Assembly (NCBI GenBank): GCA_964036295.1
Contig: OZ038473.1
Coordinates: 5,053,501 to 5,117,500, forward strand
Origin: Plumapathes pennacea
Lineage: Eukaryota > Cnidaria > Anthozoa > Antipatharia > Myriopathidae
Direction: 5' to 3'
Length of the DNA: 64,000 nt
Both the position numbers and the translations under genes were made by a program. The number at the start of each line of letters is the position of its first letter. Within the stretch, counting starts at the first letter, position 1. Under the pieces are notes generated by a model. The model did no database searches and was not told the origin of the DNA. It was given only the letters and a program-made list of their open reading frames with translations. Shown here piece by piece: positions 1-64,000 of this stretch.

Positions 1-309
1 CTCAAGAAGAAAATGTATGAATGATGTAGTGAGAAGTTTAATCAGCTATTTTCTGATGAAGCTATCATTATTACCATAGCTATCAATATCACCAAATTTT
101 CCTAACTGTGTGGGTTAATTTTTTTTAATTGTATTTTTATCTGTATTTCCATAAAGCTTGAGGCCTACATATTAATCTCCTACCTTTGTCCTTTGTCCAT
201 TTTCCCCTGCGTCTGTCTTTTGATGATGGCAAACTGCATATAACTTAATCATCTTTTTGATATTATGATGCACTAGTTCCAATACATTTGCATGTATGTT
301 CCCTTCTAG
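1..309. other. no gene seen; intron-like AT-rich DNA
   Basis: No coding signal is visible on either strand. The segment ends in a pyrimidine-rich stretch and an AG at 308-309, directly before the first recognisable DUF6589 exon, so it is probably intron or upstream sequence of that gene. Earlier exons would lie left of the window. Confidence 0.4.
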
Positions 310-2332
310 GAATGCCTCGGTATTATATTCCATAATGAGAACACAACAGAAGGGATGATTGAGGTGTTGCGTGAGCTTCACAATTATGTACCAAGGTGGA
401 TAGCAGGTGATGGTGACAATTTGTACCAAAAAACAGGGCTTGTTGGTTACCAGCTAACTGTTGAGCGGGCAGTCAACTGCATGCTATCCATGGCTAATGC
501 CTTCACTCCAGATGAAAGACATGAAGGAATGCATCCAGAAATTGCAGACTGGCATGCTGAGATGAATTTTTTAAGTGTACGCTTGTCTTACAAGAGTAGC
601 AGATTAGCATCCAGTAATAATTTTTATTGAAAGTTTACAGTTGATTATGTTTTAAATGTGCCATGGAATGTCACATCACATCCCACCCAGGAACACTTGT
701 CATCGAACGATTTTATGCCTGCTGTTCATTTATTACATGATTCAGATTGTAGGTCCAGTGGATCTTTTTCTATCTAAATAACAATTCACCAGTTCTTACT
801 CAATAAGATGGCACTCTTTGTCTAGTTTACAATGCACTAGTTCATCACCTTTTTCTGAAACTTTTGACAATATATTGACATCAATTTTTTTCCAATGCCA
901 GGTGAGATTCCAACGCCTATATGCTACAAATGCGGCAGATAACAAGTGTACACTGTATTCTGACAAAAACCTCATTAACAGGCGCAATGTAGTAGCTGAT
1001 GTGACACAACGTTATGCACCAGGGAAGCAGATGTTTTTATTAGCTGTAAAGGCGAGGGTTGTAGCTGCTACAATGTCAGAGCTGGGGATGGAACATCTTC
1101 ATGGTAAACCTGCAACCAAAAACTTGTTCTCAAGCCCTGAATTTGAAAATCAGCATGCTGTCCTCTCAAAAGCAATCTACATCAGAAGATTAGCATCTTT
1201 GGTTGTTAATAACACTGCCGTTGATGACCTAATGAATGAGTTTTCACATGCCAGAGAGCTGTCAGAATTGAGAAATGCCTTGCATCTCCCTGATCGGCGT
1301 TTCCCATGTGCTTTTCCTGGTTGCAGCAAGAGTTTCAAGTTAGTGGCGAGAAAATTTCAACAACAATGTGTGAAAAATGTATGTGGGCAATAAAAATTGA
1401 ACTATACTGAAATCAATATTATTTATAGCTAACATTTCAGTTATTTTTTTACACAATCTTTATTGAATTCAACAAAACAAAATACACATTTAGGCTGCCA
1501 GTAAATATAAGATTACATTTATTTGATACGTCATCATCAGCACAAACTGATCCCTCTGCAAGTTCATATTGTACATTTCTTCATTCAAGGTACCTTGGCA
1601 AACACAAGGCGAAACATGAACAAGAGGTGCATGGTCTAATTCCAGACAAGAACTCGAATGACCAAGAAACCTCCTCACTACAGAAACCCGACCCATCCAC
1701 AACAGATAACATGTTTAGCTACCAGTGTAACCTTCTCGACCAAGGACTACTGTTCCTGAATTTTGTAGATGCAGTTGCCGAAGGTGATGGAAATCGGATC
1801 ATAAGATGATGGAGATTCCTTCTCTTGCATTTCTATGCTGCAGGGAAAACTAAATATGCAGTTGAGGCTCAGTTTCTCTTGTTCCAGCAGTACAGTTTAC
1901 TCTCCCCTCGTCAAGCTTACAGAAAAAGGTGGAACCGCAGTACAAACAACAAAGGCGGGAAAGGAAAGAATGTTGCTCTTGATCTAGATCTAGAGCACGA
2001 CAACAATTACTTAAAAGTGTCTGTCAAAAAGCTAGGGCCAAATGTGAATCCCAAATCAGTTACACGTAGTTGTCATGTTTTAAAGTTTTCACGAAACAAG
2101 ATAGAGAGCCTTATCAGAGTGTCATGTCATGAAACAGTCAGGCAAACACTTTGTGAAGAGCAATAAGAGAGATCTGTCAAAGCTGGTCACCTGCCTGATT
2201 GAGAATAATGCTCTCAATCATCATGGTGGTAGGCATTATAGACATTTTTTAAACTATCCACGCCACAGTCTCTGTGTTGCTAAGTTGGCTGGCCTATGTA
2301 AGTGGATTGACAAACACTGGATTGACAAATAA
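310..2332 (+). pseudogene. C2H2 zinc finger / DUF6589 gene, one stop and one frameshift
   Basis: This is the C-terminal part of a DUF6589-family protein, a multicopy family of unknown function in cnidarians. Three exons can be placed. Exon 310-576 carries the family motif VERAVNCMLSMAN. Exon 902-1338 carries CTLYSDKNLINRRNV and the first half of a C2H2 finger (CAFPGCSKSFK). Exon 1590-2332 completes the finger (HKAKHEQEVHG) and holds the hallmark LDLDLEHDNNYLK. Both introns have GT...AG ends, and splicing restores the finger and the VRFQRLY segment in frame. Damage is a TGA at 1807-1809 where relatives, from memory, have Cys before Trp-Arg-Phe, and a frameshift near 2127 before MKQSGKHFVK. Retained introns show it is not a processed copy. 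It ends 50 bp from the RecQ-like gene on the other strand. Family assignment is from recalled motifs. Confidence 0.75.
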
Positions 2333-2382
2333 ATTCATCAGCAATGAACAATTTCTGAGATGGTTACTGCAAAATCATTGTC

Positions 2383-3427
2383 CTAATACACTTCAATACA
2401 TGTTTGAATAAAACCTTCCACATTTGTGGGAATATTTTCAATTGCATCAGCGTTAAGAGTATCTTGGTCCACTGAAAAAGAGGAAACACTCCAATCAGAC
2501 TGGTTTACATAACTGAGGAATGATTTATCCTCAGCAATTTCATTCCATGTGGCATTTGCCTCATTGCTCTCATCTTCTGCATCTGAATCTGCACTGTCAG
2601 AATCACTGCTTATTTCCACATCCTTAAAGACATCCTTAATTATCTTTAAGATTGAAATGGCATGTTTCCTTTGCCAAATATCAATAAGTTTCAGTGTATC
2701 TTGTAATGTGAATATCTTTTCACAGTTTTCCAGTACTTGACCCACTTGATATTTTCCAAACTGCATTAATGTGGTTAGATAGGCAACATGAATCGAGGTA
2801 AGGCTAACATTGGCAACGTGGAGATTCCTGTGCATTGATTCGAGTTTCATTTTCAACTGATCCCTCTGTTCATAAGATGTTTCTGACAGGATGTGAATCA
2901 TTTTTATCTTCATCAATTTTACCAACTGGCGGTAGGAGATCTATGTCACAATCATGACCATTGATACAAGTACATGCTGCAGCACAAACATCACAGCACT
3001 GGTGCCCAAATGATCTATCTCCTGGAGCACCCTCAAAGTGTTTAAAGAGTGCTGCCCTGCGACAAGTGGTTTCCCTGATGTAGCTGCTTTGATGGTAATA
3101 CCATTATAGAGAAGAACTGCAACACTATCTTCTCCATCACGTCCACATCTGCCACTTTCCTGAACATAGGCTTCAACAGATGTGGATGGTCCAAAGTGTA
3201 TCACCCTCCTGACTCCTTTGCAGTTAACCCCCATGCCATACGCAATTGTTGCTATAAGTATCCTAAGATGACAATTAGGGCGACTGAACTAATCCAGAAT
3301 GTGTTCCTTTACATTGGTGGGAGTTTGGGAATGCATCATCTCCACCATTCTCTTCTCAGGTTCATGTTTGTGTCCATAAAACAAGGCATTGCCAAGTTCT
3401 TTGGTAAATAAAGAAAACAAGAGTGAG
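2383..3427 (-). pseudogene. RecQ-like DNA helicase, C-terminal part, broken
   Basis: Read on the minus strand, this is the second helicase lobe of a RecQ-like protein: RILIATIAYGMGVN (motif V region) and AYVQESGRCGRDG (motif VI with the arginine finger), at about 3130-3270. A Cys-rich element (CCDVC...CTC) follows near 2950-3010, like the zinc site after the RecQ helicase core. A downstream domain with an acidic Asp/Ser tract reaches the stop at 2383. Damage is a TAG in frame near 3280, just before motif V, and a frameshift near 2900. The N-terminal lobe with Walker A and DEAH box is missing, because the sequence is cut at 3427 by an LTR-like block. RecQ proteins unwind DNA in 3'-5' direction; this cnidarian family is multicopy and looks mobile, unlike host RecQ repair genes. 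Confidence 0.75.
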
Positions 3428-3871
3428 TGTAGCGGCCAAATATCCCGCTTCACAAAGGTTGGCTTGACACGGAGACTTGATTACAAGTTACACACGTATT
3501 TATTAACACTCCAAACGAACGAAGACAACATGCAATACACTGTAGAAGTCACTGTAGATAACACGGTTGAATACACGAATACGAATACAAAACTTACGTT
3601 ACGATGAAGTACGATACGATATGGTGCTGTACGGTTGAAAAATCATAGAGAAATCCAGCGCCGAGCGAACACACAAAACGAACCAAACTCCAAAGACCAA
3701 CTAAAAAACGAGTTATGAATATCATTATATAGCTAGTAAGGTTAACGAATCGAAACGAAACAGGCGGACAAAAGACAAAATACAAAAGCTATCTAATTAG
3801 TAACATTCCGGCAATAACATTTCCGGCCCCTAATTGCGAACTATATGAGCCAATTACAAATAAATAATACA
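3428..3871 (-). repeat. LTR-like block, possibly 3' LTR of the adjacent BEL element
   Basis: Read on the minus strand this 444-bp block begins TGTATTATTT and ends GGCCGCTACA, so it has the TG...CA ends of an LTR and a length close to the 434-437 bp LTRs of the second BEL element. It lies directly after the truncated integrase of the minus-strand BEL/Pao element. The simplest reading is that element's 3' LTR, joined to integrase by an internal deletion. A solo LTR of another family is the alternative. I found no matching second LTR in the window and no clear target duplication. Confidence 0.35.
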
Positions 3872-6800
3872 ACTCAATAAATAAACGAAGAGCTCCTTTT
3901 CAGCAGCCACCAAGTTGGTCCCATTGTCTGAACGGAGCACTTTAACTTGGCCCCTGCGTGCGATTAGGTGTCGTAAAGCGTTGATGCAAGAATCCGTATC
4001 CAACGAGTGAGCGATTTCGATATGAATGGCGCGAGTTGCCAAGAAGGTGAAGATCACCCCATATATCTTCACGACACTTCGTCCACGTTTGACTTCAGTA
4101 AGGCCAAAGTAGTCTGCTGCAACTCGAGTAAAGGGGGGTTCATCTGGGATCAAGCGGTCTGCCGGTAGATCAGCCATTTTCTGTTCCCCAACTTTTGCTT
4201 TTTGGCAACAACAAATGACACATTTGCTGATGACTTTTCTGAGGACTGAATTGCTGTTGATCACCCAATACTTCTGACGCAAACTGGAGAGCACGTGGTT
4301 TCGTCCTGCATGTCCTCCTTTTTCATGGATCTGACGAATTATGAGCCGAGAAATATGAGCATCTTTCGGCAGGATAATAGGATACTTTATCTCTTCTGAC
4401 ATCGCTGTATGGAACAAACGTCCACCAACTTTCAAGAGCCCATCCTTTAGTACGGGGTTCAGCTTGCGAATAGGACTGTTCCATTTCACTTTGCTTTGTT
4501 TGTGACTCGTGTCGTTTCTCGCAGTCTTCTTTTCTGATTCCTTCTTTGAGTGCACGTATCTCGTTAGAAAATGACTGGCACTGAACAAAACTTGTGATTT
4601 CTTGTTCTGCCACTTTCAAATCTTGCACGGACACAATCCCTTGCTCCTCACTGTTTTTCTGCGTTTGTTCCAACTCTTGATTCGGGTTGGATCCACCGTA
4701 CCTTCCTGGCTGCTGCTCCAGATGTCGTTTACTTGATCTTTGTAATACTTCCTTTATCTTTAGTATCCAAGACACGGCTTTCTTTAAAGCAATCCAACTT
4801 GAAAAGTGAGACAGGATCTGATCGACAGAGTTGGTAACTTCTTGGATCACTGCAGCGCTCATGGTTACATCTCGTTTTCGCACTTCTGGGTCTTCGTTGA
4901 AACCTTCTTTTGTGATTTGCGGCTGTTCTGGCCACTGGTCATCCGAGTTCCAAAGAAAGACTGGTCCGTTGATCCAACTTCTCGCGGCAGATAGCGTGTC
5001 GAATCTCATTCCTCTAGAGGCGCCATCAGCTGGGTTCTGGTTTGTCCCAACATATCGCCAATTCAATGGTTTTGAGCCTTCGTGGATGACGGAGACTCAG
5101 TTGGCCACAAATGTGTGAAACCTTGTGGTTTCATTTCCGATGTACCTAAGTACTGACATACTGTCTGTCCAAAAGACCTCGTTGACAGGAATTTCCAACT
5201 CTTTCTGCATCATCTTGCTGACACGAACTGAAACTGTTGCTGCAGTGAGCTCCATCCTTGGTATTGTCACTTGCTTCAAGGGAGCAACACGGGCCTTTCC
5301 CATCAGGAATGAGCAATGTGACCGTTCCTTGTCATCGACCAAGCGTAGGTAGGCCACAGATCCATACCCGGACTCACTGGCATTAGAGAAGTGATGAATC
5401 TGAGCATACTTCAGCTCTCCAAAGGTTGTTGGCTTTAGACATCGGTCCACGGAAAAGTGAGCAAGTTTGGGGAGATCTGTTAACCATTGCTGCCATTGAA
5501 CCAAATGCTTTTCCTTGATATCCCCGTCCCAGCCATAGTTCATTCTACAAAGTCCTGTAGAATTATCTTTGCTACGAGTACGAATGGAGCCAAAAATCCA
5601 AGTGGATCATAGACTGAGCTGACAATTGAGAGTATGCCTCTTCGTGTTGGTGGCCGATCGCATACCACGATCCGGAACTTGAACTTGTCTGACTCAACGC
5701 ACCAATGTACTCCGAGGGCTCTTTCAATGGGCAGGCTTTCTTGATTTAAGTCCAAGTCTTTAACTTCCTTTGTGCACTTTTCCTAGGGGATTGATTCCAA
5801 GACCTTGCGACTGTTGCTGATCCATTTGGTCAAGTAAAAGCCTCCTCTTTCACAGGCAGTGGTTAAGTTTCTTATAAGGCTGATAGCTTCTTCGTCTATT
5901 GGCGCCGATTTTAAGCAATCGTCTACGTAGAAATTCTTCCAAATAGTACGGATGACCTGTTTGTCAAACAAATCTTTGTTGTCCTCTGCATGAGTGCGAA
6001 ATTAGAACAGCTTGGTGACGAGACTGCTCCAAACAGATGCACTGTCATGTGATAATCTTCCAGGTTCTGTTCCATGTTTCCTTCTGGCCACCAAAGGAAG
6101 CGGAGGACACCATAGTCAGTAGGTGGTACGTGAACTTGGTAGAACATAGCCCTGATATCAGCCATGAAAGCGACCCACTCTTAAGGAAATCTGGTCAGCA
6201 CTCCCATGAGAAAATTAGTTAGATCCGGCCCCTGTAACAGATGATCATTCAATGACGTTCCTTGGAATCTTGCTGAGCAGTCATACACAACACGGATCTT
6301 TTCTGGCTTCTTGGGGTGGTATATTCCGTGGTGTGATATGTACCACACCTTCCCATCATCACGACCCAGTTCTTGTTGTGGAACCCTCTGAGCATAACCC
6401 TTTGCTATGATATCTTCGACAAAAGTCTTATAATCATGGTGGAATTCAGCATTCTTCGACAGCTTATGCTTTAGCTGGATAGCGCGTTCTACTTGAGGGC
6501 GATTGTTTGGCATCTGAACATGCTGGTTTCTGAATGGCAGACCAATCTGGTAATGTCCATCCTTGTGCCGCACTGTACTCTTCACTGATTTCAAAAACAT
6601 GTGATCTTCTCTCGAGTGCTCCGGTTGATCGTCTACAGTTCGTTCAGAGAAGTCATGTTTGAAATGGTCGGTCAGTTGCTGATCCAGCTTTGCTTGGCTG
6701 CTTTGAACTATGCAGGTCCTGTGCACTGTGATTCTTGGCGTGATCTTGTTTTCATTTCTGAGATCATTCCCAACCCAGTCGAGCAGAGTAAGTATGGCGT

Positions 6801-7195
6801 ATGGACCATCTTCCTGACTATTGATCACCTGCCAAGGTTCTACGGCTCTTGGAACGTTCTTGCCGATTAGAAGTCCAATCCTAGCGTCAACCTGCGGTAG
6901 GTGAACATCCGTTAAGTACGTCCATCGGTCTATGTCTTCCTGTCTTGGAATGTCAGTTTCAGTTACTGGCATCTCCTTCTGCGTATACACTTCTGGTAGT
7001 TTTATTACATGGCTGCCATCCAAGCAACACACTTCTAGGCCTTGGATAACTTCGCTTTCCACTAACTTGGTTTGACCCATTGAATGCAGCAGGATCTTCG
7101 TAGTCCTCCCCTGGACATTCAGATCCTTTATGAGCCAAAAATGTCTCTATAGACCTTTCGCTATTCTTGACTTGACTGTTGGTCTTTACTGCCAT
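3872..7195 (-). pseudogene. BEL/Pao pol remnant (RT, RNase H, integrase)
   Basis: Successive minus-strand blocks show: a pre-RT/RT region at 6181-7080 (GLLIGKNVPRAVEPW; KPEKIRVVYDCSARF); RT core at 5783-6165 ([15 protein letters not shown], then [10 protein letters not shown] with the YVDD catalytic box); a Pao linker and RNase H at 5097-5755 ([38 protein letters not shown]); and integrase at 3890-4588 with a zinc-binding H-H-C-C region (HEKGGHAGRNHV...CVICCCQK) and the second catalytic Asp in LRSDNGTN. Integrase stops a few residues later, at about 3890, where foreign sequence begins. Several frameshifts and stops separate the blocks. It cannot make a full polyprotein. Confidence 0.85.
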
Positions 7196-7209
7196 CGTTC
7201 TTGTCTTCT

Positions 7210-7680
7210 CTGTTGCTAAAGTGGAGTACTGTTGCGTGTCGCTGCTGGCAGACTTTACAGCTTAATGTCCTGGTACAGTCTTTGCTGATATGTCCTGGTA
7301 CTAAACAACTGAAACACAATCCTCTTGGTCTCAGGAGCGGAGGTCATGATGCGACCCTTTGTTTTCCGATGCTTCAAACTGCTCGTAGAATTTAGGTGGT
7401 TGTTTACTTTCCATGTAGTAGTCAGTCATACTATCACCAAGATGTGGCCCTTTATTTTCCAATGCTTCAAACTGTTCGAAAACTTTAGTTTTCGCATCAG
7501 TTGCTGCGATTTCAGCTTGCAGATCAAACTCCTCTTTCCTCTGGCGCAATTGATGTTCCTCTTGTTCCAGTACCTGTTTTTTCTTTAGCATAGCTGCATG
7601 AGCCACGAGTTCAGCTTTCCTTGATTCAGCGTTCATTCTGGCAGAAGACACGGAGCTGCATCGTATCTTAAGTTGTTTGT
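7210..7680 (-). pseudogene. BEL/Pao gag remnant with CCHC knuckle
   Basis: The minus strand at 7331-7680 encodes an Ala/Glu/Lys/Gln-rich, heptad-like segment (LKKKQVLEQEEHQLRQRKEE) typical of BEL/Pao Gag coiled coils. It is followed at about 7255-7325 by CFSCLVPGHISKDC, a C-x2-C-x4-H-x4-C zinc knuckle that would bind element RNA, and a second Cys pair (CKVCQ). The N-terminal Gag domain is missing. Upstream, at 7680-7740, the sequence no longer looks like Gag. Confidence 0.7.
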
Positions 7681-7740
7681 GGAATTTCAACATGATATGA
7701 AAATGGATGACGAAGAGAAACACAAATCCTTGAGTGTTTC

Positions 7741-8024
7741 TCATTTTTTAGTATTTAGCGGAATTTTCTTCAACTTCTGTCCACCTTTTCGAATAATATT
7801 GTTTATCTCATTAACAAGATCATGCGGTGCCCACTCAAAGTTTGAATGAGGCATTTTCTTAGACATGGCTAATCCATAAACATTATTTGCATCCAAATAT
7901 TTAATAAACGTATTTTTCAACTTTTTGTCATAATTCTTCATGTATTTGTTATTCGCCTTCGAATACCTCCCCGTTATCATTGATACTCCGCCTCTTATTC
8001 CTCTCTCAAACCTTATAAACATAT
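7741..8024 (-). pseudogene. DNA polymerase B (Polinton-like), C-terminal fragment
   Basis: The minus strand encodes a piece of a protein-primed family B DNA polymerase of the type in Polinton/Maverick elements: RGGVSMITGRYSKANN followed by YLDANNVYGLAMSK, the family's polymerase motif with the first metal-binding Asp. It is in frame with minus-strand coding sequence starting at 14865: removing the BEL element and one CATAT copy rejoins the frame without a gap. The gene stops at 7741, so the remaining polymerase motifs and the C-terminus are lost. It is the downstream part of the gene at 14865-16950. Confidence 0.8.
8020..8024. repeat. target-site duplication CATAT, left copy
   Basis: CATAT directly precedes the TG that opens the 5' LTR; the same five bases directly follow the CA that closes the 3' LTR. 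Five base pairs is a usual BEL/Pao duplication length. It marks the exact insertion point inside the polymerase gene. Confidence 0.9.
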
Positions 8025-8458
8025 TGTGGATTCAAGTTATCATACTTCAAGTTATTGTTCTAGCCCCTTGGGGAACCCCCCTTGGGGCCGCTTGCTATTT
8101 AGTGCCCATTCTCCCAGGAAAAAAAATATGGCTGCTGTCACGTTTCGGGGACGGCAGTCATCGTCAAAAATCCGTTTCCATCGGCTACGTTTTTATGTGA
8201 TCCTTTGATGCTTTGTCGTTCAAGTAATTGTTTTATGTTTTTGTTGGGGGAATTTATACCTATGGAGGCTTCACCGTGTTCATAAGTAGTCACGTTGTGT
8301 TTTGTAATTAGGCTTGCATAAGTTTAATTGTATTGTATTGTTGTAGAAACCGTTTCGCTTATATTGTTGGAAAAGACACAAGGGATTAAAGACCAACACT
8401 GTAACCACGAGTGTAAACACGCAAGTACCACATTTGATTCGATCCGCCGGCATCTACA
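8025..8458 (+). repeat. 5' LTR of the BEL/Pao element
   Basis: A 434-bp direct repeat starts TGTGGATTC and ends GGCATCTACA. It matches 14423-14859 almost base for base. By family knowledge it should hold the promoter and polyadenylation signal. No obvious tRNA primer-binding site can be named in the sequence that follows. Confidence 0.95.
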
Positions 8459-8526
8459 TTAGTTTGAACACGAGCCAGCTTGAGGCATATTTACACGAGT
8501 GTATCGTCGAATAATTCTGGAAGAAA

Positions 8527-10351
8527 ATGAGTGAGACGGGTGAAACCGACGGCTCTGGAAATCCCGAACAGTCTACTCGCACAAAGATACCGAACACGTC
8601 CTTGGATCAAGAGTCCATTAGAGCAGAGAAAGCTCTACAACTGAAAACCCGACGAGCAGGCCACAAATCTACACTGACGAGGGTGAGAAACGAGTTAATT
8701 GAAATGATGGAGAAGGTTTCCGGTGTTGAGGAAGTGAAGTTGAAGGTTTTGGATTTGAATACTTCCTTTGAGAGATTTAGTGAAGTTCACAAGTTGTATT
8801 GTAGTTATTGTGATGTGCCGGAGATGGAGCTGAGAAATTATTTTCATCAAGAATTAGCATTGTTTAGTGGTATTAAGGAGAGGGTTGAAGGGTGGTTGGC
8901 AGCCATGGCTTGCATGTCGGTAGAGCCTGTTGGGTTAACTGTTCAGGCAGAGGATTCAGCTAGTCATGTCGGAATGCAGTCAAGGGTTTCGAGGTCGAGT
9001 AGTTCATCCAACAGCTCAGCTCGCATGAAACAGGTTGAGGCAGAAGCCACTCGCAAGGCATTGGAAGCACAACTGAGTATCTTGACGTTGAAACAACAGT
9101 TGGCAGAGAAGAAATTTCACCTACAGCAAGAGGAGGAAATGCTAGGGTTAAAAGCTGACTTGGCACAAACAGCGGCTAGGGAGCAAGTGTATGCTAAAGC
9201 TGATGCAGAAGAAAGTGGTTACAGAGCCATCGACCCCCTTATTGACTTCAAACCGATGAGTGACGCTATGAAGAAAGATTCTCTTGATCCTAAAGTTCCT
9301 GCCTTCTACCCTGAAGAAAGGAAACCCAATCCAGTCCCTAGTGAGAGCGGTGAACTCTTGAATGCAATGCTAGAAATCCAACAGATGCAGATGAAGTGCA
9401 TTCAAGACTTGGCAGGACAGCAACACCAGAGTGCTATGGCCTTGACCCTCCCCAGTCCTGACCAGGGCTATGCTGAAGCCCGTAGACTACTTAAGTCGAA
9501 ATATGGGCAGAATTACAAGATCGCAACTGCATTGGTTGATAAAGTCACCAAGGGCCCCAGCATAAAGTCAGAAGACCCGAAGGCCCTGCAAAATCAATCA
9601 GTGTTGCTCATCTGCTGCAAGAATACCCTGAATGAGATTGGGCATAGGAATAAGATCGAGAATCCTGACACTTTGAAGGCTGTAGTGGAAAGACTCCCAT
9701 ATGACCTGAGGCGGAAATGGCGTACCGTGGCTGATGATGTCTCAGAGGTTCAAGGAAGAGATCAAGTTTGATGATGTTGTTAATTTCGTCGAGAAACAGG
9801 CCCGAGTTGTTTCACACCCATTGTTTGGAAGTCTTACCCCCAAGCCATCTGAGAAAGATGACAAAAAGATCAGTAAGAATCAGCCTACTAGTGCCAATTG
9901 GCATAATTTTGCAACCAATGCAAATCATCAAGCAGGATATAGGGGTGCACCCTCTAGCCAAACACTCAGTGTTGTTAGGAACTGCATCATGTGTGAACAG
10001 AGCCACAATCTAGATGAATGTCAGAAGTTTAAAGCACTCAGTTACTCTGACGGCTCGAAGTTTGCTACTAGCAAAGCCCTTTGCTTCAACTGTTTGATAC
10101 CCTACCATCGAGCAAGTAGATGCTGGAAAAGGAATAATTGCAGTGAGTGGAATGGACCTCATTCATCACTGTTGCACCCATCTGAAGTCAGCAATGGTTC
10201 CAAGGAAAAGTCCAAAGAACCCACCCAAGCCGAACCTGGCCAACGAGGTGCAGCCACCGGAATTAGGAATGGGTTTGTCGGAGTAGATGAGAGCCTTTGT
10301 GGTTTGAAAGACACAGTGAGTTCAGCTATTGGACTACCTATTTGCCCGTAA
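8527..10351 (+). pseudogene. BEL/Pao Gag region, frameshifted
   Basis: The ATG at 8527 opens a 414-codon frame: a short Ser/Thr-rich start, a helical N-terminal domain, a Ser-rich linker, then a long Ala/Glu/Gln/Leu coiled coil (about residues 165-215, LEAQLSILTLKQQLAEKK). At about 9750 the frame shifts (it fits a 2-bp loss) and continues to 10351 with SQRFKEEIKFDDVVNFVEKQ, then two zinc-binding clusters (CIMCEQSHNLDEC and CFNCLIPYHRASRC). In BEL elements Gag and Pol are normally one frame; here a second break near 10340 separates them. Gag would form the particle shell and bind element RNA. The start was chosen as the first ATG after the 5' LTR that gives a long frame. Confidence 0.85.
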
Positions 10352-13300
10352 GGGTGAAGGCGAAGGGACAGAGAGATTCTGTAGTGACCTACGCTTTCCT
10401 AGACAGTGGGTCAAACTCAACGTTTTGTTCTGAGAAACTTTTGGAACGACTTGGCGTGGAAGGGAGAAAGACAAGACTGTCATTGACAACTATGACTTCT
10501 GAGAACAGTCCCATCGAGACTAATGTTGTTAGCCTAGAAGTGTACGATCTCGACGAGGATGAATTTGTAGACCTTCCCTCAGTGTACTCTACATCCAAGC
10601 TCCCAGCTACATCACGTGACATCCCTGAACAGGGTGACATAGACAAATGGTCACATTTGAGTGATATATGTGTAACCCGGGTTGACACTGAAGTAGGGTT
10701 ACTGATTGGAAATGACTGTACCAAGGCACTTGAACCGAGAGAAGTGAGGCAGAGCAAGGACAGAGGACCGTATGCAGTGAAGACTATCTTTGGCTGGACC
10801 ATCAATGGCCCCTTGGGTCGTAAGCAGGAGGATGCAAGACATACAGCGAATCTAATACGAGGGGATGTTCTGTTGAATAAGCAGTTCAGTGCGTTTTGTG
10901 AAATGGAGTTTAATGACTCTATAGCAGATGCATCCACACACATGTCTCAAGAAGACCAAAGGGCAGTGGAGACGATGGAACAATCAGTCACTATGGTGGA
11001 TGGCCACTATTGTATGGATTTGCCCTGGAGAGCTCACCCCCCATCTCTGCCGGAAAATAAGCCCATGGCAGAACATCGACTTAAGCACTTGAAGAGGAGA
11101 TTCATCAAGGACCCTCAGCTCCATGGAAGGTATGCAGCGGTTGTCGATGATTACCTCCAGAAGGGTTATGCTGAGAGAGTTCCAGAGAATGAGGTTGACC
11201 GCTCTGATGGATGTGTTTGGTACCTTCCCCATCATCCAGTCTTCCATCCAGAGAAGCCAGAAAAAACTAGAGTTGTGTTTGACTGTGCAGCGAAATACCG
11301 CAATGTCACACTCAACGATTGTTTGTACCAGGGTCCTGACTGGAACAATACCTTAGTAGGAGTTCTGACAAGATTCAGACAGGAACCAGTCGCACTCATG
11401 TCTGACATTGAGTCTATGTTCAACCAAGTTCATGTCACGCCAGATCACTGTGATGCATTGAGGTTTCTTTGGTGGCCAGGAGGAGATGTGGATCAGAGTC
11501 CTCAATCATACCGCATGAAAGTTCACCTGTTTGGCGGGGTGTCATCTCCTAGCTGTTCCGGCTTCGCCTTGCTTAAGACTGCCGCTGACAACAGGGACAA
11601 CTTCTCTGTAGAAGCAGTGGACACTGTAGAAAAGAACTTTTATGTAGATGATTGTCTTAAGTCGGTGATAGATGACGATGTTGCAGTTGACCTAGTACAT
11701 GACCTGCGTGACCTACTCTCCAAGGGAGGCTTTCGGCTCACCAAATGGCTTACTAACTCCAAAAGGGTTGCTGAATCCATTCCAGAGAGTGAGAGAGCCA
11801 AAACGATGAAGGATCTGGATTTTGAAGGAATGCCTGTGGAGCGTGCCCTCGGGCTCAACTGGGATGTTCACTCTGACACGTTGCAATTCAGGGTTAAGGT
11901 CAAAGAGAAACCCCCTACTCGACGTGGAATCTTGTCTCTGGTGAGTTCAGTATACGACCCCTTGGGATTTGCAGGTCCCTTCTTGCTGCCAGCTAAAGTC
12001 ATCCTCCAAGATCTCTGTAGAAGGAAACTGGGATGGGATGATGCTATACCAGCAGAATCCTTGAGGTGTTGGCAGCAGTGGCTACAGGAACTCGCCAGGT
12101 TAGAAGAGTATAAAGTTGATTGCTGTGTCCAGCCCAGAAGTTTCGAAAATGTTGTGTCCAGGCAACTGCACCACTTTAGTGATGCTTCCCAGTCCGGGTA
12201 TGGCGCGGTCACCTACTTCCGTATCGTGAACGGTGACGGGCAGATTCATTGCGCCTTCATGATCGGGAAGTCCAGATTGACACCCTTGAAGACCATTTCT
12301 ATCCCGCGCCTGGAGCTGTCGGCAGCAACTGTATCCATCAGATTAGACAGGATGATGAGAAAGGAGTTACAGCTATCCATTGATGCATCATACTTCTGGA
12401 CAGACAGTACCACGGTACTCAAGTACATCAACAATGAAGATAAGAGGTTTCACACATTTGTAGCGAATCGGGTTGCAATGGTGCGTGATGGCTCAGATCC
12501 TTCTCAGTGGAGGCATGTGGAGACGAAGGTGAATCCTGCCGATGATGCTTACAGGGGGCTGACTGCAGGTGAGTTCCTTGGATCAACGCGATGGGCGAAT
12601 GGCCCCGATTTCCTGTGGGAACCTGAAGCTACCTGGCCTTCACCCCCTTTGGACGCTCTGGAGATCGCCGAAGGTGACCCTGAAGTGAAAAGAGAATCCA
12701 CAGCCTGTGCAGTGGTGGTTGACGACGCTGTGACAACGACAGATAGGGCACTGCAGGGGTTCTCTTCATGGAAGAAGCTGATCAAGTTCGTGGCATGGAT
12801 GCTGAGGTATCGAAGCAATCTTCGCAGAGCTGCGCGTGACCGCAAGGAGTCAGTCCCAGTCAAGGCAAAGTTCAAGGGAACTTTCAAGCCAATAAATGTC
12901 GATGAGATGAAGGAGTCTGAGCTAAGCATAGTCAAATATACCCAAGAGAAGTGCTTTGCCGAAGAGATCCGGGCTCTCCGTAAGTCACCAGCAAGTGGTG
13001 AGCTGATGACGAGTACTGTCAAGAAGACAAGCCGCATTTACCAGTTGGATCCTGTTCTGGTTGATGGTGTCATAAGGGTTGGTGGACGTTTGCGTCGGTC
13101 GTCGTTACCGGAAGAAGCTCGACATCCAATGATTCTACCACGAGATCATCACATCACAGAACTGATCATACGTCACTATCACTTCTTGTCGGGTCACTCA
13201 GGAAGAGAGTATGTGCTGTCTCTACTCAGAGGCAAGTTCTGGGTGATAAATGCAAGCTCAAGAGTCAGGAAGATGTTGGCAAACTGCTTTGATTGTAGGA

Positions 13301-14266
13301 GGAGACAAGCTCCAGTGATGGAACAGAAGATGGCAGACTTGCCTGAAGATCGAGTGACTCCAGACCTTCCCCCGTTTAGCCATGTTGGCGTTGACTTCTT
13401 CGGTCCATTCCTGGTGAAGCAAGCAAGGTCCCAGGTTAAGAGGTATGGATGCATATTCACCTGCCTTACTGTTCGAGCGGTGCACATAGAGATCGCCAAC
13501 TCCCTAGACACAGATTCGTTCATTGATGCATTTCGTCGTTTTGTGGCAAGAAGAGGAAAGCCGGTCGTGATCAGAAGCGACAATGGCACTAACTTTGTTA
13601 GTGGTGAGAAGGAGATCCGCAACGGCATTGCCCAGTGGAATCAGTGGCAAATTCATGAAACACTCCTCCAACAAGGTGTGAAGTGGATATTCAACCCTCC
13701 AGCGGGATCCCATCATGGAGGCATATGGGAGAGATGCATTAGGACTACCCGGAAGGTCCTGACAGCCCTTCTCAAGGAGCAAGTGCTGAAAGACGAGACT
13801 CTGCGAACGCTCATGTGTGAGGTCGAGGCCATCATAAATGGGAGACCACTAACCAAGGTGTCTGATGATCCCAGAGATTTGGAGGCACTCACCCCCAACC
13901 ACTTATTGCTGCTGAGATCAGGGCCAATTCTCCCCCCTGGCATCTTCGAGAAGGAAGATCTGTATGCACGCAGAATATGGCGGCAGGTGCAGTATGGCTG
14001 ACCAGTTCTGGAGGCGTTGGACTAGGGAGTACCTTCCCTTGCTGCAGACCAGGCAGAAGTGGAACCGTCCCCACAGGAACTTAGCCGTGGATGATGTTAT
14101 TCTTGTCGTGGATGATACATGCCATCGGAGTATGTGGCCGATTGCCAGAGTGACAGATGTGATGCAAGGTCAAGATGGTTACGTACGACGAGTGAAAGTG
14201 AAGACAAGAACGGGCCAGTTGGAGCGTCCGATTGACAAGTGTGTGCTGTTGGAAGCAGCTAACTGA
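10297..14266 (+). pseudogene. BEL/Pao Pol: protease, RT, RNase H, integrase
   Basis: A 1,234-codon frame (10297-14001) carries, in order: an aspartic protease (FLDSGSNSTFCSEKL, about 10390); RT (MSDIESMFNQVHVTPD, about 11400, and [10 protein letters not shown], about 11635, with the YVDD metal site); the Pao linker [14 protein letters not shown]; RNase H (HHFSDASQSGYGAV, about 12170); an integrase zinc domain (HYHFLSGHSGREYV...CFDCRR, about 13170); and the integrase core with GVDFFGPF, IRSDNGTNF and HHGGIWER supplying the three acidic residues. The frame breaks near 13990, and the C-terminal DUF5641-type domain continues to the stop at 14266 (DQFWRRWTREYLPLLQ). All catalytic motifs I can check are present. 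The ATG at 10297 is only the frame's first Met; true translation would come from Gag-Pol. Confidence 0.9.
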
Positions 14267-14410
14267 AGATGTTGACTGTCAACGACGCTCCTGTAACTTC
14301 GCAGAATTCAACGATGCTATCGCCACAAGATCAAGAGAATGAACTTTATATTATACCAAATCGTTATTACTTGAATCTTGAACTTTGAACATTTAAATGC
14401 GTACCCATTT

Positions 14411-14422
14411 AAAGGGTGGGAA
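14411..14422 (+). other. polypurine tract before the 3' LTR
   Basis: AAAGGGTGGGAA lies directly before the 3' LTR. A purine run here primes plus-strand DNA synthesis in LTR elements, so position and composition fit. One T interrupts the run. Confidence 0.65.
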
Positions 14423-14859
14423 TGTAGATTCAAGTTATCATACTTCAAGTTATTGTTCTAGCCTCTTGGGGAACCCCCCTTGGGGCCGCTTGTTATTTAG
14501 TGCCCATTCTCCCAGGAAAAAAAATAATAATATGGCTGCTGTCACGTTTCGGGGACGGCAGTCATCGTCAAAAATCCGTTTCCATCGGCTACGTTTTATG
14601 TGATCCTTTGATGCTTTGTCGTTCAAGTAATTGTTTTGTTTTTGTTGGCGGAATTTATACCTATGGAGGCTTCACCGTGTTCGTAAGTAGTCACATTGTG
14701 TTTTGTAATTAGGCTTGCATAAGTTTAATTGTATTGTATTGTTGTAGAAACCGTTTCGCTTATACTGTTGGAAAAGACACAAGGGATTAAAGACCAACAC
14801 TGTAACCACGAGTGTAAACACGCAAGTACCACATTTGATTCGATCCGCTGGCATCTACA
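14423..14859 (+). repeat. 3' LTR of the BEL/Pao element
   Basis: A 437-bp block matches 8025-8458, starting TGTAGATTC and ending GGCATCTACA. Against the 5' LTR it has a 6-bp gain in an A/AAT run, losses of 1 and 2 bp, and about eight substitutions, mostly transitions. Confidence 0.95.
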
Positions 14860-14864
14860 CATAT
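14860..14864. repeat. target-site duplication CATAT, right copy
   Basis: CATAT directly follows the 3' LTR and matches 8020-8024. Confidence 0.9.
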
Positions 14865-16950
14865 AATCTTTTAATAACTCTGGCTCAGCTCCGCTCATCT
14901 TGAAGAAACGTGTCCCAAGTCAACCTAGGCGACGTGTACTAGTGAGCAGGATCAAGACCATAACATTTCATGCAAACACTTCGAAGTTTTCAAAAACATC
15001 GGCCAGGAGTAAAAAATCAGTTCGTAAATAAAGATCATGATATTCTCTAAAATTTTTCATATTGAAAGTCCCGCCAAACTTTTTGTGCATGTTCATAATC
15101 ACTCTTCGAGATATCCTTTTCAGTTAATATTAAATAAAACATCTCAGTTGGAGGCAACTCTTTTTCTTTGAATCATTCGAAATAGTTAAAATAATCATAA
15201 GGAAACACACCTTTCCTTTTTAAAAGATTCAACTCATCTCCTTTGAAAAATTCTGATGTCATTTTCAAGTGTCTGAACCATTCCATTAAGACTACTCAAC
15301 AAAAACTTGTAACTATCAATAAACCTTGCTTGCATATTTGTTGGTGTCATTTTCACTGAACCATCATCATTCATCACCACTTTTCCTTTTTTGTCTTTTT
15401 CAACTGTCTCATCAATTTTTACATATTTAGCGAAAGAAATATATTTCTCTTCATTAAGTGGAATACAATTGACTCTCTCTCCATCTTTTGCTAATTCTTT
15501 CACAAACAAGTGAGCATCATAATTTTGAAGATTATGAAAAATGATGGGAACTGAACATGTTCTGACTTTCAAATTACATTTAGAATGTGCTGCTCCTCTA
15601 AACTTTCCTGTCAAATGACAATGATCTCTGACTTTCGTAAAGTAATACTCTCAGAATCAAACTCTCTCTCTGAACCTTTACAAAATGTAACAAACACTTT
15701 GAGAATGATACTCTTCTTTTTCTTTCTCACCAAAAATCTTCTTCTTTGGATCTTTCAAATATTTTTCATAAATCTCCTCTATCTCACGATCAATCATAGA
15801 ATTAAACTTTTCAACAACATTATCTTCTTCACTTGCTTTTGTGTAAACTAATTGTTTTGGTTTCATGAGACTTTCATCAAAACAAACAATTGTATATGAA
15901 AATCCACAGGGAATATGTTCTTGAATGTTTGTGGTAAAAGATTTCTTATCTGATTTTGATTCTGATGTCTCATCTTTGCTTTTTGTTTTTTCATTCCAAG
16001 TTTTAACAATCCTTGTTTTGTTTCTTCACTCATTTTAGACTCATCGTCTACAATCACGTTGAAAGACTCAAAATCAGCATAAATCACAAAAGGAAGTTTG
16101 AACTCCTTATAATGGTTCGTAAACTTACAAACTTTTTCATAAGTTGGCATCATGGCTGCCAATCCTTATTTGAAAAACATTCTTATGTTCTTCGAAATAT
16201 TTGTCATAAAAATGATTAAAACAATTCTTATAAACATTCACCTTATTTCGATGATTTGTATACTGACTCTTCAATAATCTTGACAATGAATTTATAACAC
16301 AATGTCCTTCGTAAAGTAACAAATCTACCACCTTTTTGTCGTCAGCGTCTTCTTTCACTGGTCTCAGTAGAAAAAATCCTCCTCTCTCTCGTTGACAATC
16401 ATCATATCCAACTATACAAATCTTATATCCTGGATTATTTTTCTCAAAAATCGATGGTCCTTTTTTAATATCGACGGGAAAAGTAATACCTTCCCAATTA
16501 AAATCCTTGACCTTACTCTTTAATGTTAACTGTATTCTATAAGAATGATATTCCTTTGGATTAAGCGCTCTCAAAATAGACCACTTGAAACATTCGTTAT
16601 CATTACTTTGAGTATTCGTCACTGCCTTCTTATTAGTTATCCTTTTTGGAAGATCCACATAAATTTTCACCAGATATTGGTGTGAATTCGTCAACTTTAA
16701 TAGTCAAATATTCAACCTAAATGAACAAATTCCTGACTTTTCCAACAAAAATTGTGACATTAGCTTGTAAAACTCTTCAATATCAGTGCTTTCATAAACC
16801 TCCTTAATTTCACTTCTATGATGATAAATCGACTGTTCCATAAACTCACCTTTACTAAACATCTTATAAACACACGACAACACGAACTGAACCTTAAATG
16901 GTTTCGGAAATTCTCGAATTTAAGAATTGGTTCATGCTTAGCGTGTGTAT
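14865..16950 (-). pseudogene. Polinton-like DNA polymerase B, N-terminal and exonuclease part
   Basis: The minus strand from about 16950 down encodes the upstream part of the family B polymerase cut by the BEL insertion. Visible blocks are: KPFKVQFVLSCVYKM and EVYESTDIEEFYKLM (about 16770-16920); DNECFKWSILRALNP (about 16590); the zinc-type motif VRDHCHLTGKFRGAA (about 15600-15640); the exonuclease motif VPIIFHNLQNYDAHL (about 15540); LTEKDISKSDYEHAQKVW (about 15110); and MSGAEPELLKDY running into the target site. At least five breaks occur (near 16690, 15860, 15700, 15170 and 15040), so it is dead. Such enzymes copy the element from a terminal protein primer. No Polinton capsid, ATPase, protease or integrase gene is recognisable nearby. 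Confidence 0.8.
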
Positions 16951-17000
16951 ATCGAGTTATGGATGCACGCGGGGAGTTTGGAGAGCACGAGAGAAGCATA

Positions 17001-17042
17001 AATCAAAAATCAAAAATCAAAATCAAAATCAAAAATCAAAAT
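17001..17042. repeat. AAATC/AAAATC simple repeat
   Basis: About eight units of AAATC or AAAATC lie next to the upstream end of the polymerase remnant. Confidence 0.85.
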
Positions 17043-17403
17043 TGTGCTAGCAGAATTCTAAAAGTGAGGTGGGGGCGTTGTGGGTTATGGCCCAGAAGGA
17101 ACAAATCCCTACTACTTGAATTCAGTCAAAAATGTAGCACCATACATATTTTGTCTTTCGTGCAGGTACAGCACTTTTGACTTCGTGTTCAATAAACTGG
17201 ATAGGTTTTCAACAGACAATTTAAACAAAGGATTAACAAATCCAATATTACATTTAGCAAGTGAATCAGGTGTGAAAATTGAAAATGGTTGGCAGTTCCT
17301 CACATGAAAAACAAACATAATGAAAGAACAACAAAGAAAAGAAAACTACCATATTTCCAATAAGCATTTATTGGCCAGGTACAAAGGAAGAAAAGGAAGT
17401 GTT
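17043..17403. other. no recognised gene
   Basis: A short plus-strand frame at 17080-17307 has no feature I recognise. AT-rich sequence follows up to the truncated end of the Helitron fragment. Nothing else can be supported. Confidence 0.3.
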
Positions 17404-18311
17404 TTATTTCTTACCTGCCCCTTGTTTCCTGATGATGAGAATCAGCAAATCACTCACATTGGGGGGGAGACTGCGGAGAAATTTCTGCACATCTTGTGGC
17501 AAATTAAGGACATGTGCTTTGTACCCACACTGGCCGCCTTGTTTCCGGTAAATGCACATAATGGAGAAAGCCCTGGCGATAAGCATTTCCTCCACTTCGC
17601 TGAGACCCTGTAGTTCTGTTGGCACTGTACTAGGGTCCATGTCGTTGTCACCCGAAAATAAACGGCACAAAGTCTTTTTGTTTCGCTTACAGCTGGTGCA
17701 GGTATAGTTCGGGTCAGTGCAACAAGTGGCCATGTTTCCTTGCACACCTTACAGTGAAGATGTCGAAGGTTTTCTTCGTAGCGGTGGAAGGCTGTAAGTT
17801 CCTCTTGTGCCCACTGCTGTCCATGTAGAGTCAGGTTGTCGGGGTTAGCCCATCCACGGCCATGCAGATATTGTTCCCTCTGGAAGCGCCATTCTTCGAC
17901 AACAAACGTTGCTTACAGCGTCGATTGTTGGCCTCATTTTGAGCCTGAAGCCTGTGGGCCCTTTGTGCATTCGTTTAATTGTGGCGTCGGGAAGCTGCTG
18001 TTCTCTTGCCTGAGTCGTTTGGGTCTGCTTCTGCATATGATGCTCCTGATCAGCTATAATGCGCTGCTCTATCTCCTGAGTTGTCTCCAGAGCTCGATTC
18101 TGCTGGTAATGCTTTTGGTCATACCGTTGCTTCTCTTTTTTGGCAGCGACAGCATTGTCTGTTTGCCGTCTGCGCTCGAGATGGATACACGGCTCCTGGC
18201 TTGTCTCATCTCTCGTCTTGGTCTCGCTTGTTCTCTTCGTTTTTGAAGACAAACTTGTTTCTTCTCTTGAGAGTGTTCGGTTTGATTCTTTGCTTGATTC
18301 ATACTTACCAT
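17404..18311 (-). pseudogene. Helitron-type protein, N-terminal (DUF6570-like) fragment
   Basis: From the minus-strand ATG near 18311, a basic Arg/Gln/Glu-rich start is followed by a Cys-rich region (CKVCKETWP, then YTCTSCKRNK) and FSGDNDMDPSTVPTELQGL, then SEVEEMLIARAFSIMCIYRK and VLNLPQDVQKFLRSLPP. From memory, this string is typical of the DUF6570 region upstream of the Helitron_like_N domain. At least two frameshifts (near 18080 and 17700) break it. The frame ends at 17404, so the Rep nuclease and Pif1 helicase that a Helitron needs are absent. It is a truncated, dead copy. Confidence 0.7.
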
Positions 18312-18820
18312 TTTACTTTTTCAGCAAGAGCATAAAACTCCTGTTGCGGAACACCACGTGATCAACCCAGCAGACACCGTGCCAGTGAATGAAATACATT
18401 AAAACACAATTTTCGGGGTCACCAAGAGGAAAACGCCTTGGAGCGAGGTGAGAGATTCAGTGTTGGTAGTGGCTAGATGGGATCCTGCTAAGAGAAGAAA
18501 TCGAGAGAGGACTGAAACAGAGTGTTGTTTGGAAACTCTCCGAGCGACAGCCGATCGTAATGATTTCCGGAAATTAAATTGTTAGCGAGAACTGCGCACA
18601 GAATAAAGATGGAGGCTGGAACGGACATTTGATAAGTGCGAATTTTGCAGTAAATTGCTTCTATAGAGACAATTTAAATTTTGCAAAGAAAGAGCTTGGT
18701 ATATAATATTGAGTAAATATTTCGTTTATACCGAGTGAATATTTCACCGTTAGTTAACGGCGAAGTTTGGATCAGTTATATACCGAGAAGCATAATTGCA
18801 ATTTTTTATTTTCTCTGTAG
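18312..18820. other. no gene seen
   Basis: This is upstream of the Helitron start. AT-rich sequence ends in a T-rich tract and TAG at 18818-18820, which looks like a splice acceptor for the exon that follows. No conserved coding or terminal Helitron hairpin is evident. Confidence 0.3.
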
Positions 18821-19042
18821 ATACGACTAACGGCAAATTTTTCATTTATACATTCCCAGGCTGGAATTATACTCATTATAACGTGCAAGATTATGATTAC
18901 TTACAATTCGGAACCTGGTTTTCTGATTTCGAGGGTTGTGTAAACCCAGAGAATGAAGAAAAGCAAGTAAATGAGCACTATGAAGAACAAACTCGAGCCA
19001 AATTCATAGTTGTGAAAGAGGAGAAGAATTTCGGGACCAATG
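18821..19042 (+). CDS. putative exon of an unknown gene, copy 1
   Basis: A T-rich tract and TAG precede an open segment that ends at a GT (GGTAATG at 19042-19048). The protein ends with HYEEQTRAKFIVVKEEKNFGTN. It resembles the exon at 20462-20578 (EYEVKHTVKFACYKADKGFGNA): both show acidic-aromatic residues, YE, T, KF, K..K.FG, and both end one base into a codon at the donor. An internal acceptor near 18857 is also possible. I do not recognise the domain; short N-terminal modules of this style occur beside SWIM-type transposon proteins, but that is only an impression. Confidence 0.45.
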
Positions 19043-19450
19043 GTAATGTACCGGCAAATGGCTTGCTCTCGATCAGTCATTTAGCATTTCATTGCACTGC
19101 TTATAATTTGTCTCGGAGTGGAAGTGGTAAATAGTGCTAAAGAGGGGGTATGTGTGCAAAAAAAAAACAACTGACATTGATATGATCCCAGGGGGAGTGG
19201 GCATTCTCATACTTTTGGGTAGGGGGATATGTTTCGCAGATCCGAAGACCCTCACCCTGTTTCAGATCGACATATACAAATTTTCAAGCCTATTTCAGAC
19301 CTGTATCTTAAAAATATGCACCCTGCTTCAGTTTCAAAGCAAATCTACTACCCTATTCCAGACCAAACAGACAAAGCTTATTTCCTATTTCAGACTAAAA
19401 TGCGTGCTTTATGGGAGAATTCCTCCCTCCACCCTCCACCCCACGTTAGA

Positions 19451-19493
19451 CTGTAAGACAGACAGATAGACAAACAGACAGACAGACTAACAG
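19451..19493. repeat. CAGA/CAGATAGA microsatellite
   Basis: About ten units of GACA/GATA-type tetranucleotides, mostly CAGA. Confidence 0.8.
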
Positions 19494-19556
19494 ATAAACA
19501 ACAAAAAGGTCAGTGGGATTTTAGCTGATCATTTGCAGCTGTTTTTGATTTATTTG

Positions 19557-19635
19557 ATGCGGTCACACGACACCAAAAACCCATCTGGGTAAAGAGTTTT
19601 CCCTCGAGGGAAACGAATGTTGTGTGTGACCGCAA
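19557..19635. repeat. hairpin MITE fragment
   Basis: GCGGTCACACGACA near the left end is mirrored by TGTTGTGTGTGACCGC at the right, with a short loop holding TTTCCCTCGAGGGAAA, itself a palindrome. The whole segment can fold on itself, as a small foldback element does. Boundaries are approximate. Confidence 0.6.
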
Positions 19636-20461
19636 AATACCCAAACGCAGCGTCTGGGTTGTCACCCAGACAACCCACTATAGAACAATATAACTTTGCC
19701 TTGACATCGACCCTACAAAAAGTTTCGCTTCATTTTCAGCTTTCATTTCCCCTGATGGCATTAACCAATCATCTTGCGAGGAGTGCGAGCTGCGGTCAGT
19801 GTGATTGACAGCTAAAATAATTCGAGACAAACCAGATGTTGTTGGGTCGACACTAGATAACATAGGATAGAGGACCCCTGAGTTTTTCGGAATATTTCCG
19901 ACTTTACGCTGACGTCACACGAAACCACAATTCGTAAAGCAAGATGGGGACATGAGTCGAGCGGTTTGAAGCAATGCCCAACAGACGGCATTTTCCGAGT
20001 ATTTCGCCTTATTCTTCACTCATTCTTACTTTTACCGATTTCTATGTACCGACGCATACGAATCGGCAATAGTCCGTGCAAAAACCTACAAAGACTTTCA
20101 AGCGGTATGGGTTACCTGACTGGGTGTTGAAACGACGCGAAACAGACTACGAGGCACTTTACAACATAGGTTGAGGTAACCGATAATATTAATTGAAGAG
20201 CCTCCGGCAAAAACGATCCATGTGATCATTTTTTTCCGAAATTTAACTTTGGCCAAAATGCGCTGTAATTTCGCATACTGATTGATACTTATGTAAATAA
20301 AATGTCCCTGTATTTTGTTTTTCAGATTTTGGGCTTGTTTCCGAGATATTTGCTTGCATTTGTGGTAAGCGCTGCGTACACTTAAACAAAAGAATACTTA
20401 TTAAGAAATAAATAAATAAAAAGAAATTCAAGCCAATCGCGCTGTCCGGTCTATGTCTCAG
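19636..20461. other. no gene seen
   Basis: Non-coding, likely intron between the two related exons. It ends in a pyrimidine-rich run and CAG directly before 20462. Confidence 0.3.
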
Positions 20462-20578
20462 GTTACTATGGCTTCGTAAACTCTGCAGAAGAGGCCTACA
20501 AGTTCATTTCAGAATACGAAGTAAAGCACACAGTAAAGTTTGCCTGCTACAAGGCTGACAAAGGCTTTGGAAACGCAG
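20462..20578 (+). CDS. putative exon of an unknown gene, copy 2
   Basis: The exon is flanked by TCTCAG and a strong donor, GCAG/GTAAGC. It encodes YYGFVNSAEEAYKFISEYE and then a KF...K.FG ending like the exon at 18821-19042. Equal donor phase and the shared ending suggest that the two arose by exon duplication, or are first exons of two copies of a gene. The downstream exons are not visible; the LINE at 22-28 kb may have displaced them. Confidence 0.5.
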
Positions 20579-20599
20579 GTAAGCGAATTATTTCAGCCT

Positions 20600-20742
20600 G
20601 CCTGGTTTTCACTAAAGTGGCATACGTAATTATTTACAAGCATGATAAGCATAAACATAAGAACCAGTTGAGCATAAGAATCTTAAGGTTCTTATGTTTA
20701 TGCTCATCATTCTTTTGCTTTTGTCAATTGTGAAAACCAGGC
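20600..20742. mobile_element. 143-bp MITE, strong hairpin
   Basis: Terminal inverted repeats GCCTGGTTTTCAC and GTGAAAACCAGGC enclose a second inverted pair: GCATAAACATAAGAACC and GGTTCTTATGTTTATGC. The element is almost entirely a hairpin. No transposase is encoded. No certain target duplication can be read. Confidence 0.85.
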
Positions 20743-21963
20743 TTTTATTTACCTTGGATAAATAGTTCACTGCCAGACAAAGGAAAACAGTCACTATGTT
20801 CAATGCACTTCTTTATGAAATGTCTTAATTTTCCTCAAGGAATTGAAATTGAATAACTGTGTCCAGATGATGCTATAAACTGTAAGGTTGGAAGCAAGCT
20901 GGAAGAGTAATTGTTATGTCGACATTGCTATTAGAAAAGGCTTAAATAAGGGATTGTTAATTATTTACCACGGTGTGGGGTTGGGTAGGGGGGTTAGGGT
21001 CTCTCTTTTCATATGGAGGGGAGGGGGATGAAATTTTCATACTTAAAGCAGGGGAGGAGCAGAGGCAAGGGCTATGACATGCAGTTTAAAGAACCCTGAC
21101 CTGTCACAAGAGAGGAAAACACACCAAACAAGTGGAGAATGATGACTTCACATGACATCACATTTACTCACTGTAAAGTGTAGTATCCAGTCCTCCTAGA
21201 CCGAGTGAGATTATGGGACGTACTAGACCGAAAGCACATGGTTGAGTAAAACAGTTTTATTGTTGTGTTTATACTGGCCTTTTGCTCTATCGTCGTTACC
21301 GAGGGTACCACACAAAGGAAGGTTCATTTCCTCCCACAACTGAGTTCAAATGTTAACAATAACAACAACAACAGCATCGCTTTATTCGCAACCTTACAGT
21401 AATATAAAAAATACAGAATAACAATCAAAGACAAACCATTTTTAAAACAAGTTATTCGCACTTGGATTATTTGCACTTGAAACAGAACTTAGATGTGATG
21501 CAAATAAAATCTTGCTGAGCAACTTAAAGTGTTACCGAAACGAAAGTGGCCTCAATCTCATTACTCTTATTTGAGAACCATTACAAAATGAGGAAGAATG
21601 GCATTTTCTGTTTGTCAATATCTCATCTCTTTCGAGATATTCAATATTTTGCAATAATTATGCTAATGAGCAGAGCTATGATGTCACTTGGTTGACAGAC
21701 AAGAGGGAAATTTCAAAATGTTGAATATTTTTGCAAATATTAGATAAAAAGGATTGAAACTTTACATGCTTATGACAATATTGAGAACTTGCACATGATC
21801 ATGCAGATCACAATGTTGCCATGGAAATATTTTCCCCTTGTTACCTTTTTTGATTATTCAGAGTTCATGGCACTCTGTGATGGGAGCAGAAGTCATGGAA
21901 GTAGAGCATTTGTAGATGGAGTTCCTTTGCTTCTACCATCCGGGGTGTCCTAAAACCAGACAT
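20743..21963. other. no gene seen; repeats
   Basis: AT-rich non-coding DNA with an AAC microsatellite at about 21354-21375 and a small ATATCTC...GAGATAT foldback near 21622-21645 that looks like part of a MITE. No open frame with recognisable content. Confidence 0.35.
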
Positions 21964-22925
21964 AAAATCTTGAGATTTTATGGACAGAATTTGTTCTTGG
22001 AAAATTCAAAATCATTTGCGGAGTTTGTTACAGACCACCAAATTCCTCCGCTGCTCAAGTCGCTGACTTTTTTGACTCACTACAAGACAGTTCAGACAAA
22101 ATTAATACCATGAACTATGCAGCTGTCATTCTGCTTGGTGATTTGAATGCCCATTATAATTTCGTCGAGACTACTTCACGTAATACGGACGTGGGGATCA
22201 AACTTTATCACTTTCTGGAGTGTAACAACCTCTTTCAAATAATCGACGAACCGACCCAAATTACGTCCTCAAGTGAATCTATTCTTGATTTGATTATATC
22301 AGATTCCCCAGGTCTTTTTACTCATTCTGGTACCTTTAGTCCCCCTGCCAACTGTGATCACAATTTGATTTTTGCTAATCTAAACTTCCCCGTTAAGAAG
22401 CAACACGCGTACAGAAGACATATATGGAATTTTAACGGCGTTGAAGTGGATGTGTTAAATGACACCTTTGCTACTGCTGAATGGGGCAGCATACTCTCAA
22501 GCTCTAGATCTGAATTGAATATTGACACTATTTATGAACAATGGTTTTCGTTGTTCTATAGAATTGTTAGTTTTCATATTCCACATAAGAGTGTTGTTGT
22601 ATGCACGCGTGACAAGCTGTGGATGAACAGCACAATTAGGTGCGCAATGAGAAAACGTGATCGCCTTCTGAAAGCTTTTTCTAGATCAAAATTGGCATCT
22701 CGCTGGAACAAATACCGTCGGCAGCGTAATTTGGTTGTACATTTAATTCGTATAGCAAAATCCGCTCATGCAAAGAAGATAAACGATCTTTTGTCTGATC
22801 CCAGCACATCTTCGATAAGGTGGTGGCGAATAACTAAATCTTTATATGGCGACAAATTATGTTCTTCTATTCCTCCGCTGAAAGTGAACAGCGATATCAT
22901 TACTGACTCTAAGAAAAAAAGCTGA
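21964..22925 (+). pseudogene. LINE endonuclease C-terminal half
   Basis: The frame reads FKIICGVCYRPPNSS, then VILLGDLNAHYN and PANCDHNLIFANL. These are the late motifs of an APE-type endonuclease (YRPP, GDxN, and the SDH-type catalytic His, here CDH). A linker with Arg/Lys-rich helices leads toward RT. The N-terminal half with the first catalytic residues is missing. The frame is lost at an A-run near 22912-22918. APE-type enzymes nick target DNA to prime reverse transcription. Confidence 0.8.
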
Positions 22926-23922
22926 AGTCTTCAATGAATATTTTGTTGCTCAGACTTTTCTCCCGGGATCCAACTCAATTGATACTCCCAATCTTCCTTG
23001 CCCTTTCCCTAACTATACCCTTGGAAGCGTAAGGGTATCGCAAAACGAGGTTCTTAATATTTTAAACAACCTAAACACTGCAAAAGCGAGTGGACATGAT
23101 GGTATTAGCAACAGAATCCTTAAAATGTGTGGCCCCGATATTTGTTCTTCTCTTTCACGGTTAATGAATTTATCTTTGTCTTCTGGTCAATATCCCAACT
23201 CTTGGAAAATGGCTAATGTTCTGCCTTTATTCAAAAAGGATGACCGACAAGTCACTTCTAACTACCGTCCGGTCTCTCTCTTACCTTGCATATCTAAAAT
23301 TTGTGACAAACTTGCTTTTATTCGACTGTATAATTTTCTTAATGAGGTTGGATTCTTTTACCACCTTCAATCTGGTTTTCAACCAGGTGATTCAACGGTC
23401 ATGCAATTGATCTACATTGTTGATAAAATTGTAAATGCATTAGAAAGAGGAAAAGAAGTTAGAGCTGTGTTTTTGGACATATCCAAAGCTTTCGACAGGG
23501 TTTGGCATAAGGGATTGTTGGCAAAACTTAGACAACTAGGGATTACAGGAAACTTATATAATTGGTTTAGAAGTTATCTACTAGGGCGTTCACAAAGAGT
23601 TGTAGTGGATGGTCTAAATTCTGAGTGGCGTGAAATTCAAGCAGGTGTTCCACAAGGTTCTGTGCTTGGGCCACTGCTTTTCCTGATTTATATAAACGAT
23701 ATAACTTCTGGCATTGCCTCAAACTGTTTTCTTTTTGCTGACGATTCTTTTCTGTTGAAAGAAGTATCTTCACCTGAACTATCTGCTGAGAAACTCAATA
23801 ATGACTTGCAAGCCATTTCTGATTGGTCGGATCACTGGTTAGTGACCCTAAATGCCTCCAAAACAAAAACTATGACATTTTCTTCCAAACGTATAAAACC
23901 CGTACATCCTTCTCTGTATCTT
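22926..23922 (+). pseudogene. LINE reverse transcriptase
   Basis: In a new frame from the A-run shift, the sequence reads KASGHDGISNRILKMC, WKMANVLPLFKKDD, NYRPVSLLPCISKI, VFLDISKAFDRVWHKG (first catalytic Asp), GVPQGSVLGPLLFLIYIND and CFLFADDSFLLKE (the catalytic FADD box). It ends where the 3.2-kb insertion starts at 23923; the last codons up to the apparent stop at 23937 come from the inserted element. Confidence 0.9.
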
Positions 23923-23939
23923 CCCTTAACAAAATGAAC

Positions 23940-24265
23940 TATACTTTTAGTGTATGCAATATGTACATCAAGTATACTACGCTATGTATACTTTATGTAT
24001 AGTGTTAGTATATCTGCAGTATATACACAAAGTATACATTCTGTATTATTGATGTATACTATTAGTAGTAGTCATTTGGAACCACTTGGTAGTATACATT
24101 TAGTATACCACATGGAAGGACATATACTAATAGTATACACATTTTGTATACGAAATATACCACAAGAAGTATACTTTTTGTATAGGACATACACAAAGTA
24201 TAATTCTTGTAGAAGTGATGTTTTTCCAACTTTACACATATCAATAGTATACCTTTAGTATACAT
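23940..24265. repeat. GTATAC-rich palindromic region
   Basis: More than ten AGTATAC/GTATACT palindromes are spaced at irregular 15-30 bp intervals just inside the left end. The same motif recurs at 26700-27110 inside the right end, so both sub-terminal regions share it. Confidence 0.8.
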
Positions 24266-24280
24266 TTAGATTATGAAGCT

Positions 24281-24500
24281 TCCAAAGAAACTGAAAAATC
24301 TGGAATATGCCAGGAAAGCATGGAATAAGCCCATGTTTAAACCAGAAACCTAAAAACCTGGAATAAGTCCAGAAAACCTGGAATAAGCCCTAGAATTAGA
24401 CCAGGAAAACGGGAATTTTAAGCCTGGAGAGTATAAGCCTGGAATAAGCCCAGAACATCACAAATAGAACGTAAAAACATTGAATAACTCCAGAAAGCCT
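24281..24500. repeat. degenerate 20-bp repeat (CCTGGAATAAGCCCAGAA)
   Basis: About nine imperfect copies of CCTGGAATAAGYCCAGAAAA in direct orientation, some with short interruptions. Confidence 0.7.
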
Positions 24501-25784
24501 TGAATGATCTTTCTACTTACAGATATCAAAAGGTGCAGTTCATTGGAGAAAATTTAACTTTATTAAAACACCAGTGCCAAATATATAAAACTTATGCACA
24601 GGAATGTAATGATTTGCCGACCTTAACCATTGTTTTGTGTGTCTGTTGAACGCATCTTCGGTTCCTCTGTCGACTGCAGGCCTTCCCGAGCTGTCTTCAA
24701 AAGTCCCAATCTTGTTTTCTGTCCAGTTGTTTCGTTCACGGTGTGATGTATGAATTGTTATTCAAAGAATGATTAAACATTTGGGGAAATCTTCATTCCT
24801 TGCTATCCCATTGCCACAGGCGTTAAAATTTCCCTCGAAGATGAAAGAAACCCTCCTCGCTTGAGTTCTGAAAAAACTGCACTGAACAACGTCGCGTCCG
24901 CGCTTGCATTTTGGCGCCTAAAAGATAGCGCTTCTGATTGGTCAATATGCAACATGTGACTAAGGGAACAGGCGGCCATTTTGTTTTGTCAGCGTGTTTT
25001 GCCACGAGTGAATATATTTGCGAATGTCAAGTCAATTTAAAGCCTCTTAACTGAGCTGATGAATATGAATACCTGATGGAGCAATATTCAGTGAAAAGAG
25101 GTGGACATGTACGATTTCGGAGGAGAAACTGCCACATATACCAGGCCGTTTCCACGTTTGAAATCTACTTCCTCGGAAACAAATCTCCACCGAACACGAA
25201 CTCAAACTAGACTGTAAACTGAAGCTACATATATGCAATGTTTGAACTGGGAGTATGTACATCACAAAAACTTGATCAGTGAATTTTGATTGAGGTTAGT
25301 TCTTTTTTTGTTCTGATTGTAATATTCTTGGAACTGCAGTGATGTGATCATCTGGTAACTGAAATACAACTAATGCTTTATTGTGATATGTTTGAAATGA
25401 ATGTCGCATCCGTTTCAGGTGTACTTGTTTAGGGCATTATTACTGGAGAGTTTTCCGATGTAGCATGAATTTAGATTTCTCTGCAAGTACTTCTGATCTT
25501 AGAATGTGTAATAATAATATAATGCATACACAGCAGCACGTCTGTGCAATATGGCTCTTAGAAGTCTGCTGGATTTATAATATAGGTTATTGTGCCTAGC
25601 AAATGACCACTCAACCCTGCATGAACTTCACTTATGGCTGCAGTTTCTAAATTTGAGAGCAAGATAATGCTGGCACCGACAGCTGTGTCCCAGGTTCAAT
25701 TCCCAGCTAATTTGGGAAATTGGGAAATATGATCACTGCAGGGTTCCTGTGAGAACTTTCAAAGTAGTCAACCATGATGATTTC
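24501..25784. other. unique-looking interior of the TIR insertion; no gene
   Basis: No coding pattern is recognisable. Short frames at 24823-25005 and 25047-25265 on the minus strand have no conserved content. The segment may be captured host DNA or an older repeat. Confidence 0.35.
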
Positions 25785-26430
25785 CATTGTCTGTTTCATG
25801 GGGTATTTTCATGGAATTTTCATACCCTTCTTTACTTTCAGTCCTTCATTACAATTTCATGGCTTTGAATTTATTTCATGGGCAAATTCATTGGTTTTCT
25901 GAAACCCATGAAATTTTGAAAAAATGCAATTTTCATGGGGTATTTTTGGATGAGGATTTTCATTGTCTGTTTCATGGGGTATTTTCATGGAATTTTCATT
26001 GCCTTCTTTTACTTTCAGTCCTTCATTACAATTTCATGGCTTTGAATTTATTTCATGGGCAAATTCATTGATTTTCTGAAACCCATGAAATTTTGAAAAA
26101 ATGCAATTTCATGGGGTATTTTTGGATGCTGATTTTCATTGTCTGTTTCATTGGGTATTTTCATGGGGTTCAATGGCAATGAAATGTTTGGAAATGCAAT
26201 TTTCATGGGGTGTAAATTTAGAGGAAGAATTTCATTGCCTTTTCATGGGATATTTTCATTAGGTTTTTCATTGAATTTTCTACAGAAGCTATATTTTCAT
26301 GGGTTTTGGTTAAATTTCATGGCCATTTTCATTGGTTTTCTGAAAACTATGATATTTTGACAGTGCAATTTTCATTGGTACTTTCATTGCCAAACAGCTA
26401 CTTTCATGGGGTTTTCATGGGGTTTTCATG
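25785..26430. repeat. 176-bp tandem repeat rich in TTTTCATGG
   Basis: The phrase CATTGTCTGTTTCATGG recurs at 25785, 25961 and, with one change, at 26137, exactly 176 bp apart. The first two units are nearly identical, the third is partial and diverges into a field of TTTCATGGGG words up to about 26430. The open frames here are by-products of repetition. Confidence 0.9.
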
Positions 26431-26766
26431 GCATTGACGAGCGGTAGTGGGAGAACATTGTTGGTTTATGCTTTTCATGTTGACTGTGGATATGATGGCA
26501 GTTCTTTTCTGGGATTTTTTCCCAATCAGTATGAAAAGGACTGAACTATAAAACAAATAGGGAGGTGTGTAATCAAAAACTCTCTAACATAGATCTTTTC
26601 AAGTGTCAAATATTTATCCCAAAGTGGTTTTTCATCATTATTAGGTATAGAAGAAAACACATTATTTGACAAATATCATCATCATGCTCTTTCATATAAA
26701 TTACAACTGATGTATACAACAAGTATACATCCTTGTTTTTTTTTGTTTTTGGTATACAAGTGAGGT

Positions 26767-26996
26767 ATACACCAAGTATACATCACAACTGCAGCTTCCC
26801 ACTGATATATACACCAAGTATACATCACAACTGCAGCCTCCCACTGATATATACACCAAGTATACATCACAACTGCAGCTTGCCACCGATGTATACACCA
26901 AGTATACATCACAACTGCAGCTTGCCACCGATGTATACACCAAGTATACATCTCAACTGCAGCTTCCCACTGATGTATACACCAAGTATACATCAT
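26767..26996. repeat. 42-bp minisatellite, about 5.3 copies
   Basis: AACTGCAGCTTCCCACTGAT starts units at 26787, 26829, 26871, 26913 and 26955, each 42 bp apart. Every unit carries TATACACCAAGTATACATCA. Because 42 is a multiple of 3, several frames stay open and give repetitive pseudo-proteins that should not be annotated. Confidence 0.95.
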
Positions 26997-27134
26997 TATA
27001 GATTCTCAAGTTTGATTTTCTCCTGATGTATATTTGATGTATACAAAATATATACATAACACCAATGTAGTACAGATGATGCATACTCTTTGTATACAAA
27101 AAGTATACTAATCATGCTTTAATTTTGGTAAGGG

Positions 27135-28134
27135 ATTGCACTCCGTCCTATCGAAGAGGTTATTTTCCATGACCACCTTGGCGTTACTTTGTCATGTGAT
27201 CTGTCTTGGCGTCCACACATTTTAAAAATACATCAAAAGGCCTCTAAAAGATTAAACATGTTAAAAGGACTGAAGTTTAAGCTGAATAGATGTGCGTTGG
27301 AAGTTTTGTATAAAAGCATTGTCCGTTCTACCATGGAATATGCTGATGTTGTCTGGGGCGGTTGCTTGACTAGAGAGAGCGACTTGCTTGAGGGAGTACA
27401 ATTTGAGGCTGCTAGGCTTGTCACTGGAGCAATGAAAGGAACTCATAGAGCGAATTTACTTGAAGATGTCATGGCATACATTGGAAAATAGGCGATCTGT
27501 TCACATGATGTATAAAATTATTAACAAGTTAGTTCCACCATACTTGCAGTCTATTTGTCCGAAACAAGTCAGTGAATGCACGTCATACTGTCTCCGCTCG
27601 AGTGACAATTTTAGTTTACCTCAGTCTCGTACTGAAAGGTTTAAAAAGTCTTTCATTTATTCTACAATCCAATTATGGAACAACCTGTTAGACAAAACAC
27701 GTCAATGCTTATCACTAGCTTCTTTCAAAAAACAACTACTTAATGACAGCTTTCGTATATCACCGAGAAATGATTTATTCTATGTTGGTAACCGATATCC
27801 TTCAATTCTCCATACTAGACTAAGATTAGGTAATAGTGCTCTCAACGCTCACTTATTCTTAAGGGGTTGCATTCCTTCGCCTTTATGTATCTGTGGAAAA
27901 TCAAACGAAACTGTTGAGCACTTTCTTTTGTTCTGTCCCCGATTTGCTGCTCTGCGTGATATGTTGTTTATCTTTGCTGCTAGGAATCTTGGCGGTAACT
28001 GGCTGCATTCAACTAAGGCTCAAAAGATTCATTGGTTTTTATATGGTTCTCCTCATATCAACCTTCAGACCAACGTAAACTTGTTCAAAGCAGTTCAATC
28101 TTATATCATGCAGTCTGCACGATTTACATCTTAG
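27135..28134 (+). pseudogene. LINE ORF2 C-terminal part
   Basis: The RT thumb and connection resume after the insertion (FHDHLGVTLSCDLSWRPHI, LYKSIVRSTMEYADVVW). A stop at about 27489 and a frameshift follow. The end (27460-28134) holds ENRRSVHMMYKIINKLVPPY, a Cys-His element CICGKSNETVEHFLLFC (C-x-C...H...C, usual at the end of Jockey/CR1-like ORF2), and the stop at 28132-28134. The 3' UTR runs to about 28318. Confidence 0.85.
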
Positions 28135-28318
28135 CATTTAATGGTAATTTGCTTTATTATTATTTTGTTTATTTATTTACTTTTTGTCCGAAAACTCTGT
28201 TTCTGTTTTGTGTCTGATATAAAGTTGCATGTATTAAATTTTCATAAGCTCCCTCGATGAGCTTTAGCTCCAGGAGCAAATGTAACGCTCAAATATTGTT
28301 TAAATAAAAAAATTAATT

Positions 28319-28562
28319 ACAATTTGTGTGTGGCACTCCATTGGAGTTTGCACTTAATCCAGAAATCCGATTTGTGCAGAGTAATGGATCCTTCATGCCA
28401 AGTGCTAACACATGCATAAATATGCTCAACCTCCCATACCCCACCAGCACTGTTAGTCTTCCTTCTGATACGTCTTTATTTAATATTTTTGACCGTGTTT
28501 TTGGTAATACATTTCGGAAATATGTAGGCATACAATTCAAGTATGCATATATACAGTGTTAA
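28319..28562 (+). pseudogene. HECT E3 ligase, last-exon fragment
   Basis: Directly after the LINE tail the plus strand reads QFVCGTPLEFALNPEIRF, then SFMPSANTCINMLNLPYP. The HECT catalytic-cysteine site is P-x-A-x-T-C with L-x-L-P following; here PSANTC...LNLP fits. About 35 more residues with FGNTFRKYVGIQFK reach the TAA at 28560-28562, as HECT C-termini do. The N-terminal lobe is not found in the window. It lies tail to tail with an integrase-type transposase fragment, the same order as the element at 58-63 kb, but the protein is clearly different from that HECT. Confidence 0.7.
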
Positions 28563-28894
28563 AATTTACATGTGCCCTTGACAGAAAGTGAGAAATAATT
28601 GTTCTTTGAGAATTTCATATTGATAGAGTGGTTTTCATAAACCTGAGACAAGTCATATTACTGTAGTTATAGTATATTGTTCTTCTTCGATTGCTCAGAA
28701 CTAAGCATGTTCCATTTCTGTTGAGGTTCTTTTTATTGTTTTATGTTCAAGAAGTTGAAATCATGATTGTAATATTGTCATAATTACATTTTGTTAAGAT
28801 TTGTTACAAAAAAAAGTAATAAAGAATGTTGGGAGCAACTTTTATTTTGTCTAGTAAAGCAGTAAATGTTTATAAGCCTACAGGCCAACCATGG
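28563..28894. other. intergenic, no gene seen
   Basis: AT-rich sequence between the convergent HECT and transposase fragments. An AATAAAG near 28820 could be a polyadenylation signal for the plus-strand gene. Confidence 0.35.
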
Positions 28895-29337
28895 CTAGGT
28901 ATGGCTGGATATATAGTTGTACGCTAACCCTAACTCCAGGCATTGCTTGAAAAAGTTAATTCCATAGTTCTCATCGTTCTGCAATAGACTTGGCATTTGG
29001 GTTAACTGTTCATCTGACAACTCTATTGATGGAGGGATAACATAAACCTGGTAATCTTGCTCTTCAACTGGCAGTACAACCTCTGGATCCACACCAAATT
29101 CATCAATTTCTGCTGTTGACAGTACAGTGTTTCCAGAATGCATGTTCTCTAACATTCCCCTTTCCCACAGTTGTACGGGTGACTGGTTCCTTTCACTTGA
29201 AACTGGGTGATTGTTCATTTGTTGGATAAACACTTCCAATGATCTATTTATCCTGGGAAGGTACACATAGTGAAGACTGTACAAATGAACATCATCCAAT
29301 ATGTCAAGAATGCCATCATCTTCCATTGCCTCAAAAA
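28895..29337 (-). pseudogene. integrase-core transposase, C-terminal fragment
   Basis: The minus strand encodes MEDDGILDILDDVHLYSLHY, then YLPRINRSLEVFIQQMNNHP and NQSPVQLWERGMLENM, followed by an acidic tail and a stop at 28895. This is the end of the eukaryotic 'integrase core domain' transposase family often annotated in cnidarian and fish genomes (family named from memory). The catalytic core is not visible upstream. A frame at 29248-29529 overlaps the junction and may hold a remnant of an earlier exon, but I cannot recognise it. With the HECT fragment at 28319-28562 it makes a convergent pair. Confidence 0.7.
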
Positions 29338-29649
29338 TGCGTGATCTCGGATAACAACGGTGCGATTAGTTCTGCTCGCCACTACCAGGAACCGTCGTAC
29401 AAAAGTACCCGTACTGGAAGTAGGAACGCCTCTTGGAGCTACTGGATTAGCTTGTGCAGTCGAAGAAGTAACTATGTCAGTAATTCGGTTGATTTCCTCT
29501 ACGGCATTTGCTGCTCTCGAATTTGCCATTGAACAGATTCATCCTTGTTCAAAATGACCACCAAAGAGCATGTGCTCGAACCAGTCTCCCTCTGAAACAA
29601 GTTCGCAAGGCATTATAGGTCCAAAAAATAATTCTGTAATCGGAAAAAA

Positions 29650-29816
29650 TAATTCATTGTACCAGCAAAAAAATATTCGTATTACCTGTAGAGAAATAAT
29701 TCATTGTACCAGTAAAAAAATATTCGTATTACCCGTAGAAAAATAATTCCTTTTACCAGTAAAAAAAGAAATTCATATTACCCGTGGAAAAAAAAATTCG
29801 TTTTACCATTAATATC
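29650..29816. repeat. about 47-bp tandem repeat of two 24-bp halves
   Basis: AATAATTCATTGTACCAGTA and AAATATTCGTATTACCTGTA alternate about three and a half times. The halves are related to each other (ATTC...TTACC.GTA then an A-run), so the basic unit is near 24 bp. Confidence 0.85.
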
Positions 29817-29851
29817 GTGCTTGAGTCTGATCACTAATATGTTCAAGACTG

Positions 29852-30349
29852 CTATGCATTAAGCTTTAACGCAAAATTCTGGGTCGATGCAAAGTCTCTA
29901 GTGGAAGCTGCAGACGTTTGAATACCGTGACAACAAAGGCGTGCATCACGGCTTGTGGAGCAAACATTACGGCTCGGATAGTCGGATATCAACCTTGAGC
30001 TTTTGAAGACTTCGAGGTATTCAGTGACAAATATTCTCGATGTAATCGCCTGCCGGTCTTTCCTGCTTTTGTTAAAGCGGCGTGAGTGAAAGCTAAGTAG
30101 CTGATGATTCGGGATTCCCCGTTCTATGATATTATGCTCGTGACACTTCATTGACAGATCTTGTATCTTAATCTCGCGTGATATTTGCCTCAAACCTATT
30201 AGTAATTCAGCACCCTCAGACAATAAACAAAGAACCTTTATTGCGCACAAAACGAAGTTAAACGCCGACTGTTCATATACGCTGCACGTTACACAAAGCC
30301 GCAGAGTCTCCAACAAAGGGAGACACTCTGCCCGCAGGGAAAAGTTCAA
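29852..30349 (-). CDS. hypothetical frame, related to 30844-31611
   Basis: A 165-codon minus-strand frame with Cys/Leu-rich N-terminal part and a basic segment FNKSRKDRQAITSRIF. A similar stretch (LNKSRKSRRVIRKCIS) is in the frame at 30844-31611, followed in both by a K/SS pattern. This suggests two diverged copies of one sequence, either a small gene family or a repeat. Coding status is uncertain; no known domain. Confidence 0.3.
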   Translation of the reverse strand: MNFSLRAECLPLLETLRLCVTCSVYEQSAFNFVLCAIKVLCLLSEGAELLIGLRQISREIKIQDLSMKCHEHNIIERGIPNHQLLSFHSRRFNKSRKDRQAITSRIFVTEYLEVFKSSRLISDYPSRNVCSTSRDARLCCHGIQTSAASTRDFASTQNFALKLNA

Positions 30350-30843
30350 GTTCTATCAAGTTTCGACACGTCTTCTACTACTTATTCGATGTTCTTTCAC
30401 ACAAATATTGCTCAGAACACAGATACATTGGTTGAAGCGGTATCTATAATCGAGCATTTGCAAAACACAACCCTTTGTACTTTACGGGGGTCCCTCTGGT
30501 AACACATCAAGCATTTGTGTACCGCTATTTTCAAGCCTTCTGACGCTTAAAAACAATGCAAGCCAAAATCGCTCTTAAAGTATGGCTTCCGTGCATCCAG
30601 AAAGCCAACCAATGATCGTTTTGTTTGGATCAACAACTGAAGGACCGGAATTTTTTTCTATATCCCTTGACAGAGAAAACGCATTGTACTTGGTTCTGTG
30701 ATTTTGATCTCTGAATACATCTGATCGTGCAATGCCTGTTTTTTTAACACATTTTAAAATACAAACATATCTTAGCATCTCTGTTACTTTTGGCAATCTT
30801 CTTTTTGAGCTTCTAGCTTTCTCGCAGAAATGGTTTATTGATT

Positions 30844-31611
30844 CTAATTTTCTCTTTCCATTTCCATCTGTGGCTTTTTATTGTTTCCATGTTGTTTACA
30901 TGCACGTTCACAGAACGCATTAGCATTGTGAAGTACGTAAGCTTGGGTATAATCATGAACTTTTGACGACTTTGGGACATTCTTTGAAATGCATTTTCGT
31001 ATTACTCGCCTGCTTTTTCTACTCTTGTTCAAAATGCGTGAAAGGTAATTCAAGGGTACGTGGCACGGCTCACGACTTCGTCTTGGAGGACTTCGGTTTT
31101 CTTTCATATAAACATTTGTGGGAATACAATAAAACTGAACGAAGCGAGATTTACCAACGGCCACTTTTTCCTCAGCCATTTCCCAATTTTCAAATAATAA
31201 CGCCATCTGTTCCGCTGATTGTTTGACTTTCATGGCACCGAGCAAAAATGTCGCAACAACAACATAAATGCACAGCAGAGTGAAATTTTGATCCCAAACA
31301 AAAGTCAGATTTTCTGACGCTTTACTTGTATCAGCAAGAATAATACAAAGTAAAAGAATACAAAGTACCTTCAAGTTCACCCTCATACTAAACAGTTCCA
31401 TATAATCCGCTATCAAGCGCTTGTCAAGAATCGAAGTTGTTTCGCCGTCTTTACACAGGTTCTCGTCTTTGTATCTCGAGCGCCTTCGTTCAGCTTGTTC
31501 CTTCAAGTTCTCAAGGTTTTGGATATCAGATTCTTCGTACATTTCTGTACAGTTGTGCATAGTTATGCAGTTCATTGATAAGTTCATTGCATTTGCTTTC
31601 ATGGCTTTCAA
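30844..31611 (-). CDS. hypothetical 255-aa protein with two hydrophobic segments
   Basis: The longest minus-strand frame in this region. It has a charged N-terminal third (LKEQAERRRSRYKDENLCKD), a hydrophobic stretch NLKVLCILLLCIILADTS, a second one FTLLCIYVVVATFLLGAMKV, and a basic C-terminal part. Two membrane segments separated by about 15 residues are possible. I do not recognise the family. The relation to 29852-30349 could be repeat-derived. Treat as a candidate only. Confidence 0.35.
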   Translation of the reverse strand: MKAMKANAMNLSMNCITMHNCTEMYEESDIQNLENLKEQAERRRSRYKDENLCKDGETTSILDKRLIADYMELFSMRVNLKVLCILLLCIILADTSKASENLTFVWDQNFTLLCIYVVVATFLLGAMKVKQSAEQMALLFENWEMAEEKVAVGKSRFVQFYCIPTNVYMKENRSPPRRSREPCHVPLNYLSRILNKSRKSRRVIRKCISKNVPKSSKVHDYTQAYVLHNANAFCERACKQHGNNKKPQMEMEREN

Positions 31612-31920
31612 TATGGCTTTTGAGGCTGAACGGACCGACCCAAGCCAAAACCGCTCAATGAAATTTAGTGTGGGTCTACCGCAGCCGGTGTATGCATTTG
31701 TAAGTAAGATGAGCGGTCCATAAAATAATCCACAGAGCCAACTAAGGCAAGCAACTTCCTGCCTTCAAAATGGCGAAACTGCTTGCCCGCCAAGTCACTT
31801 GATCACAACGTCATCACAAATCACATGATAATATGAACCAATCACCGCATGCAGATTTGTAACCCAGAAAAAAAATAAAAATAAAAAATCATTCCATTTT
31901 AAAGCTTGTGTCGTCACAAG

Positions 31921-32332
31921 CAATGACCATTGCGAAACAAAGGCTACATGATCAAATGAAAGAAACACTTCAACAGGCAATGTACGATACACAGAAGAAT
32001 TTTATGAGGCAACAGATGTCATGTACAGAGTAAAGCATAAAGCGTCATTGTTTTACGGCTAAAGCTCATCATAGCTTTGGTTTCTGTTTTCGCCCTGTTA
32101 TCTTACCAAAAGTATTTCGTGTCGCCACAGAAAGTTTCGTCCGGATTAAATATTTATCGGCGACCAAGATATTGGCAATCCCCCAGCGTTATCCATCAAA
32201 CATTTGTTTACGGCTATTCTCAAAGCTTCCGCGGTGAACGCAAGCCAAAATCTTTTCCTAAAATCCAGTTTATCCATGCATATTCCACAAAGCCAAATGG
32301 TGTTTAGTTTGAATGGGATACAGTTAACTTTT
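31921..32332. repeat. direct repeat, copy 1 (about 410 bp)
   Basis: It starts CAATGACCATTGC, contains GAGGCAACAGATGTCATGTA and GAACGCAAGCCAAAATC, and ends with the segment TTTAGTTTGAATGGGATACA. The same order recurs 633 bp downstream. An AT-rich tail with TATGAACCAATCACCG lies just before copy 1 (31825-31900) and after copy 2. Confidence 0.85.
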
Positions 32333-32553
32333 TCGCTTCACTGCTTATGTGTTTTCTTTTATTAACTCAATACGTTTTTTCTATCAGGCTTTTGAGTTTT
32401 CGTGCTCTGTAACAAATATAAAATTGAAAGCGAGGAATGTCACACGAGAGATGTTTACAATATTATTACAGTTTTGTTCAGTGTGTTCAGTCCATTTGTG
32501 ACTGCAAACTCAATCCTCAGAATTATTTCGGTGTATTTTTCATTTCTGGTATT

Positions 32554-33115
32554 CAATGACCATTGCAAAACAAAGGCTACATGATCGAATGAAAGAAACA
32601 TTTGAACAGGCAATGAACGATACGCAGAAGAATTTCATGAGGCAACAGATGTCATGTACAGAGTAAAGCATAAAGCGCCATTGTTTTACGGCTAAAACTC
32701 ACCGTAGCTTTGGTCTGTTTTCGCCCTGTTATCTTCCCAAAAGTATTTCGTGTCACCACAGAAAGTTTCGTCAGGATTATATATTTATCGGCAACAGAGA
32801 TATTTGCAATCCCCCAGCGGTATCCATCAAACATTTGTTTATGGCTGTTCTCAAAGCTTCCACGGTGAACGCAAGCCAAAATCGTTCCCGAAAATCCAGT
32901 TTATCCGTGCATATTCCAGAGCCAAATGGTGTTTAGTTTGGATGGGATGCAGTCAACTTTTACACACAAGTAATGAGCAATTCACTGGCCACATCTCGAG
33001 TTGTTTAGCAAAGTCAATTACGTCATCATTTAGCATGTGATAATATGAACCAATCACCGTGTGCTGATTCTCGACCGACAAAAAAATGAAAAAGAAAAAT
33101 TTGCGTTTTTAAGCT
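32554..33115. repeat. direct repeat, copy 2 with tail
   Basis: It matches 31921-32332 with scattered substitutions up to about 32961, then continues into a tail with TATGAACCAATCACCGTGTG and an A-rich run. A more diverged third copy of the second half is at 49192-49445. This is a dispersed, probably non-coding element of unknown class; a few TIR-like words are present but no certain ends. Confidence 0.8.
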
Positions 33116-34439
33116 TGCTTGGGGCCCAGGCCCCCGCAAGCAATAACCTAGTAAAATGCCACACATCGGAACCTGTCCAACTCGTGTTGAGTATTTACCC
33201 ATATTAAGTTGAAACGTGGCACGCTTCTGGTTAGTTGAGACTTTGTCTTCAGTTGACTCAAATTTTCAATCAATGAAGTTGACATGTATAATAGGCAGCA
33301 TTTTACGCAACTCTTGTCAGCAGATCCACCCATCAAACTTCTCGTGCATGAATGCATGACAAAACATGTCACAGTGGTGGCTGCAACTAGTACATCTAAA
33401 GGCACATACGTTTGACTTGACCACTAATTTTCAATGTTTTTCTGCAGTTCTGCAAACGTTGCAGATATAGTCCGCACGCATCACATCGCGAATTTCCTTT
33501 ATCTTCAATACTATTCGACGTTTCCCTGATTTTAACCTCTGCATGCACATTTCAGGCCGATTCAAATTAAGCACTTCTTGATCCAGTTATTCGAAGCCCA
33601 ATTATTAAACTCAACCTCTTCGTGCTTGTTCTAGCTGAAAGCATGAGGACGTTTCAAAATGACAATGAATTTGGGACCTCAAATCAAAACTTGTTTGGGT
33701 GCAATGCAGGGGCCAATTCAATAAAGAAATCATAAATGTATCTTATTACAATTGTAAAGTGTGCATGTGAGGTCAAACTTGTGAAAATCAAATTCAGTAA
33801 ACACATTTTCTACACTGGAATTTACAAGTGTTGCTACATGTGTAGTTGTCGTATTTTGCAAGTGTAATGATGATACAATAATTACACAAGCTTTCGAGTT
33901 CTCCCAAACTCACTCGAGTGTTTGCATCAGGCTATGTAAACACGGCAAGCGTTTTATATTTCTTTTATAAAATAAACGAGAGCAATTCTACCGCAAAAAC
34001 GACCGTTTTACGTGATTATCAAAGTCGAGATTCTCAACACACAAACTGAAACCAATCACAGATCATTGTGCAGAGCGGACAAGCCAAAGTTTTCAAATCT
34101 TCAAACTACGAACTTACGAATGCTGGAGAAATGAATAATCAAAAGGTCATTCCATCAATGAGTCTCAAACTGAACTTCCCTCGGCTAGGTTGGCATTTCC
34201 GTTGTATCCAGAGCAGAGCTGTCTTAAACCGACCGAACAGCTAGTGAAGCTTCTACCATGTCAATTGAAGTGAGCAATGTGAACTGCACTAAATGTAAAC
34301 GCAACATTTGGGAAGCTACTTCTCTATGATTACTTTCCGCTCCACTTGTCCGAAGTCTCGTCCAGAACTGATTTTGGTGTGGTGCAAGTTAGATGACCTT
34401 TCACAAGATGCTTTAAGAAATCACGTCGATTTTTCGCTG
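33116..34439. other. no gene seen
   Basis: Non-coding, AT-rich. A short minus-strand frame at 33148-33405 has no recognisable content. No repeat structure stands out. Confidence 0.35.
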
Positions 34440-35271
34440 GACTGAGTTGAACGGAAGATGTGCCCTTGGTTAATCTTATCATAGATGTCACAGCTTCTCA
34501 AGAACCTTGAATCATGAGTAGACCCAGGAGCACCAACTGCAGCCCACATAAATCGCTTGTTTGAACCAATGAAACCCATGTTAGATACAGAGTACCTCTT
34601 CTTAAGCTAAAATAGTTCTTCAACTTTGTACAGACATACACATGAAATCCATCCCACGCCCCTACACATGGAAACTCCCAGTTTTCAAGGAAACTTTCAA
34701 GTTCCTTCTTCCACTCATCACCATTTACTGGAAGGTAAACATGTCTGTTGTAAAGAACTGATACAATTTCTCTGTATACTTCATTGAAAATGACACTTCC
34801 AGTCGATTCAGTGACGCCAAACAGGTCGCCTACTGTCAAGTAGGTACAACCGTGGGCCAATCGGTAGAGACAAATGGCTAGCCGCGTGTCAGGTGGTATC
34901 GGTTCTGGCTTGAAACGGGTTGCCTCTTTCACAATGTTTCCCCTAATCTGGTCTAAAATAAACTCAAAGGTTTCTCAGCTCACTCTTAGTCGCTTCTTAA
35001 AAGCTTCTTCATCCCAGCTGCGATATCCTTCTCTCCACCATGATATGTCTCTTACTTTATCTTGGCCTCGCTCTTTTCGTGGTCGCTTGCTTGATACATG
35101 TAAAATCACAGAACTCACAGTCAACACTTCAGCTAGGTCTACATCTTCCTCCATGTCGCGCTGAAACTTCTTCCGTGACCAATCACAGTGCCTTTTGTAC
35201 TGCATAAATATATTTTCTTCTTCTCTTTGACGCTTAGCGAATATTCTAGAAAACATGATGAAGTCAGCCAT
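34440..35271 (-). pseudogene. PIF/Harbinger transposase, truncated
   Basis: From the minus-strand ATG at 35271 the protein starts MADFIMFSRIFAKRQREEEN, continues with DISWWREGYRSWDEEAF, meets a stop near 34975, and goes on with RLAICLYRLAHGCTYLTVGDLFGVTESTG, the helix-turn-helix region before the DDE core. WEFPCVGAWDGFHVYV holds the first catalytic Asp (GAWDG). After a frameshift near 34590 the frame for GST-HDSRFLRSCDIYDKI follows and ends near 34440 before the rest of the catalytic core. The accessory Myb-like protein of Harbinger elements is not seen. Confidence 0.85.
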
Positions 35272-35348
35272 CTTGAAAGCCGGCTGCCAATATTATTAGT
35301 ACCCAGACCCTTCATGAAATTCCTGGAACTGCTGCCGTAAGTTCTCCG

Positions 35349-35412
35349 ACTCGTTTTTATACCAGTTTATGCGTCTGGACGAATTAGTCGTCTGTAGTAT
35401 AAAAACGGCCAC
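35349..35412. repeat. short foldback, CGTTTTTATAC arms
   Basis: CGTTTTTATAC on the left and GTATAAAAACG on the right flank TCTGGACGAATTAGTCGTC. The position, 80 bp outside the start of the Harbinger frame, makes it a candidate for a decayed Harbinger end or a small MITE. Confidence 0.5.
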
Positions 35413-35424
35413 TCTGCTCATTCT

Positions 35425-35826
35425 GTGGTGTCAGGTGAGATACAGTCAGTCACTGCTTCTCTTATACCTAGGGAGTTTTTCAAATCTGTTAATTTGCCCA
35501 TCGATGCCAGAGTACCTGCCAAGATTAGGGCAAAAATCTGGAACAATGAGTTTATTAACTTTGGTTCTTTATCAGTTAATCCCGTATTGGATGGTAAGAT
35601 GCAGTTAACCATCCAGAATGCAGGTAGTAGTGACCTTCCTTCCTTTGCATTAGAACCAATAAGTAAACCTAAAAAGATCACTACTATTGATTTCTGGTTG
35701 ACTGCCTTTCACATTTTTGTGGGGGTACACACAGGGAAGTATCCCACAGAGGCCTGCTGGCGCGCTTGTTTTGGGACATTTTGTGGAGGGTGCCGGAGAA
35801 CATTATGTATGCCTCGAAAATACTAA
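35425..35826 (+). pseudogene. mobile-element ORF fragment (DIRS/Ngaro-associated type?)
   Basis: The frame encodes LPIDARVPAKIRAKIWNNEF, then PSFALEPISKPKKITTIDFW and AFHIFVGVHTGKYPTEA. This matches, from memory, a protein often found in tyrosine-recombinase retroelements (A[FL]xxFVA[IV]YT...P[ST]EAPALMKYG style). After PTEA the expected continuation is lost and the next 20 residues look like out-of-frame sequence, so it is truncated there. No recombinase or RT follows. The element type is a guess. Confidence 0.4.
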
Positions 35827-36355
35827 TTACTCTATGTCTGATTATGAAACAATTGAAGGCGAGGAATCCCGTTCACATCAGCCGATTGAAGAAGAACAGG
35901 TAGAAACTGCCATGAGTCATCACGAGTTCACATATCCATTTAATAGTACGGAGACGTCGAATACAGCAGCCGCACAGGAGACCGGATGCAATAACACTAA
36001 CATAGAGGGGTATAATTATATCCTTAATGAAGATGTGCTGGAGGTAGTGATACAAACAACCCTAAATCTGCACCCTTACATGCGTCAAACACTGCGTGCT
36101 GTTTCTAGAATCTTTAGAAACATTGTTGACCGGCAACCACTCTCCAGGATTCATATTCCCGACTTAACAGAAGTACCAGACTTGCGCAGGGTGAGCATGC
36201 GGCGGATCATGAAGTTAAAAGGCAAGAGCAGCGGTGTGGTGCTTCAATTACGGCAACTAATAAACTCTGTGAAATGGATCACAGCCTGGTTCAGTTTGTT
36301 TTACACCAGTAATGGATGGTTTTTAATTAAAAAAATTTACTGGAAGGACCATTAA
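35750..36355 (+). CDS. unknown protein, acidic N-terminus, conserved-looking C-terminus
   Basis: An open frame (ATG candidates at 35717 and 35834) runs to the TAA at 36353-36355. MSDYETIEGEESRSHQ opens an acidic, Gln/Glu-rich linker. It is followed by LNLHPYMRQTLRAVSRIFRN and RVSMRRIMKLKGKSSGVVLQ, and ends in TSNGWFLIKKIYWKD. The helical pattern is well kept and codon use looks normal, so it may be a real last exon. It overlaps the previous fragment in another frame, probably through a fusion of two sequences near 35750. I do not recognise the family. Confidence 0.4.
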   Translation, partial: RPAGALVLGHFVEGAGEHYVCLENTNYSMSDYETIEGEESRSHQPIEEEQVETAMSHHEFTYPFNSTETSNTAAAQETGCNNTNIEGYNYILNEDVLEVVIQTTLNLHPYMRQTLRAVSRIFRNIVDRQPLSRIHIPDLTEVPDLRRVSMRRIMKLKGKSSGVVLQLRQLINSVKWITAWFSLFYTSNGWFLIKKIYWKDH

Positions 36356-36989
36356 TAAGGATATACCGTATTCTTGGGACATTCGTTGTATTCAGTGATT
36401 AATTTTGTAACATGTAATTGTTAAGCAAGGTGGAATAACAGTTTAAACATTTAGCTCTTATGTTTAGTAGAGAAACGTTCAGTTATGGTTATGATTCTGG
36501 TAACGTTACACTAAGCCTATAACGATCGTAGAGATCCAGACTCCTGTGCAGCTGCTGTGCTGAACATTATGATTTCCAGTCAATGATAAAATAATTCTTT
36601 AGCAATAAAAGCCTCTATTTGTTTAAATAATGTGACCACCATTTACCTGTCCCCATGCCACCGACCTTTTCTACACTGGCCGCCTAAAATTTTAAGTAAA
36701 AACACCCTTCATTTTCAGGGCTGCATTTAGCCACCGAGCACAGTATATTTCTTTTCTCCTCTCGGACTTAAAAATATCATTTGCTTTTGTAAAACAGAAG
36801 TTCAAGTAACCGTTTCTTACAACCAAATTCGCCCCTTGCCTCTCCTCTACTCCCACCAAATAATTCACACAATGCAATGTATCTTGAGTCGTGTAAAACT
36901 GCACCTCGATACTGTGTTCTGAAGGCTTTAATTACATTTTTCATAAGAAATTTATAAATTTTTTATAAATTATTTATAAAAGTTATTAC
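36356..36989. other. no gene seen
   Basis: AT-rich 3' flank of the unknown frame, with AATAAAA at 36604-36610 as a possible polyadenylation signal. No repeats of note until the array that follows. Confidence 0.35.
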
Positions 36990-37197
36990 ATTTTGCGCTA
37001 AAGATATTACATTTTGCATCAAAAAGTTATTAGATTTTGCGTTAAAACGTTTATTACATTTTGCGTCAAAATGTTATTACATTTTGCGTTAAAAGATTTA
37101 TTACATTTTGCGTCATATTACAATTTGCGTTAGTATTACATTTTGGGGCGATTGTTATTACATTTTGCGTTGATTATTACATTTTGCGGCGTAACAA
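36985..37197. repeat. degenerate array of TTATTACATTTTGCG
   Basis: About ten copies of the 15-bp word TTATTACATTTTGCG are spaced by 1-10 bp. The last copies overlap the end of the Harbinger coding frame, where the minus strand reads ...TPQN and then the array. Confidence 0.9.
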
Positions 37198-37791
37198 GGG
37201 GCATCCAGTGACCTTTGATTTTAACGGGTATTTGGCAGCCATCAATGGCTCCCATGACGCCAGGAAACCCCTCATTTCTTCAAATTTATCCCTTACTTCA
37301 CGTGCGCGTTGGCCACATGGAAATTTGATGATATGTCCGGACAAATGAAGTGCAATGGCCTTGCAAATTCTTCGGTAGATGCGATATGCATTCGACCTCG
37401 TAACGTCGAATCGATCAGCAACGGACCGAAGGCATTCGGGATTGCCCAGAACCCATAATGAAAGCAGAATCTGCTTTTGCAGCAGAACAGGTGGTCTCCC
37501 GCTGTGTGTCTGATGCTGTGGAATTTCTGGAAAGACACCAAGCAAACCATGCAAAAACTCCACCGTACCTCTTGACATGCGAAAGTGGCTCCGGAAATCC
37601 GATGCACTGTACATCGGAACGATTCTCTCGAAATACTCGCCAACACGCACTTGCTCTCTGTACGGCCTTTGTGCACCATCAGCAAGTAAAGCAAATAAGA
37701 TTTCCTCACCGGCTTCTTCACAGGCTATTTGTTTCTCGACATCGTCTTCGCATAATTTGTCAAGAATGAAAAATAACGCTGCCCTTTCCAC
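37177..37791 (-). pseudogene. second PIF/Harbinger (HARBI1-like) transposase, truncated
   Basis: From the ATG at 37791 the minus strand gives a helical N-terminus, FRSHFRMSRGTVEFLHGLLG, ILLSLWVLGNPECLRSVADRFDVTRSNAYR (the helix-turn-helix region) and FEEMRG. A 1-bp loss in a G-run near 37275 shifts the frame; the other frame then reads GFPGVMGAIDGCQIPVKI, with the first catalytic Asp in GAIDG, and HWMPLVTPQN, after which the TTACATTTTGCG array begins. The remaining two catalytic acids are missing. It differs strongly from the Harbinger copy at 34.4-35.3 kb, so it is another family. Confidence 0.85.
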
Positions 37792-38070
37792 AAGTCGAAT
37801 TTATTCAGGGATATAGAAGCAATACAAAAATACCTGTGTAACAGACGAATCATTTTTGTTATTTCGTAATTATGAATCACACGTTTTAGTACTGGCAAAT
37901 AAATCGCTTCTTGGTAAAACAAAAGCAGCAGAGTTTTACAATTTTCCCTTCGATACTCCCTGACAGCTAAATAAATGCAATGCACGCCTACAAGTCTAAA
38001 TTGCTGTAAATCGAATTTTCACTGGGTGCAATTTTGTTCAAAAAGTGCTGTCCACTTAAGCTATAATATC
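37792..38070. other. no gene seen
   Basis: Non-coding flank between the Harbinger fragment and the hAT-like element. Confidence 0.3.
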
Positions 38071-39735
38071 CAGTGCTCGACATTAAGGTCTTAGGTTGGT
38101 TGGGCAACCAACCTAAAGGGTTTAGTTGCCCATAACACAATTTCAGTTGCCCGGACGTAATTATGACGGTTTTTATCTAAAAGAAGTGGCTAATTCAGCT
38201 GGACAAAGAACAGGGCCCGGTTTTTCGAAGGTAGATTAAGCTAATCCAAGATCCGAAATTCTTTCTCTCGATCTCTCAGTCATTAAACTGCTTGGTTTTG
38301 TTCAAAGATGGATCAGAAAGCTTGTTCCAGCTTAAAACATTATCAAGAAAGTCGTTGTGGATGAAACGTTCACGTTTTCAGGCTAAAAAAATGACAAGAA
38401 AGTTTAGACCTAATCCAGGATTAGCCTAATCGTGCTTTGAAAAACCAGGCCCAGGTGTTTTGTAGTGATATATTCTCTTGGAATTACATTACAGTACACA
38501 TATTGTTTCGTAAAAATGCAAAGAAGCAACTTGGGTAGTGACGCAAACGTGAAATCACTGCAAGTCATCTTTATGTTCTTGATCGGCGCATGGTTACAAC
38601 TCAGAGCATTTTCTCCAGCAAAATCACAGCAAGCATTTAGTATTATTTGTGCTTCAATAATAGTATCACCATTCAATTGTGGGTTATCATTCCATATCAG
38701 AGGCTTTAAACAATTCCCGATGATCAGACGTCTATCAGTTGGTCACTGATAATGAAGCATGGACTGAGATCGCAGTTGCCTTCACATCACAGCTGCAAAT
38801 TACAAACATCTCTTTGAGCCACATTTGAAAGCTGTTCCAAAGCAAGTGCAAGGAGAAGACGTTTCGGTATAAACAAAACACTGACAGTGAAGAACGATCC
38901 AATATTGCATTAACACAAGGAATAACGTGATTCCCTTTTTCATGTTCTCTTACATCAGTGCACATGTTTTTCTCTGTTCGAAACGCTCTCAGCAAGTCTC
39001 TTATAATTGTTTTTATCTATTCTTTTGCAAGAGACCGGCCAATAAATCTATACGAGTGTCTGAACGCAGCGTGACACCATGACAATGCAGGTGTTTTTCA
39101 TCATTCAGTTGCCACATGGCCCGTTGCTTTGAAATTGGCCTTGGTTCAATCTATTCTTTTTACGGCATCACTCTGAGTTGTCGCGCTGCGATATTGGTTT
39201 GAATCGGATCTGATCAAGCATAAGCTAATTTTATCAATACCGCGTGAATTCACTTACAGTCATTTATTTTACTGAACACTGATTTTATCACGTAAACACT
39301 GAAGTTGCTGCCTAACGCGTCGCGGTGATAATTTGACCTGAACCTCGGTTAATCGGCATCTTATTGTACACAGTAACAGAAACTAACGAAATACACGCAA
39401 TTTACGTACAGGTCCGTAACTAGATAATCGAACTGATGTAACCTTGAATAAGTTTTCCGCTTGAGTGGTGCTCGTGTTTTTAATGTGCTAGGCAACCAAA
39501 TATGGTAGTTCTGGTGCAAACTGTGAGGACGACAGACCTTCCGCGTTCCCATTTACTGGGAAATGTAATTCTTCCTCAGAGTGAGATCGTTTATGGACAA
39601 GATTGAGTTTCAAGGAATTGGATGTTCCAAAAATTTTTGGTTGTCTGGCCGGGCAACCACTGCACTGAATTTACCTGCCCGGCTAGAATTTTTAGTTTCC
39701 CCGGGCAAGTGGGCCACCGCTAATGTCGAGCCCTG
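38071..39735. mobile_element. 1.67-kb non-autonomous element, hAT-like ends
   Basis: The left end CAGTGCTCGACATTA and the inverted right end (CAGGGCTCGACATTA on the minus strand) match at 14 of 15 bases. Both are followed by a GGGCAAC/GCCCGG-rich sub-terminal region (TTGGTTGGGCAACC left; CCGGGCAACCACTG right). CAGNG starts are usual for hAT elements. I cannot read matching 8-bp duplications. There is no transposase frame inside. A separate MITE is nested at 38213-38452. Confidence 0.7.
38213..38452. mobile_element. 240-bp nested MITE
   Basis: GGGCCCGGTTTTTCGAAG...GATTAAGCTAATCC at the left is inverted at the right as GGATTAGCCTAATCG...CTTTGAAAAACCAGGCCC. The arms are about 35 bp with a few mismatches. 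No coding capacity. Confidence 0.85.
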
Positions 39736-40559
39736 ATGTCACTGAAAATATTTTTCCCCAGTTAAATTTAATTCTATCATGTTATTGCTGAATGATAACT
39801 GCAACGTTTCTCAGAGTTTTATAGGAATCGCATAAAAGCCAAAAAAGTTATGATCCAAAGTTTGTTATGGACAATTGCACCCGATGTAATTCCAGAGTGA
39901 CCTTAAGTAGACGTCCAGGTGCTCAGAACTTCTTCAGTTTTGTTCACAGTGTGTTCAGTCCATTTGTGAGTAACAAACTCAAGACTGTGTCGTGTACTTT
40001 TCATTTCAAGTATACCTTCATTGTTACAGTCGGGACAAAAAAGAAATTGGATAGAAGTGGGGACACGGCAGGTCCCGCATGAGGATTTATCGCTTCCACC
40101 ATTGAATCATGTGTACGTTAGAAAGATGCCAGGAGAAAGAGGCAGTGGTGTGATAACAATGTGAGTAGTCATGCTCTCTCTCCAAGCACAATGACAAAAA
40201 CGACTTCCATAATCGATTGGGGCAACACTCATTGAAAAATCAATTTATGCAAGAACATTTTCTTTCTTTCAAGTGCTACTGCCCAGACAGTTCAGCCGGC
40301 ACTGTGATTGGTTGCGGTTATTACACTCCTAGTCATACCATGTTTTCGAGTTGTGTCACAACTATGTAGCATTTCCAGTAAAATGCTGCAAGTCACTGTT
40401 GGAAAAAAAAATCCTTCAAATCTACCCTGTCATAACTTTGCTCAAGTTTGGTTTTCAGTGTTTTCATGGCAACTACAGGGACTTTCAATCTTCACTAGCA
40501 TAAAACTGTCATGTAAAAACAAAACTCGTGTAACTTTGCCTGGCTGGTGTTTCCCATGG
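39736..40559. other. no gene seen
   Basis: Non-coding. A short frame at 39867-40082 has no known domain. A near-repeat of TTTTGTTCACAGTGTGTTCAGTCCATTTGTGA occurs here (about 39940) and at about 32475, so part may be a dispersed repeat. Confidence 0.35.
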
Positions 40560-40599
40560 AATGTGCAGCCTGTCAATCATTTGTCAAGTCCTGGTTAGT

Positions 40600-41661
40600 C
40601 CAAACCAATGCCCCACATGTGACGCAATTATGGCGGTGTTCAAGCTTCCATGTTTTTCATGCAAGAAGCCCCCTGAAATACACGATTTGCCTGGCTTCAA
40701 GTACAAAGATCTGAAACAACTGGAAATAATAAGGATAGGGCTTGTTTGGTACTGCATACACTGCAAGGCTCCACGTGAAGGATGAAGAATTAGAGACATT
40801 TGCTGTGAAGATGTTAGGTGAGTGTGAGGGCAAAGAGTTTGTGAAGGAGACACGAATGTTGCATGGAATTCAACATCAGAACATCGTCAGCTTTAAGGGA
40901 TCTGCCCAGAACTACACACGATTTTGCTGGAGTACGTTTATTTTGACTTCTCCATATTTGGCAAGAACAAGAAATTGAACAATCTTTAAGAATTTCTGGC
41001 TTTTGTGGATCAACACGATAACTTCAAGTGTTTCAGTAAATGTGGCTTGCACTCAAAGATCGCCAAAGATGTACCAGTTCTCAGCTTTCTTCATGCGAGT
41101 GACATTGTGCACTGGGATTTGAAGTCAGCAAATGTTTTGGTGAGCAATCGGCATTATTGCCATCTCATCAGCCAAACAGATCTTGGTGAAGCATTTCAAA
41201 AAGACCCAATTATCTGCAAGCTGACAGATTTCAGTGAGAGGCAATCTCCAGCACTTTTGGTCAACTCTTTTGGTCAACTCACGTACGCAGCACATGAACA
41301 GAGGCACACCGGTCTTCTGTGCGCCATAAGTGTATCAACTTCAGCCAGGAAAAGGCCCCAACTCCAAGATATGGCCTCTGGCAGTACTCTGGCAGAAAAC
41401 AAAACAAACATTTTCCAACAAATAAAAGAAATGCAGGCAACAGATTGGCTCCTGTTGGAGAACATATTTGATGCCTGCACCCAGTGGAACCCTGCTCAAC
41501 GACCTCCTGCATATGAATTACTCACGGGATTGGGTGGGTATCCAGATTTGTTCTTGTGTGGAACATTGGGTTGGAGGTCAGTCAGGTGTCCGCCTTCCAA
41601 GACCATGAAAGTGCAGTTGCTCAGTCACTTGCTTTGTCCAGCCAGCGGATGGAAAAATTGA
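40600..41661 (+). pseudogene. protein-kinase pseudogene with N-terminal Cys motif
   Basis: The sequence starts with a Cys-pair module (CPTCDAIMAVFKLPCFSCKK), then a kinase domain with breaks: glycine-loop and Lys region (40740-40820), FVKETRMLHGIQHQNIVSFKG (helix C and beta 4-5), and LSFLHASDIVHWDLKSANVL (catalytic loop). It goes on with KLTDFSERQSPALL (activation loop start) and a C-lobe to WNPAQRPPAYELL. The catalytic-loop Arg is Trp (HWD for HRD) and DFG is DFS. With at least three frameshifts or stops before 41005 and no introns, it is dead and perhaps processed. It looks like a Tyr-kinase-like Ser/Thr kinase family expanded in cnidarians. Confidence 0.75.
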
Positions 41662-41739
41662 GTACGACAACATTTACATGGCTTCCATAGAAACAAATTC
41701 TAAGCAAGAGTAGCATAAACCCCCCCTAATGGAAATGCT

Positions 41740-42400
41740 ACATTGACAATATATTCTCTCTGTGGAATAATAACATGCAGAAAATCGAACAGTTCATTGA
41801 GGGTGCTAATCACTTTTACCCCACTATCAAATTCACGGCTGAAATCTCAAACAAACAAACCACATTTCTGGACACCACCGTTTACAAAGGTGAATGCTTT
41901 CTCAATCAATCTATGTTTGATGCTCGCACCCATTTTAAGCCAACTGAAACCTTTCAATACACACATTTTTCCTCTTGCTACCCACCAGGTGCTACAAAAG
42001 GATTCATAAAAGGGGAAACCCTGAGACTCCTAAGAACAAACTCTTCAAAAGCAACTTTTGAAGAGAATGTCGCAAATTTTAAAACACGCCTTGAATCAAG
42101 AGGTTACCCCAACCACCTGGTGGAGAGAACAATCTGATGTGGGTTTTACAGAAAGGCAGTCAGCTCTTCAACTCAATTCAAGAGCTAACAACAGGATCTT
42201 GCCGTTTGTAACACAATACTAGCCGTCAGTGTACAACTTAAAAGAAATTTGAATGAAACACTGGCATCTAATACAAAACCAACGTTTATTGAAATCGATA
42301 TTCACGGAACCTATATCTTTTAAGAGAGGCAAATCTCTTAAAGACATGCTCGTCAGAGCAAAAATATAAAGGCGCCAAAACTATATTCACGACTGGAGTT
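41740..42400 (+). pseudogene. Penelope-like element reverse transcriptase fragment
   Basis: The 41775-42137 frame begins MQKIEQFIEGANHFYPTIKF and reads TAEISNKQTTFLDTTVYKGE, FDARTHFKPTETFQYTHFSS and KGFIKGETLRLLRTNSS. This is the thumb-side part of the RT found in Penelope-like elements. Decayed sequence in other frames continues to about 42400 with LKSIFTEPISFKRGKSLKDMLVRAKI. The RT catalytic box and the GIY-YIG endonuclease are not seen. Family from memory of the FKPT...YTHFSSCHPPG string. Confidence 0.75.
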
Positions 42401-42412
42401 GTGTAGGCCTTT

Positions 42413-42433
42413 CACCCCCCCCCCCCCCCCCCC
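42413..42433. repeat. poly-C run
   Basis: About 20 consecutive C, at the 3' side of the Penelope-like fragment. Length is likely uncertain in the assembly. Confidence 0.8.
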
Positions 42434-43700
42434 TCTTCTCAGTTTCGACAGACAGCCTGATGTCGTTATGAAATTTGTCAGTTTGTTCTTTATTCATAAC
42501 TGGTTTTCACCACCATGAAATAAACACATGTGGATTATTCATCATGTCTATTGTCGCCTCTGTTTGAGGGAGCCGAATGTTCAGCTGGATTGGTTGATGC
42601 TATTTGTTCGTCAAGTCAACTGTGAATTCCAATTTGGATTGTGTCCATATGGTCACAAACTTCACCATTTTTCCTTCTTCTGGCTAATGCCCCAGAAGAC
42701 GACTGCACAGGGCAAGTGTCACCAACCAATATTTATGTTGGTACTGCTGCTGCTGAACTTCGAAGAAGCATCTCCTTTGCTTAATAGATGCTTTATTATT
42801 AGCCTACTAGCAGAAACCAGCGGATTGGAAATTTATGTGCCATAGTAAATTATGAGTTTCACAATTCCCGCAATGGACAAAAGCTCACCCCACTTGAAAA
42901 GCTCAGACCGCTCCTCTGCTTTCTGTTGTGACAGACCAGTTTTCACCGGCTTTTGATGGAACAGTTTACAGCCGCTACGCTGACATCTTGTTAAAAACTC
43001 TGGCCGGCTTCCAGTACGACCACAAAGGTCGTGTTACAGGCGGATGGATGGAATAAGTGTATTAGTATATAGATTAAGACTAATCTGTTTTGCAAATTAC
43101 CACTTTCTGTTTTGCAAATTACCACTTCTCTTTCGCAAGTTACCACTCTTGTTTCGCTTTGTTGTTTCGTTTCGCAAATTCCCACTTTTTGTTTCGTGTT
43201 GTTGGTTTTGTTTCGTTGTTTCTTTTTCACAAATTAACGCAAGCCATGGCCTTGTTACCAGGCGCCCGCAGACGACTGTAGTGGCCAAAAACAAAAGTGT
43301 TACTTGCAGCATTGCAACTGGCTCACTATGAAAAAGAATATGCCCTTTTGCATTCGAGCCAATAAGAGAGATAGACCTCTCCTTTGAGACCAAAAATGTC
43401 ACACTTGACCACATGGTCAATATTATGTAAATTTTTTAAAGTGAATGTTTTGCAATGGCGGTGATAAGTGGAAGTATTTTTGATAGTAGTGATAGTAAAG
43501 ACTTTTTTGGGGTTTACATGAGAAGATACAGCCAGAATCAAACGGGAAAGTAACAAAGAATTGTCTGGGAAAAGTATTTCCGTTGGAGATGATTCTGACA
43601 TTAAAACTAGCAATAAAGAGGAAAGGGAAGCGGAGGAAGACAATGAATGGCAACGCAATCTGCAGAACGCAATTGTAATTCCCTTCGACAAAGCTTCTGG
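42434..43700. other. no gene seen; low-complexity block at 43080-43235
   Basis: Between 43080 and 43235 the word TTTTGCAAATTACCACTT and variants (TTTCGCAAGTTACCACT) recur about five times, then degrade into TTTGTTTCGTTG. The rest is non-coding with no recognisable frame. Confidence 0.5.
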
Positions 43701-44156
43701 ACAAAGCTACTACCTGATGATCTTTTCAATTAGATTGTGAGACAAGAAGCAAAGCTCAACAAAAGCAACAACGAGCAGGCCCTGACGACCGTGACTGGGA
43801 GCCTGTAAAAAACACAGACATCCAAGCATACTTGGCAATACACATGTTCCAAGGCATCAAAACATTGCCTTCAGTACTAATCTAAAGACAAGCTCTTAGG
43901 AGTCAAGATTCAGGACATCATGGCCAGAAACCGATACCTGAAAATAACTCAGTATCTCCATTTCATTGACGCTTCTACAGCTGTTCCCAAGAGCACCAAG
44001 ACCATGACAAGCTTCACCACATTCACCCACTGATCTCGAGATTGTATGAGCCAAACCATGAGAGCTATTGATGGAGGCCTTGTTGAGTTCAAGGGATGCT
44101 TGTCTTTCAAGCAATACATGCCCCTGAAGCCAACAAAGCGAGGAATTAAAGTTTGA
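43701..44156 (+). pseudogene. piggyBac-like transposase fragment 1
   Basis: In shifting frames the plus strand gives DDRDWEPVKNTDIQAYLAI, then (43885-44155) DIMARNRYLKITQYLHFIDA, MRAIDGGLVEFKGCLSFKQY and MPLKPTKRGIKV. These are the regions around the first catalytic Asp of piggyBac DDE transposases (usually AIDE.M..FKGR; here AIDGG). It stops after GIKV, where relatives continue with W-x-x-A-D. The sequence then switches to a different transposase family. At least two frameshifts and one stop. Confidence 0.8.
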
Positions 44157-44571
44157 TTGTCGCTACTTGTATGGGACGTCAAGGGACGAAAGACGGATAA
44201 AGCGATGTCAAAGCTGTCCTCTATGAATGTTGAAGCTGTATCTGTACCAGCAAACATGACACACTGCTTTCAGCCGCTAGATCTCACAGTGAACGGTGAA
44301 GCAAAGCACTTCATGAAAGAGAGATTTAATGAGTGGTATGCCAAAGAAGTTCAAACTCAAATGGAATCTGGAGTCCGAACTCAAGACATTATGGTTGATT
44401 TAAGGCTTACAGTGATCAAGCCATTGCATGCTACCTGGCTGATAGAGCTGTTTAACCACCTCTCAGGCTGTGAGGGAAGTTCCCATATTGCAAAAGGCTG
44501 GCATTAGTGCTGCTGTGAGTGGTGAAACAAAGCTCTCCCCAGAGGATCCTTTTAGCGACTCAGAAGTATAA
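44157..44571 (+). pseudogene. pogo/Tigger-like DDE transposase, C-terminal fragment
   Basis: The frame reads LLVWDVKGRKTDKAMSKLSS, VSVPANMTHCFQPLDLTVNG and ERFNEWYAKEVQTQME, then LRLTVIKPLHATWLIELFNH. PANMT..FQPLDLTVN is the signature near the third catalytic Asp region of pogo/CENP-B-type (DDE_1) transposases. A frameshift near 44470 precedes the end (GISAAVSGETKLSPEDPFSD, stop at about 44571). It is joined directly to the piggyBac remnant. Confidence 0.75.
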
Positions 44572-46133
44572 CATGGACCTCAGTATCATGTCTGATAGAA
44601 CATGATAAGACAACGAAGTTTATCGGAGTGTAAATACAGAGATTGGGTATTTAGACTGTGGAATACCTTATGCTTTGTTGTTTAGCTTTTTTTGCTTGCT
44701 AATGTTCACAATGACAATCATATTAAAGTTGTTATGGTTCGGAGGTCAAAGCTATATTGAAGAACAGAAAAATCGCGAAATTTAATACACTCCAAATTTT
44801 CAAAATTTAGTTCTCGCAAAATGTGGCTCTTGGTTTTTTGTGAAATTTAGTACTTGCAAAAAGTGAGAATAAGGCATTTGAAAGTCACTGCCCAGAGAAT
44901 ACTGCAACACAGATTTCCTCTTCTTCCTTGCAGTGAATTACCAGTTCTGGAGTGCTGAAAAGTCAGTTTGGTACAAGTGTTCAATGCTCTGAGAGAATGA
45001 GTAAGTTCATTTCAGGAACCAACAGTTATATATTTAGGTCACATAGATAAATACCATTATGTATCAACATTACCATCATCCTTGAGCTCTAACGTTCAAA
45101 TACCTTGATATCAGCACAATAATTTGAAAGTAAAGAAGCAAGTAATGACTGACATTTTTCTATCCCTACCAACTTTAAAGAGCCTCCCTCAACCATTATC
45201 CTTCACACGCTCCAACACCATTTTCGACTTCACGGTAATTCAGTTTTTCAAGTGCATGATGACAATCTGACTGAATCTCTTCAATTAATCAATCAATCAG
45301 TCAATCATCAAGCTAATTGTTTCAACTAAATAGTTCTATAATCTTTCTACCATTTTTTGGTGATTCATTTTGTGTTTTGTACTGAGTTCTTCTACAAAGA
45401 ATGTTCACCAATCAACCGGCAGCCAAACAGCCACAAGGCAGGCCACAAAGAGGCAAAAACATACAACAAAAAGAAAGAAGCCACTGGATGGAAAAAACAA
45501 ACTCACAGGGAGTTTGCTGGACTCTTATTCCATCAACCGCCATCTCAGGTGTTGAAGCTAGCAACCAGGTGCTGTTTATGACAGCCTAAGTTTCATATCA
45601 CGACCTTCAAAGGTCATAGTGGATTTGCGTCTAGTTTCTTGACCCAGCGTGTGTACATATAAGTGCTTCTAGTTATTCCTATAATTTCCGTGGTTGTTTC
45701 GCTGTTTGTGATGGACTTCAAAATACGTCTGCCAGAAGAACCATCTTAACACAGAAATTGTCATTTATCGACAAAACCCAGAAACACAGGAAAGTCTTTC
45801 TGATGAGCCTCCAGTAAAGTTCAGAAATGGAATTTTATCTTCCAGTCAACCAAGGCTGTGGATGTGATTTGTAAAGTCGTTTTTGTCAGCTGATCTTCCA
45901 TATAAAATTTGGGTTTGAAATGCGCTAATTAGACATTCAGAAACAAAGGCACATCTTTTCAGCTCAGCTAAGTCAGTCATCACAGGAAAATTAGCTGAAA
46001 TTCTGGTCCATTAGTTCAACATTTATCTTTAATAAACCGAGGTTTTTAATGTCATTTCCAAAGTAGTTTTCACATGTTTTGACTTAAAACTGCTATTTGA
46101 AATGCGCTAAATAAATATTCAGAGTCGCGCATG
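44572..46133. other. no gene seen
   Basis: Pogo 3' flank, then unannotated AT-rich DNA. Near 45178-45208 the segment GCCTCCCTCAACCAT occurs, inverted relative to 46760-46779 inside the next element. Short frames at 45357-45590 have no known domain. Confidence 0.35.
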
Positions 46134-47672
46134 CAGTGTTGTATCCAGAGCGCGTCATTGCGTCCTGGGACGCACAAATCTCAATTTGGACGCAAAATGT
46201 TCCAGCAAGTGCGTCCGCTTGGACGCACTCGAAAAACTAATTGACAAAGCGACTCATTTCGGAACGCGACCCGCTAAGCGGAAAGCCGACGCTGATCCTT
46301 CACCACTGATAGCGTGTTGGTAAAGCCCGATTTACGCGTTGCAACTTTCGCTTACGACACGAATAAAACATCACTCTGTGATTTGGTTTTCTGTTGCATA
46401 CGACAAAAAAAGTAATACAATTTCGTAAGGGTTAAATCCTGGAATGCAAGTGTGACTGAACAAATATTCGATCAAATGTTACACTGTAAACCATTGGCTG
46501 TTCGAGCGGCTCAGTTTATCACGACGTGCACACCTTTTATCGATCACGACGACACCGTGGCTTTTAATATGTCAAACGATCGAAATCTGTCCGCATACAA
46601 ATCTTAAAAATTGACCTTCAGACTAGAGAATCGACAACAGATAAAACACCAATAGTTATTACTTTCGTCAGGGAAATCATCCACTTCCAGTGCAATGAAA
46701 ACGTAGTGTTGACATCACACGCCACATGTAAACAATAATATACGTGCATGAAGGATCATGGTTGAGGGAGGCTTTTTAAGCATTACATATGAAAGGCCAA
46801 AAAGAGGGAGTCAGAGGTATCTATGCTATATAATGTCTAAGCTAAAAGTTCACATTTGTCAAAGTCATGTAAATTAAGTACATTCTACATGTTTACTTGC
46901 TCAAGCTAAAGTCTCATGTTCAAGCTCAGTTCAGAGCTGATACTTATGTTTAGTACATATTGCATTGCATGTTTAAGTTCTGTTCAAATCAGATCTTAGG
47001 TTAAGACATGTTAAAATTCATGTTATGTTCAAGATTTCAAACGTTGCAATGAAAACTTCTCTGGCACCTTTTGATGCTGAACAGCAAAGGGAACAGTACA
47101 ACATACAACAAGAGCAAATGAGGCAAATGATGCAGTGTCAGATTAACACACGTCCTGCTGTGATAGAGAAACTTCTTAAGTGATGATTGTGTGACACTAG
47201 GTTTTAGTTTCACAGCTGGGTTTTATGGTAATGGGCCACAAATCTGACACTGTTACAAGTGTTTGCATCTTGCTAAGTTACTTTGGCTTTTTGTATAACC
47301 AGTTCAGTTCAGTTCAGTTCAGTTTGTGAAAACTTCTTTCCTAAATCAATAATATTCTTTCATCAAAGCTGTTTCATTTCAGTGGTACTGTTTGAACAAA
47401 ATATTGCATTATAGTGTAGGTATTTAATTATACAGCTCCCTTTTTACATTGTTATACTATAAGAGCCATTTTGCCTGGGCGATTTCGATTCAAGTGGAAG
47501 GCTAGTTTTAGGGCGGCAAAAGACATATGCATTGTACATATTATATCTGCTTAGCAGGTCGCGTTCCAAAAAGAGTCGTTTGTCAATTAATTTTTCGAGT
47601 GTGTCCAAGCGGACGCACTTGCTGGAATTTTTTGCGTCCAGGACACAATGACGCGCTCTGGATACAACACTG
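46134..47672. mobile_element. 1.54-kb TIR element, non-autonomous
   Basis: CAGTGTTGTATCCAGAGCGC at the left is exactly inverted at the right end. The inverted arms extend about 150 bp with the words AAGTGCGTCCGCTTGGACGCA and GGAACGCGACC, and the left arm has an extra segment of some 20 bp. The arms carry several GGACGCA/TGCGTCC words. The CAGTG start fits a hAT-like element. No 8-bp duplication can be read, and no transposase is encoded. A GTTCA microsatellite lies at 47301-47324. Confidence 0.85.
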
Positions 47673-48689
47673 ATATACAAAAATATAAGTAGTGGCGGTA
47701 TATACAAATTTACATTATTGGCATAAACTGTATACTATCAATCCCGAGCATGATTCATGAACTGTTATATCAGGAAAGATCTGTGGTTTACAAAAAGCAT
47801 CCAATGACCTTGCTTGTGCATTTTGCCACAGTAAAGTATTGCTAAAACCAAATACACCCCTCACAGTATGCCAGTCATGTAACCAAATCCAGTCCTCATA
47901 CGGCTGCCAAGTACAGTGGACACTATGTGTACTTGTACAAAACACAGGTGCGAAACAAAAGATTGGGCTTACAATACCTCCCCAATGCCAAACATGACAT
48001 CAAGCCAGCTACAAATTAACACTATAAGAATGGTCTTGCTTTGCGGTAAGAGTGGGCAAGATGTTCGTGGTTTTGCTGTACAATACAGCAACAAGAGGCA
48101 TCTGGATTAACCGCAAAGCATGTTCCAGCAAAAGACAAGACCCAAAGGCTCAGATATTAAAGCAGGTTTTGTCTGCTGAAAACAAAGTTCACTAAGCAAG
48201 ACTTGGACGATAAATTGATCTTTAAAGTTGGTGACGGTCTTGTGAGCAGAAATTCACCTTGCCACCCTTCTTACCCTTGGCATTGTGAAAGAACAAATGA
48301 GCTCTCAGATGGTTGTGAGAGTTATACAAATAACTATACAGATGACCACATATTAGCCATTGCTCTGCAGATACATAAAGCTGGTAAGAATGTTTGCTTT
48401 AAAACCTGGTGAAAACTCAGAATATAACGGAGATAGTTTCAACTTTTGAACAAGCCGCAAAGGAACATGGGATTAATCCAAAGCTTTCTGCCGGGCGTTG
48501 CTTCGATCCTCATGCATACGTACTATAGTAGGTGGCAAAGATGATGCTATTTTGAGTGGACACTGTAAGGTCGAAGGTAATAAAGCAAAAAACAATATTT
48601 TCCGTATAAATATCACAAAAACAAGACATGTGACCTCCCATGCAAAAAGGTACACTAACTCTTCTCCGTTAGAAACAGTAGATCGTTAA
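47673..48689. other. no gene recognised
   Basis: Frames at 47916-48110 and 48203-48412 (MDDKLIFKVGDGLVSRNSPC...) are short and unrecognised. The latter could be a piece of a transposon protein. No repeats stand out. Confidence 0.3.
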
Positions 48690-49175
48690 ACAGTATTGAG
48701 AAAATGTAGCCTCCAAGACACAAACTGCTAGCATCCAAAACACAAACCATTTGACACAACCAACAAACTTGTCCGGCTCAAGAGACCACATGCAACAAAA
48801 GTCACAAGAAGGGATATTTTTAGGGCTGCCTGCTGCAGCATGAAATATTTCACCAAACAAAGTGAATGAAGTTACAAGAGAAGACATACCCTTCCTTGGT
48901 GAGGTAGGAAGCGTCAGCAGCGAATAGCCGCCCAAATAGGAGTGGATGGCCACAACACTCGCTTCAAACCAGACACAGGAGCAACAGTCCCTGGAGACCA
49001 AGTCAGCTGGCTAGCAGGTCTGAAACTAACCGAGACACCAGATTCTGAGGCCATGGCGGCTCCTGTCTTCCTGTGAAAGGCATGTTTCATGCCACCCTAA
49101 CGTACCACCAGAGCCAAACCACCAAGCCTGTACACGTCTTGCACAATCATCTACAATCTAGGACTTATTTACAGC
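48690..49175 (+). pseudogene. possible gypsy-like protease region remnant
   Basis: In frame pieces the plus strand gives FLGEVGSVSSE (about 48890), HNTRFKPDTGATVPGDQVSW (about 48955-49015) with the D-T-G-A aspartic-protease site, LKLTETP, and GMFHATLTYHQSQTTKPVHV (about 49080-49135). The order D-T-G-A, then L..T, then G.F.A.L matches the protease of Ty3/gypsy elements. Frames change repeatedly. It is cut at about 49180 by a dispersed repeat. The call rests on short motifs. Confidence 0.45.
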
Positions 49176-49191
49176 TCTTTTTAAAGCTTCA

Positions 49192-49445
49192 CATTCTGAA
49201 CGCAAGCCAAAATCGTTCCTCAAAATCCAGTCTATAAGTCAGCATGTTCCAGAGCCAAGCGGTGTTGAGTTGGGATTGGATTGGATGCAGGCTAACTTTA
49301 CAAGAAACTAAAAATTATTGAATCGCCTAAATCTCAAGCTGCTCACAAAGTCATGTTATTAACTTACATCATCAAATATCACAAGACAATGTGAACCAAT
49401 CACCATGTGCTGATTTGTAACCCAGAAGAAATGTGGAAGAAACAC
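49192..49445. repeat. third, diverged copy of the 32-33 kb repeat family
   Basis: GAACGCAAGCCAAAATCGTT, TGTTCCAGAGCCAAGCGGTG, TGGATGCAGGCTAACTTT and GTGAACCAATCACCATGTGC appear in the same order as at 32867-33070. Confidence 0.8.
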
Positions 49446-49507
49446 TTTGCTATCTTAAGTTCATGGGTTTTCCCATGTGCATTAAGACAATATTAATTTA
49501 CATATAT

Positions 49508-50102
49508 GTTACATGTAAACTTACAGAGCAAATACAACCCTGCTAAGAACCTACCATCGATGAAATGATAGTTCACCTCAAAGGAAGACCTGGCATAACT
49601 AAGACATGCCGATGAAACCCGTGAAACAAGGCATAAAGGTCTGGGTATGCGCTGACCCTTCAAACAGCTACGTGTGTAACCTCGATGTTTACACCAGTAA
49701 ACAGCGAGACGCAAACCCAAAGTGGCCCTGCTTATAGTGCGCAAACTGACAGCCAGTCATCGGAAAGAACCACCATGTCTTTGCTGACAACTTCTTCAAC
49801 AAAGTTAGGCTTGCCGAGGATCTACTGGAGGACAAGATCTACTACTGTGGAAAGCTGAGGTCCAATTGTCTCGACATCAAGAACTCGCACAAAAAACTTC
49901 ACTAGTGAAGCAGCTGAAACAAGGAGAGTTGCTTTACCACTGCAAGAGATGTGGTAATGGCTGTTTGGAAGGACAAGAAACCAGTCTATTTCTTGAGCAC
50001 ACAATCCAACCCTGGATGGGTCTAGATGTTGTCAACAGAAAGCAGCAAGATAGGACAATCATGCAAGCTTTCAAAACCATGCAGCAGAAGACCTTGTGTA
50101 AT
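49508..50102 (+). pseudogene. piggyBac-like transposase fragment 2
   Basis: In mixed frames the plus strand reads MPMKPVKQGIKVWVCADPSN, YVCNLDVYTSKQRD, then KNHHVFADNFFNKVRLAEDLL and YYCGKLRSNCLDIKNS, with VWKDKKPVYFLST after. ADNFF holds a catalytic Asp region of piggyBac. Because MPMKPVKQGIKV overlaps the end of fragment 1 (MPLKPTKRGIKV), this is a second copy and not its continuation. Frameshifts at several points. The C-terminal Cys-rich end is not seen. Confidence 0.8.
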
Positions 50103-51619
50103 TAGACAGCACTCATGGCGGCCAGTTTGAACGTTTTCAACTCAGCATTTTCTGGTGAAATTTGCCTTGGAGTCTTGCAAATAGTGTTATGAACTATGTG
50201 ACCTTCTTAGAACATTATTCTTACTATATATTCACTTTTTCCTGACACTCTGGTTAAAAACACAAACACAGTGGCTTGTCAAGTTGAAATTTCTAGACTT
50301 GCAACTTTCAGTTGAGTTATCTATAGATTACATGAAAGAAAATTGTTCATTTTTACACCACTAGAAAGCTTAGGATACCCTAAACATCGTTTTTCTTATC
50401 CATTTTTTGTGCAATGGCTTACTTAACATTAAATATAGCTATATTTTTTTGTTAGTAAGAGAATTTAGTGAGTAGAATTTACTTTTTTGTTGGAGAATTC
50501 AGTGAATAGATTAACCGTATACTTCAATAATAATTGGTTTGATATTTAGCTTTTGACCTTTTCATTTACCTTGTAGGTTTCAAGCCTGCAAGCTACATAT
50601 TTTATCTTGTGACTTAAAAATGAAAGTGTAACCTTGCTGAGATTTAGTCCTCTGCCCATTATGTAATATAGTTATTATAGTTGATTAATCGAACAATTTC
50701 AAACTTCTCTAACAAATTTGATCAGAGAACAGTGAGAGCAATTATAGTGACAGTGAATCTTAACCCTAACACTAAAATGAGGAAAGTACATCGCAAATCT
50801 GAAGAAGAGCCCAGCTCCAATACTGCCTTGTCAAGGGTCAAACCAAGGAAGGCCCTGAAGAAACAAGCCGGAAAAGCAGAATTGACATTTCAAAAACAGC
50901 TGCACATGGCCCGTACCACAAGTGTTGAACACATGTCATCGATCAATTTCCATGTGGATAACTGTCACTTTTGCTGCTCATTTTTGCATACTTGGAAAGC
51001 CATGCAAAGGTCTGTTTGCATACTTAGATGTCTACTTTTAATTACTTCCAGTAATTGTCCTTGCTTAGTTGAGGAGTTGACAGCTCCAGTTACCGCTAGA
51101 GCAGGAGTTACGGAGACGGCTCCTTGTGTACTGTACTCCAGGGCCGTAGTTAGCGGGGAGGCAGTGCCCCCCCCCCCCCCCCCCCCCCCCCTCGAAAAAT
51201 GGGATTTTTTTAATAGAACACAGGTTTCCGGTGTTACTAGCTAGGAAAAGAGGTTTGCTAAATTAATATTGCAGTGGGTTTCTGCAAAAGAGATTAGTGC
51301 AATTTTGATAGCATCATTGCCATGACCTTGTTTGCATGTGCAAGTCGTAAAGAGTTCTGGAAAGTATCATTCCAGGAACTTTCATTAATTGTTTGCAAAA
51401 CGTTTCATTCTCGCATGTTGGACTTTCAGCCATAAAAATGTTGGGAAGTGTCCTTCTGCAACAGGAAACCAGCGAGGAATCATGGACTTTTTTGAAGCCA
51501 CAAAAATGTATGTATCAAAGTGAAACTTATCCCATATGGTTCTTCCAACCAGCGGTCTCAATGAAAATACTCCAGAACAAGGCTATCAGGTGGACTCCAC
51601 TCCGCACAACAGAAGAGGG
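50103..51619. other. no gene recognised
   Basis: AT-rich DNA. A 187-codon plus-strand frame at 50681-51244 has a basic Ser/Lys-rich start and a Cys-His cluster (HVDNCHFCC) but ends in the translated poly-C tract, so much of it is probably not coding. GGCCGTAGTTAGCGGGG just before the C run may be a transposon end. Confidence 0.3.
51166..51191. repeat. poly-C run
   Basis: About 24-25 consecutive C. Assembly length is uncertain. Confidence 0.85.
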
Positions 51620-52735
51620 AGAGTGAATGTATTGAGAAAGTATGATGGCAAATCTACCCAAATCAGCGTTTTTTACCGCGGAAGAAAAAGTTCAACTACT
51701 CTGATGATTGTCCACAAAATGTCACGAAAAAAAGATTGAAAGAATGGCTTTTCTATCGGAAAGGAACCACCAAAGATGGAAGTGCGTGATCCAATGTTTC
51801 AAAGGCCAAGCTTGCTCAAAAGTATTGTGGATTACAATAGTTTCTAAGATTATTTTGATCTTGGCTGAAACCAGAACTTACGAGTTATCTATGTTTCTTT
51901 ATGCAGAGTTGTCAGCTACATTAAAAATGGCTAGGAAAATATTTTTACCAACAAGTGGTAGCACATATCGTCACGTCAACAAGTGGTATCAAGGAGCAGT
52001 GCAACCACCACAGTTGACATCCTCAGGTCAGCACAATGATCCCTCTACTGGACAGAAAGACTGGTGTCCCTTCATTCAACATGCAGAACATCACTTCTTA
52101 CTTCATCGAGACAAAAAACAAAAGACAACGAGTCCAACAACGATTACAAGAATGTGAGTAACAAAGCGTTTGCTTTGTTTCGACATGGACATGTCTAAAA
52201 GCTCAAACTTGCACAAAACAATGGGGAAAGTGCATTTCCAATGCGATTGTCTACCCGAAATGAAGAAACACTTGAATCATGTCAAAATCTCGTTACTTCT
52301 TGGAGAACGTGATGGGAATACAGCTTTTGCAAGCTGCCCTTGCCCAGCAGGAAAAGATTGAAATGCACACGAGTTTGAAACATGCACCTCAAGTTTGCAA
52401 TCTTGGAATCAACCATGAAAAAGATATTTTCGAATGATTTGCCCCTGAAGGAAGCAGTATGTAAATGCAACATATGTAAGGAAAGCAGTCATGGCTTGAT
52501 CATTAATGAGAATCACAAATTTTATTACCAAGTCCAACAACAGATGTCTTGTGCTGGAAGTAGTTGGACTGATCTTGCATTATCAGACTTGAAAGATTTC
52601 ATTTTGCACATTAAGAAGGGCCCAACCTTTGTGTTTAATGTGATTCCAAAGCTGGAACAGTTTTATGTGGCTAAATGTAATTTAGGCAAAGTTGACCTCA
52701 AGACAATTGCTAGTCAGCAGTCGCCCCCACAGTAA
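51620..52735 (+). pseudogene. SWIM zinc finger / YqaJ-like nuclease gene, decayed
   Basis: Across frames the plus strand gives LKEWLFYRKGTTKDGS (a SAP-like opening), VPSFNMQNITSYFIETKN, and LPEMKKHLNHVKISLLLGER followed by CPCPAGK (the first half of a SWIM C-x-C-P-A-G zinc site; the C-x-H half is lost). It ends with SSHGLIINENHKFYYQVQQQ and WTDLALSDLKDFILHIKKGP, then FVFNVIPKLEQFYV. The last part resembles the YqaJ/lambda-exonuclease fold regions that occur in transposon-linked genes of cnidarians. Many stops and frameshifts. Naming rests on the CPAG motif and the overall order. Confidence 0.6.
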
Positions 52736-53005
52736 GGGGTGCTCCATGGCATTCTGGGGCTTTGCGGGGTTGTGGCAGTTGCAGCAGTTGCAGCTGGCCT
52801 GCAGATCTTTGCAGATCTCTTTGCTTGGCTCTAGGCTTGCAATGTTGCGACAAACTCCTAACTTGAGAGTGCTTACTCTTTGGCCGTGGCATCAAATACC
52901 TCGACTTCTACTACTACTACTGCATCTTGCGGATCTCTTCCCCCTCCCACCTCTTCCCACTGTGAGTTAGTTTAGGTTAGTTCTCCACTGATTATCAGTT
53001 TGACA
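52736..53005. other. no gene seen
   Basis: G/C-rich non-coding stretch with GTTGCAGCA words, directly upstream of a CAGGGTTCTCACTAG end. Confidence 0.3.
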
Positions 53006-54393
53006 GGTGCAGGGTTCTCACTAGGGCACTCTGCCCATGGTTTTAACCTCCACCCTGTGGTTTTCACTGGCTTAGAAACTAAATTAGTGCCATTAGGGCC
53101 AAACCACGGCACAAATACACCGTTCGTAAAGCCAAATGCGCCATTTTGTGCGCCCATGAGATGGGTCAATTGCTGTCTGTTGCCATGGCGGCAGCCAATG
53201 GGATTTACCCCAATTGAGCAACTTGTTTACATTTCAAAAAGGTGCAATTAATCAGCTGAAAATGTCGAAAGGCAACGCAATACACACTTTGGATCACTTT
53301 ATTTTGTCAAAAAAACAGTCAAATTTCAAATGAACCAAAGGAACCTCCACAAGGAGATGCAACCGGCCAGGGACAAGCCTGTCATCACAACATGCAGTGG
53401 AAACATAATTGGACAGAAGGAAGATTGTGGCTGTCATACGACTCAGAAAAGAAAGTGATGCTGTGTTCCTTGAGCAACAAGTCTGGAATAATGGGAAGAA
53501 ATGGCCTTCCATGGCAACATCTGGATGCAAAACCATCCGACTTGACAAGGTCAAGGATCATGAGAAGGGTGAGTACCATCGGAAAGCAATTAACTTGGAA
53601 ACCGACAATAAACACTGACAGAACAAGAAACAAAGGTTGGCCGACTGTTTTGCAGAGATGCGAACCAAGAAAGAAAAGACAATCGCGGCAGCAATAAAGT
53701 GCACGCACTGGCTGGCAAAGGAGCATGTCGCACACACCTTGAAATTTGGTGAAACTGGTGACAGATCATGGGTGTGCAGAACTGAAGAATCTAAATGTTG
53801 CACGAAATGCCACATACAATTCGGAACAGACAATGCAAGAATTCATCTCAGTACTCTCCAAGGAGACTGAGGATGACCTGACTGAAAAGATGAGGGCAAG
53901 CCCATCAATCGCCATCCTGCTTGATGAGACAACTGACATTTCTGTTTTAAACAAATGATCGTATACTGTCGAATTCTGGTCAATGGTGAGCTTCAATTGA
54001 ACTTTCTGACAATTACGGAACTGACTGATGGAAAGGCTGACACCACTGTGAAGGCATTGAAAGAGTTCCTGTCTTCGAAAAACGTTGACGTGCAACAAAT
54101 CACTGTGCCTGGCTTTGATGGTGCAAGTGTAATGATAGGAAACAACAACAAAGTCTCTGCAAAGCTGAAGCAGGATAACCCATCGGTGATCAACATACAC
54201 CACATTGCTAATCGACTCACTCTCGCTGCAAAGGATGCATTTGCAGACATCCCATATCTAAAGAAGTATGAGGAGATTATGTAATGCCTGTACAAGTTCT
54301 ACCAGAACAGCAGTGTGAGAACAGCAGGACTAAAGGAGATCCAACGTATATTGGAGGAACCATCACTAAAACTGAGGGAAACAAAGCACATCA

Positions 54394-54525
54394 GGTCTGT
54401 TCAATAATCGCTCGGCAATTTATATAGTTTTTTGCCAACTTTGATGCAGTATTTTTATTTTCTTTTTTGCTCTAAATAAGTCTCCAGAGAGTTAACCCAG
54501 AAATACTGTTTCTGTTTGCATTACA
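54394..54525 (+). other. intron in the hAT-type gene
   Basis: CAG/GTCTGT at the left and TTACAG/ATGG at the right rejoin ...KHIR and WLSHD in frame. A kept intron shows the copy moved as DNA, not through RNA. Confidence 0.75.
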
Positions 54526-54734
54526 GATGGTTGTCCCATGATGCAGCTTCTGAGACGCTGAGACGCTTTTAAATGCAGTGATCATGAGCCTGGAACGTGA
54601 AGCAAATGAACGAGGAAACCATGCCGCCCTTACTTTGGTTCAAATGATCAAGACATCGTTTTTTGCCACACTCCACCTGCTGTGTGATGTTTTGCCACAC
54701 TTGAGCCGCTTATCAATCAAAGCAGCAAGGCAGC

Positions 54735-55625
54735 TGTAAGCTCGCGAATTTGTAAAAAGTACTTTTGCGGGAGTGGGTATTTAATAGAACTGGCTCAAGG
54801 CCACATCATAAAAAATTGCTCAATTTTAGGTATGTGGAAGTTCGCATCCGTTACCACATGCCTCCACTTTTGCTGAACCGCGTATTTGATTTAGTCTCAG
54901 TTTTGAAAACCTTCATTTACGAGGTGGCAGAGGGTGAAAATTATAAAACTTAGACACTCAAAATGGGAGAATTTAAAATTCTTCACCGAGTCCAAACCTT
55001 TGAACCGGAAGGAGACCTTCCGGAGTCACACATTACTTGCAGTTTTGGTCAAATTCATTTTCGAATTCTTCTCTCAGTTCTCTACAGCATTTTTCATTTC
55101 ATAGTTTGCTGGCGAAAACTATGCAAAGCAAAGCAAATATAATCAAACGATAGAAATCGCTCGATCGCAATCAGGGCTGTCAGTGGTCATGGGTCTTTCA
55201 ACTTTGAATTACGCTTGTCAAACCTTGAATTTACCAAAACCTCCGTGATAATGGTTCTAAAGTGCAACAGATCTACTGGCAATTAAGGAATACAATAACA
55301 ATCAAAATAACTCCTGAAAACGTCTTCCCATCTCTTCGTTTCTTCATGCGTATTTGCTGATGCTCAAATTTCAAAGGCAATAATTGTTGACACAGCATGA
55401 CGAACTGACTGACTGACTGACTGACTGACAGTCTTAACTGCAATAAGGTGGGACGCTTAAAAATGCCACAGCAAAAACTACTTTGACGATCACGTTCTTG
55501 ATTTTGTTGCATTGTCGGTAATATCGATACTGCCCAAATTGGGAACAGAACGACTTCCATATTTGGAATCCATTGTTGACAGCACCGGGACACATCCTAG
55601 TTGACTGGATCGCATGAAGATTCGC
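54735..55625. other. insertion in the hAT-type gene, unidentified
   Basis: Coding sequence stops after LPHLSRLSIKAARQL and resumes after 55625. The 0.9 kb between has no recognisable protein and contains an ACTG microsatellite at 55404-55429. No inverted ends were found. Confidence 0.45.
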
Positions 55626-56033
55626 TTTTCAGCACTTCGTGCTGAACGCAAGCTTAAAAACGTTCCAGAAGTGTGAAGTGAAAGTAGCCCACATTGAGCC
55701 CATGCTGAAGGCAACAATTACAACACTAAGGAAGCTTCGAAAAGAAAAGGGACCACATCTCAAGAGAGTTGACGAAGTCCTTCAAGTTGACCTTCGTATA
55801 CACAAGATTCCTATCAACGATACAGACAAGGCAAACTTCTACAAGCTTTGAGACAAGTTCCTTGCTTCAGTAATCGCAACCTCGAGGCCAGATTTCCAGA
55901 CAGCGAAGTAATTTCTGCTCTCTCCATGTTAGATCCGACCAAAATGCCTGCAGAATTCATTTTCTATGGGAAAGAGGAAATCGAGACCCTCTGGAACCAC
56001 TTCGAGCTGAACACAGATCTCATGAACGAGTAG

Positions 56034-56365
56034 TCACAATTCAGAGATAGAACTGAGTAAAGGATGCTACAGCTTCAATTGCAAAATAAAAGACAGAGTT
56101 TTAAATAAACATTTTCAACAAAAAAATGTACGTAGTGGTAAACTCATAAGAGCCGCAGTTACCTTAGCACTCTAACCCCCACCTTCAAAATATGTAGACC
56201 CTTTGCCTTGACCATGTTATCGGTACACAATTCCAGTGAAGCCAGGAGGTTATCAAAACCTGCAAAATACAGTAACTTCCAAGTTCTTCCATGGCAGCCA
56301 TGTTGAAAAAGTCATTTTGGAATTGAACCTGGGAACGAGGTTGTGTCAAACTGTTTTTCTCTTTG
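56034..56365. other. no gene seen
   Basis: AT-rich 3' flank of the hAT-type gene. Confidence 0.3.
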
Positions 56366-56690
56366 GCAAGAAATGTTCAAATTCACTAGGTGAGAAATAT
56401 TCAAACTCCCTAGCGAGAATTTTTTTTAACTCGCTAGCGAGAAATGTTCAAACTTGCTAGCGAGAAATGTTCAAACTTGCTAGCAAGAAATGTCCGAACT
56501 CGCTAGCAAGAAATGTCCAAACTTGCTAGCGAAATGTCCAAACTCGCTAGCAAGAAATGTCCAAACTCACCAGCGAGAAATGTCCAAACTCGCAAGCAAG
56601 AAATGTTCAAACTTGCTAGAGAGAAATGTTCAAACTCAGTAGCGAGAAATCAAAACTCGCTAGCAAGAAACTGGACCACACGCTCAAGCA
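56366..56690. repeat. 22-23-bp tandem repeat (GCTAGCGAGAAATGTTCAAACT)
   Basis: About 14 imperfect units of CTAGCGAGAAATGTTCAAACTYG, with C/T and G/A variation (GTTC or GTCC, AGCGAG or AGCAAG). The GCTAGC at unit joints is palindromic. There are no unique spacers. Confidence 0.9.
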
Positions 56691-57549
56691 TTTGAACATG
56701 GTTTATTTAAAGCTTAGTATTTTGAAGAGCACTTCAACTCCTGTGAATTCTGATTACTTTTGGCAGTAACAGCTTTCCATAACCTGAGGCAGTTTCCAAT
56801 TTGTCAACACCATGGCTCTTGTTGCTTCGACCATTTTAGGCAATAAATAAATTAACTTTTAAGCTGTAAATGTAGGAAAGCAAAACATTAAGCTTAGCCT
56901 TACAAAGGTTCGTATCTGTAATTGTAAATTAAGCTTGTGCTTAGTTCAAAATTGATTTCAAGGACAAAGAATGCAGTGATATACAGTTATTCCCATTCAG
57001 TTTACATGGTTTATTAGCCCTGAAGAGTATGATACAAGTGCAAACATGATCTCAAGAAAATTGCAGGTAAAGCTACGTATCCAAGCATTTCAGGTATGTC
57101 AGAAAACTAGATGTAATGTAATGTTTCACTCAGGTGTTTAAAATGTAACTAAATAAGCAGTAGTTAAAGTGTATTTTGCCAAATGTAAAGCAAACTAGTC
57201 TAAAGCTATCCCTTAAGAACAAGAAAGATGGTGAGCCAGATGGTGAGCTAAAACAAAGAGACCATATGGTAAACATGATACTGAGGCTGTGGACACTAAA
57301 TACTGGCTTACTTGAACTGAAACTAAAACTAAACTGCTGACCATTTAAAATAATCGCAGGCACACCAAAACACACTAGAGACAGGAAAAAAAAAACAAAC
57401 AGTTCCGGCAAGTTGGCAACACAGTTCATTGTATATTGTATTTCTTTTAGCCACAATTCTACTGATTGAAGTGAATCCCCATTCATCTCGAGCGGCTTTA
57501 GAAATTGGAAAAAAGCACTTGGCAAGAAAGATTGTTATCTTGACGGGCA
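56691..57549. other. no gene seen
   Basis: Non-coding AT-rich DNA. A minus-strand frame at 57130-57525 shows no known domain. Confidence 0.3.
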
Positions 57550-58021
57550 TGTGCAAAGTAAAGAACACAAAATTGCAGAGCAAAAGATGACCAACTTCCC
57601 AAAGACACGCTGCCCAGGCAACAACATCAGCACAAGACTGCAGAGACAGGTAGCCAAGCAACAGTGTCACACAATGACAGAGGGGCATTCCGTTTACACT
57701 GCAGAGGTAACTGGGACACCTTTCAACAAAATGAAGTTTGGAATTTCGCCTTCTTCGTGGACTGGAAATCAAAGTACTGTATGATCCAGAACTCAAAGAC
57801 CATTTGGACTATACTTCTCCCATGACTCAGAACAAGATAATAAATTTGTGTGATGATGTCATTAGAAAGCATATCTAAGCATCCATGCTGAAGTATTGGA
57901 GAGTGTAATGGCCGACAAAACTCAAGATTGTTCTACAGCTGAGCAACTCAGTATTTTTGTACACTATGTCAACAGCGAAAACGAAGTTCGTGAAGAATTC
58001 TTTGAATATTGTGAAGCTTGA
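57550..58021 (+). pseudogene. second hAT-type (ZMYM1-like, DUF4371) fragment
   Basis: In several frames the plus strand reads STRLQRQVAKQQ, then TSPMTQNKIINLCDDVIRKHI, and VMADKTQDCSTAEQLSIFVH, ending with YVNSENEVREEFFEYCEA and a stop. The M-A-D-K/E-T-x-D string holds the first catalytic Asp region of the DUF4371 hAT fold (ADET in relatives; here ADKT). The C-terminal half is missing. It belongs to a different subfamily from the hAT gene at 53-56 kb. Confidence 0.7.
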
Positions 58022-58039
58022 AAAAATGAGATCTTGTAC

Positions 58040-58105
58040 ATAGGATCCTACGGGATCTTTTGTAAGATCCTATACTATCCTATACTATCCTATACTAGAA
58101 ATACG
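58040..58105. repeat. short CCTATACTAT tandem and GGATCCTACGGGATC foldback
   Basis: Three to four CCTATACTAT units follow a small AGGATCCTACGGGATCTTTTGTAAGATCCT-type inverted structure (arms of 8-9 bp). Confidence 0.6.
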
Positions 58106-58296
58106 ATAATCGCATATACCCCCTCACTCTGCCATTGATGGGACTTTTACTTTTGGTAACTCCCAATAAGAGTAGCCTTTGTTTTACCGAAATGTTGACT
58201 CAATCTTTTCTTCGAACTCAAGTGCTACACGCAAAGGAAGGAGAAAAAGAATGGTGTGTGTTATACTTTTGCGTTGAAAAAAGAATCGATTGCGTA

Positions 58297-58506
58297 CGGT
58301 GGCCCAGAAGGCTCAACACAAAAAAAAAATACAACGCAAATTAAAAGAGCACAACACAAATAAAAACATCACAACGCAAATAAAATATTAAAAAATTGCA
58401 CAAAAAAAAAAACGCAGCTCTAATAAAAAAAAGTCGCAAAGCAAACAAAAAAGTCGCAACACAAACAAAAAAAGTCGCAACACAACGACAGAGGGACTGG
58501 GCTCGA
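58297..58506 (+). repeat. left terminal inverted repeat (about 210 bp)
   Basis: Starts CGGTGGCCCAGAAGG and ends ...GGGACTGGGCTCGA. The middle holds A-rich repeats: ACAACGCAAATAAAA near the tip, then GTCGCAAAGCAAACAAAAAA and GTCGCAACACAAAC. Against the right arm it has small indels in A-runs and one rearranged middle segment. Confidence 0.95.
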
Positions 58507-58596
58507 GTTATCTCTGACCAAGTTGACTGAAGGCTCTGTAAGATTTTCGCGCGAAAACAGATCATATTCCAGTGTGAGAAACACTACCTAACTGCC

Positions 58597-61500
58597 ATGT
58601 TTTGTTCACGCTGTGGGAAGGAGGTGACTCAAGATGCGAAATTTTGCTGCAATTGTGGAACGTCCGTTTCGATTGCACCATCTGCCATTCAACCAACACC
58701 AACCTGTGGAATAGAAGAGTTTAAAAAGAGGAAAGAGGCTGAAAGACGCTCAAAATTCCAGCCCAAATCCAAGCGAGGTAAAACTGGTAACAAAATGGAA
58801 AAACCGGTTCCACCAAAACATGTCGCTATAAATATTGGCTTCATGAAGTATACCAATGGGTATTTGAAGAAATGCCGCGGTAAAACTCTTCCGATCAGAG
58901 TTCCTCCATCGGCGAATGCTGCTATGGTAAAGGAAAGCTGTGCGCAAGCACGCAAATCATGATAAATCTGTCCTCAATGGAGTCGACTATGCACTACTTT
59001 ACCCCGATGGCAGCCAGGTTGTCTTCCTGCCAGGATCGTTTGATCCATTTATCCTAGAAAAATACAGAGACGACCTCGGAAGGAATTACAGCCGAATAAC
59101 GCTGTTCATTGCCCTAAAAGATGACTATCTCGCAGCGGAAATGGAAGAATTTGAAGGCTCCAAGGACGAAAAGAACGGCGATACCGGCGATGAGAGCGAG
59201 TTCGAAAAGAGTGTCTTTGACGACTGCACAGACATCAGTCACAAGTTGGACGGTACCCCAAAGCATGCCGTGATAGATATAACTGGAGATCAACCTGGGC
59301 CATCTAGTGATAATGGAGTAGACTCCATGGCAGAATGTCCAACCTGCTTCGGGCAATTTCCAATCAAGATAATAGCTGACCACGCAGACTCATGCTGCGA
59401 TGTATGGGTTGGAGAAATAGAGGAAACAGAGACAGATTATGATTTCTGCCCGCCTCAGGTTAATACGGTGGCTGCTTTAGAAGACGTAAACCTGAAAGGT
59501 GTCATTGAAAGCTTGGTGCAGTTCGTCCCGGAAGCGAAGCAGGTGAATCTGCGCGTCCGCCGGAAGGACTTATGGGCAGACGTGAAAAAGGTCCATGAAA
59601 GAGGAAAGCTGTCCCCAGGTCACCCTTTGAAAATACAGTTCATTGGAGAGCCAGCAGTGGATGATGGGGGTCCCCTTCGCGAGTTTTTTTCAGGTAAATT
59701 AAATATGGGATAGTGCCTAGTAACTTTTGCATACATCATAGACTGAAATATGTACTTACAACTGACTTTCTAATTTTATTTTGCTGAAAACATGAGATAT
59801 GCTGAGGTAGAACAATTGAATGTCACTACCAACCATAAGTTATTGCCTCGCATTAGCTCTCTATACCTTTTACTAATTAATAATATTAATCAATTCCTTT
59901 TTTTTTCAGAAATACTGGCAATCATAGAGAGGAAGCTTTTCATATCTGGAAAGCCTATCACATCGACCATCTCTCTTAGCAGCAATGATTTTTACTTGGC
60001 TGGATTGCTGATGATTACATCAGTTCTACAAGGTGGGACAGCACCATCCTTTTTAGACCCAGGTGTGTATCGGTACTTGACAAACCAGCCACTGTCTCCA
60101 GAAGACAATGATGCAAAGTACAAAGATGCTGCCAAGAAGGTATCTACTACAGCAGTTTTCAAATGATTATAAAAAATAAACAGTGAAAACTAAATTAACA
60201 ATCACTTACAATCAGCATTAAGTTACAATTTGGCTCCCAGTCAGCCAATCTCCAAGCATCATACTTAGTCAGTTCACATAGACAGTACACTATTCTTTAA
60301 TATGAAACCAAATGAGTATAATTAGCAGTATAGTGAAATCTATTTACGTACAATATTTTCGTTTATATATTGATTTTTGTTCCCTTAAGATTCAGTCAGT
60401 AACCATTGTAAAGGATCTACAAGATGTCCTTCTGCAGGATGATGTTTTTGAAGTCCTTGAAGAGATTGGGTATGCTGGGGTACCCAGCAGAGAAACTCTC
60501 ATTTCCTCATCAGATATCATACAGTGAGTATGACACATTTTACTTTATTGTGACAGTGAAATATCAATACCTACACTCCACTGTTCATGAATCTGCTTCA
60601 GTAACAGAGGGAACTGGCTTGGCTTTACTACAGGGTCTTGATGGATGGGGCACACATAACTTAAGTTAGAGGTCATTTGATTTAGAGCCTGTTCTTAGTT
60701 TGAGCACATGTTTTAAAACAAATGCTCCTTACTAATGCATAGCACACTACATGGAGTTAAGTACTTTTGTCAAACATAATTATCCAATTGCAGATCAATT
60801 TGCATCAAGAGCCAGATGTGCTCCTTCCTACCCCAACTGATGCAGTTAGAACAAGGCCTCAGCAGCTGTGGTGTCCTAGCATCTGCAAAGAAGTATCCTA
60901 AACTGTGGGAACCTGTTTTCACTTCAGGTTGTGTTGCATGCACACCCACAGCTGAAGACTTTCTGAATGATCTCATTGTTGATTTTAGCCTCTCCCAAAT
61001 CAGAAAGGAGAAGGAGATTGATGTGTACAAGCTATTTTGTGACTTTGTGGAGTCTTTAGAGGAAGAAGGTATCTTTATTATCCATTATTGATTATCCTTC
61101 TTGGTAACAAAAGAAAAAATATTTGAAACTGCTGTAATCCCGTACACGTGCCTTTTTCTAAAACTGCTAGACCAGAAAGTGTAGCAACAAAGAACTTGAA
61201 GAATGTAAAGATTACTGCCAGAGCTGGAAATTGCAAAAACATGGTCATCAATATTAAGGAAATGTGGAGTTTGCAAAATTTTTGGATAGTACAAGAGAAT
61301 ACAATCCTACCTTGCACCTGCAGGAGAGTGGAACTAAATTTAGTGTTTTAATAACATTTATTAATACGAACGGTAACATGTTGATATTACCAATATAAAC
61401 ATTATTTATTTTTATTAGGTTCAGGTGATATCACTATTGGTGACCTGATGAAATGGCTGTCAGGCTCTGGAACAGTTCCTGTGCTTGGATTCCAGAAGAA

Positions 61501-61669
61501 GTTTTCTATTTCTTTTGTACATGGTTGTAGAGATGCTTGCAGGTGCCTGCCTACTGCTTCAACATGTGATCTGTTGCTAAAGTTGCCAGTGCACATCAAC
61601 AACTTGCAGGAAATGGACACTATCATGACCTCTGCACTGAAAGACTGCACTGGTTTTGGCTTTGTGTAA
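58597..61669 (+). CDS. transposon-borne HECT E3 ubiquitin ligase, five exons
   Basis: Exons: 58597-59693, 59910-60139, 60390-60523, 60794-61068, 61419-61669; all four introns have GT...AG ends and joining keeps the frame. About 660 residues. Order: an N-terminal zinc ribbon (CSRCGKEV...CCNCGTS); a conserved-looking region KPVPPKHVAINIGFMKYTNG; an acidic linker; a C-x2-C...H-x3-C finger (CPTCFGQFPIKIIADHADSC, about 59330-59395) like ubiquitin-binding UBZ4 fingers; then HECT, from LKIQFIGEPAVDDGGPLREF to the catalytic CLPTASTCDLLLKLP, where T-C supplies the thioester Cys. HECT enzymes take ubiquitin from E2 onto Cys and pass it to substrate. One defect: a 1-bp frameshift near 58936. G2E3-like HECT genes are the closest kind I know. 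Its role for the element is unknown. Confidence 0.85.
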
Positions 61670-61808
61670 TGTGTATTTTATCTGGGAAACACAAAACCTC
61701 TTTGCTTGCTATTGTTACGAGATATTGCCCATGTCACCATTTCATTTTTGCACTTTCAAATTAGAAGCTGACATATGTGATTTTTTGTTGCCCTGGTTTA
61801 TGGTAAAA

Positions 61809-63282
61809 TTATCTGTTTGCAATGTCAATTAATCTCAGAAATAAACTATATGCTTCATCAGTACTCTTTGGGTATTGGAAATTATCATTTTCCATAACAT
61901 AATGGAAATATTCCTGATACAAGTTCAGTTCACATTCGTGACTGTCAAGTTCATCCAAATGAAGTTCCATTTCACGCACTGTGTCTGCTGGTACAGGCAC
62001 CATACAATCAGAGCTTCCAGAGCGTTGTGGTAGATAGTACAGGACTTCGGGTACACCAGGAACAGTGCCATGTCTGGATGGGCGAATTCTGTGGGTATTC
62101 CAGTGTTTCTTCACATTATCCAGATCCTCTTGCAACACACCATTATAGCAAAACCATAAACACTCTGTGTGTAACTGACTTCCTAAGTCTAATATTCCAC
62201 TTTCAACCATACCCTTAAATAGATCTATCCACCAGGAAGACCTGCCTCTTCTTAGGAAGGACCACCAACACTCAATTCTCTGGTTGCTTGGAGATGTGCC
62301 ATACCTATGTGATTTTTCTCCAGCAAATTGATCACTTCCATGTTGCCTGAAATATGTTTGCATTGCAGCCATTGTTCCATTTTCTGTCCCACAGTCAGTT
62401 CTTACAAGTATTGGGCAACCAGAGTTTTCTGAGACACAGTCCAGAAAAAAACTTGCAATAGCTTCTGGTTTGTTGTTGGATCTAGCAACTTCTAGCCAGA
62501 GAATTTTTCGGCTGTACCCATCTATGGCTCCATGTATGGGGAAGCCAAATGGTTTCAATTTGTCGTACCCTAAAAGAGTCAATATAAATTAATGTGAAAC
62601 TATTTGTATTAATGCATCAGTTTTCAAGCTGTTCAAACAGTGGAAATAATTTTATAAGCCAATACCTTGACAATGATACATCTCTTAAAATGTATATTTT
62701 AAATGATTGACCAAACTAGGAGCATAATAAATTCCCTATCAAAACATAATTAGTACGTAGTCAGTTAGGAGAATTTTGATGATAGGGAGCAACAGAACAG
62801 CTATTTTAGTTGAGTTTTGATTCCTATCGAATTGCGTAAGTTAAGCAACTGAAATGTTTAAAAAGCTCACCGTCAACATGCCAGCAGAAGTTGGGACCAT
62901 AACTCAAGTATCGCCGTCTTGCCAATCTCCTGCTTCTTCTTTGCTGACTATTTGCAGGGTCCAGTTCTCGTACAAGCTCAGCAACCCGCTGCCTCGGAAC
63001 GTGAATGTGATGATTTAATCGTAGTGAGTGCCAAACAGCCCTATATCCACGAAGCTCACCAGGCCCCGAAATTTCTTGACGAACGATGTCCTTGAGTTTT
63101 TCTTCATCTATTTCAACACCTCTCCTTCGTAAGCCGTAGTCTCTTAACCTTCGCTTAAGAGTGGCTAAACTAATAACAATCTCGTGTCGATGTTCTAAGA
63201 AGTCGAGAATTACTTTGTTTTCAAACCCTTGATGAAAGTAATGTTCTAGAATGCTTCTCAGCTCATCACGATCGTCTGCCAT
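61809..63282 (-). CDS. integrase-like DD40E transposase, two exons
   Basis: Exon 1 is 63282-62871 and exon 2 is 62569-61809; the 301-bp intron has GT at 62870 and AG at 62570. The joined frame is 390 residues without a break. The N-terminus holds a helix-turn-helix-like segment (HRHEIVISLATLKRRLRDYG) and RGYRAVWHSLRLNHHIHVPR, as in IS3/retroviral-type integrases. The core gives FCWHVDG (Asp at 62872-62874, just before the splice), VRTDCGTENG (Asp at 62394-62396) and NQRIECWW (Glu at 62271-62273), with 40 residues between the last two. FGFPIHGAIDGYSRKILWL lies between. It should cut and join the element ends. The ATG at 63282 is 45 bp inside the right inverted repeat. All three acids are present, so it may be active. 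Confidence 0.88.
62570..62870 (-). other. intron in the transposase gene
   Basis: On the minus strand GACG/GTGAGC and TTTTAG/GGTACG join to code D-G-Y-D in frame, directly after the first catalytic Asp. Neither exon alone can form the active site. Confidence 0.85.
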
Positions 63283-63327
63283 CGGAAAATGGCGGGAGAG
63301 ACAGCGCGGTTACCATTCGGGGGATAT

Positions 63328-63539
63328 TCGAGCCCAGTCCCTTTGTCGTTGTGTTGCGACTTTTTTGTTTGCTTTGCGACTTTTTTTTAATTAGCGTTGC
63401 GACTTTTTTGTTTGCTTTGCGACTTTTTCTTATTTGCGTTGTAATGTTTTTATTTGCGTTGTGATGTTTTTATTTGTGTTGTGATTCTTTTTATTTGCGG
63501 TGTATTTTTTTTTTGTGTGTTGAGCCTTCTGGGCCACCG
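63328..63539 (-). repeat. right terminal inverted repeat (about 212 bp)
   Basis: The inverse of 58297-58506, ending CCTTCTGGGCCACCG. It holds four to five TTTTTTGTTTGCTTTGCGAC-type units and several TTTATTTGCGTTGTGATG units. TA follows directly. Confidence 0.95.
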
Positions 63540-64000
63540 TAATTGCGTGACGAAGTACATATTTCCCACGGTCGGCACGTCAAATTAATTCATACAGTCT
63601 GCCAAGCACGTTCTCGAAATTTAATACTCAAAGTTTGAAGTTGGTCGGCCGTCGTAGTACGGGAAAAAAGGAACACTGATTTTCTAATTTCGAATTCATA
63701 GGCAGCACAATAATAGGCTTCCTGTGCAATTTGTTTTTACTACTGCATGCACCAGACTCAGGCATGCATATTTAATAGGCTCGAATTGTTTTGTATTTGA
63801 ACCCACTCAAAACAGCAAAATTTCTCCCAGAATCAAAGCAAAACTTGAACAGTTTACTTCAAATTATACACGGGCTTCAGACCCAGTAATACTTCTAAGG
63901 GCTTGTGAACGATTTTCGCTGCAATCACCGCGTGTCAGATTACAGAAAAATAAGACATCTGACTAAATTATTCAAGACTCCAAGTTCCGATTGCTCTGAG
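63540..64000. other. flank of the transposon; no gene seen
   Basis: TA (63540-63541) then non-coding DNA. A frame at 63724-63966 is short and unrecognised. Confidence 0.35.

Follow-up and report, generated by a model that had tools for sequence, protein, structure and literature searches.

A DNA transposon in the stretch analysed here (64 kb, hereafter the window) carries two inward-facing genes, one encoding an integrase-like transposase and the other a predicted HECT ubiquitin ligase. Because the gene pair recurs, keeps its arrangement and diverges together, and the HECT gene looks constrained between families, we consider it probable (about 0.8) that the HECT gene of this IS3EU-type cut-and-paste transposon has long belonged to the element and been kept by selection, rather than riding along as a captured passenger, with its product probably acting as a nuclear helper.

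Structure of the element

The transposon is 5,247 bp long (58295-63541), has the ends TACGG..CCGTA and is flanked by an exact 6-bp target duplication, ATTGCG (58289-58294 on the left and 63542-63547 on the right). Its terminal inverted repeats (TIRs) measure about 212 bp each and are 84-85% alike. The left TIR (TACGGTGGCCCAGAAGG..., 58295-58506, plus strand) contains subterminal repeats spaced about 20 bp apart, and the right TIR occupies 63328-63541 on the minus strand. A sequence-only reading of this DNA had described inverted repeats of 210 bp with TA on both sides; the repeats stand, but TA was rejected as the target duplication since it belongs to the element ends, and the real duplication is ATTGCG. 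When the window was filtered for TAYGG..CCRTA structures with an exact 6-bp repeat outside and ends that are alike, this element was the only one that passed.

The convergent gene pair proposed for the interior was confirmed, with GT..AG introns in both genes. The HECT gene lies on the plus strand and has five exons. Exon 1 (58597-59693) encodes a zinc-ribbon-like start, a conserved N-terminal domain, a UBZ-like finger and the start of the HECT part; exons 2 to 4 follow at 59910-60139, 60390-60523 and 60794-61068, and exon 5 (61419-61669) supplies the catalytic stretch (PTASTC) together with the stop codon. The transposase gene lies on the minus strand, where exon 1 (62871-63282) encodes the N-terminal part up to D137, with a sub-threshold HTH_21 match, and exon 2 (61809-62569) takes up the rva_4 integrase core at the residue that follows D137 and includes D196 and E237.

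The transposase and the IS3EU superfamily

The window transposase (390 aa) matched the Pfam profile rva_4 (PF24764) with 110.5 bits against a cut-off of 26, and D137, D196 and E237 form a DD40E triad, in agreement with the integrase-type transposase that had been read from the sequence. In the excerpts of PMC10045372 used here, the IS3EU/GingerRoot superfamily (Repbase 2013) is characterized by TA..TA ends, 6-bp duplications and an integrase-like DDE transposase without an HHCC motif. Membership was judged on the protein by the lack of this motif and a first D at 100-300 residues from the protein start, and on the ends (TA..TA, TAYGG..CCRTA) as given in excerpts of PMC10045372 and PMC12730594. 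Only a single Cys precedes D137 in the window transposase, so the HHCC motif is absent as in IS3EU, and the element has TA..TA ends (TAYGG..CCRTA), a 6-bp target duplication and an integrase-like DDD/E core. Ginger1 was rejected because the HHCC motif that should precede the core, according to PMC10045372, is missing. By its ends, its duplication and its rva_4 integrase-like DD40E transposase, the element appears to fit the known IS3EU superfamily. The earlier proposal of one element with both an integrase-type transposase and a HECT ligase is real, with the correction that a known superfamily accommodates it.

The HECT ligase gene

The HECT gene product is 662 aa long in an intact copy. The HECT domain (PF00632) scored 39.7 bits against a cut-off of 23.9 in the intact copy L021, the match covering the C-terminal part, and the profile A1 aligned across the entire HECT of WWP1, Rsp5, HUWE1 and E6AP. 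On sequence grounds, the second gene qualifies as a genuine HECT gene with a complete domain and both lobes, and ligase activity is predicted. The catalytic site noticed earlier was verified: the stretch reads CLPTASTC in the window copy, the three others have CRPTASTC, and its T-C is kept in all eight homologues inspected. The window copy has a frameshift in exon 1 near 58.93 kb, a point that the first reading missed, while the window transposase frame is open. Among the four copies, the HECT frame is open in two, the transposase frame in three and both in one.

Ahead of the HECT part, the zinc-ribbon-like start matched just under the cut-off, and the UBZ and zinc-ribbon matches are both weak. 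The finger resembles the UBZ structures of RAD18 and WRNIP1 (E about 0.004-0.005), and TIGR00599 (rad18) matched P0001 with an E of 0.0005, far below its cut-off. These likenesses would favour a ligase that works in integration-gap repair or at stalled forks, where the finger would recognise ubiquitin on PCNA or histones and the HECT would extend these marks or attach new ones; but the matches are weak and UBZ fingers occur in many different contexts, and we regard such a role as improbable, with proteins at the integration gap being our third choice of target.

In G2E3 proper, PHD/RING-type fingers precede the HECT. No Pfam match to such fingers was found in the 662-aa protein, so it does not qualify as G2E3 in this sense. 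Its HECT part is homologous to that of coral G2E3-like genes (G2/M phase-specific E3 ubiquitin-protein ligase-like), such as Acropora millepora P0151, which has 35% identity over half of the query part. These coral genes differ from the window HECT in being annotated as host genes.

Copies and families in the genome

Copies with the same ends were checked for the HECT gene. All four near-full-length copies of the window family hold both genes, with three independent near-identical insertions. Empty sites were also looked for, and two of these three insertions have empty-site counterparts. A divergent family on C7 has HECT and transposase inside matching ends with the duplication GGATGG, and five of the six end-to-end elements of a third family carry both genes; the sixth (3.5 kb) contains transposase pieces, and no HECT was found in it. 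Ten elements have both ends, the duplication and both genes; they stand for about 8 independent insertions, two pairs having flanks in common, and short copies having such ends lack the gene pair. The ends of the L043 element were located through a repeat in L024. In L041 and in L044 a single end was located and its counterpart was not found, and both elements were excluded from the count of complete ones. Exact 6-bp duplications flank the window element and its duplicate, L023, L042, L029, L035 and all six third-family elements; L022 has a 7-bp duplication instead, and an exact 6-bp duplication sought at L036 gave no match.

Genome-wide pairing of HECT and transposase

Across the genome, such a transposase lies no more than 2 kb away at 30 of 59 HECT loci, and every one of these 30 pairs is convergent. 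Chance adjacency was rejected, random placement giving a mean of 0.39 pairs and a maximum of 3 in 1000. The addition of a second HECT query brought the count to 40 of 77 loci near a transposase, all 40 convergent; three transposase loci that had been paired in the first count were added to it by hand. The suggestion that the HECT expansion consists of transposon copies therefore holds for about half of the loci (40/77), and for this genome only.

The other 37 of the 77 HECT loci lie away from any transposase, and many of them are presumably ordinary host genes; capture of genes by transposons does occur, and the HECT could in principle be a host gene that was captured by chance and hitch-hikes. 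That all 40 close pairs have the two genes in the same convergent order, across families down to 19% HECT identity, argues against such a passenger, as do the co-divergence with the transposase, the between-family constraint and the presence of the pair in Priapulus, and we give this explanation very little credence.

It was also asked whether window-type HECT genes sit at host loci without the ends. Thirteen of the 16 window-type loci adjoin a transposase, two more have an element end no further than about 3.2 kb away, and one shows neither. From the side of the transposase, no HECT was found within 7 kb in 3/17 strong matches (at least 200 bits), in 8/29 matches of at least 100 bits and in 23/55 of at least 60 bits, some of which are fragments. 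A 30%-identity group of six transposase loci with long frames has HECT at none of them.

Because the pair recurs across families, the pairing is convergent, the divergence of the two genes is correlated, the HECT gene appears constrained and Priapulus has the pair, the ligase is, as judged from these comparisons, a standard gene of these elements, though some related transposase groups are without HECT. The ligase as a second element gene, first suggested by the window alone, is borne out by the recurrent pair between matching ends and by the convergent pairing throughout the genome. The two conditions named beforehand as refuting it, copies with these ends that as a rule lack HECT and HECT genes of this type at host loci away from the ends, turned out mostly in favour of that reading.

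Co-divergence and constraint

HECT and transposase divergence are correlated over nine pairs (r 0.84, p about 0.0003); the correlation is weaker when the deep clade is left out (r 0.64, p 0.036), and L049 takes different positions in the HECT and transposase trees. Between the window family and L041, dN/dS was 0.17 for HECT and 0.08 for the transposase with dS saturated, and the HECT looks constrained between families, subject to that saturation of synonymous sites. Old copies drift (0.63 and 0.75). The young window family shows no excess of synonymous change and has too few changes for a within-family dN/dS. In 36 of 36 pairs HECT outpaces the transposase in divergence, which is expected of a host-facing protein and is not proof of one; looser constraint fits too.

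The HECT parts of the window-type and L043-type genes have only about 19% identity, as might be seen if one kind of element had captured HECT genes several separate times. Against separate captures, gene order is identical throughout, and the N-terminal domain ahead of the HECT is detectably common to both families, a weak match (probability 47%, E 0.0002). We regard several captures as rather unlikely. That the HECT is instead the ancestral second gene of an animal IS3EU lineage, from cnidarian-like to priapulid, which disarms host defences or clears the complex and is a main source of G2E3-like multicopy HECTs in animal genomes, is a reading to which we give slightly less than even odds.

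Other species and known elements

LOC106815162 and LOC106815163 of Priapulus lie on one contig of 106,852 bases, and Priapulus thus appears to have the gene pair together. P0009 and P0095 have a common longest contig of 1,436,629 bases. A search for relatives in IMG/VR gave 14 pattern matches, none of which was confirmed by tblastn.

The literature search turned up no account of a DNA transposon that carries a HECT gene; the absence of a printed account is a limited claim, as Repbase entries and the GingerRoot paper lay outside that search. IS3EU/GingerRoot shares ends, duplication and transposase type with the window element, and no gene for a ligase is mentioned in the excerpts of PMC10045372. 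Fungal TET+ IS3EU elements, in the portions of PMC12730594 consulted, likewise have TAYGG..CCRTA, 6-bp duplications and a second gene opposite to the transposase, but this gene encodes an alpha-kinase and a TET/JBP dioxygenase lies between; neither ubiquitin nor HECT occurs in the main text of that paper. Styx of Zymoseptoria also has an IS3EU-like transposase, and the legend of Figure 8 in PMC10853768 posits a two-protein ancestral IS3EU; Styx differs in having four genes (GATA, CCHC, DUF3577 domains), with no ligase named in the excerpts of that paper. Helitrons with VTD or OTU deubiquitinases are, according to excerpts of PMC9741609, likewise mobile elements with their own ubiquitin-system enzyme, but these enzymes remove ubiquitin, and the domain sits within the RepHel protein of rolling-circle elements.

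Discussion

The transposase, as an integrase-like DDE enzyme, would cut and join the element ends and yield the 6-bp duplication. The ligase may be a trans-acting nuclear helper, whose N-terminal zinc modules would guide it either to the transposition complex or to chromatin that bears ubiquitin, there to tag some protein that obstructs transposition. Our tentative first choice of target is host proteins that silence transposition or stand in its way.

The element's own transposase or its end complex comes second. The ligase could tag it either to limit copy number or, after joining, to clear the complex for host gap repair, a role for which the clearing of the Mu transposase complex by ClpX is a precedent. 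Both genes are always together and diverge together, and the transposases of some relatives open with a ligase-like zinc ribbon that could be a common docking part. The window transposase lacks this ribbon, though, and the faster divergence of HECT sits less well with a slowly changing transposase as its partner; we consider this target unlikely, if less so than the integration gap.

The same gene pair in the same arrangement in related elements suggests that the ligase serves the element. Enzymes that strip off ubiquitin or methyl marks had already been described in mobile elements, and here a predicted ubiquitin-adding enzyme is carried and kept. If the HECT is indeed the ancestral second gene, this would make it the first known case of an E3 ligase kept as DNA-transposon cargo for the element's own movement. 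Many genes annotated as G2E3-like HECT may be transposon genes, as about half of the HECT loci detected in this genome are (40/77). The element would also offer a natural system for asking whether host proteins open to removal by tagging hold transposition back, or whether the transposase must be actively removed.

A DNA transposon with two convergent genes

A DNA transposon of 5,247 bp occupies window positions 58295-63541, and a structure scan of the whole window found only this one structure of such kind. Its ends are TACGGTGGCCCAGAAGG and its complement. The inverted repeats, read from sequence only as 210 bp, measure ~212 bp, are 84-85% alike between the two ends and contain subterminal repeats ~20 bp apart. 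ATTGCG immediately flanks both sides; the TA previously taken as the flank belongs to the element itself, at its outer edge. The interior holds the two convergent genes proposed earlier, a HECT gene of five exons with GT..AG introns (58597-61669, plus strand) and a transposase gene of two exons encoding 390 aa (63282-61809, minus strand).

The HECT protein scored 39.7 bits against PF00632 (cut-off 23.9), and a profile built from 24 homologues aligned over the entire HECT of WWP1, Rsp5, HUWE1 and E6AP (best E 1.9e-15), bearing out the identity of the gene. The zinc-ribbon-like start of the protein scored just below the cut-off. The transposase scored 110.5 bits against rva_4 (cut-off 26), and a protein search returned at least 1200 relatives. 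Its residues D137, D196 and E237 have spacings of 58 and 40, and the latter confirms the DD40E triad. A zinc ribbon resembling that of the ligase opens the transposases of the relatives P0041, P0051, P0063, P0111 and P0135, a likeness in which a shared docking module is possible.

Copies and mobility of the window family

Four near-full-length copies, 99.1-99.9% identical, were found in the host's 290-Mb assembly of 24 contigs. The window copy and L021 have flanks and target duplication in common within a 99.8%-identical block that spans 8.18 kb or more (window 55822-64000 vs L021:1-8177), and are therefore a single insertion, either duplicated later or represented by two alleles that the assembly sets at separate places. 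The block reaches the window's edge, lies twice on contig C12 ~0.5 Mb apart, and is either a segmental duplication or a misplaced allele. With these two counted as one, the four copies represent three insertions, with the target duplications ATTGCG (window/L021), CGTTCC (L023) and the 7-bp TCGCTCA (L022). The transposase frame is broken in L021 and open in the other three copies; the HECT gene encodes 662 aa, stop-free, in L021 and 660 aa in L022, and its first exon is frameshifted in the window copy and L023. Both frames are open in one of the four.

Empty sites, which the sequence-only reading expected to hold one TA, were represented for L023 and L022 by matches across the join of the flanks, as judged from match spans. 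L023 lies inside a dispersed repeat, and its flanks, joined with a single duplication, matched over bases 1-400 or 4-400 at 92-96% in 15 of the 19 places listed; two of the remaining four were the insertion's own halves and two were shorter matches over the junction. For L022, 6 of 41 places matched nearly the full stretch (81-82%), 32 were shorter matches across the junction, two were own halves and one lay on one side only.

Other families in the genome

A second-family element of 6,329 bp (C7 10364135-10370463) has TACGGTGGCCC ends as in the window element and is flanked on each side by the duplication GGATGG. It carries the convergent pair too, and its transposase identity is 55%. The ends of a third family, TACGGAGCCGTGGAAGGGCCATG, gave 23 matches vs 0 in the reversed control. 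Each of its six end-to-end elements is flanked by an exact 6-bp duplication, and two have flanks in common. The expectation that elements with matching ends carry HECT held for the C7 element and for five of these six, which contain the convergent HECT and transposase, and failed for the sixth, a 3.5-kb element with transposase pieces only, and for many short copies. One of the five, the 8,995-bp element on C6, is rearranged, since its HECT and transposase matches overlap. Over all families, ten elements combine both ends and a duplication with the gene pair, corresponding to ~8 independent insertions. The first-ends pattern gave 52 matches vs 0 in the control; many are the short copies without the gene pair, two of them (1,261 and 1,553 bp) with clean 6-bp duplications.

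Between two matching ends at C5:16061483-16063154 (1,672 bp), nothing but the HECT N-terminal domain is present. This stretch is a deletion derivative keeping the non-catalytic part, which could serve as a decoy. A truncated fifth copy of the window family stops at L024:6039 at a third-family end sequence (TATGGAGC...), through either nested insertion or rearrangement. The window also holds a fragment of another rva_4 integrase, distinct from that of the element (28898-29365, minus strand; PF24764, 77.7 bits), at which the window-type transposase and HECT profiles had no match. Further remains at 22888-23937 (plus), 34498-34974 (minus) and 37177-37800 (minus) comprise one reverse transcriptase (PF00078) and two HTH_Tnp_4 matches that scored below threshold.

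Pairing of HECT and transposase across the genome

The 23 window-type HECT C-terminal matches fall into 16 loci, of which 13 adjoin a transposase and two more lie within ~3.2 kb of an element end. The last locus is near neither. The proposed link of such HECT genes to elements was mostly upheld. When all PF00632 matches were compared with 152 transposase loci, 30 of 59 HECT loci lay within 2 kb of a transposase, convergent in 30/30; in 1000 random placements, which used assumed sizes for C5, C9 and smaller contigs, close pairs averaged 0.39 and never exceeded 3. Addition of matches to the third-family HECT (L043-type) gave 40/77 close loci, 40/40 convergent, a count made with one of the two transposase lists plus three loci of the other, added because they were already paired (37 without them). 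Two further convergent pairs are wider apart, at 5.3 and 6.5 kb. Of the transposase loci scoring ≥ 200 bits, 14/17 had a convergent HECT no more than 7 kb away, as did 21/29 at ≥ 100 and 32/55 at ≥ 60.

No HECT was found within 7 kb of six related transposase loci of 30-31% identity, most with long frames (C2:10882374, C3:10597886, C7:6077349, C8:4917248, C10:10750771 and C11:6605727), nor beside some of the rva_4 loci having the longest frames; the pairing is therefore common, not universal. The six are perhaps a lineage with a different second gene or none.

Co-divergence and constraint

Across the nine loci at which parts of both genes could be read (window, L041, L042, L043 and L046-L050), pairwise identities of the two proteins correlated with r 0.84 (p about 0.0003); the near-copies L021-L023 and the decayed copies L024 and L044 were excluded. 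Without the deep clade r was 0.64 (p 0.036). The two trees disagree on the position of L049. HECT identity was lower than transposase identity in 36/36 pairs. In the comparison of the window family with L041, HECT had a dN/dS of 0.17 over 208 codons and the transposase one of 0.08 over 342 codons, at saturated dS of 1.7 and 2.3; the decayed copies L042 and L044 gave 0.63 and 0.75, and in the young window family synonymous and other changes were about equal. We read these values as both genes being constrained while the lineage moves and drifting once a copy dies. One ancestral HECT gene is favoured, because the domain preceding HECT is weakly but detectably common to the two most distant families.

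Outside the host, the best full-length HECT homologue was P0001 (44% identical). In Priapulus caudatus, the HECT protein LOC106815163 (49%) and the integrase LOC106815162 (69%) are each assigned to a contig of 106,852 bases, and P0009 and P0095 have their longest contig, 1,436,629 bases, in common; from these contig figures we infer that HECT and integrase are adjacent in both cases. Octocoral and stony-coral homologues of the HECT protein were also found, some named G2/M phase-specific E3 ligase-like.

Discussion

The data demonstrate a mobile element carrying both genes, with between-family selection on both. The ligase would act in trans and aid transposition. Viruses use ligases against host blocking proteins, and because of this and of the faster change of the ligase relative to the transposase, host proteins that block transposition rank first as its target, with a probability of roughly 0.4. 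Turnover of the transposase or the end complex by the ligase ranks second and is rather unlikely. The finger preceding HECT matched weakly the UBZ fingers of WRNIP1 (E 0.0044) and RAD18 (E 0.0046), and a service in gap repair is considered for this reason, ranking third as an improbable role.

IS3EU is a known group, whose fungal members carry alpha-kinase and TET/JBP genes (PMC12730594), whereas the window element carries a HECT ligase. Deubiquitinases are carried by Helitrons (PMC9741609), in contrast to the ubiquitin ligase here. No account of a ligase as a second transposon gene was found in the literature searched, a scope that stopped short of Repbase entries and the GingerRoot paper. 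PMC10853768 supposes that Styx derives from a two-protein IS3EU. The second protein of the known animal IS3EU may well be a HECT ligase.
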